DNA from: Marinomonas rhizomae
GTDB taxonomy: Bacteria; Pseudomonadota; Gammaproteobacteria; Pseudomonadales; Marinomonadaceae
Direction: 5' to 3'
Length of the DNA stretch: 64,000 nt
Assembly (NCBI RefSeq): GCF_024397855.1
Contig: NZ_CP073343.1
Location: forward strand, 3,658,001 to 3,722,000
How positions within the stretch are numbered: the stretch's first letter is position 1; the number at the start of each line of letters is the position of its first letter. Positions 1 through 64,000 of this stretch are shown here, piece by piece. Both the position numbers and the translations under genes were made by a program. The notes under the pieces are model-generated. The model was given only the letters and a program-made list of their open reading frames with translations. It made no database searches and was not told where the DNA came from.

Positions 1-1
1 A

Positions 2-391
2 CAAGGCGTACTAGATGGCGCGGAGAACAATGAGTTTGCCCTAACGATTGCTCGTCATGCCGAAGTCGCGAAACATTATTCTTATGACGTGCATTCTCGT
101 GTGCCAGATATCGTGTTGATCTCTAAAGCAACCATGGATCGCTTAACACCAGACCAGCGTAAAGCGGTTAAAGAAGCGGCAAAAGAGTCTACTGAGTTTC
201 AAAAGAAAGCCTGGACAAAAGCCGTTAACGACGCAAAAACCATGAGCGAAGAAAAATTTGGTGTGACCTTTTATTACCCAGATGTTAGTGAGTTTCAAGC
301 GGCCGTTCAGCCAATGTATGAAGAGCTAAAATCCGATCCGGCAAAATATAAGGTTTATCAGGCAATCCGCCAGCAAGCGGAGTCAAAATAA
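2..391 (+). CDS. dctP: TRAP transporter substrate-binding protein DctP, C-terminal part
   Basis: The reading frame is open from the first bases of the window, so the gene begins upstream and only about 129 C-terminal residues are seen. They contain the VLDGAENN stretch typical of DctP-family periplasmic solute receptors, followed by the usual lysine-rich helices. The protein would bind a carboxylate or sugar acid in the periplasm and hand it to the DctQM permease. Its stop codon overlaps the start of the next gene (TAATG), so the three genes are translationally coupled. The uronate genes downstream suggest a uronate or oligogalacturonate-derived substrate; that is inference from context. Confidence 0.9.
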   Translation, partial: QGVLDGAENNEFALTIARHAEVAKHYSYDVHSRVPDIVLISKATMDRLTPDQRKAVKEAAKESTEFQKKAWTKAVNDAKTMSEEKFGVTFYYPDVSEFQAAVQPMYEELKSDPAKYKVYQAIRQQAESK

Positions 392-909
392 TGCCCAAAA
401 TAAGACGTTTCCTGGACATCTGTCTAGGGACAACGTGCTCTCTCTTACTCCTTAGTATGGTCGTGATACTTAGCTGGCAGGTAATCAGCCGTTATGTTTT
501 CAACGACCCTTCGACTTACACCGAAGAGTTACTAAGGTTAGGATTGGTCTGGTTGTCTCTATTAGGAGCTGCTTATTCTGCTGGCCGCGGTTCTCATATG
601 GCCATTGATCTACTGCGCGATATTTCGCGCGGTAGATTTCAAAAACTCCTTAAGATGTTAGTCCCTATCAGCTTTATTATTTTCAGCATTTACGTACTGA
701 TTCTGGGCGGTTTACACAGCATGCAAATCGCTTCGAAACAACTCACCGCTGTACTGCAAATGCCGATGTCGAGTTTTTACGCGGCTTTACCCGTCTGCGG
801 AGTATTGCTGATTTTGTACGCTATTTTGAATTTGATTGATGTATTAAAAGAGCCAATGAACAGCAAGACTGGCTCTGATATCGATCAACCACTAAGCATG
901 GGAGAATAA
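391..909 (+). CDS. dctQ: TRAP transporter small permease DctQ
   Basis: A 172-residue membrane protein with four hydrophobic segments (about residues 12-34, 48-65, 86-107 and 128-147), the size and layout of DctQ, the small membrane subunit of tripartite ATP-independent periplasmic transporters. It sits between the solute receptor and the large permease, starting inside the stop codon of dctP and ending 2 bp before dctM. It should form the membrane complex with DctM and help dock the loaded receptor. Start is the ATG at the TAATG overlap. Confidence 0.92.
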   Translation: MPKIRRFLDICLGTTCSLLLLSMVVILSWQVISRYVFNDPSTYTEELLRLGLVWLSLLGAAYSAGRGSHMAIDLLRDISRGRFQKLLKMLVPISFIIFSIYVLILGGLHSMQIASKQLTAVLQMPMSSFYAALPVCGVLLILYAILNLIDVLKEPMNSKTGSDIDQPLSMGE

Positions 910-911
910 AC

Positions 912-2210
912 ATGGCGGGTGAAGCGAGCCTTGTGCTCATTATTACGTTTTCTATCCTGTCTCTTTTAGGGTTACCACTGGCTATCTCCTTGGTTGCCTC
1001 GTCATTGGCAGCAGTCACCATGATGGTGCCAGTGGATATGGCGCTCTTTACTTCTGCCCAAAAAATGGTGGCGAGTTTAGACAGTTTCTCTCTGTTAGCC
1101 GTACCTTTTTTCATTCTCTCTGGCGTCATCATGAACTCCGGCGGCATTGCCATTCGCTTGGTTAACTTCGCAAAACTCATGGCTGGGCGTATTCCTGGCT
1201 CTTTAGCGCAAACCAACATCGCGGGTAACGTATTATTTGGCTGTATTTCAGGCTCGGCCATTGCGGCGTCTACGTCAATTGGTAGCGTTATGGTGCCGAT
1301 TCAAGCCAAAGAAGGCTATGACAGATCGTTTGCTGCGGCAGTGAATATCGCCTCGGCCCCAACGGGCATGCTGGTGCCGCCAACCACGGCTTTTATCATT
1401 TACTCATTAATTTCTGGTGGCACTTCTGTCGCTGCGTTGTTCTTGGGTGGCGCTGTAGCGGGCGTTATTTGGGCACTGGGCTTGGTGTTGGTCACAATTA
1501 TTATTGCTAAAAAGCGCAAATACCCTTTATCAGATCGAGTGCCTTTTAAAGAAGCTGTTAAGATCACTCTTGATGCAATTCCTAGCTTATTTCTCATCGT
1601 CTTTATTATTGGTGGGATTGTTATGGGCGTGGTGACGCCAGTAGAAGCCTCAGGTATTGCGGTCATTTACACCATGATTTTGGCGTTCTTCATCCATAAA
1701 ACCACACCACTTCGTGCCTTGCCTAAGTTCCTAATCGAAACATCCCACATTACTGGCACCATCATGTTGCTTTTAGCGGCATCTGCCACCTTGTCTTTTG
1801 CCATGGCATTCACAGGTATTCCTGCAGCGATATCCGCTTTGATCCTCGGGATTTCTAACGATCCGATCATGGTTATGCTGATCATCAATATCTTATTACT
1901 GGTGATAGGCTGCTTTATGGACATTGGACCAGCAATCTTGATCTTCACGCCGATCTTGCTACCGATTGCCATGAAAGTAGGCTACGACCCTGTGCATTTC
2001 GGTGTCGTAATGGTGTTTAACCTTGCTATCGGCACGATCACACCGCCTGTCGGTACTGGCTTATTCGTCGGGGCTACGGTTGCCAAGGTGAAAGTCGAAA
2101 AAGTCATTGTCGCACTCGCGCCTTTCTATCTTGTTCTGTTCAGCTTACTCGCGCTGATCTCTTACGTTCCAGTCATCACGCTATTCTTACCATCCTTTTT
2201 CGGTCTATGA
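912..2210 (+). CDS. dctM: TRAP transporter large permease DctM
   Basis: A 432-residue, very hydrophobic protein with about twelve membrane segments, matching the DctM family in length. Conserved DctM stretches are visible, among them VPFFILSG near residue 65, GCISGSAIAA near residue 115 and TPPVGTGLFV near residue 380. It is the sodium-coupled transport channel of the TRAP system. It is the last gene of the dctPQM unit and is followed by a strong hairpin terminator. Co-location with kduD, a DhuI-like isomerase and kdgR suggests import of unsaturated uronates, but the sequence alone does not show the substrate. Confidence 0.93.
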   Translation: MAGEASLVLIITFSILSLLGLPLAISLVASSLAAVTMMVPVDMALFTSAQKMVASLDSFSLLAVPFFILSGVIMNSGGIAIRLVNFAKLMAGRIPGSLAQTNIAGNVLFGCISGSAIAASTSIGSVMVPIQAKEGYDRSFAAAVNIASAPTGMLVPPTTAFIIYSLISGGTSVAALFLGGAVAGVIWALGLVLVTIIIAKKRKYPLSDRVPFKEAVKITLDAIPSLFLIVFIIGGIVMGVVTPVEASGIAVIYTMILAFFIHKTTPLRALPKFLIETSHITGTIMLLLAASATLSFAMAFTGIPAAISALILGISNDPIMVMLIINILLLVIGCFMDIGPAILIFTPILLPIAMKVGYDPVHFGVVMVFNLAIGTITPPVGTGLFVGATVAKVKVEKVIVALAPFYLVLFSLLALISYVPVITLFLPSFFGL

Positions 2211-2268
2211 GGGTATTGACTAAACAACTCGATTAAAAATCATTTGGGACAAAAAGGTGGGAAATAAT

Positions 2269-2301
2269 AAAGGCGCTTCATTGCTGAAGCGCCTTTATTT
2301 T
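2269..2301. terminator. Bidirectional rho-independent terminator
   Basis: A perfect 12-bp stem (AAAGGCGCTTCA and its complement) with a 4-base loop, flanked by an A-run on the left and ATTTTT on the right. It lies between the convergent dctM and isomerase genes and can serve both. Confidence 0.9.
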
Positions 2302-2326
2302 TGAAAGCTAGCGAATACTGCTTAGA

Positions 2327-2965
2327 TTAAATCAGTGAACGTACGTAAGCTTCGATCTCTGGGTTTTGGTTGTTATCAAAGAAACATTGCTGGAAGCGAC
2401 TTCCTGCTACGGCTGTGCGAACCAATTCTTGGTCCATCGCTTTTAACCCATCCAAGTAGCTGTCTTTCATTGTCGCGGCTTTCACTTGATTAAGGATACC
2501 CGCATTTTTCACTTGCGGCTCTCTTCTCTCTACTGGATAACCCTGCCCACGAGGACCTGAGAATGCTTTTTCAAAGATATAGCGAGCGTTTAATTCTGCA
2601 GCCCAACCAAACCCTTTAGCGAATGCCATGGCAATAGCATTACCATTGTTAATTTGATTAAACAGAAACGCGTCAGATGGCTCCAAGCAATAGCCACATA
2701 CCACGCCTGGATGAGCATTTAACGACATCATAGCGCCCTGTCCTGTGCCACAGCCAGAAACGACAAAGTCCACTGAGTTTGAATTCAACAAAAGGCTAGC
2801 CATGATACCTAAGTGGATATAAGTCAAGTGATGATCGTTCTCGCCATCCATTCCGACATTGAATACATCATGATTAAATGGCTCTACTGCTGTATTGAGC
2901 TGCTCCAAAATCGTTGCGTTTTTCCCCGCTTGGCTATTCTCCATCATTAATGCAATTTTCATCAT
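2327..2965 (-). CDS. RpiB/LacA/LacB-family isomerase, DhuI type (4-deoxy-5-hexosulose-uronate isomerase)
   Basis: A 212-residue member of the RpiB/LacA/LacB sugar isomerase family. It is longer than RpiB (about 150 residues) and carries the motif SGCGTGQGA near residues 69-77, HPGVVCGY, and a C-terminal extension with YPVERR. From memory it resembles the streptococcal isomerase DhuI, which converts 4-deoxy-L-threo-5-hexosulose uronate to 3-deoxy-D-glycero-2,5-hexodiulosonate, the same step as KduI. Its divergent neighbour kduD encodes the next enzyme, which supports that role. Two ATG codons stand in tandem; the AGGAG upstream is better spaced for the second (2962). Specificity is inferred. 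Confidence 0.8.
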   Translation of the reverse strand: MMKIALMMENSQAGKNATILEQLNTAVEPFNHDVFNVGMDGENDHHLTYIHLGIMASLLLNSNSVDFVVSGCGTGQGAMMSLNAHPGVVCGYCLEPSDAFLFNQINNGNAIAMAFAKGFGWAAELNARYIFEKAFSGPRGQGYPVERREPQVKNAGILNQVKAATMKDSYLDGLKAMDQELVRTAVAGSRFQQCFFDNNQNPEIEAYVRSLI

Positions 2966-3111
2966 TCTCTCCTAATTTTGTCTGAATAATTCTCAGCAAT
3001 TATTGTTGTAGAGGCTACGGTGTCGCAGTCCTGAATTAATAAGTCATACCACTCAACTATACCAATAGAAAAACAATATTCAATATTTTTCACAATACAA
3101 TAAAATAAAAA

Positions 3112-3126
3112 TGAAATGATGTTTCA
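3112..3126. promoter_or_regulatory. Candidate KdgR operator
   Basis: TGAAATGATGTTTCA is an inverted repeat of TGAAA and TTTCA, the core of enterobacterial KdgR boxes. It sits in an AT-rich stretch between the divergent isomerase and kduD genes, 110 bp upstream of kduD, with kdgR itself just beyond. The assignment rests on the match and the position; binding is not shown. Confidence 0.6.
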
Positions 3127-3236
3127 ATAAAATAAAATTAACATTGTTATTTCAAAATTGTTCTTCTAGTATAGTTCTACAATATGAAAAGCAGCCGCGA
3201 TGCATGCTGCTATCAATATAATAAAGAGGAAGTACT

Positions 3237-3986
3237 ATGTTCGATCTGACGGGTAAAGTAGCCATTGTCACTGGATGCAATACAGGTCTGGGGCAAGGCA
3301 TGGCGCTAGCACTAGCCAATGCAGGCGCAGACATCGTTGGTGTTAATAGAAGCGACCCTGCAGAAACAATCGATTTGATCCAAAAAGCAGGTCGGAAATT
3401 TCACAACGTAAATGCAGACATGAGCAAGATGGACAGTGTTGATCATGTTATAAAAGAGGCCGTTTCCGCCTTTGGAAAAGTCGATATCCTTGTCAATAAT
3501 GCTGGCATCATTCGTCGTAACGACGCATTAGATTTTACCGAAAAAGACTGGGATGAGGTCATGGATCTCAATATCAAATCACTCTTCTTCATGTGCCAAG
3601 GCTTTGCTAAACAAATTATTGCTCAGGGAACACCTGGTAATATTATTAACATCGCTTCTATGTTGTCTTACCAAGGTGGTATTCGAGTGCCTTCATACAC
3701 CGCATCGAAAAGTGGCGTTATGGGCGTAACAAAATCACTCGCTAATGAATGGGCAAAACATGGCATCAATGTCAATGCCATCGCACCAGGCTACATGGCG
3801 ACCAACAATACTGAAGCATTAAGAGCAAACGAAAGCAGGTCCGAAGAAATTTTAGGCAGAATCCCTGCTGCCCGCTGGGGAACACCAGAAGACATGGCTG
3901 GCCCTATCGTCTTTTTAGCATCAGAAGCCTCTCGTTATGTCCACGGCTATACCATTGCCGTTGATGGCGGTTGGCTTGCACGTTAA
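3237..3986 (+). CDS. kduD: 2-dehydro-3-deoxy-D-gluconate 5-dehydrogenase KduD
   Basis: A 249-residue short-chain dehydrogenase. The nucleotide-binding TGCNTGLG is at residues 12-19, NNAG at 87-90 and the catalytic triad Ser140, Tyr153, Lys157 (YTASK) is intact. Length and the segments around INIASMLSYQGG and APGYMATNNT are those of KduD, which reduces 2,5-diketo-3-deoxygluconate to KDG in pectin, alginate or glycosaminoglycan breakdown. A good Shine-Dalgarno (AAGAGGA) precedes the ATG. It is flanked by the DhuI-like isomerase and kdgR, which fits one regulon. KDG kinase and aldolase are not in the window. Confidence 0.9.
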   Translation: MFDLTGKVAIVTGCNTGLGQGMALALANAGADIVGVNRSDPAETIDLIQKAGRKFHNVNADMSKMDSVDHVIKEAVSAFGKVDILVNNAGIIRRNDALDFTEKDWDEVMDLNIKSLFFMCQGFAKQIIAQGTPGNIINIASMLSYQGGIRVPSYTASKSGVMGVTKSLANEWAKHGINVNAIAPGYMATNNTEALRANESRSEEILGRIPAARWGTPEDMAGPIVFLASEASRYVHGYTIAVDGGWLAR

Positions 3987-4065
3987 CGTGCATTTATATG
4001 GGATGGGGTGTTGTTGAATAAAAAAATGTCATATAGTAAATAGACAAAATCCCATTTCAAAAAAA

Positions 4066-4857
4066 ATGAAACTTATGAAGAACGAAGAAAACGCCCTGCA
4101 AATTGAACCTGTTTCATCTGTGATGAAGATGTTCGCCATTATCACGGCTTTAGCTGAACACAAGTCGCTTGGTATTACAGAATTATCTCAAATAGTCATG
4201 AGCTCAAAGAGCACTGTCTATCGTTTCCTACAAACCATGAAAATGCTGGGATTTGTTTCCCAAGAAGGCGACGATGACCGTTATTGGCTAACGCTAAAAT
4301 TATTTGAAGTCAGTTCAAAAGCATTAGAATACGTTGATCTGGTGTCCCTGACCGAGCCTTACATGGCTAGCATTGGCGAAAAGACAAAAGAAGCACTGCA
4401 TTTAGGCGTACGTGATGGCGATAGTATTATCTATATCTACAAAGTCGATGCGCAATACAATCTGCGAATGCAATCACGTATCGGTGGGCGCAATCCGTTG
4501 TATTCAACCGCAATTGGTAAGGTGCTTTTGGCAGAACGCTCAGAGAGTGATATTAGACAAATCTTTGAAAAAGTAGACTTTATTCCATCCACTGCAAAGA
4601 CTCATGTCTCTGTTGATTCGCTGTTAGAAGAGCTAAACGACGTGAAAAGCCAAGGCTATGGTGTCGATAATGAGGAACAAGAAGAAGGGCTACGTTGCAT
4701 TGCTGCACCAATATATGATCGTCTTGGCAATGTTATAGCCGGGCTCAGCGTATCCTTTCCGACATTGCGCCACTCTAGCGAAAAGTTTGATCAATATGTT
4801 AGCTTGCTACAAGATGCAGCAAGCAGTATTTCTGAGAAGCTAGGCTACAAAAAATAG
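4066..4857 (+). CDS. kdgR: IclR-family transcriptional regulator KdgR
   Basis: A 263-residue IclR-family protein: an N-terminal winged helix (residues about 14-75, with ITELSQIVMSSKSTVYRFLQ) and a C-terminal effector domain. Several stretches match enterobacterial KdgR closely from memory, such as NLRMQSRIGGRNPLYSTAIG and NEEQEEGLRCIAAP, so the KdgR name is well supported. KdgR represses uronate genes and is released by KDG. It lies 80 bp after kduD and may be cotranscribed. The start is uncertain: ATG codons at 4066 and 4075 both lack a clear ribosome binding site. A hairpin follows the gene. Confidence 0.88.
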   Translation: MKLMKNEENALQIEPVSSVMKMFAIITALAEHKSLGITELSQIVMSSKSTVYRFLQTMKMLGFVSQEGDDDRYWLTLKLFEVSSKALEYVDLVSLTEPYMASIGEKTKEALHLGVRDGDSIIYIYKVDAQYNLRMQSRIGGRNPLYSTAIGKVLLAERSESDIRQIFEKVDFIPSTAKTHVSVDSLLEELNDVKSQGYGVDNEEQEEGLRCIAAPIYDRLGNVIAGLSVSFPTLRHSSEKFDQYVSLLQDAASSISEKLGYKK

Positions 4858-4879
4858 TTAACGAAAATAGCTACAAAAA

Positions 4880-4908
4880 GGATTAGGCGGATTTTATCCG
4901 CCTAATCC
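4880..4908 (+). terminator. Hairpin, probable terminator of kdgR
   Basis: A perfect 12-bp stem GGATTAGGCGGA with a TTTTA loop starts 23 bp after the kdgR stop. No long T-run follows directly, so it may be a weak or rho-assisted terminator. Confidence 0.6.
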
Positions 4909-4986
4909 GCCCTCCTTTTACAGCAAAGCCTAATAACTGATTGCTCACCAAGACAACACAGGCATCGCCAATCACTTGCCAGTGAT

Positions 4987-5646
4987 TCAACCTATCTGCT
5001 TAATCAAGTCCACAATTTCTTGCTTCGCTTTTTCGCGCGACGCAGCATGACGATCATCTGCAAATTCCTGGTACTCAGAACCAATTTCATAAAACCGATC
5101 TACCCCCAAATACTTGGCTAATTGTTTAATATGAGGGCCTAAGTGGTTCATATGTTCACGAACACCACCAAAGCCAAAACCGAACTCTCCGGATGATGTT
5201 AGTAGTACTAGGGTTTTCCCTGACAAAATAGGCTCAATCGGGAAGTCTCCTCGCGCTAAATCAAAGGTAAAAGTCTTATTCACTCTCAACATTTGATCAA
5301 ACCATGCCTTCAATACTGCTGGCATACCGTAGTTATACATAGGGGCAGTAATGAGGATGATATCCGCTTGAGCCACTTCATCAAAATACCTATCGGACTC
5401 AGCTAATACTAGCTGCTGTGACTCGCTTCTGTTTTGCTCTGGGGTGAATGCCGCAGCAATCCAATCTTGGCATATAAAGCTTGGCGGATTAAGACCTAGA
5501 TCGCGATAGACCACTTTATCTTGATGATTTTTATTCATCCATGTTTTTATAAAACACCGTCCGAATGACTTCGAAATCGAATTATAGCTTGCCGTCGAAT
5601 TATCAGTACGACGTACACTAGAATCGATATGTAAGATATTTTTCAT
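4987..5646 (-). CDS. FMN-dependent NADH:quinone oxidoreductase / azoreductase (AzoR-like)
   Basis: A 219-residue flavodoxin-fold protein of the AzoR family. The N-terminal ILHIDSSVR is the phosphate-binding loop for FMN, and PMYNYGMPAVLKAWFDQ near residue 100 is the flavin-binding signature. TSSGEFGFG near residue 150 is a further conserved loop. Such enzymes reduce quinones and azo compounds by two electrons with NAD(P)H. It is divergent from a LysR-type regulator across 115 bp, so quinone- or oxidant-responsive control by that regulator is likely. The physiological substrate cannot be read from the sequence. Confidence 0.85.
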   Translation of the reverse strand: MKNILHIDSSVRRTDNSTASYNSISKSFGRCFIKTWMNKNHQDKVVYRDLGLNPPSFICQDWIAAAFTPEQNRSESQQLVLAESDRYFDEVAQADIILITAPMYNYGMPAVLKAWFDQMLRVNKTFTFDLARGDFPIEPILSGKTLVLLTSSGEFGFGFGGVREHMNHLGPHIKQLAKYLGVDRFYEIGSEYQEFADDRHAASREKAKQEIVDLIKQIG

Positions 5647-5761
5647 ATTTTAGGCCTCTTCTAACTCATAAGTAGTAGGCACAGTGTGTTCAGTAATTAT
5701 TGTCGTGACAAAGGGCAATATTTTTCTTATAAAGTAGATATTCTCATCTATAGAGTATTTT

Positions 5762-6655
5762 ATGTTCCAGCTTCTACCCTCATTGAATGCCATAAAAGCC
5801 TTCGAAGCTGCCGCTCGATTAAGCAGCTTCAAAGACGCTGCCAATGAATTGAATGTGACGTCGACTGCGATTTCGCATCAAATCAGAGCACTTGAAGACA
5901 CCTTAAATATACGATTATTTGAACGAAAAACGCGAGCAGTCACATTAACGAGAGAAGGTGAATTACTGGCAGCAACCGCAAACCAATCTTTACAAGAGTT
6001 ACTATCAACAGTGAATCAGCTGAAAGGCTCACCTCGCACTTTAACCATCAGCACAACCAGTTCGTTTGCTGCTATGTGGTTAGTACCTAATCTTGCTGAC
6101 TTTCAAGCACAGTCTCCTGACATCGACATTCAAATTAGAGCCGAAGAATCACTCATAGATATAGAACATGATAGACGTGTAGATATGGCGATTCGCTACG
6201 GTGAACTGCCTAAAGAAGATGAAAGGAAAGCACTTATTAACCAACCCTTGCTTCAAGAATATCTTGGCTTTTTTGCGACCCCAGAATATTGGGAAAAACA
6301 TCGTGAAAATCCAGCCGCGTCGGTGTTTTTCTGCACTCAATGGAAAAACCCAAAACTACCAATGTTAGGGGTAGAAGAGGCAATAAATAAAACCACTCCC
6401 AACGCACTACCAAGTATTCGTTATTTCAATGATGAAAACCTAACCGCACAGGCAGCCTTGTCTGGTCAAGGTATTGCTCTAATAAGCCAACTTGCTGTCG
6501 CCAACTCAGTCAAAAATACTTGGTTAATCCAAGGCACAGAAAAAATGTCGGCTACTATTACTGGCTTGCATTACTATTTAGTTATACCCAAGCGCTTGCA
6601 AGCCAACCAAGCCGTAAAAAATTTTAAGGACTGGCTTCAACACACACTAACTTAG
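5762..6655 (+). CDS. LysR-family transcriptional regulator, GcvA-like group
   Basis: A 297-residue LysR regulator. The N-terminal helix-turn-helix spans about residues 5-64 (AFEAAARLSSFKDAANELNV, then SHQIRALE), followed by a periplasmic-binding-like effector domain. The opening LPSLNAIKAFEAAARL is typical of the GcvA/AmpR-like branch. It is transcribed away from the azoreductase-like gene and probably regulates it and itself. The effector is unknown. Confidence 0.88.
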   Translation: MFQLLPSLNAIKAFEAAARLSSFKDAANELNVTSTAISHQIRALEDTLNIRLFERKTRAVTLTREGELLAATANQSLQELLSTVNQLKGSPRTLTISTTSSFAAMWLVPNLADFQAQSPDIDIQIRAEESLIDIEHDRRVDMAIRYGELPKEDERKALINQPLLQEYLGFFATPEYWEKHRENPAASVFFCTQWKNPKLPMLGVEEAINKTTPNALPSIRYFNDENLTAQAALSGQGIALISQLAVANSVKNTWLIQGTEKMSATITGLHYYLVIPKRLQANQAVKNFKDWLQHTLT

Positions 6656-6675
6656 AAACACGATATTGTTTTTCT

Positions 6676-7734
6676 TTAAGAGCCTATTTCCTTATACAAA
6701 TACTTACGGCATGTTCTTTCATCCATTCTGTTAAGTACAAAGACCAACACACTAATCACGGCCACTGAAAAAACAATTCGTCCCCAAAAAATCGTCATAA
6801 AATCTGCACCTATTAAAAGAACCAGCAAAGTATCTTCAATCAAGCTGTGCAATAAATTCAACAACATCATGGCGACGAAAATATCTCTGGGAGAAATATG
6901 GCCCCGCTTTGCTTCGTTAATGAGCAAACCGCCACCAAATGACACCCCTAGCGTAATACCAACAACCGTCAAATTGGTTGCCTCTCGGCTGATGCCCAGC
7001 ACAGACAAGATCGGCTTAAGTAACATCCCCATGAGCTTTTCAATGCCCAGTAATTTAAGCAAACGTAACAGTGTCATTAACGCGGCGATTACCACAAAAA
7101 TCATCGCAAGGCTTTGTAGTTGGTCAAGCGCCCAGGCCATATAGCTAGGATCACTGGTTGGTGTATGTTTCCACACAGTGTGCGCAGTTGTGTTTAATAG
7201 ATCTCCGCTTTGATAAATATGGTGAAGTATCCAACCCATTAATAAACCACCACCCAGACGAATCACTAGTGTCGCCACAATACCTACTCCAGCTTTTTTA
7301 GCCACCGCCACCTCTACTGGCAATGAATGTGCGAGCAGCAATAACGTCCCTAAAATAGAGACTTGAGCGACGGTTAAGTCGGCATCCATACTCATAAAGA
7401 CCACAAGCCCAGCGTACATATTGGTAACCAGTGTTGTTGCCCACACCAACCCCATTTCACTAGGCAAGCCAACCAAAGACATAACAGGACTCAACCAGCT
7501 ACTTAGCAGTTCTATACCACCAAACTCTTCAATAACCTTGATCACGATAATCATCGGAATCATGATCTTATAAAGCGTCCAGGTGACATCAATGATCTCG
7601 TTCCAGAGACCATCCCACAAAAGTCCAATCCAACGGGATATACGTTTATTCACTTCTCTTGCTCCAAACAATGTATGAATGAAGTCTATTGCGATAAGAA
7701 GAAATATGTTGATCAATTTAATAATTGATAACAC
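6676..7734 (-). CDS. Nucleoside-recognition (Gate) domain membrane protein
   Basis: A 352-residue integral membrane protein with about eight to nine hydrophobic segments. It has two related halves, each carrying a Gate/nucleoside-recognition type stretch: KIMIPMIIVIKVIEEFGG near residue 57 and SLAMIFVVIAALMTLLRLL near residue 208. Families of this kind (YjiG/YjiH, spore maturation SpmA/B) are thought to be transporters, but substrates are mostly unknown. It is divergent from an Lrp-family regulator 65 bp away, an arrangement common for Lrp-controlled amino-acid exporters. Function remains open. Confidence 0.75.
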   Translation of the reverse strand: MLSIIKLINIFLLIAIDFIHTLFGAREVNKRISRWIGLLWDGLWNEIIDVTWTLYKIMIPMIIVIKVIEEFGGIELLSSWLSPVMSLVGLPSEMGLVWATTLVTNMYAGLVVFMSMDADLTVAQVSILGTLLLLAHSLPVEVAVAKKAGVGIVATLVIRLGGGLLMGWILHHIYQSGDLLNTTAHTVWKHTPTSDPSYMAWALDQLQSLAMIFVVIAALMTLLRLLKLLGIEKLMGMLLKPILSVLGISREATNLTVVGITLGVSFGGGLLINEAKRGHISPRDIFVAMMLLNLLHSLIEDTLLVLLIGADFMTIFWGRIVFSVAVISVLVFVLNRMDERTCRKYLYKEIGS

Positions 7735-7799
7735 CTAATATTTTTAATATAAAAGCCATTAAGAAATTTCTAGTCGTATAACTATTTTTTGAGAAATTT

Positions 7800-8264
7800 A
7801 TGGAATTAGACAAAATAGACCGAAAAATTCTAGTCATCTTGCAGCGTAATAATCGCATCGCAAATGTTGAACTGGCCGAAGAAGTAGGACTATCGCCACC
7901 AGCTTGCCACAAAAGGGTAAAACGCCTGAGAGATGACAACATCATCGTCGGTGACGTTGCTATTGTGAACCCCGAATTAAGTGGCAATAAATTGACTCTT
8001 CTAGTATCAGTAGAAATGGAGCGGGATCGAAAAGATGTGTACGATGCTTTTAAACGCGTCGTTAGCAAAGCGCCAGAAGTGAGGCACTGCTACCAAATCA
8101 CAGGCGGCTATGATTTTATGATGGTCGTCACTGTGCCAGATATCCAAGCTTTTGAAAGCTTTGTCGATAGAGTACTTCACACCGAAGCCAACATCCGAAA
8201 GTTCCAAACCTCGGTATCACTGCGAACGGTGAAATCCTCAACCGAGGTTCATTTGAAGGAATAG
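7800..8264 (+). CDS. Lrp/AsnC-family transcriptional regulator
   Basis: A 154-residue Lrp/AsnC protein: winged helix at residues about 1-60 (LDKIDRKILVILQRNNRIAN, LAEEVGLSPPACHKRVKRL) and a RAM ligand-binding domain at about 65-145 with GGYDFMMVV. Such proteins usually sense amino acids. It is divergent from the Gate-domain membrane protein and probably controls it. Its 3' end overlaps the convergent YcaQ-type gene by 27 bp. Confidence 0.9.
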   Translation: MELDKIDRKILVILQRNNRIANVELAEEVGLSPPACHKRVKRLRDDNIIVGDVAIVNPELSGNKLTLLVSVEMERDRKDVYDAFKRVVSKAPEVRHCYQITGGYDFMMVVTVPDIQAFESFVDRVLHTEANIRKFQTSVSLRTVKSSTEVHLKE

Positions 8265-9473
8265 GTTACGTAGAGGCTGAGCAAAATGCTTAGGCTCAAC
8301 AGCTGTCAGGGATATGGAGTCACATTGCTGAAATTGACTGAACTCTTTGATAGCTTCAACAAAGGCACCAATTACCAAGTCGTCATCAAAGTGCTGTGTT
8401 TCATTTCGCAGCTCCAGATACAGAGATTTTATTTCTAACCGTCGCTCTTTACGGTGGGCTTTGCAATCCATACGACCTATGAACTCACCTCGAAATAATA
8501 GCGGTAGGCAAAAGTAACCATATTGGCGTTTGGGTTCCGGCACATAACATTCAATCTGATAATCGTATTGAAACAGGCTTTTTAGTCGATCACGCTGAAT
8601 CACGCTGTTATCAAAGGGCGACAGTATTAATAAGCGATTATTCAAACGAGGCAAACGGCGCTCTAATGCGTTCACCTCTATTACAAAAATATCGCCATTA
8701 GGGATGGTTACCTGCGCTAACAAGTCTTGTGCCAAGCGTTCATCAACTAGGCTCTTCATCGCTTTACGCAACCCAGTATTACGACGTAAATAAGTCAATC
8801 CTTTTAACGAAACCAGACCATGACAGCGTAATTGCTGCTCAAGTAGATGGTTCGCAAACTCGTCCATGCTTGGCACTGTTGTATCAATGTGAGAAGGTAA
8901 AACTCGCTCGGTTAAATCATAAACTTTCTGAAAGCCTTCACAAGAACAGACCATGAGGTCGCCTTGCATATAGAGTTGCTCAAGTGCTTTTTTTGCGGGT
9001 TTCCAATCCCACCAGCCAGCGCCATTATTACTGGATTTGGTTTCGATATTTCGGGAACGAAGTGGCCCATCAGCAGCAATGCGAGCCAATAGCTCGGCCA
9101 TTAGTTTTTCATCTGGCTCTTTGTACCAATGGGTTTGACCGCCTTTAATGGCATTTTTGTAAGGTAAGGAAAAGCGAAAATCACCTATCGGAAGAAAAGC
9201 TGCCGCATGGGACCAATATTCAAACACATCGCCATCCAGCAACAGTTGATTGGTCATCGTAGGCTCAAACTTCGGCACTCTAGAGTGCAACACATGATGA
9301 TGCGCCCGCTCCACTACAGAAATGGTATCAATCTGCACATAACCAATATGTTCAACCGCCTTACGCGCACCAGATAAACCTCTACCAAACGGATTCTTCT
9401 GTAACAGCCCCTGGGACGCCAAAGCAAGACGACGCAGTCGAGCTAGATCTTTCACAGACTTGAATTCGATCAT
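8238..9473 (-). CDS. YcaQ-family winged-helix DNA glycosylase
   Basis: A 411-residue protein of the HTH_42/YcaQ (AlkX) family. The catalytic QxD motif is visible as Gln47-Ile-Asp49 in HIGYVQIDTISV, followed by HHHVLHSR and EYWSHAA, both characteristic. Escherichia coli YcaQ opens interstrand crosslinks and removes N7-alkylguanine from DNA. Family assignment is firm and substrate range is inferred. It is the downstream neighbour of the asparaginase gene with a 33-bp gap, so they may be cotranscribed. The 3' end overlaps the Lrp gene on the other strand. Confidence 0.87.
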   Translation of the reverse strand: MIEFKSVKDLARLRRLALASQGLLQKNPFGRGLSGARKAVEHIGYVQIDTISVVERAHHHVLHSRVPKFEPTMTNQLLLDGDVFEYWSHAAAFLPIGDFRFSLPYKNAIKGGQTHWYKEPDEKLMAELLARIAADGPLRSRNIETKSSNNGAGWWDWKPAKKALEQLYMQGDLMVCSCEGFQKVYDLTERVLPSHIDTTVPSMDEFANHLLEQQLRCHGLVSLKGLTYLRRNTGLRKAMKSLVDERLAQDLLAQVTIPNGDIFVIEVNALERRLPRLNNRLLILSPFDNSVIQRDRLKSLFQYDYQIECYVPEPKRQYGYFCLPLLFRGEFIGRMDCKAHRKERRLEIKSLYLELRNETQHFDDDLVIGAFVEAIKEFSQFQQCDSISLTAVEPKHFAQPLRNLFLQMNLG

Positions 9474-9506
9474 GGTTGAAGAAAGCCTTATTGAAGGTTT
9501 AACGAA

Positions 9507-10505
9507 TCAGATTTGGCAAACAATCGTACCTGTTGTGCGCTTTTCCCAATTTTTCAACGTAACAGAGCGGTATTTTTGCATGATGTTATCCGCAACGAAG
9601 GTGGTAATACCCACATGATCCAATAATGCGGTCATCACAGATTCCGCTGCTCGAACGGCGCCATCTTCACACTTTAGCGCTATGGCAAGCTTCAATTCTG
9701 GAATCGCTGCAACATAAACACCTTCCGCACCCACTTTTAGAAAGACGCGCTTCTGTAAAATTCTCATCATATCGGTACAGTAACGCGCCGTCCCAGCCAC
9801 CATAAAAGGATACTCAACTACTGCGTCATATAAGGTTTTACAGGCTTTCTGGCGCTCTGTTGATAAGCTATCAGGACTAGCAAACTTAGCAAATGCTAAA
9901 GCAAGATTCGTTAGCGGCATAGCCCATGTAGGTGCGGAGCAACCGTCTGGGGACCAAGGTGCTGTGCTGTAATCGTACTCACACATATCCGCCATGGTAC
10001 CGGCAATCTTCTGCTGCACAGGGTGATCAATACCAATGTAGCCTTCTGATGAAACACCAAGCAACTTCGCCAACCCCAGCATTCCCGCGTGCTTTCCAGA
10101 GCAGTTGTTATGTAGCTGATTTGGCTCTTTTCCTTCACCGGCTAGCACATAACCCGCTTCAGCACGCATGGGCCAATGACAACCACATTCAAAATCCGCC
10201 TCAGACGACGCCAGTTTATCCAGCATACTTTGTACAGTTGCTACATGTTCTGGTTCGCCATTATGAGACGCACAACAAATGGAAATTTCATCGTTACTGA
10301 ACCCAAAACGTTCCGCCCCTCCCATCTCAATAAAAGCCAACGCCTGCATTGCTTTAATCGCACTGCGAGGATAAACCAAGGCATCTACATCGCCCCAAGA
10401 TTCAACGATTGTACCTGTGCTAGAAACAATAACCGCTTTAATACTGTGTTCACTTTCAACGATACCGCCGCGTGTTACATGCACGGAAAGAGATGCATGC
10501 TGCAT
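9507..10505 (-). CDS. Rhizobium etli-type (class 3) L-asparaginase
   Basis: A 332-residue Asparaginase_II family protein (unrelated to EcAII). The catalytic residues of the R. etli enzyme are found at the same positions: Ser48 and Lys51 in YPRSAIK, Ser80 in CASHNGEP, and the metal-site residues Cys135 and Lys138 in NNCSGKH and Cys189 in DGCS. It hydrolyses asparagine to aspartate and ammonia in the cytosol. The start ATG is preceded by CAGGAA. A long hairpin separates it from the upstream ABM-fold gene. Confidence 0.88.
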   Translation of the reverse strand: MQHASLSVHVTRGGIVESEHSIKAVIVSSTGTIVESWGDVDALVYPRSAIKAMQALAFIEMGGAERFGFSNDEISICCASHNGEPEHVATVQSMLDKLASSEADFECGCHWPMRAEAGYVLAGEGKEPNQLHNNCSGKHAGMLGLAKLLGVSSEGYIGIDHPVQQKIAGTMADMCEYDYSTAPWSPDGCSAPTWAMPLTNLALAFAKFASPDSLSTERQKACKTLYDAVVEYPFMVAGTARYCTDMMRILQKRVFLKVGAEGVYVAAIPELKLAIALKCEDGAVRAAESVMTALLDHVGITTFVADNIMQKYRSVTLKNWEKRTTGTIVCQI

Positions 10506-10568
10506 AGGGCTGTTCCTGTATCTAAGAATGGAAGTTAAAATAAAATATTAGAAACAGAGTAAGCTGAC

Positions 10569-10615
10569 CGTAGGGATAAAACAACTTGCCAGAAGAAGCT
10601 TTTTTTATCCCTACG
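10569..10615 (-). terminator. Long hairpin overlapping a stop codon
   Basis: A perfect 13-bp inverted repeat (CGTAGGGATAAAA and complement, 21-base loop) covers the stop codon of the ABM-fold gene and precedes the asparaginase gene. It may be a terminator or an attenuating or processing structure between the two. Confidence 0.55.
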
Positions 10616-10928
10616 ATGCCAAAGAGGTTTGCAGGTAATCATCACAGACATCTAGCTCATAAACCGTTTTCGACTTAGCTAAACAATTTCGCATTTCTTT
10701 ACGGGCACGTTGGTAACTCTCGTCATCAAGGTCGCTAATTTTTTCCCATTGCTCTCGGCTTGGCCATTGCGCATAGCCCACCAAAACATTGGATTTATCG
10801 GACGTATGCAACCTTGAACCAAAACTGCCACAGTTCTTATAAATCGCTTTTGTCACTTCAAGCCATGCCGCACGAAAAGAAACTTCCGTGCCTTCTTTGA
10901 TTTCAAACTCATAAACCGCAATAAACAT
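10611..10928 (-). CDS. Antibiotic biosynthesis monooxygenase (ABM)-fold protein
   Basis: A 105-residue single-domain protein with the ABM ferredoxin-like fold pattern: an N-terminal strand FIAVYEFEIKEGTE, then an amphipathic helix, a central strand VLVGYAQWPS and a final helix. These small dimeric proteins are usually monooxygenases or signalling-adduct breakdown enzymes; no catalytic function can be assigned here. It follows the NIPSNAP-like remnant by 30 bp on the same strand, and both belong to the dimeric alpha/beta barrel superfamily. Confidence 0.7.
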   Translation of the reverse strand: MFIAVYEFEIKEGTEVSFRAAWLEVTKAIYKNCGSFGSRLHTSDKSNVLVGYAQWPSREQWEKISDLDDESYQRARKEMRNCLAKSKTVYELDVCDDYLQTSLAS

Positions 10929-10958
10929 CTTATCTCCTTATATTACCGAACACCTTAT

Positions 10959-11266
10959 TTAACCAAGAACAGGTCTAAAAAAGCTACGCTCGTAACTGAT
11001 AATACAGTCCACTCTATCCGCAAATTCAAATGCTTTAATACAGTCAGAATCGCTTAAAGACTGGTGACGATACTCTTCGTATGCGGATAGGCTCTCGAAT
11101 GTAAATAACGCTAATGCGATGTTATTCGCCCCCTCTGAAGGTAGAAAGTAACCATTATGCTGACCACCAAATTTTTCAACCAAAAAAAATCCACCTCCTT
11201 ACTTATCCGTAAAGCACGCTTTCTGCTTTTCAGATCGATTACATACCTTACATAGAAAGTAATCAT
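10959..11266 (-). pseudogene. NIPSNAP-family gene with frameshifted N-terminus
   Basis: The C-terminal 74 residues (10959-11183) are a good NIPSNAP-type sequence, with FGGQHNGYFLPSEGANNIA and ISYERSFFRPV. Family members are about 105 residues and begin MITC-type; that N-terminus is found upstream in another frame, from an ATG at 11266 reading MITFYVRYVID. Between the two blocks there are 53 bases where about 51 are expected, a TAA in the C-terminal frame at 11199-11201, and a run of eight T. The gene therefore looks broken by small indels. Alternatively a TTG at 11183 behind a strong AAGGAGGTG site produces the short form. Confidence 0.6.
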
Positions 11267-11479
11267 TCAGTAAATACTTCTATTTCAAACAATCCCCCAC
11301 CTAAACAGGAATCCGGAGTGAGCTTACAAGCTTCTGAACTATCCGACATCATCACAAAATCATTGCTAAGTGGATATTTTAAATATCAGCTATAAAAATT
11401 CCTTTTATTGCAAGTTTTTGATATTTTCAATAAAAGTCTCTCAACTATTTAATGTATATAGAATTTTTAGGACAGTTAT

Positions 11480-11932
11480 ATGGACAAAATTGATAAAAAA
11501 ATTCTGCGCTTATTACAAAAAGATGGCCGCCTTACCAATGCGGATTTAGCAGAGCAGGTCAACGTGAGTCCGGCTACTTGCCATCGAAGGACACACCAAC
11601 TTTTTAAAGAGGGCTATATTAACGAAGTACGTGCTGTGATTGCACCTGAGAAAGTAGACCGCAGTGCCTTGGTGTTAGTCGGCGTAGTTTTAGATAGATC
11701 AACACAAGAGAGCTTTGCGACGTTTGAAGGTGCTATTTCTAAGTTACCTTTCATTTTGGATTGCCACCTAGTCGCGGGAGATTTTGATTACTTCCTAAAG
11801 GTCCGAGTGAAGGACATGGCCGACTTTAATAAACTACATAGTGACCAATTATTGGCGTTGCCAAGTGTTCGGCAATTACGCACTTTTTTTGTCATGAAAG
11901 AAGTCAAAGATAACGCGCCATTGGCGTTTTAA
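11480..11932 (+). CDS. Lrp/AsnC-family transcriptional regulator
   Basis: A 150-residue Lrp/AsnC protein: winged helix at residues 1-60 (MDKIDKKILRLLQKDGRLTN, LAEQVNVSPATCHRR) and a C-terminal RAM domain with AGDFDYFLKV. It differs clearly from the Lrp protein at 7800. It is convergent with acdS and divergent from the NIPSNAP/ABM genes, so either could be a target. Known acdS regulators (AcdR) are Lrp-like but normally lie divergent from acdS, which is not the case here. AGGA precedes the ATG. Confidence 0.88.
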   Translation: MDKIDKKILRLLQKDGRLTNADLAEQVNVSPATCHRRTHQLFKEGYINEVRAVIAPEKVDRSALVLVGVVLDRSTQESFATFEGAISKLPFILDCHLVAGDFDYFLKVRVKDMADFNKLHSDQLLALPSVRQLRTFFVMKEVKDNAPLAF

Positions 11933-11954
11933 GCGTCTTTCCGCGGCACACTGA

Positions 11955-11980
11955 AAAAGGCTTCCCTATGGAAGCCTTTT
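11955..11980. terminator. Bidirectional terminator
   Basis: Stem AAAAGGCTTCC with a CTAT loop and GGAAGCCTTTT, lying between the convergent Lrp gene and acdS. Confidence 0.88.
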
Positions 11981-12012
11981 CACGAAATGACGAGCAATGC
12001 TAAAAACTCACA

Positions 12013-13026
12013 TTAGCCGTTACGATAAATATAACTATAGCCATTGATAGCAGGAACCCCACCAAGGTGGGCGTAAAGTACTTTAGAACCTTCAGGGAAA
12101 AAACCTTTTTGCGCTAAACCAATCAAACCTTGCATAGATTTCCCTTCATATACTGGGTCTGTCATCATACCTTCTAAACGAGCAACTAAACGAATAGCAT
12201 CGTTTGTTTCGTCTGATGGCACGCCATAAGCAGGATAAGCATAATCTTCATTGATAACGATATCATCAGCGGTCATTTCACGCCCTAGCTCTACCAATTC
12301 GGCGGTATTTTTCGCTATCGCCAACACTTGATCTCGTGTTTGCTGTGGCGTGCCAGACGCATCGATACCAATCACATTTTTAGAACGACCATCAGCTGCA
12401 AAACCAACAGCCATACCAGCATGAGTAGAACCCGTTACCGTACAAACCACAATGTAATCGAACTTGAAGCCTAATTCTTTTTCTTGCTCGCGCACTTCCT
12501 CAGCAAACCCTACATAACCCAAGCCACCATACTTATGCACTGACGCACCTGCTGGAATTGGGTACGGAATACCCCCTTTCGCTTTCACGTCTTCTATGGC
12601 GTTTTTCCAGCTTTCACGAATACCAATATCAAATCCATCATTCACTAAATCGATGTCAGCGCCCATCACACGACTCATCAGTATGTTACCAACACGGTCG
12701 TAAACGGCGTCTTCAAATGGCACCCAGCTTTCTTGTACCAAGCGACATTTCATACCAATTTTTGCCGCCGTCGCGGTGACCAAACGAGTATGGTTGGATT
12801 GCACACCGCCGATACTGACCAAGGTATCCGCACCCGATGCAATCGCATCCGGCACAATGTATTCCAATTTACGTAGCTTGTTACCGCCCAGTGCCAAACC
12901 AGAATTACAGTCTTCACGTTTCGCATAGACTTCAATATTGCCTAAGTGATCAGACAGGCGCTGAAGCTTTTCAATTGGCGTTGGTCCAAAGGTAAGTGGG
13001 TAACGTTCAAATTTTTTCAGATTCAT
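12013..13026 (-). CDS. acdS: 1-aminocyclopropane-1-carboxylate deaminase
   Basis: A 337-residue PLP fold-II enzyme that follows Pseudomonas AcdS along its whole length. The PLP lysine lies in [10 protein letters not shown], and the residues that separate ACC deaminase from D-cysteine desulfhydrase are present: Tyr293 and Glu294 in DPVYEGKSM and Leu321 in YAHLGG (294, 295 and 322 in Pseudomonas). It opens the cyclopropane ring of ACC to 2-oxobutyrate and ammonia. One difference is His in SNHTR where AcdS usually has Gln. It is monocistronic with terminators at both ends. A role on plant or algal hosts is inference. Confidence 0.9.
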
Positions 13027-13275
13027 AGTGGTCGTTCCTTTTGGCTTTATGTTTGTGATTTAAGTTGTTACCAGAGTACCGAAAAGGAAATGAAATGTGC
13101 TTTCTAATAATGTCTTTTTTTGACAAATAAAAACCAATATTCAATAAAAAATTAATTTATTTTTATCATAAATTAATAAATTACGAAATACTCTATCTAC
13201 ACTAAAAACAGACATCCATCCTAGTTATTTATACCTCTTCAGGGCATAGCACCAGAAAAACTAGGCACAAAAAAA

Positions 13276-13311
13276 CCGCTGATACGATCTTCTTGCGAAT
13301 CGTATCAGCGG
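13276..13311 (-). terminator. Terminator of the peptide operon
   Basis: A perfect 13-bp stem CCGCTGATACGAT with a ten-base loop. On the minus strand it is followed by a run of seven T, so it ends the operon that finishes with the RidA-like gene. The rest of 13027-13350 is AT-rich upstream sequence of acdS with no other structure that I can see. Confidence 0.88.
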
Positions 13312-13350
13312 CCTAAGGGAGGTCAACGCTTTTTCTATTTAAATATAAAT

Positions 13351-13758
13351 TTAAGTCACTGCAAGCGACCAAACTGGATCTGGAATCATCATAATGGCTT
13401 CCACCTGCACTTCAGCATCCATTGGCATTGCACTGACCGAGACAACCGCCCTCGCAGGAAGTGGCGAACTTAAATACTTAATCATTGCCTCATTAAATTC
13501 TGCAAGTTTCGACATGTCTTTAAGATAAATAGTCAGTTTCACCACTTGTTCAAGAGAACCACCCGATGCGATTGCCACCGCATTTAAATTATGAAAAACC
13601 TGAGCCGTTTGTTCGGCCATCGAGCCTTGTAATAAACGATTGGATCCAACAACAAGAGGAATTTGCCCAGATAGGAATGCCCAGTTACCAGACTTTATTG
13701 CTTGAGAGCAAACATCCGATTCGGATGGCGCCAACTCGGTTTCGATTGAATGAAGCAT
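13351..13758 (-). CDS. RidA/YjgF-family enamine/imine deaminase
   Basis: A 135-residue RidA-family protein with the conserved NWAFLSGQIP strand, NLNAVAIASGGSLEQVVKLT and the active-site arginine in LPARAVV. RidA proteins hydrolyse reactive enamine or imine intermediates such as 2-aminoacrylate released by PLP-dependent serine dehydratases. It is the last gene of an operon with two M20 peptidases and an ABC peptide transporter, and a D-serine dehydratase gene lies 9 kb away, which gives a plausible source of 2-aminoacrylate. Confidence 0.87.
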   Translation of the reverse strand: MLHSIETELAPSESDVCSQAIKSGNWAFLSGQIPLVVGSNRLLQGSMAEQTAQVFHNLNAVAIASGGSLEQVVKLTIYLKDMSKLAEFNEAMIKYLSSPLPARAVVSVSAMPMDAEVQVEAIMMIPDPVWSLAVT

Positions 13759-13787
13759 GACATATCTCCTTTAGAAGATTGGACCCT

Positions 13788-15005
13788 CTACGGCAAAAGC
13801 AATACACTTTTGGCGACTGCTTGAGTACGTGGAACAAAGGTATCGAGCAAACAAAGCTCACCATCGGTGTGCATTTTCGCCCCCACAGGTCCTGTTCCAC
13901 ACAAAGTCGGAACGCCCATTGACGACGTAAAACCCGCGTCAGAACAGCCACCGGTAAATTCTCCTTCAACCGAGAAACCCAGCGATTCTGCTTGCGCCTG
14001 GTAATGCTTCAGCAAGGTATCGCTCATGCTGGATTCAAACGGATGAAACGCTGAAATCAGTTTTACCGACGCTGTAACACCAGGGATTTTAGGAATATCG
14101 ACAATGGCCTGAATCGCGTCCATGGCATTCACCATTTGCTCTTTGGTAATGTAGCGTAAATCCAATTTGGCTTTTGCATCCGGCGCAATGGTATTGGAAG
14201 ACATGCCACCGCTAATCAAACCGACATTGGTCGTGACGCCTGTTTTATAATCGGTGAGAGCATGTAAATCCGTGATGATCAAAGCTAACGCCCCAATCGC
14301 ACTAGCGCCATCGGCATGGTTTACTCCTGAATGCGCGGCTTTACCTTTGACGACAATTTCAAAGCTCGCACCGCCTTTTCGAGCCGATACCACATTGCCG
14401 CTGATGCGACCCGGTTCAGCATTGAGCACCGCTTTTGCCCCTTTCACCATTTGCTGAATAACATGACGTCCTTCTGGCGAACCGATTTCTTCATCGCCCG
14501 TAAACAAGCCAACAACGGGGTGAGGCAATTCCTCAATGTCAGAGTTATTCAACAAATACTGCAAACCTCTTAACACAAAACAATTCAACACCAGACCAGA
14601 TTTCATATCCGCGACCCCAGGTCCAAACGCGGTCATACCATCACGAGTAAAGCCGCGTGTTGCCACCGTGCCTTTTGGGAAAACTGTGTCTCTGTGTCCC
14701 ATCAAAAAGATGGCCGGCTGAGAATCTTTTTTATCAAATCCAGAGCCAATACGTGCTTCCAACACATCGCCAGAACTATCTGATTTATGCCAGTGGCATT
14801 CGATACCGTCGGCTTCTAACCAAGCCGCCATTAACCGCCCAGCCGCATCAACGCCTTCTTTGTCATAGCTGTTAGAATCGGTATCAACTAATTCTTGCAG
14901 ACACTGAATCATCTCGTCCTCTTGAGTGGCGAGCCAATCACAGAGTAAATCCGCATAAGGCGCGAGTGCGTTATTGCTTAGCTTTTTTGCTGTTGCGAAT
15001 GTCAT
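13788..15005 (-). CDS. M20-family metallopeptidase (carboxypeptidase G2-like)
   Basis: A 405-residue M20 zinc peptidase. Metal and catalytic motifs are visible: GHRDTVFP, GPGVADMKSG, the glutamates in TGDEEIGS, AEPG, and a C-terminal MHTDGE. A dimerisation lid follows AHSGVNHADG. The family cleaves C-terminal residues from peptides or N-acyl amino acids in the cytosol. The gene follows the other M20 gene by 10 bp and precedes the RidA gene by 29 bp, so it belongs to the peptide uptake operon. The exact substrate is unknown. Confidence 0.88.
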   Translation of the reverse strand: MTFATAKKLSNNALAPYADLLCDWLATQEDEMIQCLQELVDTDSNSYDKEGVDAAGRLMAAWLEADGIECHWHKSDSSGDVLEARIGSGFDKKDSQPAIFLMGHRDTVFPKGTVATRGFTRDGMTAFGPGVADMKSGLVLNCFVLRGLQYLLNNSDIEELPHPVVGLFTGDEEIGSPEGRHVIQQMVKGAKAVLNAEPGRISGNVVSARKGGASFEIVVKGKAAHSGVNHADGASAIGALALIITDLHALTDYKTGVTTNVGLISGGMSSNTIAPDAKAKLDLRYITKEQMVNAMDAIQAIVDIPKIPGVTASVKLISAFHPFESSMSDTLLKHYQAQAESLGFSVEGEFTGGCSDAGFTSSMGVPTLCGTGPVGAKMHTDGELCLLDTFVPRTQAVAKSVLLLP

Positions 15006-15015
15006 GTTGCTCTCC

Positions 15016-16431
15016 TTAACGTGCTGCCTGAATCGTGGCGCCTTGTTCTGATAAATCCCAAAAAAGCCCCGTCATAATCTGCAAAGCTTCACGACATACG
15101 GATGCTAAAACATGTTCATTTGGCGCATGTTGACTGCACGCAGGGTAAGAATGTGGCACCCAAACGGTGGGTAAATTGAGAATATTAGCAAACACATCAT
15201 TTGGTAATGAGCCACCTAGATTAGGCAATAACACTGGTTTCTTTCCCGTTGTTTTCGCAAGAGAACCCAAAGCCCAACCCACCCAAGGATCTTCTGGATC
15301 AAGGCGTGTCGCCTCCATCGTATGGCCGCTATCAGTGACTTCAACATCACTAAAACCATGTAGATCCAAATGATCTCGAATGTGTTTTAAGAAGTTTTGG
15401 CTGTCGCTTTCAACCACAAAACGCAGCTGACAATGGGCGCTGGCGTAACCGGGAATAGCATTCACCGGCATATCTGGATTGCCGGTTTTACAGGCCAGCA
15501 TTTCCAAGGTATTCCATGCAAAAACCCGCTCTGCTGAGGTTAAACCTGGCTCTCCCCAGTTAGAATCAATAGCAGGGCTGTTCGCGCCTTCCCCCACGGG
15601 AATATCTTTTAAAGCAACTCGAACCGACTCAGGTAAACGCGCTGGCAACAACCCTTTGACTAAAATCTTGCCTTTAGCATCCACCATAGACGCCCAAGCA
15701 TGGGCCAAACGTGTGCCAGCGTTACTCAATAATCCGCCCCAATTACCAGAATGATGCGCTCCATCGCGCAACAACACTTTCAGATCAAAATTAAAGCCAC
15801 CACGGGAACCGAGGAAAATAGTCGGATGCTCAGCACTCAGCCTTGGGCCATCGGAGGCAATAAACAAATCCGCTGCCAGTTCCTCTTTATGAAGCTGACA
15901 AAGCTCGGCCAATCCGGGTGATCCAGCTTCTTCACCCATTTCTACAATCACCTTGACGTTAAAGCCTAACTGGCCTTCTTTCGCCTCTATCACCTGCTTC
16001 AGTGCCGCAAAGTTAATGGTGTGCTGACCTTTATTATCCGCCGTCCCACGTCCATACCAACGGTCGCCATCTACCACGACCTTCCATGGTGACAATCCTG
16101 TTTTCCATTGATCATCATAACCGCGCACTACATCCCCGTGACCATAAGTCAGTAACGTTAATAGCGCTGGATCTTCGATTCGTTCCGCAATCAAAAATGG
16201 CCAAGACCCCGGTTGGTTTGGTTCGGTCACAGGATTCGCCACAATGCGTGATTGAAAGCCTAAAGAAGCCAATTCCGGTATAATAATGTTTTGTAAATAT
16301 GCATGTAACTGATCAAACGCATCGTGATTTTGACTTTCACTGTGAACGCTAACGCGCTGTTCTAATGCCGTAAAAAATGCACCAGAATCGAAATAAAACT
16401 CCGCTCCCTGAATAGTAGATTGGCGACTCAT
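15016..16431 (-). CDS. M20-family dipeptidase/deacetylase (ArgE/DapE group)
   Basis: A 471-residue M20 protein, distinct from its neighbour. Zinc-ligand motifs are TYGHGDVV, GRGTADNKGQH, the glutamates in VEMGEEAGSPG, ASDGPR, and the final histidine in PNEHV. The length and the motif RGGFNFDL suit the dipeptidase branch. It would act on imported peptides or N-acylated amino acids in the cytosol. It lies 49 bp downstream of the ABC ATPase gene and 10 bp upstream of the second peptidase. Confidence 0.88.
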   Translation of the reverse strand: MSRQSTIQGAEFYFDSGAFFTALEQRVSVHSESQNHDAFDQLHAYLQNIIIPELASLGFQSRIVANPVTEPNQPGSWPFLIAERIEDPALLTLLTYGHGDVVRGYDDQWKTGLSPWKVVVDGDRWYGRGTADNKGQHTINFAALKQVIEAKEGQLGFNVKVIVEMGEEAGSPGLAELCQLHKEELAADLFIASDGPRLSAEHPTIFLGSRGGFNFDLKVLLRDGAHHSGNWGGLLSNAGTRLAHAWASMVDAKGKILVKGLLPARLPESVRVALKDIPVGEGANSPAIDSNWGEPGLTSAERVFAWNTLEMLACKTGNPDMPVNAIPGYASAHCQLRFVVESDSQNFLKHIRDHLDLHGFSDVEVTDSGHTMEATRLDPEDPWVGWALGSLAKTTGKKPVLLPNLGGSLPNDVFANILNLPTVWVPHSYPACSQHAPNEHVLASVCREALQIMTGLFWDLSEQGATIQAAR

Positions 16432-16480
16432 GATCTCTCCTTAAAAAAATAAATAGGTAACAAGTCAAAATGAAAAGTAT

Positions 16481-17314
16481 TTAAGAAGCCCTATCCCACG
16501 CACTAGAATCCAACACATCAGGCAATCCCAAAGCCGGCTCTGGGGTCAAAACAGATGACAACAAAGCTTGTGTATAAGGATGTTGAGCATTTTGAAAAAT
16601 CCCTTCTCGGGTGCCCTGCTCGACAATTTTGCCGCGATACATCACCGCCACGCGATCCACTAAATGTTCCACTACGCCAAGGTTATGACTGATAAATAAA
16701 TATGTCAGCCCTAGCTCTTTCTTCAAATCCATCAAGAGGTTAAGAATTTGCGCCTGTACAGACACATCCAGCGCCGACGTAGGCTCATCACACACCAAGA
16801 TGTTAGGTTTAAGAATCAAAGCACGCGCAATAGCAACTCGTTGACGCTGGCCTCCTGACAATTGACCCGGATAATTTTTTAACAAACGTTCAGGTAAGCC
16901 CACCAAATCGCTGATGTCTTTCACCGCTTTTTGCTGACTCTTAGCGTCACCAATTTTATGCAGCTGCAAGGGTAAACGAATAATTTGTTCGATGGTTTTA
17001 CGTGGGTTCAAAGATGAATAAGGATCTTGAAAAATCGGTTGCAGCTGACGAGACATAGATAAGCGAGAACTAGCACCGCGCATCTTGTCATTAATCAACA
17101 CATCACCATCGGTTGGCTCTAACAAACCTAGAATCATTTTTGCCAAGGTGCTTTTGCCACAGCCAGATTCTCCCACCAAACCTAAAGTCTCACCGGGACG
17201 AATGCGCAATGAAATACCGTCCACTGCTTTTAGTAATGTTGGCTCTTTAAAAGCGCCATTTTTAAGATGAAAATGACGCGACAAGTTCGTTAATTCCAAA
17301 GCGTATTCTGACAT
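16481..17314 (-). CDS. Peptide ABC transporter ATP-binding protein (DppF/OppF type)
   Basis: A 277-residue ATPase with Walker A GESGCGKST, Q-loop FQDPYSSLNPR, signature LSGGQRQRV and Walker B NILVCDEPTSALD. The VEQG and HPYTQALL segments are those of oligopeptide/dipeptide transporter ATPases. It pairs with the DppD-type ATPase, whose stop codon overlaps its start by one base (TAATG). It powers the import of peptides. Confidence 0.93.
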   Translation of the reverse strand: MSEYALELTNLSRHFHLKNGAFKEPTLLKAVDGISLRIRPGETLGLVGESGCGKSTLAKMILGLLEPTDGDVLINDKMRGASSRLSMSRQLQPIFQDPYSSLNPRKTIEQIIRLPLQLHKIGDAKSQQKAVKDISDLVGLPERLLKNYPGQLSGGQRQRVAIARALILKPNILVCDEPTSALDVSVQAQILNLLMDLKKELGLTYLFISHNLGVVEHLVDRVAVMYRGKIVEQGTREGIFQNAQHPYTQALLSSVLTPEPALGLPDVLDSSAWDRAS

Positions 17315-18309
17315 TACATCGCCTCCTTAAACGACGTCATCGCAACCGGACAACGTACTTGATGATCCTCTGCACCTAGATGATTTTCTAGGCTAGGCGA
17401 ACGGTAACAACACTCGCTTATAGAGGCGCTACAACGATTTTCAAATGCACAACCTTTGAGCTCGCCAATCAAACTCGGCACCACGCCAGAAATAGATTCC
17501 AAGTGACTTCCAGGTAAAGTTTTACCTGGAATGGGAATACAGTTAAGCAAGCCCTTGGTATAAGGATGTTGTGGGTCAGCAAATAAGTCTTTTGCCGCAG
17601 CGCTTTCCACCACTTGGCCGGCATACATCACCGCCACACGATCAGCGATACGCGCCACCACACCAAGGTCATGGGTGATAAAAATAACGGCGGTGCCAAA
17701 TTCTTGTTGAAGCTCACGTATCAAACGTAATATCTGCGCTTGAATCGTGACATCTAGCGCTGTGGTTGGCTCATCAGCGATGATCAAATCTGGCTCGCAC
17801 ATCAGCGCCATCGCGATCATCACCCGTTGACGCAAACCACCTGATAATTGATGTGGATATTGATCTAAACGCTTCTCCGGATAAGGTACACCAGCACGCT
17901 CCAATAAATACACTGCGCGTTTTTTGGCTTCGTCTTTGCTTACTTTTTTGTGTTTAATAATGCCTTCACAAAGCTGATTGCCCAAGGTATAAGAAGGATT
18001 CAGTGAAGTCATTGGCTCTTGGAAAATCATCGACATGCGCATACCGCGTACTTGATTGCGCTCTTTTTTCGATAAAGACAATAAATCCATACCGTCGAAA
18101 TGCATTGTCTCAGCGGTCACTTCGGCACGCTTCGGTAACAACCCCATCAGCGCCATCGACGTCATGGATTTACCACAGCCTGATTCCCCTACAATACAGA
18201 GCATTTCACCTTTATTCACTTGCAAATCAATACCGCGCACCGCACGCAAATTACCATTTGGCGTTGGTAGACTGACTTGTAAATTTTTTACGTCGAGTAC
18301 TCGTTTCAT
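17314..18309 (-). CDS. Peptide ABC transporter ATP-binding protein (DppD/OppD type)
   Basis: A 331-residue ATPase: Walker A GESGCGKSM, Q-loop FQEPMTSLNP, signature LSGGLRQRV, Walker B LIIADEPTTALD. The C-terminal extension carries the four-cysteine segment seen in Dpp/OppD proteins (GCAFENRCSASISECC and a later Cys), which binds an iron-sulfur cluster in some members. It forms a heterodimer with the following ATPase. It lies 16 bp after the permease gene. Confidence 0.93.
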   Translation of the reverse strand: MKRVLDVKNLQVSLPTPNGNLRAVRGIDLQVNKGEMLCIVGESGCGKSMTSMALMGLLPKRAEVTAETMHFDGMDLLSLSKKERNQVRGMRMSMIFQEPMTSLNPSYTLGNQLCEGIIKHKKVSKDEAKKRAVYLLERAGVPYPEKRLDQYPHQLSGGLRQRVMIAMALMCEPDLIIADEPTTALDVTIQAQILRLIRELQQEFGTAVIFITHDLGVVARIADRVAVMYAGQVVESAAAKDLFADPQHPYTKGLLNCIPIPGKTLPGSHLESISGVVPSLIGELKGCAFENRCSASISECCYRSPSLENHLGAEDHQVRCPVAMTSFKEAM

Positions 18310-18325
18310 GATGTCTCCTCTGGCC

Positions 18326-19243
18326 TTAATTCCGGCCTTCTGGTGCGTTCATATCTCGCAAACCGTCGCCTACTAGGTTAATCGCCAATACCAACACCAT
18401 CAGTGCAATACCGGGAATCGCAATGACCCACGTTTTGAAAAACATGTACGCCTTACCTTCTGAGATCATTAACCCCCAAGATGGCATGGGCGGCTGTACG
18501 CCCAAGCCTAAAAAGGACAAGGTCGCTTCTAGCAAAATGGCATGAGCCATTTCCAAGGTCATCACTACAATCAGTGCACTTAAAATATTAGGTAATAATT
18601 CACGCACCAAAATATAAGTCGTTGATGCACCTAACACTTTGGCCGAAGCAATAAACTCGGCATCACGTAATTGCTGGGTAGTGGAGCGCGCCACCACCGC
18701 GAATCGATCCCACAACAGTAAGCCCAATAAGATGATCACCATCTGCAAGGAACCACCCACCAAAGCAGACATTGCCAATGCAACAAGAACCACTGGCATC
18801 GCTAAACGCGTGGTAATGATGTAACTAATCACCGCATCCACTCTGCCACCAAAATAGCCAGCCAATACGCCCAATGTGGTGCCGATAAACCCAGAAATAA
18901 GTGCAGCGGACAAACCAATCGTCAAGGAAATTCGCGCCCCGTAAAGCAAACGACTTAGGTAATCTCGACCTAATTTGTCGGTGCCAAACACGTGCTCCCA
19001 AGAGCCTTTATCGTGCCAAACTGGCGGAATCATGCGTTGAGAAATATTCTGCAAATAAGGGTCATGAGGCGCTAACCAAGGCGCTAAAATCGCCAATATG
19101 ACAATCACACCAAGAATGATCGACCCTATTAACAAACCACGGTGATCCAAGAAGAGATTCATCATGCGACGCCATTCTGGTACCTCTGGTAAAAAAGAAT
19201 TGGGGCTCGAAGCTGTTGAAACAGTAGAAGTAGAATCAGACAT
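18326..19243 (-). CDS. Peptide ABC transporter permease (DppC type)
   Basis: A membrane protein of about 305 residues with an N-terminal cytosolic segment, a first membrane helix, then the BPD_transp_1 core with five helices and the EAA motif region (AEFIASAKVLGAS). I chose the ATG at 19243 because GAGGTG stands just upstream. A longer reading from 19279 would overlap the previous gene and adds a non-conserved tail. It pairs with the DppB-type permease. Confidence 0.9.
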   Translation of the reverse strand: MSDSTSTVSTASSPNSFLPEVPEWRRMMNLFLDHRGLLIGSIILGVIVILAILAPWLAPHDPYLQNISQRMIPPVWHDKGSWEHVFGTDKLGRDYLSRLLYGARISLTIGLSAALISGFIGTTLGVLAGYFGGRVDAVISYIITTRLAMPVVLVALAMSALVGGSLQMVIILLGLLLWDRFAVVARSTTQQLRDAEFIASAKVLGASTTYILVRELLPNILSALIVVMTLEMAHAILLEATLSFLGLGVQPPMPSWGLMISEGKAYMFFKTWVIAIPGIALMVLVLAINLVGDGLRDMNAPEGRN

Positions 19244-19253
19244 AGTAGACACC

Positions 19254-20171
19254 TCAGCGGACACGCAAACGTGGATCAAGCATGGCGTTGATCACATCTG
19301 CTAAAAAAGTTAACAGGATATAAAACACCGCAATAATCAAAACCACGGCTTGCACCACGGGATAATCATTACGGGTAATCGCATCCCACGCGAGCTGGCC
19401 TAAACCTTTTAGAGAAAACACCGATTCGATGACCACCGAGCCGCCCAACATAAAACCCAGCTCAACCGCTGCCAAGGCAACAACCGGTATCACTGCATTG
19501 CGCAGAGCGTGTTTAAAAATGACAGTGGACTCATTCAACCCCTTGGAACGAGCGGTGCGAATGTAATCGGAATTCAACACTTCTAACATGCCAGTTCGGG
19601 TCAAACGCATCATGGCTGGCATAGCGTAATAACCCAGCGCAATAGCAGGTAAAACAAAATGCTGCCATGTTGCATTGCCACCCGCGGGCAGCCAATGCAG
19701 ATTCACCGCAAAGATAACTATCAAGGTTAAACCAAACCAAAAGCTCGGCATGGCCTGACCAATAACCGCAATGGTCAACGCCAAGCGGTCAATCCAGGTA
19801 TCTTGTTTAATCGCCGCAATCACACCAAGAGGAATCGCAATAACTGTCGCCAATGCAAGCGCCAAACCACCCAATGTCAGTGTGACAGGCAATCGGTCAC
19901 TAATAAGCGACATCACGGTATCTTGAAAATAATAAGAACGGCCAAAATCCAACTGCACCGCCGCCCATAACCAATCAAAATATTGATAAACCATAGGTTT
20001 ATCCAAACCAAAATCGATACGGATCTGCTCTACTTGTTCAGCTGTGGATTCTGGACCTGCTATTGAAATAGCCAAATCACCTGACAAGTGCAGCAACATA
20101 AAACTCACAATAGACACAGTGATTGCCACACTAAACGCCACCAGTAATCGACGAATTATAAATACCAACAT
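19254..20171 (-). CDS. Peptide ABC transporter permease (DppB type)
   Basis: A permease of about 305 residues starting MLVFIIRRLLVAF, the usual DppB opening. It has six membrane segments and the EAA loop DYIRTARSKGLNES. A GGGGAGAAG site supports the ATG at 20171; the longer open frame to 20213 has no such support. It precedes the DppC-type gene by 10 bp and follows the solute-binding gene across a short stem-loop. Confidence 0.92.
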   Translation of the reverse strand: MLVFIIRRLLVAFSVAITVSIVSFMLLHLSGDLAISIAGPESTAEQVEQIRIDFGLDKPMVYQYFDWLWAAVQLDFGRSYYFQDTVMSLISDRLPVTLTLGGLALALATVIAIPLGVIAAIKQDTWIDRLALTIAVIGQAMPSFWFGLTLIVIFAVNLHWLPAGGNATWQHFVLPAIALGYYAMPAMMRLTRTGMLEVLNSDYIRTARSKGLNESTVIFKHALRNAVIPVVALAAVELGFMLGGSVVIESVFSLKGLGQLAWDAITRNDYPVVQAVVLIIAVFYILLTFLADVINAMLDPRLRVR

Positions 20172-20229
20172 AACTTCTCCCCAAAACGCCTTTGCACCTT
20201 TGTGTCGATACACCTAAACGCAAACTAGC

Positions 20230-20268
20230 GACGCTTACTTCACCTGTTTAAATCAAGTAGTAAGCGTC
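20230..20268 (-). repeat. Stem-loop between binding protein and permease genes
   Basis: A perfect 10-bp inverted repeat GACGCTTACT / AGTAAGCGTC with a 19-base loop. Such structures after solute-binding protein genes often lower downstream expression or protect the upstream mRNA. That role here is inference. Confidence 0.6.
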
Positions 20269-20275
20269 TTACTTA

Positions 20276-21853
20276 TTACTTCCAGCTTGATTCTACAAAG
20301 CGAGGAAGTTCATCAGGATAAGCGGTAAAATTCAGCTCTTTACTGAAGGCGTAGTTACTTGAGTATGAAAACATGGGCGCCCAATAGGCTTCTTGGGTAA
20401 TTTTTTTAATTGCGTCACTGTAGTTTTTCTTGCGAATCTCAGGGGTAACATTGGTATCCGCCGCGTTCAACAAGTTCACAACACTACTGTCATGATTTAT
20501 GTCATCTGCGCCACCATTGAAATACACACTGATAATGGCAGATGCATCATTCACAGAATAAGAACCCCACGTCTGGAACGCTAAAGGCACCTTGCCTGAA
20601 CGTTGTTCTTTACGTAACGCAGCATAGGTCAACATGTGCATTTTAGACGTAATACCAACAGCACGAAGATCACCCAAAATAGCCTCGGCTAAGTCCATAT
20701 CTCGGTAAGCATAAAAGTCCGTCTGGAAACCATTTGGATAACCGGCCTCAGCAAGCAAAACTTTCGCTTTCGCTGGGTCATAGGCGTATTTTTTCGCAGC
20801 AGATAGGTCACAACCAAACTGCGTAGGAAAACATGGAGTGTAAAGAGCACGGCTTCCACCACGTACGAGTTCATTCGCCAGCGCATCGCGATTGATCGCA
20901 TAATTCACCGCTTCACGAACTAATTTATTGCGGAATGGTGAATCCTTTAACGCCTCACTACTGGTATCCATTGCCAAATAACCCACGCGCATGGTTTCGG
21001 AACTAATCACCTGCAAATTAGGCATCATTTTCATTTCATCCGCCTGGTCTGACGGCACACGCCAAGTCCAATCAACGCCGCCTGTCATCAGCTGAGCAAG
21101 ACGAGCATCTGGGTCAGGAATGACTCTAAATTGGATTTTACCGATGGCTGGCTTTTTAATTGGACCACCTTCAAAATAGCCTTCATAACGCTCTAAATTC
21201 GCCCCTTCACCACTCAACACCTCGGTAATTTTATAAGGGCCAGTACCAATTGGCGCTTTGGCATAGCCTTCAATGCCAACGGATTTAAAATATTTTTCAG
21301 GGAAAATAGGCGTTGGACCAGATAAATATTCCAATGCCGCTGGGAAAGGCTGTTTCAGAACTAAACGTACCGTGTAATCGTCTAATTGTTCTGCATGATC
21401 TATCCAATCGACGTTTTGGCGGGTGACGATTTTAGACTCAGGTGAAGTGACATAATTAAAGGTGAAAGCCACATCCGCTGCACTAAAAGCATCGCCGTTT
21501 TGAAAAGTGACGCCTTTACGCAAAGTGAAAAGCAAATGAGTCGGATCTTCCCACTTCCAGCTGGTTGCCAACAAAGGCTGATACTCGCCTGTTTCCATGT
21601 CTCGATAAATCAAAGTATCCCAAGCAAGATGCGACAAAATAATCCCTTCTCGCACATTATTGTGATAAGGGCTGACATTTTCTGGCTCAAGTCCTACCGC
21701 GTATATCAAGGTATCGTTCGCCTTATTAGCTAATGCTGGCGCGGCAGCACCAACCAGTGAGCAAGCAATAAGAACACTAACCAAAGTCCTACGTGGAGCG
21801 TTATCTAATACAGGAAATAGAGCAAACTTATTCTGACTGGTTTTTTTCATCAT
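20276..21853 (-). CDS. Peptide ABC transporter substrate-binding protein (family 5)
   Basis: A 525-residue periplasmic binding protein with a long N-terminal region ending in a signal peptide (hydrophobic VLIACSLVGAAAPALA, cleavage near residue 42). Family-5 motifs follow, such as HLAWDTLIYRDMETGEYQP, TFTLRKGVTFQNG-type strands and GTGPYK. It captures peptides or related compounds and feeds the DppBCDF-type permease. First gene of the operon dppA-B-C-D-F-M20-M20-ridA, divergent from a LysR gene. The ligand class (dipeptide, D-amino-acid peptide, opine) cannot be told. Confidence 0.92.
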   Translation of the reverse strand: MMKKTSQNKFALFPVLDNAPRRTLVSVLIACSLVGAAAPALANKANDTLIYAVGLEPENVSPYHNNVREGIILSHLAWDTLIYRDMETGEYQPLLATSWKWEDPTHLLFTLRKGVTFQNGDAFSAADVAFTFNYVTSPESKIVTRQNVDWIDHAEQLDDYTVRLVLKQPFPAALEYLSGPTPIFPEKYFKSVGIEGYAKAPIGTGPYKITEVLSGEGANLERYEGYFEGGPIKKPAIGKIQFRVIPDPDARLAQLMTGGVDWTWRVPSDQADEMKMMPNLQVISSETMRVGYLAMDTSSEALKDSPFRNKLVREAVNYAINRDALANELVRGGSRALYTPCFPTQFGCDLSAAKKYAYDPAKAKVLLAEAGYPNGFQTDFYAYRDMDLAEAILGDLRAVGITSKMHMLTYAALRKEQRSGKVPLAFQTWGSYSVNDASAIISVYFNGGADDINHDSSVVNLLNAADTNVTPEIRKKNYSDAIKKITQEAYWAPMFSYSSNYAFSKELNFTAYPDELPRFVESSWK

Positions 21854-22047
21854 TTCGTTCCTTTTAGACCTTTAAATATGATATTTATGCAATGCAACTT
21901 TCATTCACACTATGCAAAAAAAACCATTGCCACAATTAAAAAAAATGCAAAGAATCGTTGCCAAAAAAGCATGACTATGGCGAAATGACAGAATTATCAA
22001 AATGCTATAAAAACCGCCAATATTCACTAAAATGCAGGAAAAACACG

Positions 22048-22992
22048 ATGAAAGCCGCATTACGTTTACAAGACACTGCTCTGCGTTACTTTTTAGAGGT
22101 CGCTAGATATGGTTCTATTAGTGAGGCATCATTGCACCTAAATGTAGCAGCGAGCGCTATAAGTAGGCAGATAAATAGCCTAGAAGATATTCTTGGTACA
22201 ACCCTGTTTGAACGCCGCCCTCGCGGCATGGAATTGAGTGCAGCGGGTGAAATGTTAGCCGTGTATGCACGTAAGAACGCACTAGAATCGGACAGAGTTG
22301 TATCGGAAATAGCTGCTTTAGAAGGCTTAAATCGAGGTCATGTAAATATCTCATGTTCGGAAGGTTTTGCGATGGAATTCTTACCACGTAACATTGCAAA
22401 TTTTCGAAAAAAACATGAAGGTATTCATTTTCATATCAATGTCAGCTCACCTGCGGAAGTATCGCGGCGTGTTAGTCATGGCGATGCTGACATAGGCGTT
22501 ACTTTAAATTTGTCTCCTGCCAAAGACATCCAAGTCGCCTATCGACAGCCCTCACCCGTCGTTGCTGTTGTCCATCCAAACCACCCATTGGCAAACAAAA
22601 AAACCGTCACTCTCGCGCAATTACAACCCTATCCGATTGCCTTACCAGAAGAAAACACCACAGTAAGACAGCTGTTTGATATCTGTTGCAGTCGTTTAAA
22701 CCTATTATTCGATCCGGTTCTGGTATCCAACAACATGGCAACATTAAACCGCTTTACGACCTATGAAGGTGGCGTTCATCTTGCTGGAGAGATTTCCATG
22801 CGCCATCAACTGGCCAGCAACGAGCTAGTTGCCATCCCGATTCGTGACCGAGGCATGGACATCCGCAATATTGAAGTACAAACCCTATCTGGCCGCACCT
22901 TACCCGCAGCAGTGAGAGTATTTTTAGATTACATGATCGAAAAAATGCAGCATGAAGAGAACATTGAGGATATAAACTTGGCACTGTCGTAA
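22048..22992 (+). CDS. LysR-family transcriptional regulator
   Basis: About 314 residues: winged helix at residues 5-65 (TALRYFLEVARYGSISEASL, SAISRQINSLE) and an effector-binding domain with the CbbX-like INVSSPAEVSRRV. I prefer the ATG at 22048, with AGGA upstream and an alignment-typical N-terminus. A TTG 90 bases earlier would add a non-conserved tail. It is divergent from the peptide transporter operon and convergent with dsdA, and probably regulates the transporter operon. Confidence 0.85.
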   Translation: MKAALRLQDTALRYFLEVARYGSISEASLHLNVAASAISRQINSLEDILGTTLFERRPRGMELSAAGEMLAVYARKNALESDRVVSEIAALEGLNRGHVNISCSEGFAMEFLPRNIANFRKKHEGIHFHINVSSPAEVSRRVSHGDADIGVTLNLSPAKDIQVAYRQPSPVVAVVHPNHPLANKKTVTLAQLQPYPIALPEENTTVRQLFDICCSRLNLLFDPVLVSNNMATLNRFTTYEGGVHLAGEISMRHQLASNELVAIPIRDRGMDIRNIEVQTLSGRTLPAAVRVFLDYMIEKMQHEENIEDINLALS

Positions 22993-23037
22993 AAGCACCG
23001 CTGCGCCGCTATTAAAGAGAAAAAATAGAGGGGAAGA

Positions 23038-23067
23038 AAAGAGCCAAAGCATTACTTTTGGCTCTTT
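23038..23067. terminator. Bidirectional terminator
   Basis: Stem AAAGAGCCAAA with a GCATTAC loop and TTTGGCTCTTT, between the convergent LysR and dsdA genes. Confidence 0.87.
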
Positions 23068-23085
23068 CATTAAGACAAATGTGCT

Positions 23086-24408
23086 TTAAGACAGCAAGGC
23101 TTGGCCTTTTTGATAGTAAGCTTTTCTTTCTTCTTTCGGCACCATGTCGCCGCCCGTCGCCCAGATGATATGTGTTGCTTGCAACATTTTATCGCCAAGC
23201 TGGTGAGCCGTTAGGTAATCACCGCCCTCAGTTAACACTCGCAGTACGCCACTTACACCCGCGGCGCCAGACGGTTCCACTGGAATACTTTCTGCATCCA
23301 CCAACATGGCCAAATGACGATACATATTATCATCAGAAACCGTATAAATACCGCTGAGCAGCGAATCCATCATAGGGCCAACAAAAGCAGAAGGTCGGCC
23401 AACTGCCAAGCCATCAGCACAGGTTTGATTATCAATGCCCAACTCTTGCACCGAAATACCGTTATGCAAGCCCGTTTCCATACCTAATACCATGCAAGGA
23501 GAATGCGTAGGCTCAGCAAAGAAACAATGCACATGATCAGTAAACACTTGCTTCAAACCAAAGGTAATACCGCCTGGTGCGCCACCAACGCCACAAGGCA
23601 AATAGACAAACAAGGGATGCTCCTTATCGACAACAATGCCCTGCTCGACTAGCTGTTTTTGTAGGCGTAACGCCGCTACGCTGTAGCCTAAAAACAGCGA
23701 AGTGGAATCTTCGTCATCGATAAAATACGCCGTGTCTTTTTGCATGGCTTCCTGTCGTCCTTGCTCTACAGCAACTCCATAATCAGCAGTATGTTCAACG
23801 ACATTGACGCCTTTACTTCTCAGCAAAGCTTTTTTCCATTCACGGGCATCAGACGACATATGAACCGTGACATCAAAGCCCAATTTAGCACTCATAATGC
23901 CAATGCTTAAGCCAAGGTTCCCAGTTGATCCGACGACGATCTGATGCTTGGCAAACAGCGCTCGAAAATGCTCTGAATCCAATACTCGATAATCGTCATT
24001 GGTTTGCAATAAGCCATTCTCTAGCGCCAAACGCTCAGCATGCAACAAGACTTCATAAATTCCTCCGCGAGCTTTGATGGAGCCTGCAATCGGCAATTGA
24101 TTATCACACTTCATCAATAAACGACCGAGGATTTCTAGATTCATCGAATCCGACAAGGCATGCTGCATAGCAGGAATGGCCTTTAATTCAGATTCAATAA
24201 TGCCATTAGTAGCTGCCGTTTCGGGAAACACTTGAGCAAGATAAGGCGCAAAACGCGAGAGTCGATCCGACGCATCTAGCATGTCTGACATTTGCAGAGA
24301 CAGCTTGGATTGAACCTCATCAAAACGCACTTTTTTCGGATTGACCCAAGTAATTTCCTGCAATGCAATGAGCGACTGCACAACAGGGGTAGAAATATAG
24401 TCAGTCAC
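23086..24408 (-). CDS. dsdA: D-serine ammonia-lyase (D-serine dehydratase)
   Basis: A 440-residue PLP fold-II enzyme with the DsdA hallmarks: the PLP lysine Lys112 in [12 protein letters not shown], the [10 protein letters not shown] phosphate/substrate loop, [10 protein letters not shown] and EPSGAAG. It converts D-serine to pyruvate and ammonia via 2-aminoacrylate. It lies 29 bp downstream of an amidase gene on the same strand, so the two are likely one transcript. No dsdX or dsdC neighbour is present. The RidA gene in the next operon could deal with released 2-aminoacrylate. Confidence 0.93.
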
Positions 24409-24437
24409 TTAAATACTCCATGAAAGCTTTCGATAAA

Positions 24438-25925
24438 TTAGAATCCCATAAAACCGTCTGTATTTTTCAATGCAGGCAAACCAGACAACATAGCAATATC
24501 GACTCTTGGGCGCGCTAGATCGGGCGTTTTTTCTAACAAGGCCTCTAACGCTTTAGCAAACGCCAAGGTAGATAAATCATCACCGCGTCGGCCAATAATC
24601 TGTAAACCAAACGGCATGTTGTTTTTGTCTCGCCCAACAGGCAAAGTCACAGACGGATGACCCGTTAAGGTCGATGCATAAGCCATAGAAAGCCAGTGAT
24701 AATAGCTTTGTGTCGGCTTGCCATCAATCTGCTCTGGATAAAGCTCATGCCAATCTCGCGGACTAATGGTGGTGGTTGGCGCAAGAATAAAGTCATATTC
24801 TTCGAAAAACATCTGCCACTCTCGATACATGACGGTTTGTTTGTTTAGTGCACTCACCACATCTAATGCGCTGTATGACTCGCCTTCTTCAATATTCATC
24901 AGAATATTTGGCCCCATTTGACCTGGATATTTGTGGGACAAATCACGATGATGTCCCGAAAAATTAAGTGCTCTTAGAATGGCGAAAATATGATCGGCAT
25001 TCTCACAGCTAGGATGGGCGTTGTCACATTGGGCGAATACAGCACCAAACTTGTCGATTTTTTCTTGGAAGGATTCTCTAATCAGTTTTTCCGTCATGGC
25101 AAAACCAAAGTCGTTGGTAAACGCCACTTTCGCGCTGCTCAAATCAAAGTCTGGCAAATGACGATAAGCATCGGCGTTATGCTGCCCAACGCCTTCCACT
25201 ATAGAAACCCAAGGGTCTCGACGATCAGGGCGAATCATCTGCGATAACATCAAACCAACATCTTCGACAGAACGCGCCATTGGTCCATTGGTTGATATAG
25301 GAATTAAGCCAATTGGCCGACTGTGTCCCGGCACCAAGCCCGGTGACGGACGAAAGCCAACCACGCCACAAAAGGCCGCAGGATTACGCAAGCTACCACC
25401 AGTATCCGATCCGGTTGCTAATGGCGTCATGCCACAAGCCAAAGCCACCGCCGAGCCGCCAGACGAACCAGCTGCCGAGCGCGTCACATCAAATGGGTTC
25501 GCCGTTGCACCATAAACCGCATTGCGTGTATTACCGCCCGCACTCCATTCTGGATTATTGGCTTTGCCTAATGGCAAGGCACCAGCTTGGCGTAACTGCG
25601 CGACCATTGGGTCATCGGATGTAGCCATATTATCTTTGTAAATTGTGCTACCGAATGTTGTTGGGAACCCCTTAAGGTCAACCATGTCTTTTACGCTCAG
25701 AGGCAAACCATGTAACGCACCCAGCGGCTCGCCTTTATCAATGGCTTTTTGAGCTTGCTTTGCTTGAGTCATCAAATCTTCTGGATCACAAGCAACAATG
25801 GCATTCACCGCATGATTCACCGCATTCATTCGTGCAATACAACTTTGCGCCAACTCCATAACAGACAATGACTTTTGCGCCATCAAACGGCGCGCTTCAG
25901 CTGCGTTTAGATCACATGCTTCCAT
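24438..25925 (-). CDS. Amidase (amidase-signature family)
   Basis: A 495-residue amidase-signature enzyme with the Ser-cisSer-Lys triad: Lys in LSVKDMVD (about residue 78), and the glycine-serine-rich TRSAAGSSGGSAVALACG with the nucleophile in TGSDTGGSLRNPA. It hydrolyses carboxamides in the cytosol. Upstream of dsdA and probably cotranscribed, so the amide could be a D-amino-acid derivative, but that is conjecture. Confidence 0.9.
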   Translation of the reverse strand: MEACDLNAAEARRLMAQKSLSVMELAQSCIARMNAVNHAVNAIVACDPEDLMTQAKQAQKAIDKGEPLGALHGLPLSVKDMVDLKGFPTTFGSTIYKDNMATSDDPMVAQLRQAGALPLGKANNPEWSAGGNTRNAVYGATANPFDVTRSAAGSSGGSAVALACGMTPLATGSDTGGSLRNPAAFCGVVGFRPSPGLVPGHSRPIGLIPISTNGPMARSVEDVGLMLSQMIRPDRRDPWVSIVEGVGQHNADAYRHLPDFDLSSAKVAFTNDFGFAMTEKLIRESFQEKIDKFGAVFAQCDNAHPSCENADHIFAILRALNFSGHHRDLSHKYPGQMGPNILMNIEEGESYSALDVVSALNKQTVMYREWQMFFEEYDFILAPTTTISPRDWHELYPEQIDGKPTQSYYHWLSMAYASTLTGHPSVTLPVGRDKNNMPFGLQIIGRRGDDLSTLAFAKALEALLEKTPDLARPRVDIAMLSGLPALKNTDGFMGF

Positions 25926-26138
25926 CCATACCTTCTTAGTGAGTTCTTCACATTGTCATTAGAATGGAACGATGTTAAGCCGCAAAAAGGCATCGAAAAA
26001 GCGGAATAATTCGAAGGTATCCATGCATTTTAGGCAAAGCTTAGGCATTAAAAGAAAATCGGACAGTATACTGAGTTTGATTTTGACTTTAGAAAAGATT
26101 ATTAGGGATGTGATGCATTAAATACACACTCAGTTGAA

Positions 26139-26161
26139 AAGGTGGCACATAGTGCCACCTT
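26139..26161 (-). terminator. Terminator of the malonate genes
   Basis: A perfect 10-bp stem AAGGTGGCAC with a three-base loop. On the minus strand it is followed by TTTT, just after the matB stop. Confidence 0.8.
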
Positions 26162-26173
26162 GAAGAGTTTTCT

Positions 26174-27688
26174 TTATGCGGCGAACAGATGTTTGAACTG
26201 GTCTCGCAATAGATTTTTCTGAACTTTGCCCATAGTGTTTCTTGGCAACTCATCAATGACAACGAACTCCTTTGGTTGCTTAAAGCGCGCCAAAGATTGA
26301 GCAATATTTTTTTCTATTGAATCTACATCTAATGCCACACCAGGTTTTGCTATTAAAACAGCCACAACCGTTTCACCAAAGTCTGTATGTGGCACGCCTA
26401 TCACAGCACTTTCTAACACTCCTTCTTCTTCGTCTAGCAACAGTTCCAACTCTTTAGGATAAATATTGTAGCCGCCAGAGATAATGAGATCTTTATTGCG
26501 TCCAACGATATGAACATAGCCATCTTCATCAATAAGCCCTAGATCACCAGTAATAAAGAAACCATTTTCTCGCAGCTCTTCAGCGGTTTTTTCGGGCATT
26601 TGCCAGTAGCCTTTGAAGACGTTAGGTCCACGAACCTCGATCAGCCCAATTTCACCTTGAGGTAGCGTTTCCCCCGTATCCATATCAGTAATTTTCACCT
26701 CGGTTCCCGGTAAAGGAAGACCAACAGTGCCGGCACGACGCTCTCCATCATAGGGATTAGAGGTATTCATATTGGTTTCCGTCATACCATAACGTTCCAA
26801 AATACGATGCCCTGTTCGTTCTTCAAACTCAATATGAGTATCAGCCAATAAAGGTGCACTGCCTGAGATAAATAAACGCATAGGTTGAGCAAGTTGCTTA
26901 GTAAAACGAGGATCACTTAATAAACGCGTGTAAAAGGTTGGAACCCCCATCATAACTGTCGCCTGAGGCATCAAATCCAACATGATATCGAGGTCAAATT
27001 TCGGCAAGAAGATGATTTTACTGCCCGCCGTCAATGAGACGTTGGTTGCAACAAACAAACCATGGGTATGAAAAATAGGCAGTGCGTGAAGCAACACATC
27101 TTGTTCAGTAAAGCGCCACTCTTTGGCAAGCGCCTGAGAGTTGGACAACAAGTTACCCTGTGTCAGCATCGCCCCTTTTGAACGACCTGTCGTACCAGAG
27201 GTGTAAAGGAAAGAAGCCAAATCATCTTCTTCACGAGGCACAGTATCAAACTCTGTCGGCATAGATTGCGCTAATACAGAAAACTCACCGGAACCGTCTT
27301 CGTTTAGCGTTTTCAATGTCGCGTCACAAGCGGCAGCCACTGGTTGCAATGATACCGCGTGTTTCTCGTCACAAAGTAATACTTTCGCACAACTGTCTTC
27401 GACAAAATAAGACACTTCATCCGCGGTATAAGCGGTATTTAAAGGCAAAAAAACCACGCCAGCTTGCGCGCAGGCGGCATACACTGCCAAGGCTTGAGGA
27501 GATTTAGCAATTTGCACAGCGAGACAATCATCAGGCTGTAAACCTAACTGAACCAATGTATGGGCGTATTGCGAGGCCAATTCAAGAAACTCATTATGAG
27601 TCATGGTCGAGCCATCAGGCTGTTGTAAAAAAACCGATGCTTTGCCTTTATGCTTACCAAATAAGCGATCGTAAAGTGGGTTTGTCAT
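26174..27688 (-). CDS. matB: Malonyl-CoA synthetase
   Basis: A 504-residue acyl-CoA synthetase of the ANL superfamily. The AMP-binding loop is YTSGTTGRSKGAM near residue 165, followed by YGMTETNM, TGDLG and the C-terminal catalytic-lysine motif NTMGKVQK. The arginine-containing SNPYDGERRAGTVG is typical of MatB, which makes malonyl-CoA from malonate, CoA and ATP. The decarboxylase gene matA lies immediately upstream in the same transcript with a 2-bp gap, which settles the assignment. Confidence 0.92.
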   Translation of the reverse strand: MTNPLYDRLFGKHKGKASVFLQQPDGSTMTHNEFLELASQYAHTLVQLGLQPDDCLAVQIAKSPQALAVYAACAQAGVVFLPLNTAYTADEVSYFVEDSCAKVLLCDEKHAVSLQPVAAACDATLKTLNEDGSGEFSVLAQSMPTEFDTVPREEDDLASFLYTSGTTGRSKGAMLTQGNLLSNSQALAKEWRFTEQDVLLHALPIFHTHGLFVATNVSLTAGSKIIFLPKFDLDIMLDLMPQATVMMGVPTFYTRLLSDPRFTKQLAQPMRLFISGSAPLLADTHIEFEERTGHRILERYGMTETNMNTSNPYDGERRAGTVGLPLPGTEVKITDMDTGETLPQGEIGLIEVRGPNVFKGYWQMPEKTAEELRENGFFITGDLGLIDEDGYVHIVGRNKDLIISGGYNIYPKELELLLDEEEGVLESAVIGVPHTDFGETVVAVLIAKPGVALDVDSIEKNIAQSLARFKQPKEFVVIDELPRNTMGKVQKNLLRDQFKHLFAA

Positions 27689-27690
27689 TG

Positions 27691-28938
27691 TTACTCTCCT
27701 TTTTTTCTAGTTGCGATTGAAGCACTCATCGCATGTACCGCATCCGATGCTACTACTTTCTGTTCAGTGACAAATTTTTCGTGATTTTTTGATACTTTAT
27801 CTAGGTCGTATAAATAATTCACCATGGCTCCGTTTGACTGTTTCAAGCCATTCGGCGATATGTCTGCATCCGCATGGACAGCCTGAATCATCGCACCGTT
27901 ACCGAGATGGAAACGCGTCACTGGATCCAAGGGTTTGCCGTCCGAATGCTTCGCATTTAGCAAATAATGTGCTGCTAAAGCTTGGTCTTTGCCCTGCCCT
28001 AACGTCCCCACACCAGAACTATTAACCCACTTAGCTAAACCGGGTATTGGCGACAGGGTCACAAAGGTTTCTAGGTTTTCCAAATCTTTAGCAAGATTCG
28101 CTGCGACTTGCTTGATGAGGAAATTACCAAACGATATTCCTGCCAACCCTGGCTGACAGTTGGAAATAGAATAAAAAACCGCCGTGTCAGCCTCATCCGC
28201 TTCAATGACGTCGCGATCGGTAGTCAATAAAGATTGGATAGAGTTTGCTGTGCCTTTGGTTAATGCAACCTCGACAAAAATTAATGGTTCATCCGCCATA
28301 GTAGGATGAAAAAAACCGTAACAACGACGGTCTGAGGGTTTTAAACGTTGGCGTAAATCATCCCAACTATCAATGGCGTGCACAGCTTCATAGGCGATGA
28401 TTTTTTCCAGAATACTGGCGGGACTATCCCAATTAATGGGACGTAAAACCAAAAAGCCACGATTAAACCAAGAGGTAAATAGATGATTAAAATCTACGTC
28501 TAAAATGCCCAATGAAGCATCTTCTTTGGTGGCCTTTAATAGGTCTTCGCGCATTTTTACTAATTTAGGCGTCGCCCCCGGTACTTGATTAAAACGACGA
28601 ATAAGCTCCTGTCGTCTTGGCTCGGATGCAGAAGCAAAGGCCTTATAAGTCTGTTTGCTTGGCTGCTTTTGATATTCTGCCAAAGCAGCAATCACATCAT
28701 CAGAGACGACTTCTAAATCGTGAGTCATAAACTCGAATAATTCACGTTTTTCATCACTGGACATGTGATCATATCGATCGAGGATGTTTCTCGCTAACGC
28801 GCCACCAGAAACTTCACCATGACGAGTGAGCAAATCCTGACACATGGCTTTTACTGTTCGATTATCTTCTTCGTTGGACCGCGCCTTGCGATAACGACGA
28901 TCAAAAACAGAAGAAAACAGCTCTGTAAAAAAATTCAT
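27691..28938 (-). CDS. matA: Malonyl-CoA decarboxylase
   Basis: A 415-residue protein of the MCD family: an all-helical N-terminal domain (to about residue 140) and a GNAT-like catalytic domain. The serine and histidine region is recognisable in CYGFFHPTMADEPLIFVEVAL. It decarboxylates malonyl-CoA to acetyl-CoA and, with MatB, lets the cell use malonate. The C-terminus carries charged residues ending RKKGE. No malonate transporter (mat/mad/dct type) or GntR regulator MatR lies beside the pair. The 300 bp upstream show no other gene. Confidence 0.92.
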   Translation of the reverse strand: MNFFTELFSSVFDRRYRKARSNEEDNRTVKAMCQDLLTRHGEVSGGALARNILDRYDHMSSDEKRELFEFMTHDLEVVSDDVIAALAEYQKQPSKQTYKAFASASEPRRQELIRRFNQVPGATPKLVKMREDLLKATKEDASLGILDVDFNHLFTSWFNRGFLVLRPINWDSPASILEKIIAYEAVHAIDSWDDLRQRLKPSDRRCYGFFHPTMADEPLIFVEVALTKGTANSIQSLLTTDRDVIEADEADTAVFYSISNCQPGLAGISFGNFLIKQVAANLAKDLENLETFVTLSPIPGLAKWVNSSGVGTLGQGKDQALAAHYLLNAKHSDGKPLDPVTRFHLGNGAMIQAVHADADISPNGLKQSNGAMVNYLYDLDKVSKNHEKFVTEQKVVASDAVHAMSASIATRKKGE

Positions 28939-29237
28939 ATCATTAGCTCTCGTTGTTTTTATGCGATTCCATTCTTATAAAATTCACCGCCGCTGCTGGG
29001 AAGTGAAGATTAATCACACTAATCTTTATGAAGACACCTACAAAGAAGAGTTTTGAAATAATATCCTTGGCATTTAAGCAAAGCAAAAAAACTCTTCACT
29101 TCATGTTGAAGAAACGCATATCTACATGATTCACCGAAATAATAGTCAGGCAAACCAACGACTTCGTATACTGACAAGAACTGACATAACACACCGATAA
29201 AATGACGCTATAACCCACTAGTAAGGAAGTTCAACAC

Positions 29238-30359
29238 ATGACAGAGCCTTTTAAAAATCTCTTTAATAACAGTGTAATTAAAAAGATGGCAGAACACTTT
29301 CAGCTCCATTGGGAAGCATTCGATAAAAAGGGGTTTATTGCTACTGCGTGCCATCAGCTTGAGACCCTAGAACTAAAAGCACGCTCACAACAAATTACCG
29401 ACGCCATGAGCCAATTTTTGCCAAAAGATTTCGAACACGCGGGTCAAATTTTACTCGACTCTTTAGCGCCAGAATTCGAAGAAGGTAAAGCGGTCGAAAG
29501 TGATGGTATTTCTGGCTGGGCAGTAATGCCAATGGGTGATTATGTGGGCATTCATGGTCTTGCTCATCACGAACGTTCCATGCTCTTGCTGAATGCAATG
29601 ACACGTCGCTTCACAGCTGAATTTAGCATTCGCTTTTTCTTATTGGCATCACAGGAAGAAACCCTCTCGACACTCAGAGGCTGGCTTCAAGATGGCAATA
29701 AACACGTGCGACGCCTTATCTCAGAAGGCACTCGCCCTCGCTTACCTTGGGCTATGCAGTTACCGCGCTTTATTGAAAACCCAACACCAATAATTGAATT
29801 ACTTGAAGAACTGAAAGACGACCCAGAAGAATACGTGCGACGCTCGGTGGCAAATAACCTCAATGACATCGCTAAGGATCACCCAGACCGTGTGGCCGAT
29901 ATTGCAAGTGTATGGATGCAAGGCGCGGATATAAACCGTCAGAAGCTGATACGTCATGCTTGTCGTACCTTGTTAAAACAAGGCAACCCTAAGGCACTTA
30001 TCGTTTTTGGCTATACTCAACCAAAGCTCGGCCATATAAAACTGGAAATACATGACGAACAGGTAAGATTGAACAGTCATCTAGAATTTTCATTGCAGCT
30101 TGAGTCCGCCAGCGAAGAGGATCAATCCTTAATGATTGATTACGTTATTCATCACCAAAAAAAGACAGGCAAAACCACGCCTAAAGTATTTAAGTGGAAA
30201 AAAACCACTTTGCAGGCCAATAAAAACCTATCTGTTAGTAAAAAACACCCTTTCAAAAACATCACGACTCGTGTGTATTATGATGGTCTCCATGAGGTGG
30301 AAATTATTATCAATGGCCAATCGGTTGCGAAGAAGAGCTTCTTTTTATCGACTGGCTAA
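29238..30359 (+). CDS. DNA alkylation repair protein, AlkD-like HEAT-repeat
   Basis: A 373-residue protein composed of helical repeats like AlkD-family glycosylases, with HVRRLISEGTRPRLPWA near residue 155 and EYVRRSVANNLNDIAKDHP near residue 195. These proteins excise positively charged alkylated bases. A beta-rich C-terminal part (about residues 265-373) is an extra domain. A clear AAGGAAG site precedes the ATG. The stop codon overlaps that of the convergent cyclase gene. Activity is inferred from the family. Confidence 0.83.
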   Translation: MTEPFKNLFNNSVIKKMAEHFQLHWEAFDKKGFIATACHQLETLELKARSQQITDAMSQFLPKDFEHAGQILLDSLAPEFEEGKAVESDGISGWAVMPMGDYVGIHGLAHHERSMLLLNAMTRRFTAEFSIRFFLLASQEETLSTLRGWLQDGNKHVRRLISEGTRPRLPWAMQLPRFIENPTPIIELLEELKDDPEEYVRRSVANNLNDIAKDHPDRVADIASVWMQGADINRQKLIRHACRTLLKQGNPKALIVFGYTQPKLGHIKLEIHDEQVRLNSHLEFSLQLESASEEDQSLMIDYVIHHQKKTGKTTPKVFKWKKTTLQANKNLSVSKKHPFKNITTRVYYDGLHEVEIIINGQSVAKKSFFLSTG

Positions 30360-31714
30360 CCTGCCATCACGCAATTTCGCCCCGCTCCTTTAGCTTCGTA
30401 AAGTAAAATATCGGCACGTTTTACAATGCTATTTTGATCATCAAAATCTTGATAATCGGTCACGCCCAAGCTAATGGTGAATGGCGGCATGTCGCCTTCA
30501 TTAAGTGCCTCGACCTTCTTACGAAGCTGCTCTGCCAACATGCCAGCATCTTCTAGGTTGGTATCTCTTACTAACACGGCAAACTCTTCACCACCCACTC
30601 GAAACAAGACGTCGGTTTCTCTTAAGCGTTTTCGCAATACGTTAACCAGTAATTTAAGTACGTTATCGCCAATATCATGACCATAGGTATCGTTGATCTT
30701 TTTAAAGTGATCGACGTCTAACAGAATCAAACTAAAATGGTGGCCGCGATTGGCAAGCGCCAACTCATCTTTGATTTGTTCATCCCATTTGTGTCGGTTA
30801 TAAGCGCCGGTCAGTTTGTCACGGGTCGCCAGTTCTATTAATTGCGTTTCTACTTCATCACGACTTTCTTTTTCCATGGAAAATCGCCCCATTAAAAGCG
30901 TTAAGTCTTTTTCTAACTCATCCAGTTCATCAGAACCTTTATAGCGTGTTGTTTCGTTACTTTTATCAGAAGAAATAGAGCGATGCAGTATTTCTATTTG
31001 TCCGCGTAATGAACCTACTTTTCGGCGAAAAGACAAAATTGTATGGAGCGTTAAATATCCACCAATAGCAAAGGCTGAAACACCTAATAGAGCATTAATG
31101 ATCATGAAGTCGCGTTCTTGTTTTTCAACCGTGGCGGCAACTTTAATGGTGAGCTGGTCAATATCAGCAAGAAAATGATCCGTTTGAGTATCTAAAAGAG
31201 TATCTTGCTTTTCCAATGCCGCCCATGTGCTTTTAAAATGGTCACGCCCTTGCTCTACGAAGTGGAAGAACAAATTTTCAAAGCTCAATCGGTGGCTATG
31301 TAATGCATTCACTTTTTCTATTAAAGTTTGATGGTCACTTCGCTTAATCCGAACACTACCATACTGCATGCCGCTATGAAGTATGCTGACGGCCTTATCA
31401 AGCCCAGCAGAAAGTTGCTCGCTAAAGTCGTTAAAGCCTTTCAGACTTTTTACCTTATTCGACTCATTGTCAAAAAATGCTAGACCTTGCTGGCGTATCG
31501 TTTCGACTAAAATATGCTGCTTAAGCTGCAACATTTCTACTTCAGCAATAAGCTCAGTCAGCGGAATATCAATCTCGGCAACCTCATGCATTTCGGAATA
31601 AATTTTCTGCGTTTGATAGGCTGAATAAAGAATCACCACAAACAGAAATGACAAAAGAATAAACGATAAGCTGCTAACTTTTCGTGTCATAGAGGCATTT
31701 AACCAATTAAACAT
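30356..31714 (-). CDS. Membrane diguanylate cyclase, tandem paralogue 1
   Basis: A 452-residue protein: membrane helix 1 (about 13-33), a helical periplasmic sensor domain of some 170 residues, membrane helix 2 (about 203-225), a HAMP-like linker and a C-terminal GGDEF domain. The active site GGEEF (374-378) is intact and the product-inhibition site RETD (365-368) is present, so it should make c-di-GMP with feedback control. It is closely related along the whole length to the next gene, which points to a tandem duplication. The periplasmic ligand is unknown. Confidence 0.93.
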   Translation of the reverse strand: MFNWLNASMTRKVSSLSFILLSFLFVVILYSAYQTQKIYSEMHEVAEIDIPLTELIAEVEMLQLKQHILVETIRQQGLAFFDNESNKVKSLKGFNDFSEQLSAGLDKAVSILHSGMQYGSVRIKRSDHQTLIEKVNALHSHRLSFENLFFHFVEQGRDHFKSTWAALEKQDTLLDTQTDHFLADIDQLTIKVAATVEKQERDFMIINALLGVSAFAIGGYLTLHTILSFRRKVGSLRGQIEILHRSISSDKSNETTRYKGSDELDELEKDLTLLMGRFSMEKESRDEVETQLIELATRDKLTGAYNRHKWDEQIKDELALANRGHHFSLILLDVDHFKKINDTYGHDIGDNVLKLLVNVLRKRLRETDVLFRVGGEEFAVLVRDTNLEDAGMLAEQLRKKVEALNEGDMPPFTISLGVTDYQDFDDQNSIVKRADILLYEAKGAGRNCVMAG

Positions 31715-31848
31715 AAAGGGTTCTTGATCAACGTTAAAAAAATAAAGTTAAAAAGAGCGAAAGGGAATAGAGGCTCTCTTAGTAGAATTACATACTAGCA
31801 TAATTAAAAGCCCTAAAAATGAGGATATAGGGCTCAAAAATCCAGTAT

Positions 31849-33207
31849 TTAGCCAGCTTTGGTTTGATTTCGTCCAGCCTCTTTGGCTTCGTATAACAAG
31901 ACATCTGCACGTTTTACGATGCCATCTTGATCATCAGAGTCTTGATACTCAGTCACTCCCAAACTAACGGTAAAAGCAGGCACCTTGTTTTCATGTAAAG
32001 ACTCAACGTTTTTGCGCAACATTTCAGCTAATTTAGTGGCATCAGCAAGATGTGTATCTCTCAGCAAAATAGCAAACTCTTCTCCACCCACTCTGAACAA
32101 GATATCTGTTTCACGAAGTCGTCTTCTTAGACAGTTAACTAATAGCTTTAAAACACTGTCGCCTACATCGTGACCGTGACTATCGTTAATCTTTTTAAAA
32201 TTGTCTACATCCAACAAGATCAAACTAAAATAATGACCACGGTTCGCCAATGCTAATTCATCCTTAATATGTTCATCCCATTTATGGCGATTAAATACGC
32301 CAGTCAGCTTGTCTCGTGTTGCCAGCTCAAGCAGCTGGGTTTCTACTTCATCGCGGTTTTCTTTTTCTAGACACAAACGCGTCATTAAGATTTTTAAATC
32401 TTTTTCCAGCTCATCTAGCTCATCAAAGCCCTTATTGAATACAACTCGCTCATTTTCATCAGCCGAAATTGAGCGATGGAGAGAATCGATGTGTCCTCGC
32501 AAAGAGCCAACTTTACGACGAAAGGATAAGATGGTGTAAATCGTCAAATAGCCACCGATTGTAAACGCCAAAAAGCCGAGAATGGCATTCACAATCATAA
32601 AATGCTGTTCATGCTGTTCAACAGTCGCCGCCACTTTGATGGTGATTTGATCAATATTAACGAGCAAATCATCGGCCTCTTTATCCAGTAGGTAATATTG
32701 CTTTTCCAGTTCATCCCAGGGGTGACCTAAGCCTTCCTTGGCTTGCTTTAAAAATAGCGAAAATGCGTTTTCCACACTTATTCTATGGACCTGCAGTGTT
32801 TTAATATGCTGGATTAAGGCCTGATGATCAGCCACATTAATTCGCACACTGCCAAACTTCATGCCCACATGAAGAATGCTCATTGCTTTGTCGAGCTGTG
32901 CAGACAATTTATGACTAAATTCATCGAAACCTTTCATGCTCTTAGCTTGCAGCACTTCATTAGTAAAAAAAGCTTCACCTTGCTGGCGGATGGTTTCCAT
33001 TAGTAAATGCTGTTTGAGCTGTAAAATTTCTACATCAGCAATGATCTGAGAAAGCGGAATATCTATCTCAGCAACTTCTTGCATTTCTTTGTAGATTTTC
33101 TGTGTTTGATAAGCCGAATAAAGAATCACTACAAAAAGAAAAGACAAAAGCACAAAAGCACAAAAGATAGGCTCGTTATTTTTCGGGTCATTGAGACATT
33201 TAACCAA
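31849..33207 (-). CDS. Membrane diguanylate cyclase, tandem paralogue 2, frame-disrupted start
   Basis: Same architecture as paralogue 1: sensor domain between two membrane helices, HAMP-like linker and GGDEF domain with intact GGEEF and RETD. The open frame runs to a TTG at 33207. The expected start is the ATG at 33215, which encodes MFSWLNVSMTRKITSLSF, the counterpart of the paralogue's N-terminus. That frame is lost at an 8-bp tandem repeat (33144-33166) and meets a TAG at 33129-33131. Removing one repeat unit restores SFVLLSFLFVVILY in frame. Either a TTG start rescues the protein, or the gene is off in this sequence, or the repeat is an assembly error. Confidence 0.8.
   Translation of the reverse strand: MVKCLNDPKNNEPIFCAFVLLSFLFVVILYSAYQTQKIYKEMQEVAEIDIPLSQIIADVEILQLKQHLLMETIRQQGEAFFTNEVLQAKSMKGFDEFSHKLSAQLDKAMSILHVGMKFGSVRINVADHQALIQHIKTLQVHRISVENAFSLFLKQAKEGLGHPWDELEKQYYLLDKEADDLLVNIDQITIKVAATVEQHEQHFMIVNAILGFLAFTIGGYLTIYTILSFRRKVGSLRGHIDSLHRSISADENERVVFNKGFDELDELEKDLKILMTRLCLEKENRDEVETQLLELATRDKLTGVFNRHKWDEHIKDELALANRGHYFSLILLDVDNFKKINDSHGHDVGDSVLKLLVNCLRRRLRETDILFRVGGEEFAILLRDTHLADATKLAEMLRKNVESLHENKVPAFTVSLGVTEYQDSDDQDGIVKRADVLLYEAKEAGRNQTKAG
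33144..33166 (-). repeat. 8-bp tandem repeat in coding sequence (2.9 copies)
   Basis: On the plus strand ACAAAAGC occurs twice and is followed by ACAAAAG. The repeat lies in the codons for the first membrane helix of the second cyclase paralogue. With 1.9 copies the gene would be in frame from its ATG; with 2.9 copies, as here, it is not. Confidence 0.9.
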
Positions 33208-33487
33208 CTAAACATAAAAGAGGTCTTAGTAAATGTGATGAATATGAGTTAGCTTTATGTGGCAAATATTCCGCCCTGTAAAAGAAACATTAAGATACGC
33301 ACTTTAACATAAAATTACATTTTTAATGCGATGAAAGGACATATATAAGTTTTATACGGAGGGTTAAAAAAAGCTAACAACCCCATACAGTAAAAGTATT
33401 GGTCAGAACGGGGTAAACTAGCTATAAATGATTATAGGCGAGTAGAATTAGCCGTAAAATGGACAATGTTCCAAGGATATACAACCA

Positions 33488-34993
33488 ATGCTCTACCGAT
33501 TAACCTTAACCTTCTTTCTCACTCTTAGTGTATTGGTACCAAAAGGTGCTCTTGCTGAAAAGCAGGCAACCATTATCTATGATGCTGAAATGCCAAGAAT
33601 AAACGCCCCCTTAAAAGGTAGCTATGCGCAACTGGCTAGCCTTATTGACCAATATCGAGCACAAAACCCCAGTACATTTTTTATTTTCGGTGGCGATAGT
33701 CTAGGACCAAGCATGATTTCGTCTATGGATCGAGGTGCCCATATTATTGATATGCTTAACAGTTTAGCTCCTAATGTCATGGGCGTTTCAAAACGTGAGT
33801 TGACCTATGAAGAAGATGAGCTCATTCTCCGTACGTACGAAGCAGCCTTCCCTATTGTATCAAGCAATCTATTCGAACCTGGTAGTCAGCAAGCTCCTGA
33901 AGGTATTAAGGCCTACACCATACTTCAACAAGGCCAAGTGAAACTGGGTTTTATGTCTATCCTAGACCCCATCATTCTAGAAAAATACCCAACGAAAAGG
34001 CTCGAAGTCGCTGAACCTGAAAGCGTTATCAGAGAGACCGTTAAAAAAATCAGAGAGCAAAATGTCGACTTGATCGTTATGCATTACTCCACCTACACCC
34101 CTCTTATTGACCAGCTTCTGGCCGAAGGCGTGATTGATTTTGCGCTCTTTAAAGATCAAAACTTAGATTTAAATGTCCGTGAGAGAAAGCCAAAACACCA
34201 CAATAATATACAGATTACAGAAGAAACCGACGCGGCTGTCATTCAGCTCACTTGGCAAGAGGATAGTCCAAGCGATAGCCTCACCGTAAAAAGCACCATA
34301 GTAAACATTACGAACTTGCCTTCAAAACCACAGGTTTTACAGCAAGAAGTACAATACGACAGTCGGCTCAACTCCTTATTGAATGAAGTAGTGGGCACGA
34401 CCAATATACTCATTGATCTAGATAGAAAAACACTGCGTACATCTGAAAATAACTTTGCAAATTTCGTCGCGGATACTTTTAAGTACTTTACCGAGGCTCA
34501 AATCGTCTTGATTAATAGCGGAACATTCCGTGGAAACAAACTCATCAAAGAAGGAGAGCAAATAACCGTCAAAGACATTCGTTTAATATTACCCTACCGA
34601 AACAAAGTTAAGCTCATTGAAGCGAATGGACAACAAATCAACGAGGCGCTGGAACACGGACTGAATGGATTGGAACAACACAGTGGACAATTTCTACAGG
34701 TGGCTGGCATTAAGGTAACATATGACTCAACACTGCCAGTTGGACAGAGATTATTGTCTGTCACTCTAAACGATAAACCACTTAATCCCACACAAACTTA
34801 CAGGGTAGCGATTCTTGATTATTTATTAAAGGGCGGCGATGGCTTTAACATGTTCAAGAACAACAAAATATTAACCTACTCACAAATCTCAAACTTAACC
34901 CTATCAGACATTATGACCGTTGAAATTCAACAACAAGAAACCATAGAACCTAAAGTAGATGGGCGCTTAAAAGATGTATCAATGGACTTATGA
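33488..34993 (+). CDS. Periplasmic 5'-nucleotidase-family protein with degenerate metal site
   Basis: A 501-residue secreted protein (signal peptide to about ALA-23) with the UshA layout: metallophosphatase-like N-terminal domain, then a 5_nucleotid_C domain. In the first domain GGDSLGPS is kept, but the D-x-H motif is replaced by IIYDAEMPR, GNHE by GVSKRE, and GHxH by FKDQNLD, so most metal ligands are gone. The C-terminal nucleoside-binding domain looks intact (INSGTFRGN, GQFLQVAG, GGDGF). I infer a non-catalytic nucleotide- or nucleoside-binding protein. The stop overlaps the start of a cyclase gene (ATGA), which suggests a sensory partner. Confidence 0.8.
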   Translation: MLYRLTLTFFLTLSVLVPKGALAEKQATIIYDAEMPRINAPLKGSYAQLASLIDQYRAQNPSTFFIFGGDSLGPSMISSMDRGAHIIDMLNSLAPNVMGVSKRELTYEEDELILRTYEAAFPIVSSNLFEPGSQQAPEGIKAYTILQQGQVKLGFMSILDPIILEKYPTKRLEVAEPESVIRETVKKIREQNVDLIVMHYSTYTPLIDQLLAEGVIDFALFKDQNLDLNVRERKPKHHNNIQITEETDAAVIQLTWQEDSPSDSLTVKSTIVNITNLPSKPQVLQQEVQYDSRLNSLLNEVVGTTNILIDLDRKTLRTSENNFANFVADTFKYFTEAQIVLINSGTFRGNKLIKEGEQITVKDIRLILPYRNKVKLIEANGQQINEALEHGLNGLEQHSGQFLQVAGIKVTYDSTLPVGQRLLSVTLNDKPLNPTQTYRVAILDYLLKGGDGFNMFKNNKILTYSQISNLTLSDIMTVEIQQQETIEPKVDGRLKDVSMDL

Positions 34994-36663
34994 ATAAACC
35001 AGACCGAACGACATTTTTTCCGATACCGAATGCGAAACAAGGTCGTCGACTAAGCCTAGGTAAGCAGCTAAGTATATTAATGCTCGTCGTCCTGCTGCTT
35101 TTCATTTCTGTAGGCTTCGTATTACAAACTCGTTTAGAGCAAACTCAGCTAGTCCTTAATGATTTGACCCTGACGACTATACCTGCCATGAACAGTTCGA
35201 CACGAGGCGTATTAAAATCCAGTGAGTTGTTATTAGCGCTTGAATCGCTGACCTCCGCAAGATCGCCAGCGGAAAGAAGAATTGCTGAGCTAGAAGTTCA
35301 AAAAAAGATTGATGAATCCACTAAGGATATTGGGTATAAAAATCAAACAGAAATATTACTACTCAAATCCATTCGAGAGGAAACCATAAGCCTCAATCAA
35401 CTGATTGACCAGAAGCTTGATCTAGCCAATCAAATAAATATCGATTTAAGTTCCTTATGGGATCTAAAAAAACACGCAGAATACATTAAGATTAAACAAG
35501 ATAAATCAGAAGAAAAAGATCGCAACCAACTGATACAATGGAAAGTTGCCTTCCTAGAAGTGATATCGCTCGCTTATCACATAACCACAACCGAAAGACT
35601 CGGTGATTTACAAGAAATACATCGCAACCTTGAACGTCACCTTAACGTTTTAGATAGTGTAGAGACAAATCTATCGGAAAAAAATAAAGTAACAATCCAA
35701 TCAATAAACGCAAACCTAAGAGATATCCTGTCTGACCCAGAAAACCTAACAGAGCTGCGAGCCAATTACTTGCGCGTCATGGGGCGAGCACGCGGCCGCG
35801 AGCATTTTATTCGCAATATGATCAGTGATTACAGCAACATAACCAATCAACTTTCTCTTAATGAACATAAAAACTTACAAGTCAAGGCGGCTGAACTTGA
35901 CCAAGGAATGCATAATCAAAAAACTTGGTTTATTAGCGGATTTCTTTTATTGGCAGGAATGGTGATAGCCACATTGGCTTTTTACTCTAATGCGATTAAG
36001 CGTTTGAAAAAATTGACTCGAAAAATCCATCGTATGACAGAAGACTCAAATGATAATACATTGTACATGGATGAGATCGATGAGTTGTTTCAAGCATTCG
36101 ATGGATTTTCACAAACAATCGATATGCAAAAACAACGCTTAGAAGCATTGTCACTCACCGACAGCCTAACTAACATAGCTAATAGGAGGGCCTTTGACCT
36201 ACATCTATTCGAGCAGCTCGCAATTCAAAAAAATGGCCCATATGACTTGTCAGTTTTATTGATTGATGTCGACTTCTTTAAGCAATACAACGACTATTAT
36301 GGTCATATTAGCGGCGATGAGGCATTACAAAAAATAGCAGCGATATTAGACAGTACAATTGATAAAAAAACGGATTTGATCGCACGTTATGGCGGAGAAG
36401 AGTTTGTTGTCATTTTATCGGGTAAAAACGCAGCTGACGCCAAGCAAGTCGCACAAAAAATGCAACAGGCTTTAAACCTTGCCAATATAGAACATGCTGA
36501 CAGCCAAGCTTTTAGCGTCGTCACTATCAGCATAGGCATAGTGACGATACATCAAGGAGAAACCACTGACACAGACACATTGATGAAAAAAGCAGACACG
36601 GCATTGTATCATTCTAAACATCACGGCCGTAACAGAGCGACTCACTTCAATGACATAACATAA
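34990..36663 (+). CDS. Membrane diguanylate cyclase coupled to the nucleotidase-like protein
   Basis: A 557-residue protein with two membrane helices (about 27-46 and 312-332) enclosing a helical periplasmic domain of about 265 residues, then a short HAMP-like region and a GGDEF domain with GGEEF at 468-472. The inhibitory site is degenerate (KKTD in place of RxxD). Its start codon overlaps the stop of the nucleotidase-like gene by 4 bp, so both are made from one transcript. The large periplasmic domain is a likely docking surface for that protein. Confidence 0.92.
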   Translation: MNKPDRTTFFPIPNAKQGRRLSLGKQLSILMLVVLLLFISVGFVLQTRLEQTQLVLNDLTLTTIPAMNSSTRGVLKSSELLLALESLTSARSPAERRIAELEVQKKIDESTKDIGYKNQTEILLLKSIREETISLNQLIDQKLDLANQINIDLSSLWDLKKHAEYIKIKQDKSEEKDRNQLIQWKVAFLEVISLAYHITTTERLGDLQEIHRNLERHLNVLDSVETNLSEKNKVTIQSINANLRDILSDPENLTELRANYLRVMGRARGREHFIRNMISDYSNITNQLSLNEHKNLQVKAAELDQGMHNQKTWFISGFLLLAGMVIATLAFYSNAIKRLKKLTRKIHRMTEDSNDNTLYMDEIDELFQAFDGFSQTIDMQKQRLEALSLTDSLTNIANRRAFDLHLFEQLAIQKNGPYDLSVLLIDVDFFKQYNDYYGHISGDEALQKIAAILDSTIDKKTDLIARYGGEEFVVILSGKNAADAKQVAQKMQQALNLANIEHADSQAFSVVTISIGIVTIHQGETTDTDTLMKKADTALYHSKHHGRNRATHFNDIT

Positions 36664-36676
36664 TTATCCGTAACGT

Positions 36677-37870
36677 TTAGGCTGTGGCTTTTCCTATGCG
36701 CTTCAGCAGTATCAAAATGATCACCAAAGCAAAAATACCTAGAATAGAGCCAGTAAAGCCAACACTTTCTAAACCAACAAGCTGAATAACCTGCCCGCCC
36801 ACCAGTGCTCCCGCACCAATTCCTAAATTAATAATGCCCGAATACAACGACATAATAATATCCGCTGCCGTATCATCTACTTTCAACACTCGTATTTGCA
36901 TACTCAAGCCAATAATCATCAGAGACGCGCCCCAAAGAAGAACACTGGTAATGAGTAAAGAGGGACTTGGTGACACAAAATACAAAGCCCCCATACACAA
37001 GGATGCAATAACTACACTGCAAACCAACATCAAAGTATTGGCTTTTTCACCAAAGTAGCTAAACAGTATACTGCCGACAATCCCAGCCATACCAAATAGC
37101 AGCAACAGTAACGTAGTGAATTGACCACTGGCTGAGCCGACCTCTTTTAAGAAGGGCTCAATGTAACTGTAAGCCGTGTAATGGGCAGAAAATATCATGA
37201 AGATAAACAAATACATGCCTAGCAATACTTTATTACGAAGCACCTCTGGCACCTTACTCAGCGACCCCGAAAACAAACTAGGTAGATTAGGTAATAAACG
37301 ATACATGGCCAGCATGATGATTAATGCGATGACCGCAATCACCGCAAAAGTGGTTCGCCACCCCAAAAGTTGGCCAATAATACGGCCCGCAGGCACACCA
37401 AGCACCATGGCCAAGCCAGTACCTGTTGCCAGTACACTCAATGCAAAGGTATGTTTTCCTTGCGGCGCGACACGAATCGCAATAGAAGCAGTAATCGACC
37501 AAAACACCGCATGAGCAAACGCAATTCCGATACGACTTATCAATAAAGTCGTAAAACTCCACGCGACGACCGACAAAATATGACTCGCAATAAATAAGCC
37601 GAACAATCCTAACAATAACGTCTTGCGCTCTAATTTACGTGTCATCAGCATCATTGGCAGCGACATCAGCGCCACAATCCATGCATACACAGTCAACATC
37701 CAACCAACATGAGCAGGCGAAACAGAAAAACTCTCAGCGATATCCGTCAACAATCCAACTGGCACAAACTCTGTGGTATTAAAAATAAAAGCACTGAAAC
37801 CCAGCACAAAAACGCGCAAGTATTGAACACGACGAGAAGCCGTATCCTCATTAGAAGAGGTTGATATCAT
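36677..37870 (-). CDS. sotB: MFS sugar efflux transporter SotB
   Basis: A 397-residue major facilitator protein with twelve membrane segments. Long stretches match Escherichia coli SotB/YdeA from memory, including AFIFNTTEFVPVGLL, YAWIVALMSLP, HAVFWSITAS and AHYTAYSYIEPFL. SotB exports arabinose and related sugars or analogues. It is convergent with the cyclase gene, with a 13-bp gap and no clear terminator between them. Confidence 0.85.
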   Translation of the reverse strand: MISTSSNEDTASRRVQYLRVFVLGFSAFIFNTTEFVPVGLLTDIAESFSVSPAHVGWMLTVYAWIVALMSLPMMLMTRKLERKTLLLGLFGLFIASHILSVVAWSFTTLLISRIGIAFAHAVFWSITASIAIRVAPQGKHTFALSVLATGTGLAMVLGVPAGRIIGQLLGWRTTFAVIAVIALIIMLAMYRLLPNLPSLFSGSLSKVPEVLRNKVLLGMYLFIFMIFSAHYTAYSYIEPFLKEVGSASGQFTTLLLLLFGMAGIVGSILFSYFGEKANTLMLVCSVVIASLCMGALYFVSPSPSLLITSVLLWGASLMIIGLSMQIRVLKVDDTAADIIMSLYSGIINLGIGAGALVGGQVIQLVGLESVGFTGSILGIFALVIILILLKRIGKATA

Positions 37871-38164
37871 GGTGTCCTGCAGGAATATGAGCGAATAGAA
37901 AGGCGACTATTTTCCACTTTTTTAAGCATAACGGAATAGTGAAATATGAATGTATCTTGATAGTTTCATTAATGCAGAACCGGATAAATAAAAAACTTAA
38001 AACACGCCATATAGGTTTATAAGATAAAAACTGTCAAATACGTTTGATAAACCTATAAATTGTTTTGATTTTTTATAGAAAATGCCATACAACAGTGCAT
38101 CTAAAGTGATGCAAGAACCGCACAACCCCATGCATTACAATTACCCTGTGTGGAAGGAACCAAT

Positions 38165-39778
38165 ATGAATAACTTATCCGTCAAAGCGAAATTCATTACG
38201 CTTATTTTATCCATCATTATTATATTTTTGGTGGCATTAAGCTTAATAAAAACCAAAAGCACACAGTTAGCAGATCGCTTTGATCAATTCTACGAAGAAA
38301 ACCATAATGTCTCACTCAATTTGGAACGAGTGAAAGAAGCGCAAGTGAATATCGTGCTCAATGTACGAGGTTTACAAATTGCTTATCTACTCTCTCTCGA
38401 CAAACAAATTCCAGGTTACCTAGAAGCTATTTCGAAAAACTACAATACAACACCATCGCTTATGAATGAGCTTAACAAAGGTCTTCCTAAGCAATCAGAC
38501 GAATCGAAAAAGCTTCATACTCTGGTCAAAGACTTTCAGAACAAGACAAAGACTTTTGTTAGCACAATGGAAAACTCGGCTGATCACAAAGCCCCCTTCC
38601 CAGTCTTTTCTGCTTTCATCGGCTCCTATAATGATCTAATGACCTACTTCACTGCACTCACAGACAAAACAAATGAAGAGGTCATCAATGCCAAACAACA
38701 AACAGAAGGCCTGATTGCAGAAATAGATATTAGCTTCTGGCTTTCTATCTTAGTCGCCTTGGTTATTTCCATCACGCTTAGCTATTTAATATCCAATAAT
38801 ATAGTACGTGGTATTTTAGCGGTTCGTGACGCCGCGCAAAATATGGCACAAGGCCACCTCAATAAACCCGTGAAAGTATCAGGCAGTGATGAAATTGCAG
38901 AGCTTGGCAATGCGATAAATACATCCGCTGAAAACTTACGAAAAGTCCTTAAGGGTGTGCTTAGTTCGGTAGAAAAGGTTAATGAAAACAGCAAAGATGT
39001 CTTAAAAGTAAACCAAGAAGTTGGTGAATATTCCGTCCACATTATGGACAACACAACTCAAGTGGTCGTAGCACTAGATCAGATGTCTGCTAATAACCGC
39101 ACCATTGCTGACAATACACAGCAATCTGCTCAGGCCGCCAGCGACATTCGCACTGTTGCACAAAATAGTTTAACAACGGCCAATGGCACTTTAGATGCGA
39201 TTAACCAATTAGTTTCTTCATTAAAAGAAACGGGTGACGTTGTTACTAAACTACGCCAAGAAACAAGCAACATAGAAACCATTTTAGATGTGATTCGTAG
39301 TATCGCAGAGCAAACTAACTTACTTGCTCTAAATGCCGCTATTGAAGCAGCACGCGCTGGTGAACAAGGTCGAGGCTTTGCCGTGGTAGCTGATGAGGTG
39401 CGAACACTAGCACAACGTTCACAAGACAGTGTCAATGAAATTGAAACCCTCCTAGCGCAGTTAAGCACAGCCAGTGGTCAAGCAGTAAACCGCATGGAAG
39501 TCAGCTTCAAACTAGTAGAGTCCTCCAAAGAACAAGTCGAAAAAACCAACGAGCTCACTGGCAATATTTTAGCAGGCATTGAGCAAGTATCTGAACAAGC
39601 TCAACACATAGCCCAATCCATAGAAGAACAAATGGAAGTATCCGAAGACATCACCAAGAAAATGCATTCAGTACAAAGCCTAACAAATCAAAGCGCGGAA
39701 ATGGCCAAACGTTCTGGCATTAATATGGCCGAAAGCAGTGTTGATGTGCAACAACAACTAAGCTTCTTCAAACTCTAA
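38165..39778 (+). CDS. Methyl-accepting chemotaxis protein
   Basis: A 537-residue chemoreceptor: membrane helix 1 near residues 9-28, a periplasmic four-helix-bundle-like sensor of about 150 residues, membrane helix 2 near 183-203, HAMP, and a signalling domain whose tip contains [20 protein letters not shown]. Start chosen at the ATG behind GGAAGGA; a GTG 15 bases upstream is less likely. It lacks a CheR-binding pentapeptide at the C-terminus. It stands alone, without che genes nearby, so it feeds a chemotaxis pathway encoded elsewhere. Confidence 0.92.
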
Positions 39779-39805
39779 CGACAGGCTAGCCAAACAACAC
39801 CTTAC

Positions 39806-39835
39806 GCACCTGACCGTTATCAAACTGTTAGGTGC
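39806..39835 (+). terminator. Terminator after the chemoreceptor gene
   Basis: An imperfect stem GCACCTGACCGTT / AACTGTTAGGTGC with a short loop, followed by TTTT. Confidence 0.75.
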
Positions 39836-39980
39836 TTTTCATAGCTATCATATTCCCTCTTCCCCATTAGAAAACACCACAAAATACGAACATAGATCAT
39901 TAAAACGCCTACTCCTTTTATACAATCGTTTTTCAGCTATGAGACAATATTGACTAATAAACAAACAACCATGAGTTCCA

Positions 39981-41204
39981 ATGATTCCTTCTATTTTATA
40001 TTTTTCCCCCTTGCTAGCACCATGGAAAGCGCAGTTAAATGCAGCCTTATCCACTTATGAGCAAACTGTCGAATGGAAGGCGATGCAAAGTATCGATCAG
40101 CCGCCAACTTCTGCCATAGTATTACTAGCAGAAAAAGACATAAAAACATCTGATTGGCCGCTTATAGCCTCCCGAAGAACCATCGTCATTGTTAACGAAT
40201 GGTGTTTAGAAAATAGTATTAAATGGATACTAAAAGGCGCTGTAAACTGCTTCGCCCATGATGACGAACACCTTATCTCTTGGCTGATTTCCGAACTTTC
40301 AAAATTTACTGTAAACCGTTCCGAGCAAACTAAAGATGACATGCTACAAATCATCATTAATGCTATTCCAGCCCCAATCTTTTTCAAAGACCACTTACAT
40401 ATTTACCGTGGCTGTAATACCGCATTTGGCCAGTTTATAGGACATTCACGAGAAGAGATTATTGGATGCTCCGTCTATGATCTCGCCCCCAAGCACCTTG
40501 CAGAAAAATATTATGAAGCCGACTGTAAGCTACTAGCCAAAGGTGGCACCCAACGCTATGAAGCAGAAGCTCTACTTTGCGATGGTTCTATTCATGAAAT
40601 CGAATTCAATAAAGCCGTCTTTACAACCTCGAAAGGACATCCAGCGGGCCAGGTTGGCGTTATGCTAGACATTACTGAACGCAACCAGCTTATCCATCAA
40701 CTAGACAAAGCCACACGTACGGACCCATTAACAGGCACATCAAACCGCCGAGAGTTTAACCTCATTATTCAAGACGAGTTCGATAAGCGAAAACATTCAG
40801 AACAAAGGAACTGTCTAATGGCTCTCGATGTGGATTTTTTCAAAAAAATCAACGATAAATTTGGTCACGGAGGAGGTGATAAAGCACTGCAACTCATCGC
40901 AAAATGGCTTCAAAGCAAACTGCGCCCCAGTGACAGCCTCTTCCGTATAGGTGGCGAAGAATTCTATATTTTGATACGAGATACCGACATACAAAATGCC
41001 TTCGAGATTGCTAAGCAATTATGTAAAGGCATGGCAACTCACTCCTTCCAGATCAACCAACAGGCTGTTCACATCACACTATCTGCAGGCGTTATTGAAT
41101 TAGACCCAACAACAGATCTAGAAAGCTCTCTCGACAAGGTAGATAAAGCTTTATACGAGGCAAAGTCTGACGGTCGAAACTGCGTTTGCCCAGTATTTAC
41201 GTAG
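39981..41204 (+). CDS. Cytosolic PAS-GGDEF diguanylate cyclase
   Basis: A 407-residue soluble protein. Residues 1-110 have an alternating strand/helix pattern that resembles a receiver domain without the usual phosphorylation site. A PAS domain follows (about 121-235, ending in the DITERN linker), then a GGDEF domain with GGEEF at 324-328 and the inhibitory site RPSD. It should make c-di-GMP in response to a PAS ligand or redox cue. It is a single gene between the chemoreceptor and the iron-binding protein gene. Confidence 0.92.
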   Translation: MIPSILYFSPLLAPWKAQLNAALSTYEQTVEWKAMQSIDQPPTSAIVLLAEKDIKTSDWPLIASRRTIVIVNEWCLENSIKWILKGAVNCFAHDDEHLISWLISELSKFTVNRSEQTKDDMLQIIINAIPAPIFFKDHLHIYRGCNTAFGQFIGHSREEIIGCSVYDLAPKHLAEKYYEADCKLLAKGGTQRYEAEALLCDGSIHEIEFNKAVFTTSKGHPAGQVGVMLDITERNQLIHQLDKATRTDPLTGTSNRREFNLIIQDEFDKRKHSEQRNCLMALDVDFFKKINDKFGHGGGDKALQLIAKWLQSKLRPSDSLFRIGGEEFYILIRDTDIQNAFEIAKQLCKGMATHSFQINQQAVHITLSAGVIELDPTTDLESSLDKVDKALYEAKSDGRNCVCPVFT

Positions 41205-41235
41205 CATATTTTTATATTAAAAATTAACATTAACG

Positions 41236-41269
41236 GGAACGATTTCCATTCCTGTTTGTCGTAATGGAA
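41236..41269 (+). promoter_or_regulatory. Palindromic elements upstream of the iron-binding protein gene
   Basis: GGAACGATTTCC is a short dyad (GGAA/TTCC), and TTCCATT at 41244 pairs with AATGGAA at 41263. They lie 50-80 bp before the start. An iron-responsive operator would be expected here, but the match to a Fur box is poor, so this is only a candidate. Confidence 0.3.
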
Positions 41270-41318
41270 GTAATTCACCAATCAACCGAGTTTCCCACTA
41301 CGTAAATAGGTACTTGTA

Positions 41319-42365
41319 ATGAAACGTCCAACAATAAAAACATCGCTTTTCACCCTAGCTGGTGCAACTACTATGCTCGCTTTAAGCAGTACTTCTGCCC
41401 AAGCCAGTGGCGAGGTTAATGTCTATTCAGCGCGCAGCGAAGCGCTAATTTCTCCTTTACTAGACATATATGCAAAAGAAAACAACGTCAAAGTAAACCT
41501 AATTACCGGCAGTGCAGATGCCTTATTGAGCCGTCTCAAATCGGAAGGTGATGCCAGCCCAGCGGATGTATTTATCACAGTCGATGCCGGACGTTTGTAT
41601 CGTGCAAAAGAAGCAGGTGTGCTCCAGGCGTTTGAAACAAGCAACTTAAATACAGTTGTACCTGAGCATCTAAAAGACCGTGACGGTTACTGGTACGGAT
41701 TGTCTCAGCGTGCTCGCGTGATACTTTATAATCCTGAAACCGTCTCCGCTGCTGATTTATCGACATACGAAGACCTAGCTGATCCTAAGTGGAAAGGCAA
41801 AATCTGCATTCGCTCTTCTAGCAACATCTACAACCAATCTTTGGTTGCTTCAATGATCGACGCAAATGGAGAAAAACAAACATTAGAATGGATCAAAGGT
41901 CTAGTTGCTAACTTCGCACGTCCACCAGCTGGCGGCGACACAGATCAGATCAAAGCAGCTGCCGCAGGCGTTTGTGACATCGCTGTCGCAAATACCTATT
42001 ACTTTGGCCGTTTAGGTTTAAGTGACAAACCTGACGAACACGCTGTTTTTGATAAACTAAAAATGTTCTGGCCTAACCAAGCGGCCAACGAGCGTGGCGC
42101 TCACGTCAATGTCAGCGGTATTGGCATCACAGCATCTTCTAAAAACACCGACAACGCCAAACAATTAATCGATTTCTTAACCAATAAGCAAAGCCAAGAA
42201 TGGTACGCCAACGTGAACAACGAATACGCCGTGATTGAGGGCGTGACACCACCTAAAAGCTTAGCGACGTTTGGTGAATTCAAAGCCGATAAAGTGTCTT
42301 TGAGTGTATTAGGTGAAAACAACCGCCAAGCGGTTAAACTAATGGACCAAGGTGGTTGGAAGTAA
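41319..42365 (+). CDS. Fe(3+) ABC transporter substrate-binding protein (FbpA/FutA type)
   Basis: A 348-residue periplasmic binding protein with a signal peptide (cleavage near AQA-30) and the opening EVNVYSARSE of the FbpA/FutA family. The iron-ligand region is visible in NTYYFGRLG with a tyrosine pair, as in FbpA. It would bind ferric iron in the periplasm. No permease or ATPase gene is adjacent, so it works with a transporter encoded elsewhere. It is followed by a strong terminator shared with ilvY. Confidence 0.87.
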   Translation: MKRPTIKTSLFTLAGATTMLALSSTSAQASGEVNVYSARSEALISPLLDIYAKENNVKVNLITGSADALLSRLKSEGDASPADVFITVDAGRLYRAKEAGVLQAFETSNLNTVVPEHLKDRDGYWYGLSQRARVILYNPETVSAADLSTYEDLADPKWKGKICIRSSSNIYNQSLVASMIDANGEKQTLEWIKGLVANFARPPAGGDTDQIKAAAAGVCDIAVANTYYFGRLGLSDKPDEHAVFDKLKMFWPNQAANERGAHVNVSGIGITASSKNTDNAKQLIDFLTNKQSQEWYANVNNEYAVIEGVTPPKSLATFGEFKADKVSLSVLGENNRQAVKLMDQGGWK

Positions 42366-42405
42366 TACTCCAGCTACAGCCAAATCGTTAAACTGCAATA
42401 CTTAA

Positions 42406-42431
42406 AAGAGGAGGCTATTTAGCCTCCTCTT
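42406..42431. terminator. Bidirectional terminator overlapping the ilvY stop
   Basis: A perfect 11-bp stem AAGAGGAGGCT with an ATTT loop, between the convergent iron-binding protein gene and ilvY. The right arm includes the last codons of ilvY. Confidence 0.85.
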
Positions 42432-43308
42432 CCATTAAACTCCAAAACGCTTCTACCAGCGGATTCTTCAAGCTTTTCTTCAGTGTAAACAAACCAATAT
42501 CGTATGGCTCCAGCTCAGGTTGCACGTCCAACACCTTAATTCGATCTACCAACGGGCTATTATCTAAAACGATTTTCGGCACCACACCAATCCCAAAACC
42601 TAAGCTCACCATACTCACGATCGCCTCGTTACCTGTGACTTGTGCATAAATCCGTGGCGCGATGTCGAGTTGACGAAACCATTCATCAATACGCGTTCGA
42701 GACACTCCACTTTCAGAAAGGATCATCGGGATATTTGCCCACTCTTCTGGCGACGTTGGGGTATTGGTCGGAACATTCGGCACTTGCTGCTCCAGGGGCG
42801 CAATAAACAACAATGGCGAGATGGCGATCTGTTTAAAGTCTAACCCTCGCGGTAAATTCGCAGGACGCGCAGCAATGGTAATATCCTCTTTGCCATCCAG
42901 AATATGTGCAATCGCATGTTCTGGATCGCCCGTACGCAATTTGATTTCAATCGCTGGATAGGCAATACGAAAACGACGCAGCAATTCATACAAAAAACTA
43001 TAACTCGCTGTGACTGAGCCATACAGGCTGATTTCACCGCTCAGTTGGTCGGAATTATCAGTCAGTTCATGACGAATCAAATTCCATTGTCGGCTGGTAT
43101 CGCGAGCGTATTTAAGAAATTTCTGCCCTTCTTGAGTCAATGCCACTGTACGATTGTCACGGTTAAACAAAGCCACGCCGAGCTCGTCTTCTAAGTGTCG
43201 GATGTTTCGTGACATGGCAGAAATACTGATGTGACATTCGTCACTGGCGCGTCCGAAATTCAACGTTTCCGCTAAGGCGAGAAACTGCTTAAGCGTTTTT
43301 ATATTCAT
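42415..43308 (-). CDS. ilvY: LysR-family activator IlvY
   Basis: A 297-residue LysR regulator starting MNIKTLKQFLALAETLNFGRAS, with the helix-turn-helix to about residue 60 and the effector domain with GEISLYGSVTASYSFLYELL. It is divergent from ilvC, the conserved arrangement in gammaproteobacteria, where IlvY activates ilvC when its inducers acetolactate or acetohydroxybutyrate are present. Position and sequence together make the name secure. Confidence 0.92.
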   Translation of the reverse strand: MNIKTLKQFLALAETLNFGRASDECHISISAMSRNIRHLEDELGVALFNRDNRTVALTQEGQKFLKYARDTSRQWNLIRHELTDNSDQLSGEISLYGSVTASYSFLYELLRRFRIAYPAIEIKLRTGDPEHAIAHILDGKEDITIAARPANLPRGLDFKQIAISPLLFIAPLEQQVPNVPTNTPTSPEEWANIPMILSESGVSRTRIDEWFRQLDIAPRIYAQVTGNEAIVSMVSLGFGIGVVPKIVLDNSPLVDRIKVLDVQPELEPYDIGLFTLKKSLKNPLVEAFWSLMEEEAK

Positions 43309-43351
43309 AATGAAGCCTGCACCCTATTGCTGTTTACTCATCATAAATCAT

Positions 43352-43385
43352 GATTGCAATAAATGGGATACTATATTGCGAATAT
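43352..43385. promoter_or_regulatory. Candidate IlvY operator region
   Basis: Two related half-palindromes, ATTGCAAT (43353-43360) and TATTGCGAATA (43374-43384), about two helical turns apart, lie between ilvY and ilvC. Paired TTGC/GCAA elements fit a LysR-type tandem operator. The binding is inferred. Confidence 0.5.
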
Positions 43386-43529
43386 ATCAATTTACGAAAA
43401 GGTTATACTAGGATAGATTAACCCTACTCGCAGAATGTCAGGAAAATCATTGCTTGGCGACTGTGTCATCCATTTTTAATATCCGCGTGTTTTTATCGCT
43501 GATACATTAATTTAAAAGGTGTGTTTATC

Positions 43530-45002
43530 ATGGCTAATTACTTCAATACTTTGCCGCTACGCGAGCAACTAGCTCAACTAGCAAAATGTCGCTTCATGGA
43601 CAGCTCTGAATTTGCAGACGGCGTAGAAGCGCTTAAAGGCAAAAAAATGGTTGTTATCGGTTGTGGTGCACAAGGTCTTAACCAAGGCTTGAACCTACGT
43701 GATTCTGGACTAGATGTTTCTTACGCATTGCGCCCTGAAGCGATTGCACAAAAACGTCAGTCTTGGAAAAATGCGACTGAAAACGGTTTTGTTGTAGGTA
43801 CTTACGAAGATTTGATCCCAACAGCTGATGTTGTATTGAACCTAACACCTGATAAGCAACACACTCCAGTTGTTACAGCCGTTATGCCTCTTATGAAAGA
43901 AGGCGCTTGCCTATCTTACTCTCACGGTTTCAACATCGTAGAAGAAGGCATGCAAGTACGTGACGACCTTACAGTAATCATGGTTGCACCTAAGTGCCCA
44001 GGTTCTGAAGTTCGCGCTGAATACGTTCGTGGTTTTGGTGTTCCAACACTTATCGCGGTTCACGAAGATAACGACCCTAAAGGCGAAGGTCTTGCACTAG
44101 CGAAAGCTTACGCTGTTGGTACTGGCGGTCACAAAGCAGGCGTTTTGATGTCTTCTTTCATCGCTGAAGTTAAATCCGACCTTATGGGTGAGCAAACTAT
44201 CCTTTGTGGTATGTTGCAGACTGGCTCTATCCTTTGCTTCGACAAAATGGTTGAAGAAGGCATCGACGCTGGCTACGCATCTCGTTTGATCCAATTCGGT
44301 TGGGAAACTATCACTGAAGCATTGAAATACGGCGGCGTGACTAACATGCTAGATCGTCTTTCTAACCCAGCTAAGATCAAAGCATTCGATCTTTCTGAAG
44401 AGCTAAAAGTGATCATGCGTCCTTTGTACAACAAACACCAAGATGACATCATCAACGGCACTTTCTCTCGCGTAATGATGGAAGACTGGGCGAACGATGA
44501 TAAAAACCTTCTTCAATGGCGTGCAGACACAGCGGAAACTAACTTCGAGAAAACACCAGCTGGCGATGTAGAAATTTCTGAACAAGAATTCTTCGACAAC
44601 GGTATCTTGATGGTTGCTATGGTTAAAGCGGGCGTTGAGCTTGCTTTCGAAACCATGACTGCTGCAGGCATCATTGCTGAATCGGCTTACTACGAGTCTC
44701 TACACGAAACGCCACTAATCGCGAACACCATCGCTCGTAAGAAATTGTACGAAATGAACGCGACAATCTCTGATACAGCGGAATACGGTTGCTACCTATA
44801 CAACCACGCTTGTGTTCCATTATTGGCTGACTTCATGAAAGACATTAAAACTGACGTGATCGGTAAAGGTCTTTCTTTAGAAGACACAGGCGTTGATAAC
44901 AAGCGCTTGATCGAAGTAAACACAGCACTTCGCTCTCACCCAGTAGAAGCGGTTGGTTCGGTTCTTCGTGGCCACATGGCGGATATGAAAAAGATCGTTT
45001 AA
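43530..45002 (+). CDS. ilvC: Ketol-acid reductoisomerase, long form
   Basis: A 490-residue class II (enterobacterial-type) enzyme, starting [14 protein letters not shown]. The nucleotide-binding [17 protein letters not shown] and the duplicated C-terminal knotted domain are present, with [15 protein letters not shown] and [20 protein letters not shown]. It converts acetolactate to 2,3-dihydroxyisovalerate in valine, leucine and isoleucine synthesis with NADPH and Mg2+. AAGGTG supports the ATG at 43530 over a GTG nine bases upstream. Codon use looks like that of a highly expressed gene. Confidence 0.97.
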
Positions 45003-45074
45003 TACGATTATTGCGCTCGCCAATACTTTGTTAAACCAAGTATTGGCGGACTCATAACATCGTAATGTACCCAT

Positions 45075-45106
45075 AAAAGCCGAGCTTCAAAACTCGGCTT
45101 TTTTGT
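45075..45106 (+). terminator. Terminator of ilvC
   Basis: A perfect 10-bp stem AAAAGCCGAG / CTCGGCTTTT with an eight-base loop and a following T-run. Confidence 0.92.
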
Positions 45107-45141
45107 CTCTACTTGTTATCAACAAAACATTAGGAAATACC

Positions 45142-46581
45142 ATGGACAGCATCCGCTTAGACAATATTCTATTTGATAAAGTCACTGTGAACTTTGATGA
45201 TCGCTTTACGCTAAGTGAGATTAACTGGACCATTGAACCTAACCAACATTGGGTGATCACTGGCACCAACGGATCAGGAAAGTCGGCTTTGGCCGCCGTG
45301 CTTGCTGGAGTGGGCGATATTGAAAACGGTACAGTCACTGGTCTTCCAAAAAACGTCGGATTGGTGTCTTTTGAAGCCCAAGCCGAATTGATCGCTAAAG
45401 AACTAAAAAAAGACGACGCCGACATCATGGATGTGATTTCCCTCGGCACCCCCGTTCATGAAATGATCTTCGACAACTGCCAAGACTCTGAACTGGCTCA
45501 CTCTCTTGTAGAAAAGTTCGGCCTAAGCAAACTACTCGACCGCGCCTTTCGTAAGCTGTCTACTGGCGAAACCCGCAAAGTCATGCTGATTCGCGCTTTA
45601 TCCAGCAAGCCAGATTTGCTTATCTTAGACGAACCCTTCGATGGCTTAGACGTGGATACGCTTGCCATGCTGCAAGCACATCTAGCGTCCATCATAGACA
45701 CCACACCGATGGTCCTGGTGCTAAACCGCTTTGACGAGATGCCAGACTTCATCACTCACGTCGCCTATATGGACAATGGCAAGCTGGCTCTTACAGTAGA
45801 CAAAAAAGACGAAAACGCCTTCAACGAGCTTTATCAATTACTGCATTTGAAAACCACCGATCTCAGCGTGCCAGAGGCCGACCCAGCGAACAAACTACCA
45901 GTACTCGATCCAAGCCAACCGCTCGTCAAGCTGAACCAAGCGACCATCAAATACGGTGATACTGTCATTGTCGATAAACTGGATTGGACCATTGAGCGCG
46001 GCCAACATTGGCAACTCAGCGGCCCCAATGGCAGCGGCAAAACCTGCGTCTTGTCTTTGATCACTGGCGATCATCCACAATGCTACACCAACGACATTTT
46101 TGTCTTCGGATTCCAGCGTGGGAACGGCGAAAGCATCTGGCAGATCAAACAATTTATCGGCTATGTTTCCACGGCACTGCAATGGGAATACCGCGTCAGC
46201 ACCAGTTGTAAAAACGTTATTATTTCCGGCTTCTACGACAGCATCGGCATGTACAGCAAATCTACCGATAACCAGAAGCAAATTGCAGATCAATGGCTTG
46301 AACTACTCGGCATGAAAGACCGCGCCGACCAGCCCTTCAACAAACTCTCATACGGCGACCAGCGTTTACTACTCATCGCCCGCGCCATGGTCAAACACCC
46401 GCCATTATTGATCCTAGATGAACCCTGCCTCGGCCTAGACGACATGAACCGCCAACTTGTCCTCGCGCTGATCGAGAAAATTTGTGAAGGGAAAGAAACC
46501 ACAGTGCTCTACGTCAACCACCACACGGAAGACCAGATCAAAGGGATAGAGAACTACTTGGGGTTGAAGAAGAACGACTAG
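45142..46581 (+). CDS. modF: Double ATP-binding cassette protein ModF
   Basis: About 479 residues with two fused ABC ATPase domains and no membrane part. Domain 1 has Walker A GTNGSGKSA, signature LSTGETRK and Walker B LLILDEPFDGLD. Domain 2 has GPNGSGKT, LSYGDQR and LLILDEPCLGLD. The stretches NRFDEMPDF and YRVSTSCKNVIISGFYDSIG match Escherichia coli ModF (PhrA) from memory. ModF is linked to molybdate transport genes in E. coli but its function is unclear; no mod genes are nearby here. Start chosen at the ATG with TAGGAAA upstream. Confidence 0.85.
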   Translation: MDSIRLDNILFDKVTVNFDDRFTLSEINWTIEPNQHWVITGTNGSGKSALAAVLAGVGDIENGTVTGLPKNVGLVSFEAQAELIAKELKKDDADIMDVISLGTPVHEMIFDNCQDSELAHSLVEKFGLSKLLDRAFRKLSTGETRKVMLIRALSSKPDLLILDEPFDGLDVDTLAMLQAHLASIIDTTPMVLVLNRFDEMPDFITHVAYMDNGKLALTVDKKDENAFNELYQLLHLKTTDLSVPEADPANKLPVLDPSQPLVKLNQATIKYGDTVIVDKLDWTIERGQHWQLSGPNGSGKTCVLSLITGDHPQCYTNDIFVFGFQRGNGESIWQIKQFIGYVSTALQWEYRVSTSCKNVIISGFYDSIGMYSKSTDNQKQIADQWLELLGMKDRADQPFNKLSYGDQRLLLIARAMVKHPPLLILDEPCLGLDDMNRQLVLALIEKICEGKETTVLYVNHHTEDQIKGIENYLGLKKND

Positions 46582-46682
46582 CTTAAAGCTAAATGAGGCA
46601 AGACCTCTCAAAAGTTTTTGACAAAAAAACAAGATGATAGAAAGTCGTATTTATTAGCGATAAGATACGCAAGTCATCAACA

Positions 46683-47414
46683 ATGAAACCTATAGGGAAC
46701 ACTGTGAACCATACTCTACGCTCGATAACTGTTGCACTGGCTTGTGTCGCTAGCTTGTCTGCTAACGCGGATCCAAAAACACCAGGTACGCATAAAGGCT
46801 ACTCCACTATCGATATGACCTCTGCGGGCATGCCAGCAGATGTGAAGATGATTTCTGTTGCGGATATCAAGAAAGAACTGCAAGGCAAAGCGCCTTTTGC
46901 CGTTGGTTTAGATATTGATGACACTAGCTTATTCAGTACGCCAGTTTTTTATCGTGGTCAGCAAGAATTTTCCCCTAATGGTTACTCTTACCTATCGAAT
47001 CAAGATTTTTGGGATAAGGCGAATTGTGGTTGGGACGCATTCAGCATGCCTAAGAATATTGCTAAAGAATTGATTGCCATGCACCAAGAACGCGGTGATA
47101 GCATTTATTTCATCACTGGTCGTACCGGTTCTGACTGTAATTTCACTACCGAATATTTGAAAAAAACTTTTGATATCAAAGATATGCACGATGTTATTTT
47201 TGCAGGATCAAGCCGTACTGAATACACGAAAACTAAGTACATTAAAGACAATGACATTAAAATTTATTACGGTGATGCGGATGGTGACATTATTTCAGCT
47301 CGTAATGCTGGCGCAGAAGGCATTCGAGTAATGCGCGCGGCTAACTCTAGCTACAAGCCAATTCCGAAAAATGGCATTTATGGCGAACGAGTGCTAAAAG
47401 ACTCTCAGTACTAA
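46683..47414 (+). CDS. aphA: Class B acid phosphatase AphA
   Basis: A 243-residue secreted HAD-superfamily phosphatase. A signal peptide ends near residue 29. The catalytic DIDDT motif is at residues 77-81, motif II is FITGRTG, and the metal aspartates are in YYGDADGDI. The whole sequence follows E. coli AphA, including NSSYKPIP near the C-terminus. It is a periplasmic Mg2+-dependent tetramer that dephosphorylates nucleotides and organic phosphates. It is followed by a strong terminator. Confidence 0.94.
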   Translation: MKPIGNTVNHTLRSITVALACVASLSANADPKTPGTHKGYSTIDMTSAGMPADVKMISVADIKKELQGKAPFAVGLDIDDTSLFSTPVFYRGQQEFSPNGYSYLSNQDFWDKANCGWDAFSMPKNIAKELIAMHQERGDSIYFITGRTGSDCNFTTEYLKKTFDIKDMHDVIFAGSSRTEYTKTKYIKDNDIKIYYGDADGDIISARNAGAEGIRVMRAANSSYKPIPKNGIYGERVLKDSQY

Positions 47415-47429
47415 TAACACATAGTACTA

Positions 47430-47475
47430 AAAAGCAGAAAGCCGAAAGTCATTAGATTTTCGGCTTTCTGCTTTT
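47430..47475. terminator. Long bidirectional terminator
   Basis: A perfect stem of about 18 bp (AAAAGCAGAAAGCCGAAA and complement) between the convergent aphA and Stealth genes, with A- and T-runs on both sides. Confidence 0.93.
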
Positions 47476-47481
47476 CTACTC

Positions 47482-48531
47482 TTACGCTACTGACTCTATC
47501 CCAGTCTCATCTGTTTTCAAACACGACATATCCATTGTGGTATTTTTCACGCGCCCCGAAAAGCCGCCAATGGCCTGAGCAACCCACTCTGCTGCATTTG
47601 GAATGACCTCAATGAGTTGAGGAAGGTCATTTACACATAAAAACTTGATGTCAGGGTCCGTTGCTCTTTGTAATATTGCCAAAGTATCAGCAGGCGGTTG
47701 CCCTTTTCCATATCCACTTGAGATGTGAAGGTGGTCATCTGACGTGTTGATCTTGGCCTCTTTATCCATGATACAAGCATGATTATGCAGTCCTTGCGGG
47801 AAAAATTGCTCCAAATTCCGAAACCTATACTGGATATTGTTAACAAAGCAATCGGGAAAACGAGCAAAGAGTTCAGCCATTTTTGAACGTCGAAATGGAT
47901 GGACAACATGTGCCGCGGAATACAACTCTGACGCAGAGAAGCCTAGCATTTTAGCCGCATTCACCTGCATAAAGTAATGAAATTTCGCGGGATCAATACG
48001 TGCTTCACTGCCGCTAATTCGCTCACTAAAATCAGCCCATTTGCCTCGCAAAACAGGCGCTAGTCCATCAAACACATCAGTCGGTTTTAAAGGTGCAGCC
48101 AAGAATACATCGTCGTTAAAGTAGATGAATCGCTCACTCAGCCCCTCAATTCGCCACAACATACTTTCAATGGCCAAAGAATTAAAGGTGGGTAACACGT
48201 GAGTGAATCCAGCAAAGATTTCCGCATGATAAGCTAGATGCACTTTATTCCTAATGCTTTCCGATAGACCTGATAAATCAGGGCCTTTATCATCAACGAC
48301 AATCCAGATTTTACCTATCCAAGGAGCATGATTTTCAATCGATTGAATGCAATACAGGATTTCATCGTTACACATCCACCTATGAGGATTCGACGCATTT
48401 TCATTCAATGGCAAAGATTCCATTGCCATATATTTTTGTCGTTTTTGTCTATGTTTCGCATCACTCCCATCGACCCAAGTGATGACAGCATCAATCGGTT
48501 CAAGCTTGAGTTCGGTTGTATTACTTAGCAT
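47482..48531 (-). CDS. Stealth-family sugar-phosphate transferase
   Basis: A 349-residue protein with the Stealth conserved regions: CR1 IDAVITWVDGSD at residues 13-24, CR2 around RFIYFNDDVFLAAPL, and a histidine-rich third region around HVVHPFRRS. Bacterial members transfer hexose-1-phosphates in capsule or exopolysaccharide synthesis, and the family includes eukaryotic GlcNAc-phosphotransferase. No capsule genes flank it, so the acceptor is unknown. It is a single gene with its own terminator. Confidence 0.85.
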   Translation of the reverse strand: MLSNTTELKLEPIDAVITWVDGSDAKHRQKRQKYMAMESLPLNENASNPHRWMCNDEILYCIQSIENHAPWIGKIWIVVDDKGPDLSGLSESIRNKVHLAYHAEIFAGFTHVLPTFNSLAIESMLWRIEGLSERFIYFNDDVFLAAPLKPTDVFDGLAPVLRGKWADFSERISGSEARIDPAKFHYFMQVNAAKMLGFSASELYSAAHVVHPFRRSKMAELFARFPDCFVNNIQYRFRNLEQFFPQGLHNHACIMDKEAKINTSDDHLHISSGYGKGQPPADTLAILQRATDPDIKFLCVNDLPQLIEVIPNAAEWVAQAIGGFSGRVKNTTMDMSCLKTDETGIESVA

Positions 48532-48693
48532 TTCAATATCCGTGCATGACGATGTCTTTGCTGATGCAAATAGTGGCTCAGGCTGATCGTCGAACGAGTC
48601 AATTCTAGGTGGGTCAACTCTTCAATGAGTTAAGCTGATAGTGAATCTATCGGTTGTTTTCTAGCTATTCGAAAGGAATAAAACTGTCTTACA

Positions 48694-49506
48694 TTATTTT
48701 TCCAATGATACCTTATACTTGCTAAGCAGAGCTTGCTCTTTTTTGCCCTTCATCGCCAAGCGACCTTGATTCCAAACATTGATCAATTCTTGTCTTTTTT
48801 CAGAGGGAATTTTATTTGAAAAGATGGGCATTTCAACTAGGTTTTTCTCTAAGCCTGGACGCACAACTATGAGGTCATCGTTTAAGTTCAGCTGGTTTAA
48901 AACATACTGCAGGACGAGCTCGTTATCTGCATATAAGTCGACTCGGTTTTCTTTAATCATCTGAAAGATACGGTCAACGACATCATCATAACCCGCGATG
49001 ACTTCAACAAAGTTAGCGTTTTTCGGGTCATCGATATAGTTTTGATAGCCAGCACTCATCGAGCTGTAATCCCAACCAGGACCCGTTGCGATTCGTTTGC
49101 CATTTAAAGATTGGATGCCTTGATAACGCCAAGGATCATTCTTTCGAACAACAAAAGCACTGGCGTAGGAAAAAGTTGCTTCATCGGCGTAGCTAAAGCC
49201 TTTCTCTGAATTCTTCGAATAGAGATATTCTGGCAACATATCACATAACCCTTCGGCTACCATGTCCAACCCTCTTGCTAGAGGTACTTCAAAGTATTCG
49301 AGGGTATATCCTTTTGAAGAGTATATTTGCTCAACCATGTCGATGACGACACCACGCTCAGGAGCTGCTTTTGTTGGGAATATTGTCATCGGTGGCCATT
49401 GGTCGTAACACACTTTTAGTGTCTTCGCATGACTAACACTCGACACGCCAGCTACCAAGGCAAACATAAGGAGGGATAGCATTCTTAGTTTATTACCTTT
49501 CAACAC
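48694..49506 (-). CDS. Periplasmic solute-binding protein, family 3
   Basis: A 270-residue secreted protein with a signal peptide (cleavage near SHA-28) and the two-lobed SBP_bac_3 fold: KVCYDQWPPMTIF at the start of the mature part, GVVIDMVEQIY, and LNGKRIATGPGWDY. Its start overlaps the end of the upstream diguanylate cyclase gene by 14 bp, and no transporter genes are present. That suggests a sensory role for the cyclase rather than uptake, as known for NspS with MbaA in Vibrio cholerae. The ligand (amino acid, polyamine or other) is not evident. Confidence 0.85.
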   Translation of the reverse strand: MLKGNKLRMLSLLMFALVAGVSSVSHAKTLKVCYDQWPPMTIFPTKAAPERGVVIDMVEQIYSSKGYTLEYFEVPLARGLDMVAEGLCDMLPEYLYSKNSEKGFSYADEATFSYASAFVVRKNDPWRYQGIQSLNGKRIATGPGWDYSSMSAGYQNYIDDPKNANFVEVIAGYDDVVDRIFQMIKENRVDLYADNELVLQYVLNQLNLNDDLIVVRPGLEKNLVEMPIFSNKIPSEKRQELINVWNQGRLAMKGKKEQALLSKYKVSLEK

Positions 49507-50773
49507 GATCTCTCCCCTTATCTTTCGCTCCGTAGAGCTTCAAATCGGCACGTTTAAACAGTTCATCAATTGACTGATCTTCAGGCTCCGATGATTCAAC
49601 ACCAAGGCTTACAGTATAAGTGACTGTCTTATCTTCCACTTCTAACGCAGCATCACTTATAGTTTGACGTATTTTATCAGCAAGCTGGCAGGCAGCATCC
49701 AATCCGGTATCTGGAAGAAATATAGCGAACTCTTCGCCGCCCACTCTACCAAGAAGGTCTGATTTTCTTAAAAAGCCCTGAAGTGTTTGGGTAAAGTGGA
49801 TGAGTACTTTGTCCCCGATAAAATGACCATAAGTATCATTGATACGCTTAAAAAAATCTAAATCCATCAGGACAAAAGACGCTGTCGATTTTTGACGCTG
49901 GGAAAGCACCAACAACTGTTGGGCTGTTTCAAAAAAGCTTCCTCGATTTAAGACATCCGTCAAAGAATCCCTTGTTGCGAGGTATTTGAGTTTTTCATTG
50001 AGAATTTGTAGGTCTTCGGTACGTTTTGCCACGGCATTCTCTAACCAATCTCGCTTGGCTTGCTCGTCTTCTAACAATCGCTCTCTGTCCGAAGACATAG
50101 CGGAAAGCATATTATTCATATGTTCTTGAAGCTGACTAAGTTCGTTATTTTCAGCGTTCGATAAATGAATGCGCTTACTGATACTTGTGCTTAACTGCAC
50201 CTCATTCACTTGCGACATTAGCTCTCTTAAAGGTGTTGCTAAATAGCGGTCAAAGGCCCAAATAAACAGCCAGAATAAGACAGTTAACTTGATGAATGCG
50301 GTAATAGCAATCAAAGCAAAGCCGAACCAAACTCGTTCTAGCACCACACCTGAGGATGAATAAAGTACCAGCGTACCAAGAGGTATGCTTTCGCCATTTA
50401 GAGTCCAGCTTAATGCTGATGTCGAATCAAAAATAGACAGTGGAACAGAGCTAGAGTCGTAGAATCTTTTCGATATTATACTTTGCGAATTTTGGTCTAA
50501 AACATCCACACCTTCAATAATTGGCATTTGAATCAGCCCCGAGGTAAGCGAATCTAACTGGTTGCGGTTGTACTGCCACAAGCTAGTAGAAATTGGACCC
50601 CGAACCGTTGCTTCCAATTGCTGTAATTCGCTGACAATAGCATCCTGCGTTTTCAGATATTCGCTCAAAAACTGTAAACTTGTGATTAGAAGGGTAACAA
50701 CCAAATAAATGGAAAAAATCACACGCATCATTTTTTGGGAGAGATTGTTTGGACGCAGGAACCTTACAAACAT
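49493..50773 (-). CDS. Membrane diguanylate cyclase paired with a solute-binding protein
   Basis: A 426-residue protein: membrane helix 1 (17-37), periplasmic domain of about 110 residues, membrane helix 2 (148-172), HAMP, coiled coil and GGDEF domain with GGEEF at 345-349 and the inhibitory site RKSD at 336-339. It should be an active, feedback-controlled cyclase. The solute-binding protein gene begins inside its last codons, so the pair is cotranscribed and probably acts as one sensor. Confidence 0.92.
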   Translation of the reverse strand: MFVRFLRPNNLSQKMMRVIFSIYLVVTLLITSLQFLSEYLKTQDAIVSELQQLEATVRGPISTSLWQYNRNQLDSLTSGLIQMPIIEGVDVLDQNSQSIISKRFYDSSSVPLSIFDSTSALSWTLNGESIPLGTLVLYSSSGVVLERVWFGFALIAITAFIKLTVLFWLFIWAFDRYLATPLRELMSQVNEVQLSTSISKRIHLSNAENNELSQLQEHMNNMLSAMSSDRERLLEDEQAKRDWLENAVAKRTEDLQILNEKLKYLATRDSLTDVLNRGSFFETAQQLLVLSQRQKSTASFVLMDLDFFKRINDTYGHFIGDKVLIHFTQTLQGFLRKSDLLGRVGGEEFAIFLPDTGLDAACQLADKIRQTISDAALEVEDKTVTYTVSLGVESSEPEDQSIDELFKRADLKLYGAKDKGRDRVER

Positions 50774-50927
50774 TAAAAATGGACCTTTCCAGCAAACTTT
50801 AAGCTAAAGTTTACCTTAGATGATTCCCGTGCTAAATGAAATCTACTTATCTACAACAAAGAAAAACCTCTGCTTACATATTTTGTATTTTTCGCAGCTA
50901 TTTTATTCTTGTATTTTTCTCAAAACG

Positions 50928-50975
50928 AAAAAGCCAACTCGTCGAGAGGTGTGAAGAAATCTCGACGAGTTGGCT
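50928..50975 (-). terminator. Long hairpin terminator
   Basis: A perfect 19-bp stem, with arms at 50929-50947 and 50960-50978 (core GCCAACTCGTCGAGA), and a 12-base loop. Read on the minus strand it ends in TTTTTCGTTTT, so it terminates the DUF5329 transcript. Confidence 0.9.
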
Positions 50976-51006
50976 TTTCAAGAAAGCATGTGACAGTTTG
51001 CCCATT

Positions 51007-51351
51007 CTATCTATACTCGGCTCTAAAACGCTTGAGTTCAGCAGCTAACCAGTCACTGCTTTTCACTACCTTGTTCCCCTCACAATGAATGAGATACTGC
51101 TTTCCAGATATCGCGCTTTTGCTAGCAGAATAATCGATAAAATCCTCTGCCGATTTGATTTTATCCTGATAATAATCGTACTTGCGTTGTATATGATCAA
51201 ACGCCTCCTTACCATTATACATGGAACCATTTCTTTCATATTGGCAATTTGTTTTTTCGACATACTCCAATAGATGATTTATTTCATCTTGTGTCGAAGC
51301 AAAGACACTTGTTGTTAATATAGTCATAATTAGAAAAAATAGTATTTTCAA
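51007..51351 (-). CDS. DUF5329 (YfeK-like) secreted protein
   Basis: A 114-residue protein with a signal peptide (cleavage near VFAS-19) and the DUF5329 pattern: EINHLLEYVEKTNCQYERNG, then DHIQRKYDYY, SAEDFIDYSASKSAISGKQY and HCEGN, with two cysteines that can form a disulfide. E. coli YfeK has the same layout and no known function. It follows the metallo-hydrolase lipoprotein gene by 14 bp, so both may share a transcript. Confidence 0.82.
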   Translation of the reverse strand: MKILFFLIMTILTTSVFASTQDEINHLLEYVEKTNCQYERNGSMYNGKEAFDHIQRKYDYYQDKIKSAEDFIDYSASKSAISGKQYLIHCEGNKVVKSSDWLAAELKRFRAEYR

Positions 51352-51365
51352 TAGTACATTTCCTC

Positions 51366-52433
51366 TTATTGATTATCAGATTTAACATTATTAAAAAAAA
51401 TAGTTTGACCATTTTTCTGCACTATAAATTCTTTTGGATCAAGTTTTTCAGCAGCCAGTTCCTTGGCTAAATCCATCACGGGATCATCAATACCCTCATC
51501 GGTCAATTGAAACGTACCAAAATGCATTCCCACGCTTAATTTAGACTCAAGATCTAGGTGAGCCTGAATCGCTTCTGCAGGATTCATATGCTGATTTTTC
51601 ATAAACCAACGTGGCTCATAAGCACCAATAGGCAAAATACTCAGATCCATCGGCCCCATTTTTTCTTGCACTTCTTTAAACTGACGATTGTAAGCGGTGT
51701 CCCCTGCAAATAAGACTTTTAAATCTGAGGACTCAATGACATATCCTCCCCAAAGCGCTTCAAAGCGATCGAATAGCCCTCGGGTAGACCAGTGCTGCAT
51801 TGGAATAAGTGTAATAATAGAACCATCTTTTGATGAATAGTTTTGCCACCAGTCGAGCTCTACAACATTTTTAATGCCTTTATCTTCGAGGTATTTTTTA
51901 TTCCCTAAAGGCACAATAAAGGTGGGATGATCTTTCTTGTTGATAGCGACTAATGAATCAAGATCCATATGGTCGTAATGATTATGGCTAATAATAACGA
52001 CATCCACTTTTGGTAATGCTTCTATAGAAGCCCCCGGACTTCTGTGTCGTTTCGGCCCTATCCATGAAAATGGACTGGCTCTCTCGGAAAAAATAGGATC
52101 AGTTAATACGGTAAGACGTTCAAATTGAACAAGCTCTGTTGCATGATTAATAAAAGTAACCATGCCTTCACCCGGCATAAGGGGCTGAGTAAAATTAGGT
52201 TTCCAATTATCATCAACGAATTCAGGCCATGGCTCGGCATCGCCCCATAGTTTCCACTTAATTACGTCAAAAAGACTCTTCCCGACCTCAGCCGTACGGT
52301 CTTCATTATAGAAAATCTTTCCATCGCTATGATCCGATACAGGAATACGATTACCGGAGCATGCTGCAAGGGATATTCCGCTTATTATGAATAACAGAAC
52401 CTTTGATAATGATATAGGCATGCAGTTCAGCAT
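51366..52433 (-). CDS. Lipoprotein metallo-beta-lactamase-fold hydrolase (NAPE-PLD/RomA-like)
   Basis: A 355-residue protein with a lipoprotein signal (LAAC, lipidated Cys near residue 25) and an MBL domain. Metal ligands are in SHNHYDHMD, FAGDTAYN and GMHFGTF. The WIGPKRHRSPG segment and the length match the family of NAPE-hydrolysing phospholipase D and RomA. It is probably anchored in the outer or inner membrane and acts on a phosphodiester lipid or nucleotide; the substrate is unknown. Confidence 0.85.
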   Translation of the reverse strand: MLNCMPISLSKVLLFIISGISLAACSGNRIPVSDHSDGKIFYNEDRTAEVGKSLFDVIKWKLWGDAEPWPEFVDDNWKPNFTQPLMPGEGMVTFINHATELVQFERLTVLTDPIFSERASPFSWIGPKRHRSPGASIEALPKVDVVIISHNHYDHMDLDSLVAINKKDHPTFIVPLGNKKYLEDKGIKNVVELDWWQNYSSKDGSIITLIPMQHWSTRGLFDRFEALWGGYVIESSDLKVLFAGDTAYNRQFKEVQEKMGPMDLSILPIGAYEPRWFMKNQHMNPAEAIQAHLDLESKLSVGMHFGTFQLTDEGIDDPVMDLAKELAAEKLDPKEFIVQKNGQTIFFNNVKSDNQ

Positions 52434-52558
52434 AGAATCCTCACCATGATATAAATAGAAACCTTTATATCAGCAGAATAAGATTGGAGACACTGATCAA
52501 GCAAGACGCAAATAAGGTTATTCAAATCAAATTTTGCGTTTCTCAATAAAAACTAATT

Positions 52559-52584
52559 AGCCCTTTATCTATTTATAAAGGGCT
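52559..52584 (-). terminator. Terminator after the GGDEF-EAL gene
   Basis: Stem AGCCCTTTAT / ATAAAGGGCT just after the stop codon of the minus-strand GGDEF-EAL gene, with a T-rich tract on the minus strand. Confidence 0.7.
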
Positions 52585-52592
52585 GATGTTTT

Positions 52593-55013
52593 TTATAACT
52601 CTTCATCTCTGACAAATGTCGAACGATTTGTCGGGAAAATAATTTTATCGGCTGGCACAGCAGGAGAAAAATAGTAGCCTTGTATGATCTCGCACCCTTT
52701 TGATTGTAAATAATCAAATTGAGCTTGAGTTTCCACACCCTCAACCACGATGACTAAATCCATATTGCTAGCGAGCTGTAGAATTGTATCTGTCATTTGG
52801 CGTTGTGCTTTGTCTTCGGGTAGACGATTGACAAAGCTGCGATCAATTTTTAACGTATCCCAAGGCAATATAGCAACATAGGAAAGTGAAGAATATCCTG
52901 TACCAAAGTCATCGATTGCTAACTGAATACCCAAGGCTTTTAGCGCAACAAGTTGAGGAATGACGTCTTGCTCACGCTCAATAAACGAGGACTCCGTTAA
53001 CTCAAGTTGTAACATCGAAGCAGGTAAGCGACTTTTTAACAAAGTATGTTTGACCGTATTCATAAATTGACCAAAACGCAGCTGATGAGCGGACACATTC
53101 ACCGACATTTTAATATCCTTTATACCGCTATCAAGCCAAGCTTTACCCTGCTTACAGGCGGTCAACAAAACCCATTCACCAAGCTTTTCAATTAAGCCCA
53201 TTTCTTCTGCGACTGGGATAAACTCATCCGGTCCAATCCACCCTAGCTCGGCATCATACCAACGCACTAAAGCCTCAACACCAACAATTTTTTTCGTGGC
53301 GCTGGCGTATTGAGGTTGGTAGAAAACTTGTAATTGTTCGGCTTCAAGTGCCTGCTTTAGCTTCACACTCAACTGTATTTTTCTCTGGCTCACACTGGTT
53401 AACTTTTCTTCATAATAGCCAATACTGCCTCGCCCCTCACTTTTAGCTGCATACAAAGCAGAATCAGCTTTTTGTAATATATCTCCTTTATCACTAGGGC
53501 CTTGAAAACTAACGCCTAAGGTTGCAGATACATAAATTTCACTTCCTTGTGGAAGCGTTATCACTGACTTGCAAGCACCTTGAATAGTTTGGCTTAATTG
53601 ATCAATCACCTCTTTATCTGATGTAACAATCAAGACCGCAAATTCATCACCACCTGTTCGGCACACATGAGCCGTAAATGTCGGAATGCTACTTAACGTG
53701 CCCAACAATCGCTGGCCAACCACAGACAACACCATGTCACCTGCACCATGCCCATAACTGTCATTTACATCTTTAAAATGATCGAGATCGACAACAATCA
53801 AACATATGCTCTCTGCAGAAAGGTCGGTGATTATCTCATCCAATACACGCCTATTCTCTAAGCCTGTTAATGGGTCATGGCGCGCTAAGTAAAAAAGTTC
53901 ATTTTGTGTTTCCTTCAGCTCATCTATGTTTACTAATGAATAAACATAGGTTTCAGCCTGACTAGATTCAGCGCCAACAGGTGTAATTGTCAATAATCCT
54001 TGAGAAGCCTTACCAAACTTAACCTCGCCACGCCAATGACCACTTTTATCAATAGGGAGCATATCTGAATCTGCGGATGAAAAGAGTGTATGAATAGGTG
54101 TCACGCCAGGAATTAACCCTTTAGATAGACCAACCATAGAGCAAAACGCAGGATTCGCCTTGATAATCAGACCACTTGTATCAACAACTGCAAGACCTTC
54201 TTTTACGTTATTAAACACGGTAGCGGCTTGCTTCAGGCCATAATTTTTCTCGGATAATTCACGTTTCAGCTGACGGTTAATCGTAAATAATGAAGACCAT
54301 TTTACCGTGTCGTTTGCTAGGTAAGCAGACAAAGAACGATGGCCTATGATGGCAAAAAAGATGAGAGGAATACTAAAGGAACAAGCCATGACTATTTTGC
54401 CACTCAATCCGCCGATAACAATATCAAGCACGACAGGATTGATGCCGAAAGCAATAAATGGGAACAGCACACCATCTAGACACAAGGTAAAAATAAACAG
54501 CAAAATATAAACAGCAGTCGTCACTGGATAAGACCATTGACATTTTTTCACTGCATCAAAGCAATAAAACAGAAACAGCAGCTCCGCAATAATCAGCGAG
54601 CCACCTAATATAATAAAAGCAATAGAGACATCAAATAATGCTGCAGAAATACTGTGAGGGTTGATGATGCCTGGTGTCGTAAGAATTTTGCCCACCAGCA
54701 AGGACAGCGATACATTGAACACATTAACCAACACAACAAGGCGTACTAAATGGCGAAGTATAAAAATGTCTCGTTCAACAAACACAAACAGAACAGATGC
54801 CATCATAAAAGCACCGTAACAAAGATTTCCGCCAGAAATATTAATCTTTTCTGTAATTGGAAGGCTGTACACATTGCCAAAAAAGCCACCAATTAGCAGT
54901 ACTAAAGCAATGTAAGTATAAAAAGATGTGCGCCGTAAGCTACCGCTAAGAAAAGAAAAATACAGAGGAAAAATCGAAAATAGAATTACCTGAGCAAGAA
55001 GCAGTACGACCAT
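52593..55013 (-). CDS. Multi-spanning membrane PAS-GGDEF-EAL protein
   Basis: About 806 residues. The N-terminal 225 residues form about seven membrane helices, a MASE-like sensor of unknown type. A PAS domain, a GGDEF domain (GGDEF motif intact near 454) and an EAL domain follow. The EAL part has EALVRW, ELTESSF, the metal-binding DDFGTGYSS and VVEGVET, so phosphodiesterase activity is expected. There is no RxxD site. I chose the ATG at 55013, with AAGG upstream. An earlier ATG at 55142 adds 43 residues with no membrane or domain logic. Confidence 0.9.
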   Translation of the reverse strand: MVVLLLAQVILFSIFPLYFSFLSGSLRRTSFYTYIALVLLIGGFFGNVYSLPITEKINISGGNLCYGAFMMASVLFVFVERDIFILRHLVRLVVLVNVFNVSLSLLVGKILTTPGIINPHSISAALFDVSIAFIILGGSLIIAELLFLFYCFDAVKKCQWSYPVTTAVYILLFIFTLCLDGVLFPFIAFGINPVVLDIVIGGLSGKIVMACSFSIPLIFFAIIGHRSLSAYLANDTVKWSSLFTINRQLKRELSEKNYGLKQAATVFNNVKEGLAVVDTSGLIIKANPAFCSMVGLSKGLIPGVTPIHTLFSSADSDMLPIDKSGHWRGEVKFGKASQGLLTITPVGAESSQAETYVYSLVNIDELKETQNELFYLARHDPLTGLENRRVLDEIITDLSAESICLIVVDLDHFKDVNDSYGHGAGDMVLSVVGQRLLGTLSSIPTFTAHVCRTGGDEFAVLIVTSDKEVIDQLSQTIQGACKSVITLPQGSEIYVSATLGVSFQGPSDKGDILQKADSALYAAKSEGRGSIGYYEEKLTSVSQRKIQLSVKLKQALEAEQLQVFYQPQYASATKKIVGVEALVRWYDAELGWIGPDEFIPVAEEMGLIEKLGEWVLLTACKQGKAWLDSGIKDIKMSVNVSAHQLRFGQFMNTVKHTLLKSRLPASMLQLELTESSFIEREQDVIPQLVALKALGIQLAIDDFGTGYSSLSYVAILPWDTLKIDRSFVNRLPEDKAQRQMTDTILQLASNMDLVIVVEGVETQAQFDYLQSKGCEIIQGYYFSPAVPADKIIFPTNRSTFVRDEEL

Positions 55014-55291
55014 AAAAGCATAACCTTGTATTAGAACGGTAAAGTCTATCCTAAAACCATAGAAGTGATTAGCACGTATAACGAAAAACAACCTACACCT
55101 GAAAAAGCATAGTCTATGAGCTTCTAAAAAAACATTGCTCACAATAAATTATCAAAGGAGTTTAATAAAATTAAACTGCTCAGACTTACATTGCGATGCA
55201 ATTCCTTACAGTCTTAATCTTGTTTCTTATCTGCCCAAAGTCGACTATCTCATAGTAGTCGATATATTAATCAATAAGAGGCCGTCCCAAA

Positions 55292-55507
55292 ATGAAGAAA
55301 AACTTACACCCTTTAGATAGAGCGATTCGAGGTGTTGTTGGGATTGTTTTTACTGGTTTTGCTGTTTTCAACGGCGACTATCTACAGGAACCCATTTTAG
55401 AAGTACTCATAGGTATATTTGGCGCCCTCAATTTAATATCTCTACTGTTTGGATGGTGTCCCGTCTACCATTTTGCAGGTATTAGTACTGACAAAAGTAA
55501 AAAATAA
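55292..55507 (+). CDS. DUF2892 small inner-membrane protein
   Basis: A 71-residue protein with two membrane helices and the DUF2892 pattern: an N-terminal LDRAIRGVVGIV, a central acidic spot, and a C-terminal GWCPVYHFAGI. Members often accompany rhodanese or redox genes; the function is unknown. It lies 26 bp upstream of the second GGDEF-EAL gene and is likely cotranscribed with it. Confidence 0.82.
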   Translation: MKKNLHPLDRAIRGVVGIVFTGFAVFNGDYLQEPILEVLIGIFGALNLISLLFGWCPVYHFAGISTDKSKK

Positions 55508-55533
55508 AAATACGCTTATCTTTCAAGGTTTTT

Positions 55534-57501
55534 ATGCCACCACTATCAGAATTGCAAAGGGATAAATCTTTTCGCTTAAAGTTGATAATGATTTGTCTGA
55601 GTGTTGCGTTATCTGTCTCTACAATTTATGTGGTCGTATCTTATCGCCTTGCCGCTGACTTAGGATTAAAAACAGAACTGGATTCACTGCACCGCCAAGC
55701 CATGCTACTGCAAGGCGAACTTCTATTAACAGATAAAGAAGATTCAAAAGAACGGGTATCTGAGCTTATCGAACTGGTGTATTTCAATGATAATTTAGAC
55801 TCATCAGAATTTTACTTAAACCTCTCCGGCCCGAATTTACAGTGGTCTATTACTAATAAAATATCCCCCTTTCAGTTAGAACGTTTGATGCCAGCATTAG
55901 CATCACATACCTACAAGCGTATGCCTATGAAAGATATGCCGAACGGTGTGGAAGTATTGGACGATAAGCAATTTATTTGGCAGATGATTCTAGGAGAGCA
56001 ATACCAAATCACCATTATTAAGACCTCGAAAAATATCGATGACACGCTAAATTTTGTCATGAAACGCCTAATCATTACCTCCATTATCGTCTTCTGGTTA
56101 GCAACTTGGTTCGCCCTCACCCTATCATCGTGGATGAATAAACGTGTTCAGGGTAAAAACGATGCACTTGCTCATTTGGCCACTCATGATTCGTTAACAG
56201 GCCTACCTAACAGACTATTTCTGACCAATATGATGCAAAACGTCATCCCCAACCCAATAGACACAAAACCGTTAAAATCAGGTTATATTGACAAATTAGC
56301 GCTTCAGCAAGCTAGCCTCTTCGTTATTGATTTGGATAAATTCAAAGAAGTAAACGACTCATTTGGGCATGCGGCGGGGGACACGCTATTGATAAAAGTA
56401 GCGCAGAAACTAAAGCAAGCGCTAAATGAAACACAAACTCTTGTTCGTATTGGCGGCGATGAATTTATTATTTGGTCTCCTGAATTAAGCATAGAAGAAG
56501 CCTATAAATTGGTTCAGAAGTTAATACTTATCTGCAATGAGCCGGTTATGGTAAACAATCTTTCAATCAGTACAGGAGCCAGCATAGGTTTTTCACACTA
56601 CCCAAGCCACGCAATAGATGCTGAATCCCTAATCATTTGCGCGGATACCGCCATGCATGAAGCAAAGCAAAAACGCAGTGGTTGGAGTATGTTTAGTGAA
56701 AGTAATAAAAAGTGCGGTCGCCAACGTTTAAAATTGCGTGCGGATCTCGATAATGCATTATCAGACAGACAAATTAAACTGCACTATCAGCCAAAAGTGT
56801 CACTTAAAAATGGCCATATTATTGGCGTAGAAGCATTAGCTCGTTGGCATCATCCCACCGATGGACTTCTTGCTCCAATACACTTTATTGACCTTATAGA
56901 GCAAAGTGGACGCGTTCAAGAGTTTGGACGCTATGTAATTCTAAATGCCATTGAACAACTTGATATTTGGCACACTCAGGGCATATTGACACCAATCGCG
57001 ATCAACCTATCACCATACAATTTACTTGACCCAAGTCTATTAGAATTCACCATTACGCTGCTTAAAAAGCATAAAATTGATCCAAGTAAACTAGAAATAG
57101 AACTAATCGAATCTTCTACCAGCATTAACATAGATGACATATCGAGTCGTTTAAGTGACTTTAAAAATGCTGGAATCAAATTGGCCATAGACGATTTTGG
57201 GACAGGTATGAGCTCTCTGTCTTATATCAGCAATCTCAATGTAAACCACATAAAAATTGATCGCTCTTTTACCAATGGCATCGAACAAGATTCTAAAAAA
57301 CAAGCTGTTGTGTCTACTGCCATCATGCTGGCGAATTCTTTTGGCAGCGAAGCTATTGCAGAAGGCATCGAGAATAAAACTCAAGCCGATATGCTGATCA
57401 AAATGGGTTGTCTATATGGCCAAGGCTATTATTACGCCAAGCCAATGACGGCAGAAAACATGCAAGCCATGTTACAGGCTGATGCTGCTCTGCCACTCTA
57501 A
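55534..57501 (+). CDS. Membrane GGDEF-EAL protein
   Basis: A 655-residue protein: membrane helix 1 (about 15-37), a periplasmic domain of about 140 residues, membrane helix 2 (about 179-199), GGDEF domain with GGDEF at 307-311, and EAL domain with EAL at 433-435, ELIESS, DDFGTGMSS and AEGIENK. Both active sites look complete and there is no RxxD site, so it may be bifunctional or mainly a phosphodiesterase. Confidence 0.92.
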   Translation: MPPLSELQRDKSFRLKLIMICLSVALSVSTIYVVVSYRLAADLGLKTELDSLHRQAMLLQGELLLTDKEDSKERVSELIELVYFNDNLDSSEFYLNLSGPNLQWSITNKISPFQLERLMPALASHTYKRMPMKDMPNGVEVLDDKQFIWQMILGEQYQITIIKTSKNIDDTLNFVMKRLIITSIIVFWLATWFALTLSSWMNKRVQGKNDALAHLATHDSLTGLPNRLFLTNMMQNVIPNPIDTKPLKSGYIDKLALQQASLFVIDLDKFKEVNDSFGHAAGDTLLIKVAQKLKQALNETQTLVRIGGDEFIIWSPELSIEEAYKLVQKLILICNEPVMVNNLSISTGASIGFSHYPSHAIDAESLIICADTAMHEAKQKRSGWSMFSESNKKCGRQRLKLRADLDNALSDRQIKLHYQPKVSLKNGHIIGVEALARWHHPTDGLLAPIHFIDLIEQSGRVQEFGRYVILNAIEQLDIWHTQGILTPIAINLSPYNLLDPSLLEFTITLLKKHKIDPSKLEIELIESSTSINIDDISSRLSDFKNAGIKLAIDDFGTGMSSLSYISNLNVNHIKIDRSFTNGIEQDSKKQAVVSTAIMLANSFGSEAIAEGIENKTQADMLIKMGCLYGQGYYYAKPMTAENMQAMLQADAALPL

Positions 57502-57807
57502 CGCGTTTTCCTCAAATACAGCAAGACGTAATCACTCACTCGTATTAACTTGACCTAACCCAAAAACTCACACAATATTAAGCTTCATTTAAATACTTAA
57601 GGAGATTATTGATGATTGTATTCAACTCAACGCCGATTAAGACTGCACAGAGTATCAGACTTTAGAATAGCGTTAGACGTTTTACCGTTTTTCTTTGAAC
57701 TGCCCCTCTTATAAGATTTCTTTCGGGATATCTTTCTTTGCACTGTCTCATCCGGCGTTTTTAGTTTTATCTAACTAATTTTTGTATCTTTAGCCGGAGC
57801 TAAAACA
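57502..57807. other. 306-bp intergenic region before rsgA
   Basis: An AT-rich stretch with no known gene. It contains a possible 17-codon open frame (57612-57665) behind a strong ribosome binding site, listed separately, and pyrimidine-rich sequence up to the rsgA start. I see no clear terminator for the preceding gene. Confidence 0.5.
57612..57665 (+). CDS. Possible 17-residue small ORF
   Basis: An ATG lies seven bases after AAGGAG, an unusually good site for this region, and the frame MIVFNSTPIKTAQSIRL ends at TAG. It could be a small protein, a leader peptide, or the remnant of a lost gene. No family is recognisable and nothing else supports expression. Confidence 0.3.
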   Translation: MIVFNSTPIKTAQSIRL

Positions 57808-58902
57808 TTGAATATATCTAGATTACAACCTTTAGGTTGGAGCCATTTTTTCCTGCAACAAACAGACACTCAAACGTTTGAAAAACTACAATCTAACGAA
57901 TTACAGGTCTTTCGAATCAGTGCGATTCATCGTTCGGTCATCAAAGGCTTAGGTGGCAATTGGGAAGAAGGCGAAGTGGAACTGCTTTGCCCAGAAAGCT
58001 TTCAACCAGTCAGCGAACATTTTTGTGTCGGTGATTGGGTGATCATAGAACAAGCTCATGAGCACTTTCGTATCATTGAAGTATTAGACGCGAAAAACCA
58101 ACTAGAACGCTTGAGCAACCAGAAACGGCAACTCATGGCGGCGAATTTGGACTACCTTTTTATTGTCACCAGCGCAAACAGTGACTTTAGCCTCAAACGA
58201 TTAGAGCGCTATCTCGCTATGGCTTACGAGTCTCATATCGAGCCTGTCATTGTGCTAAACAAAATCGATTTGACTGACAAGACGGACGACTTTTTAGACC
58301 AAATTCGAGATCTAAAGGTCCAAAATGTTGTCTGTCTCTCTACATTACAGCCCGATACACTTTTGTCATTGACGAGCTATCTCAATACAGGAACAACTAT
58401 TGCAATGGTTGGATCTTCTGGAGTTGGTAAATCATCGATAATAAATGCGCTCTTTCACAGACAATCTAGCTCTCCTGACATTCAGGAAATAGGTGAAATC
58501 CGTGAAGACGATGATAAAGGCAAGCACACCACAACGTCTCGACAACTGCTGATTAATGCCGACGGCGTGTTATTCATCGATACACCAGGCATCCGTGAGT
58601 TACAGCTACTTAATGCCCAAGACGGTTTAGAGATAGCCTTCCACGACATTGTACAACTGGCCCAACACTGCAAATTTAACAATTGCTGTCACCAAACAGA
58701 ACCTGGCTGTGAAGTTTTGTATGCGTTGGAGAGCGGCGAATTACCGAAATCTCATTGGGATAATTACCAAAAGCTACTAAAAGAGGACGCATTTAATGCT
58801 CGTTCAGCTCAAGGAGCCTATGCTCAGAAGCAGCATATGAAAACCTTCAGTAAGAAAATCCTCAGAACACAGTCTAAAAATCGCTTAGAAAAAGGAAAAT
58901 AA
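57808..58902 (+). CDS. rsgA: Ribosome small-subunit-dependent GTPase RsgA
   Basis: A 364-residue circularly permuted GTPase: N-terminal OB-fold, then the motifs in the order G4 (VLNKIDL), G1 (GSSGVGKSS), G3 (DTPG), and a C-terminal zinc region with cysteines in CKFNNCCHQTEPGCEV. It acts in late 30S subunit maturation. The start is a TTG (57808) behind CCGGAG; no ATG nearby gives a full OB-fold. The permuted order and zinc motif make the family assignment certain. It belongs to the longer RsgA form. Confidence 0.92.
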   Translation: MNISRLQPLGWSHFFLQQTDTQTFEKLQSNELQVFRISAIHRSVIKGLGGNWEEGEVELLCPESFQPVSEHFCVGDWVIIEQAHEHFRIIEVLDAKNQLERLSNQKRQLMAANLDYLFIVTSANSDFSLKRLERYLAMAYESHIEPVIVLNKIDLTDKTDDFLDQIRDLKVQNVVCLSTLQPDTLLSLTSYLNTGTTIAMVGSSGVGKSSIINALFHRQSSSPDIQEIGEIREDDDKGKHTTTSRQLLINADGVLFIDTPGIRELQLLNAQDGLEIAFHDIVQLAQHCKFNNCCHQTEPGCEVLYALESGELPKSHWDNYQKLLKEDAFNARSAQGAYAQKQHMKTFSKKILRTQSKNRLEKGK

Positions 58903-58907
58903 AACCT

Positions 58908-58938
58908 AAAAAAGAGGCTCATCATGAGCCTCTTTTTT
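58908..58938. terminator. Bidirectional terminator
   Basis: A perfect stem AAAAAAGAGGCTCA with a three-base loop, between the convergent rsgA and engB genes. Confidence 0.92.
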
Positions 58939-58967
58939 AATACTATATTATCTTGAAAAGGCTTCTA

Positions 58968-59612
58968 TTATGCGTTTGGTGAAACCGGAATACCTTCAAG
59001 ATTTTCAAGCACTAACCATTCCGCCAATTTAATGCGTAAGTCATCAACACCGTCACCATTTAAAGAAGAGAAAGTTTGTACTGAGCCATCAACACCCAGT
59101 GTTTTCAGAACTTTCTGTACAGCCAACATGGTGGATTTTGCGGGACCACGTTTTAGCTTGTCAGACTTGGTCAACAACACATGAACTTTCATACCATTTG
59201 ATTTTGCCCAATCCAACATCATTTCATCGAATTCTTTCAAAGGGTGGCGAACGTCCATTACTAAGACAACACCAGCCAAAGAACGACGATTCATCAGGTA
59301 ATCTTGCATGTGTGCTTGCCAAACTTTTTTCATGGCAATAGGCACTTTAGCGAAGCCGTAACCTGGAAGGTCAATTAGACGACGGTCGTCAACATTCAAA
59401 CCAAAACAGTTAATCAACTGAGTTCGGCCCGGTGTTTTTGATGTCCGAGCTAATTTTCTTTGATTCGTGAGGGTATTAAGTGCAGTGGATTTACCTGCGT
59501 TTGATCGACCTGCAAATGCGACTTCGACACCTTGGTCTAAAGGACATTGGGAAAGCTTCTCTGCACTCTTAATAAAATGCGCGGATTGGAAAGTGGAGTC
59601 AAAAGGTGTCAT
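58968..59612 (-). CDS. engB: Ribosome biogenesis GTPase EngB (YsxC/YihA)
   Basis: A 214-residue TRAFAC GTPase with G1 GRSNAGKST near residue 36, G2 TPGRTQ, G3 DLPGYGFA, G4 TKSDK and G5 SSLNG. EngB assists 50S subunit assembly and is generally essential. Its start ATG faces the dsbA gene across a 323-bp gap. The name is secure. Confidence 0.95.
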
Positions 59613-59935
59613 AAGTTGATATTCGTCAATAGATTCGGATTTGCATTCAGGTTTATTTCAATTGCTGTATATAATGCCAGCAAACACGAAAATATGCCAT
59701 GTTAAACTCGACTGCCAGCCCAAATCTGGGCAAATCAACACAATCAAGACAGAGATTTACAAAACAAGACAAATAATGGCCAAGAGATAGGCCTTATCTT
59801 TGTAAGTTTTGTGTAAACTTACTGGAAAATTAGAACCTTAAGTCTTTGATGGAATCGTATTCTGTTGTAAATCTGTGCATGATGTAAGAATACCTTTAGT
59901 AAGTTAACAAACATTAATTCGACTAGGAGCCATCC
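59613..59935. other. 323-bp intergenic region between engB and dsbA
   Basis: It must contain the divergent promoters of both genes. No open frame or known RNA is recognisable. GGCCAAGAGATAGGCC near 59778 is a short dyad. In Pseudomonas a cytochrome c4 gene lies at this place; none is present here. Confidence 0.6.
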
Positions 59936-60559
59936 ATGATAAAGCTGTTTTCAGCACTCGTACTTTCTCTTCTCATCCCACTGACGGCAGCGGCGGCTGA
60001 ATACAGTGACGGTAACGGCTACACAACGATCAAAACACCCGTTCGCACCAGTGACCCTAGTAAAATCGAAGTGACTGAGATTTTCTGGTACGGCTGCCCA
60101 CACTGCTACAAACTTGAGCCTATTACTCAAGCCTGGAAAAAAGACTTGCCAAGCGATGTGGATTTTAAATTCTTACCAGCCGTCTTCGGACGTGGTTGGT
60201 TAGCGCACGCTAAAGCCTTCTATGTTGCAGACCTACTTGGCATAGAAGACAAAATCCGCGCAGACCTTTTTAATGCTATCCATGTTGAGCGTCGTAACCT
60301 AAACTCTGAAGATGCGCTGGCCGCTTTCTTCGTAAATTATGGTGTCAGCGAAGATGAATTCCGTAAGCAGTACAATTCTTTTGCGGTGAACAGCCGTCTT
60401 AGCCAAGCTGATGCTAAAATACGCGCTTACGGTGCTCGTGGTGTACCTGGATTGGTTGTAGACGGCAAATATTTGGTCAGTGCTGAAACTGCTAATGGCA
60501 ATGAAAACATCTATAAAGTCGTTGATTTTCTAATTGAAAAAGAACGTCAGAAAAAATAA
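59936..60559 (+). CDS. dsbA: Periplasmic thiol:disulfide oxidase DsbA
   Basis: A 207-residue protein with a signal peptide (cleavage after about residue 21) and a thioredoxin fold with an inserted helical domain. The active site is Cys54-Pro-His-Cys57, and the cis-proline loop is in RGVPGLVV. It introduces disulfide bonds into exported proteins and is re-oxidised by DsbB. AGGAGC precedes the ATG. The next gene, a diguanylate cyclase, starts 12 bp after the stop. Confidence 0.95.
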   Translation: MIKLFSALVLSLLIPLTAAAAEYSDGNGYTTIKTPVRTSDPSKIEVTEIFWYGCPHCYKLEPITQAWKKDLPSDVDFKFLPAVFGRGWLAHAKAFYVADLLGIEDKIRADLFNAIHVERRNLNSEDALAAFFVNYGVSEDEFRKQYNSFAVNSRLSQADAKIRAYGARGVPGLVVDGKYLVSAETANGNENIYKVVDFLIEKERQKK

Positions 60560-60571
60560 AAATGAGGCGAT

Positions 60572-62098
60572 ATGACGGAATCATCGAGTGACAAATTAAT
60601 AGAAGCGTTACGTAAAGCTGTTTCTAGAACCAGCATGCTTGCTGAAGGAAATGGCCCTGAACTTGATTCCGTTGTTCGCCAGATTCGCCAAGTCATAACC
60701 AAAGGGGCGAATGCTCAAGAAATACAAGATGCTCTGAATGACGCGGAGCCACTTCTCATAAAAAGTGACGAAGCCCAAATAAGTCGCGCCAAACAGGTCA
60801 GAAGCACCTTACAAGAACTCATTAACCTCCTTGAAAAACAAGACAGTAAAAACGTCCCTCATCAAGAAAAAAAGCAGCTTGAAGCGCAGATACGCTTACA
60901 CTGGCAAGTATCTTCTCAATGGCCAAACCTCCTAAAAAGCTTTTTGGCACTTGCAGAAAAGACACTATCCCCAACAGAGTCCAGCCAACCTAAAAGCTCC
61001 CTGTTCAGTCGTTTATTTAATCGTGATCTAGCGACAAAGCCCCAGAAAAACGATCAAGAAATCATGATGCAAATAAGCCATACGCTTGCTGCGCTCACGA
61101 ACAACCTATCTTTGCCAAGCCATTACGATGAAGACATTCTGGACCTGAAAAAAGCACTGCTAGGCAATGATAATATTCAGCAACTGCCAGGATTGCTCGA
61201 TGAAGTAATCAATTTGGTCATGATCGCTATTGGTAAAACTCAAGAAAGTTTGACCAACTATCTCAATCAACTGAATAAACAACTTGCTAGTATCAATGAG
61301 TCTATCTCTAGCAGCTACCACTCACAGAAAACACTGTCTGATAGCCGCGAAGGCTTTAATAGCCAATTACAAAAACAAGTCACCGACACCTCTCAAGCCG
61401 TTCAGAGCGCAGACGATTTAGAGAGCTTAAAAACGCTGATTAACGACAGATTATCCACCATATCTAGCACCATGAGTGAATACAAAACACAAATGGTTGA
61501 GCAAGAAAAACACGCCACTCAATCTATCACGCTACTAAAAAATAAAGTAACGCGGATGGAAAAAGACACTGTGTCCTTGCGCTCTTTATTACAAGAAAAG
61601 CTCGCTCAAGCGATGACAGATTCATTAACCGATTTACCAAATCGCACGGCCTATCAAGACGCTATTTTGCCGCTGTGTAAAATCATGCAGAAAACACAAA
61701 AACCTATTTGCCTTGCCGTCTGCGATATAGACCACTTTAAAAAAGTAAACGATACGTGGGGACATCTAGCTGGCGACAAAGTATTACGTCTAGTACCCAA
61801 GCAAATTCGTGGTGCTCTAGCAAAAGAAGATCTCATTTTCCGCTACGGTGGGGAAGAGTTTGTTATCGCGTTTCCAAACACAAATTTAACACAAGCCATT
61901 GAACGCGCTGAGGCCATTCGTTTAGCGGTCGCCAAAACGCCATTTAATATGCAAGGCGAGCCTGTATCGATTTCAATTTCAGTCGGTATCGCAGAGCTAC
62001 AAGAACAAGAAAACCCAGAATCCCTGTTTGCCAGAGCAGACAAACAACTCTATTTAGCCAAAGAAGCTGGCCGCAATCGAGTAATGGCAAATAAATAG
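60572..62098 (+). CDS. Cytosolic diguanylate cyclase with long helical N-terminus
   Basis: A 508-residue soluble protein. Residues 1-340 are almost entirely helical with coiled-coil character, and the GGDEF domain carries GGEEF at 426-430. The inhibitory site is degenerate (AKED). No membrane segment or known sensor domain is visible. It lies 12 bp downstream of dsbA, and from memory Pseudomonas also has a GGDEF gene close to dsbA, so the link may be conserved. The stimulus is unknown. Confidence 0.9.
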   Translation: MTESSSDKLIEALRKAVSRTSMLAEGNGPELDSVVRQIRQVITKGANAQEIQDALNDAEPLLIKSDEAQISRAKQVRSTLQELINLLEKQDSKNVPHQEKKQLEAQIRLHWQVSSQWPNLLKSFLALAEKTLSPTESSQPKSSLFSRLFNRDLATKPQKNDQEIMMQISHTLAALTNNLSLPSHYDEDILDLKKALLGNDNIQQLPGLLDEVINLVMIAIGKTQESLTNYLNQLNKQLASINESISSSYHSQKTLSDSREGFNSQLQKQVTDTSQAVQSADDLESLKTLINDRLSTISSTMSEYKTQMVEQEKHATQSITLLKNKVTRMEKDTVSLRSLLQEKLAQAMTDSLTDLPNRTAYQDAILPLCKIMQKTQKPICLAVCDIDHFKKVNDTWGHLAGDKVLRLVPKQIRGALAKEDLIFRYGGEEFVIAFPNTNLTQAIERAEAIRLAVAKTPFNMQGEPVSISISVGIAELQEQENPESLFARADKQLYLAKEAGRNRVMANK

Positions 62099-62266
62099 TT
62101 TTGGTAAAGCAGTACCAGAGCCTTGCCGTCGCGGTTACAATAACGGCTTATATTGAATGCAGCGCTGCCAAATACAAGGGTTAAAAGCTTTTCAATAAGG
62201 CTATCCAATAAAATTTTCCAATTAAAGAGAATGGCGCGCAATTACACCATTAGGATGAAGTAGTTT

Positions 62267-63022
62267 ATGCAAGACGATCAGAAAAAAACCACCGATTTTG
62301 GCTTCAAAGAAATTCCAACTGATGAAAAAGTAAAGGCCGTCGCGCAAGTTTTCCATTCCGTAGCCGCCAAATACGACATCATGAATGATTTGATGTCTGG
62401 TGGTATTCACCGTCTCTGGAAACGACACACTATTAGCCAATCCGGTGTTCGCGCTGGCAACTGTGTATTAGATATCGCTGGTGGCACAGGTGATTTGACC
62501 GTTAAATTCTCTCGTCTTGTTGGCAGTGAAGGCCAAGTGGTCCTTGCAGACATTAACGATTCCATGCTGAAAGTAGGCCGTGACAAGCTCGCCAATCAAG
62601 GCATTGTTGGTAACGTTAAATTCGTTCAAGCCAACGCTGAAGCTCTGCCTTTCCCAGATGATACTTTTGACTGTATTACCATCGCCTTTGGTCTTCGCAA
62701 TGTTACCGATAAATCCAAGGCGCTTGCCTCCATGTATCGCGTATTAAAGCCTGGTGGTCGTTTATTGGTGTTAGAGTTTTCCAAACCAGAATCTGAGCTT
62801 TTATCGCAAGTCTATGACCAATACTCTTTCCGTCTATTGCCAACCATGGGCAAACTGATCGCCAATGATGCCGACAGCTATCGCTATCTTGCTGAATCCA
62901 TTCGTATGCATCCAGATCAAGAAACACTAAAAAGCATGATGGATGAAGTCGGATTTGAACGCACCAGCTACCAAAACTTAACAGGCGGCATCGTTGCGCT
63001 TCATAAAGGATTTAAATTCTAG
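62267..63022 (+). CDS. ubiE: Ubiquinone/menaquinone C-methyltransferase UbiE
   Basis: A 251-residue SAM-dependent methyltransferase with the UbiE motifs: [19 protein letters not shown], the SAM-binding [21 protein letters not shown] and FGLRNVTD. It methylates C2 of the quinone ring in ubiquinone synthesis. It directly precedes ubiB with a 4-bp gap. Confidence 0.96.
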
Positions 63023-63026
63023 TCAT

Positions 63027-64000
63027 GTTAATCAGTACTTTTCGTTTACTGCGCATACTGTATACGGTCATGCGCTTTCGTCTTGATGTGTTTATTCCTT
63101 TCGCGCTTTTGCCTTGGTATATCCGTTGCACGCTTGGCCTTGTTTGCTCGATTGGCCGTAAGCGCGCTAGCAAAAATAAAGGTGAGCGCCTTCGGCTGGC
63201 TTTAGAAAGCCTTGGCCCTATCTTTGTTAAGTTCGGACAAATATTGTCGACTCGACGAGACTTGTTAGACGACGATATCGCCGATGAATTAGCAAAACTG
63301 CAAGACAAAGTCCCCGCCTTTCCCGGCCATATCGCTCAAGCTATTGTCGAAAGAGATTTAAAAGCACCAGTATCTGAACTGTTTGCTGAGTTTTCAGCAA
63401 CACCTCTTGCCTCTGCGTCCATTGCACAAGTGCATACTGCCAAGCTGCATTCTGGTGAAGAGGTGGTTGTTAAAGTTATTCGACCAAACATAGAAAAAAC
63501 CATCAGCAAAGACATTAGCCTGCTTTACACCTTGGCGCACCTTGTTGCTAATTTAAGTGCCGATGGCCGCCGATTAAGACCTGTTGAAGTAGTCACAGAT
63601 TACGAATACACCATTCTAGATGAATTAGATCTTGCCAAAGAAGCGGGTAACACAGGCTTATTACAACGTAACTTTACCAATTCCGACCTACTATATGTGC
63701 CACAAGTCCATTGGGACTATAGCCACCGCAATGTCATGGTAATGGAGCGCATATCTGGGATTCCAGTAGCCGATATTGCTGCGCTAAACAAAGCCAATGT
63801 AGACATGAAATGCTTAGCAGAACGCGGTGTGGAAATCTTTTTCACCCAAGTTTTTTCACACAGCTTTTTCCATGCTGATATGCATCCGGGCAATATTTTT
63901 GTGGATGTATCAAATCCACAGAAACCTAAATATATTGCCATCGATTGTGCCATCATGGGCAGCCTAGATGACGCTGATAAAAGCTATTTAGCACGCAATC
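63027..64000 (+). CDS. ubiB: Ubiquinone biosynthesis kinase-like protein UbiB, N-terminal part
   Basis: The frame is open from an ATG at 63027 to the window end (about 324 residues). It shows the UbiB/ADCK hallmarks: FVKFGQ, the alanine-rich loop ASASIAQVH, the lysine in [18 protein letters not shown] and the metal site IDCAIMG. UbiB is an atypical kinase-like ATPase needed for ubiquinone synthesis, probably membrane-anchored through its missing C-terminus. It follows ubiE by four bases; the ubiJ gene usually found between them is absent. Confidence 0.94.

Follow-up and report, generated by a model that had tools for sequence, protein, structure and literature searches.

A 64,000-nucleotide stretch of Marinomonas rhizomae DNA, hereafter the window, carries a homologue of the UshA-type 5'-nucleotidases directly upstream of a membrane diguanylate cyclase, which raises the question of what a nucleotidase stripped of its metal motifs does beside an enzyme of c-di-GMP signalling. 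The end of the first gene and the start of the second are joined by an ATGA overlap, as the original prediction had stated. The features of the locus are as follows.

33488..34993, forward strand: gene 1, pseudo-5'-nucleotidase of 501 aa with the UshA/CD73 fold; proposed periplasmic nucleoside/nucleotide receptor
About residues 1-23 of gene 1, forward strand: signal-peptide-like N-terminus, judged by eye
33557..34330, forward strand: degenerate metallophosphatase domain of gene 1 (about residues 24-281)
34388..34858, forward strand: C-terminal nucleoside-binding domain of gene 1 (residues 301-457; Pfam 5_nucleotid_C)
34990..36663, forward strand: gene 2, membrane diguanylate cyclase of 557 aa, with TM1, a TorS-fold periplasmic sensor, TM2, a HAMP-like linker and a GGEEF domain
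35182..35868, forward strand: all-helical periplasmic sensor region of gene 2, predicted TorS fold (residues 65-293)
36154..36636, forward strand: GGDEF catalytic domain of gene 2 (residues 389-549), GGEEF intact
About 30374-62080: GGDEF matches in the window, at G000:C1:3688374, 3689864, 3694154, 3698719, 3707505, 3711427, 3714179 and 3719610

The surroundings form a hot spot of cyclases, with 8 of the 53 GGDEF domains in the genome (E<=1e-10) falling within about 32 kb in the window, where 0.8 would be expected per 64 kb. On the reverse strand, 30356-31714 and 31849-33207 encode tandem, very similar diguanylate cyclases of 452 aa; the listing gives the second a TTG start, and about its first 16 residues differ from those of its twin.

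Residues lost and kept in gene 1

The only Pfam match in gene 1 was to the C-terminal 5'-nucleotidase domain (PF02872, 1.1e-41). Its AlphaFold2 model (43-row alignment, mean pLDDT 91.2) matched the UshA/CD73/SoxB fold over nearly the full length using both Foldseek and VIA-align; the predicted structure has the two domains of UshA, and the metallophosphatase half is, in the model, present though diverged beyond Pfam's reach. Residues were compared by aligning the window protein and 61 loci, 62 family members in all, with 13 GNHE-bearing relatives. In window gene 1, E-x-P stands in place of DxH, SKRE in place of GNHE, and R103 in place of the catalytic His, so that the metal-motif loss originally described for this UshA homologue is confirmed. 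The di-metal ligand set (DxH, GDxx, GNH and GHxH/Q) is reduced to E/P, a retained D (D84), K, S and D/N, and the catalytic His-Asp dyad (H117/D120) is replaced by R103/T106. Across the family the metal-ligand positions are scattered, with E, D or N at D41, G, D, E, N or A at D84, and mostly D at H252, and none of the 60 rows with a residue at the second position of DxH has His there (2 are gapped). The catalytic His has become Arg in 61 of the 62 members and Lys in the other, and the preceding Asn is represented by Lys (49), Gln (6), Arg (5), His (1) and Asn (1). GNHE is kept in all 13 comparators, of which three have Tyr at H43 and two have Asp at H252. Because the di-metal site and the catalytic His are lost, gene 1 should, judging from its sequence, be unable to run the known hydrolysis chemistry; database names such as 'bifunctional metallophosphatase/5'-nucleotidase', attached to several family proteins, are probably wrong as to function.

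The nucleoside pocket of CD73, which we take to consist of R354, N390, R395, F417, F500 and D506, was transferred to gene 1 via a phmmer alignment and corresponds in the window sequence to R317, N343, R348, Y370, Y445 and D451. R317, E320, R348 and D451 are invariant (62/62 each), position 445 is Phe or Tyr in all 62 members and position 370 in 61, and N343 is found in 57; the pocket is still near-invariant in members only 24% identical to window gene 1. The C-terminal nucleoside-binding domain is thus as well preserved as had been claimed. Lost catalytic residues together with a kept pocket form the pattern of a binding protein derived from an enzyme.

A further set of positions, P74, D81, H85, R103, G139 and Y167, varies little or not at all within the family and is occupied by other residues in the GNHE comparators. 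Two of the newly fixed residues, D81 (62/62) and H85 (58/62), are metal-capable and could in principle form a new metal site. On this basis gene 1 could conceivably have remained an enzyme that follows a modified hydrolase chemistry or uses a new metal site, with the cyclase either sensing what it produces or simply being co-transcribed; the metallophosphatase domain has a well-folded predicted structure and evolves under purifying selection, and relatives of UshA fold can switch reaction, as exemplified by SoxB. The scatter at the known metal-ligand positions, the replacement of the catalytic His throughout the family and the one-to-one association of gene 1 with a sensor domain of receptor type make this very unlikely. 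The fixed N-terminal residues may alternatively mark a new binding site, in which case gene 1 would be a TorT-like partner of the cyclase with some other ligand (a phosphate ester, a metal or a peptide), or would relay the state of the envelope with no ligand at all. The conservation of the pocket is deduced from sequence, which leaves some room for such a role, but the nucleoside-contact residues of CD73/UshA are near-invariant in the 62 proteins, and we regard it as unlikely.

The cyclase and its predicted TorS-type sensor

Gene 2 proved to be the membrane diguanylate cyclase with a periplasmic domain that had been predicted. It has a GGDEF match of 8.1e-48 with the signature GGEEF, and its sensor lies between TM1 and TM2. 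GGDEF is the only output domain found by Pfam, with no EAL, and the I-site position reads KKTD, not the RxxD present in 38 of 60 partner cyclases. A HAMP-like linker is indicated by PF00672 matches at E<=1 in all 20 sequences of the cyclase alignment (best 2.4e-05). The predicted fold of the periplasmic region, from a 20-sequence model in which the cyclase as a whole has a mean pLDDT of 74.6, matches the TorS sensor 3i9y, an all-helical stacked bundle. 3i9y was the sole sensor match among the 50 matches listed, and since GGDEF structures fill that list, helical sensors other than TorS may also resemble the region. An HHalign comparison of the sensor with E. coli TorS gave a modest match (probability 80.9 over 149 columns). 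The Pfam TorS model PF21689 had no match at E<=1 in the window cyclase, remaining below its curated cut-off; it matched 2 of the 20 sequences of the cyclase alignment (best 0.0016) and exceeded the cut-off in 2 of 61 genomes, the match being to the partner gene in one of them (G728). As other proteins, including chemoreceptor-sized ORFs, match this model about equally, it was rejected as sole proof of the sensor and the fold match was used instead. A sensor profile built from the paired genes, whose strong matches there arise partly by construction, describes a domain linked one-to-one with pseudo-nucleotidase genes. The TorS fold predicted for the cyclase sensor would provide a precedent for the docking of a periplasmic binding protein.

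Pairing, distribution and descent

An in-frame GGDEF partner lies directly downstream on the same strand in 60 of 62 members, with the signature GGEEF in 58 and GGEEL in 2. The partner of L163 is broken by a contig end, with its GGDEF match still present. L091 is followed by a hybrid histidine kinase and then a receiver-GGDEF protein, L213 by a hybrid histidine kinase, and both kinases carry the same sensor domain as the cyclases. Counting 61 GGDEF and 2 kinase partners, all 63 members have a signalling neighbour. With the 53 GGDEF domains of the window genome (E<=1e-10) and an assumed 4000 genes, adjacency by chance would occur at a rate of about one per cent, related genomes not being independent trials. 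None of 23 GNHE-bearing relatives has a GGDEF or sensor-profile match among the two nearest called ORFs on each side. We do not claim more broadly that 5'-nucleotidases with GNHE are always remote from GGDEF genes, because L095, a GNHE-bearing relative, has a 967-aa GGDEF ORF upstream, and about 1.6 kb from the GNHE-bearing nucleotidase of the window genome itself there is a GGDEF gene on the opposite strand; the sensor profile, applied to G000 and not to G638 (L095), gave no strong match near the latter nucleotidase, and the neighbours of L052-L056 stand outside this comparison.

Several loci show peculiarities of their own. The GGEEL cyclases of L043 and L046 are, from their sequences, of uncertain activity. 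The next gene at L089 (L089:1229-4054) encodes a phosphonate-binding-type periplasmic domain with PAS, GGDEF and EAL, and a similar-sized ORF with a GGDEF match adjoins the pair in L090, L166 and L171. Downstream of the group B pair at L037:9846-13127 are CofD-like, receiver-CheC and PAS-GGDEF genes; ORFs like these in size and order occur at L038 and L040-L046 and are absent in L039 (9/10 group B Marinomonas loci). P0074, a metagenome protein of 612 aa with both domains, consists of the N-terminal part of gene 1 (about 354 residues) continued by the end of gene 2. We do not regard it as an evolved fusion or count it as proof of interaction, because the metagenome contig seems to carry an in-frame deletion of this locus, either an assembly error or a strain variant. 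P0076 (metagenome, 507 aa) is a distant relative with 27% identity, in which GNHE is absent and replaced in another way.

Strong members, defined by a clear score gap from the GNHE-bearing relatives, were found in 16 of the 34 genomes of the genus, in 9 of 293 genomes of the order sample (E<1e-130) and 2 of 369 of the class sample, the window genome included in both, in 29 of 147 genomes of one family of the class and in 12 of 116 of another family of the same order. Psychrosphaera sp. F3M07 likewise has the pair (L050), and a scan of genome contigs returned one locus only. In a phylum sample of 398, 41 genomes had matches at E<=1e-55, namely 5 known members and 36 others; 30 of these 36 were fetched, 6 had no nucleotidase ORF called, and 24 were scored and 12 left unscored. 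Of the 24, 23 have GNHE and the remaining one, L213, is a new pseudo member. Being 'GNHE-bearing' is no proof of activity, since among these 23 position H43 is Tyr or Asp in several, and three combine Gln at H217 with Asp at H252.

In a FastTree phylogeny of 61 pseudo members and 36 GNHE-bearing relatives, from which the incomplete L170 and L171 were left out, all the pseudo members fall into a single clade (support 100). Both kinase-paired members lie at its base, at a fork whose order the tree leaves open, and this position gives no more than a hint that the original partner was a TorS-like kinase. Distances in gene 1 correlate with those in the sensor (0.85) and in the GGDEF domain (0.79), partly through shared species descent; 57 of 62 rows were used, L163 and L091 having no full in-frame cyclase and L164, L170 and L171 being near-duplicate or truncated. 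For both genes dN/dS is far below 1 in five close pairs, two more pairs being saturated or of very high dS, and both genes are under purifying selection.

The absence of the metal motifs in window gene 1 could by itself suggest a decaying 5'-nucleotidase in an accidental local pairing. The loss of the catalytic His with a signalling partner adjoining in 63/63 members, the single supported clade and the low dN/dS contradict random decay, which is rejected and can practically be dismissed. The genome survey proposed at the outset thus went against both a pair unique to this strain and a random loss of residues.

A putative nucleoside receptor and its relation to known systems

Gene 1 probably serves as a sensor through which nucleosides or nucleotides outside the cell are linked to cyclic-di-GMP, the biofilm signal, because the cutting site is lost, the nucleoside pocket is kept and the pairing with a signalling enzyme is consistent in dozens of species. 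We consider it likely, with a probability of roughly two in three, that the gene pair is a periplasm-to-cytoplasm receptor in which a nucleoside or nucleotide acts through gene 1 and the TorS-type sensor on c-di-GMP. Catalytic-residue loss, pocket conservation, consistent pairing, the predicted shared sensor fold and purifying selection form its basis in the data; the ligand, the physical complex, the transfer of the signal and the sign of the output are inferred. The gene 1 product would be exported to the periplasm, where an extracellular nucleoside or 5'-nucleotide would be held in its conserved pocket (two aromatics, two Arg, Asn and Asp) and the fixed Arg at the catalytic-His position, together with the residue before it (mostly Lys, and Lys, Gln or Arg in nearly all members), lies at the phosphate position of the former active site and may hold the phosphate. 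A hinge motion is known for UshA. The ligand could similarly shift gene 1 between open and closed states, exposing or hiding a docking face, and one of these states would dock on the helical TorS-type sensor of gene 2, as TorT does on TorS. Docking would then move the transmembrane helices (TM2) and the HAMP-like linker and alter GGDEF activity, hence c-di-GMP. The original suggestion of a nucleotide-binding pseudoenzyme controlling c-di-GMP is supported to this extent, since it fits the recurrent pairing and the non-random loss of residues.

On a wider view, for and against which the balance is about even, the gene 1 class would be bacterial purinergic-type receptors, in which a pseudoenzyme of CD73/UshA fold drives TorS-fold sensors, perhaps with a hybrid histidine kinase as first partner and diguanylate cyclases later; extracellular nucleosides or nucleotides (e.g. 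from lysed cells or DNA) would determine c-di-GMP in marine Gammaproteobacteria, and the nearly fixed His-to-Arg change would make the catalytic site phosphate-binding. To our knowledge, many diguanylate cyclases have no known signal. If the proposal is true, it offers a testable signal class for a cyclase family found in dozens of species, an enzyme fold turned receptor with one traceable origin, and an extension of TorS-type sensing beyond TorT.

A literature search confined to open-licence PMC papers returned no paper on a pseudo-nucleotidase/cyclase pair. By term search, no word beginning with diguanylate, GGDEF, pseudoenzyme or operon occurs in a genomic survey of ushA-like genes (PMC10454023), nor does 'nucleotidase' or 'nucleoside' occur in a review of the stimuli that act on c-di-GMP, while a passage of the same review lists adenosine among compounds raising c-di-GMP in Salmonella Typhimurium and names no receptor there (PMC8846402). 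The original remark that no system of this kind had been described stands, within the open-licence literature searched, for a pseudoenzyme receptor, but not for pairs of a periplasmic receptor and a c-di-GMP enzyme, which are known from NspS-MbaA (PMC8079147).

The TorT-TorS receptor for TMAO in E. coli and Vibrio shares with the present pair a periplasmic ligand-binding protein and a membrane protein with what is predicted to be the same all-helical sensor fold (3i9y). TorT has the periplasmic-binding-protein fold. The binding partner here is instead an UshA-type pseudoenzyme and not TorT-like, and the output is usually a GGDEF domain, whereas TorS is a hybrid histidine kinase, as are the partners of the two members at the base of the clade. 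In the Vibrio cholerae polyamine sensor, according to PMC8079147, the NspS gene likewise lies immediately upstream of that of a membrane c-di-GMP enzyme, mbaA, and NspS binds the periplasmic domain of MbaA and acts through this enzyme. NspS binds a polyamine, whereas the protein here derives from a nucleotidase, and MbaA has GGDEF and EAL, whereas gene 2 has GGDEF only. With UshA, CD73 and SoxB, gene 1 has in common the full two-domain fold and the C-terminal nucleoside pocket, but it has lost the metal ligands and the catalytic His-Asp dyad, the H to R change being nearly fixed in the family. Modules of the RsbQ-RsbP type are cytoplasmic. They too use an enzyme-fold protein as half of a bipartite sensor with varied outputs, but the folds differ and RsbQ is said to supply an activity (PMC3183031). 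A periplasmic binding protein paired with a membrane c-di-GMP enzyme is thus already known; what is new is a receptor of UshA/CD73 fold with a dead active site, together with a TorS-fold sensor and a GGDEF output.
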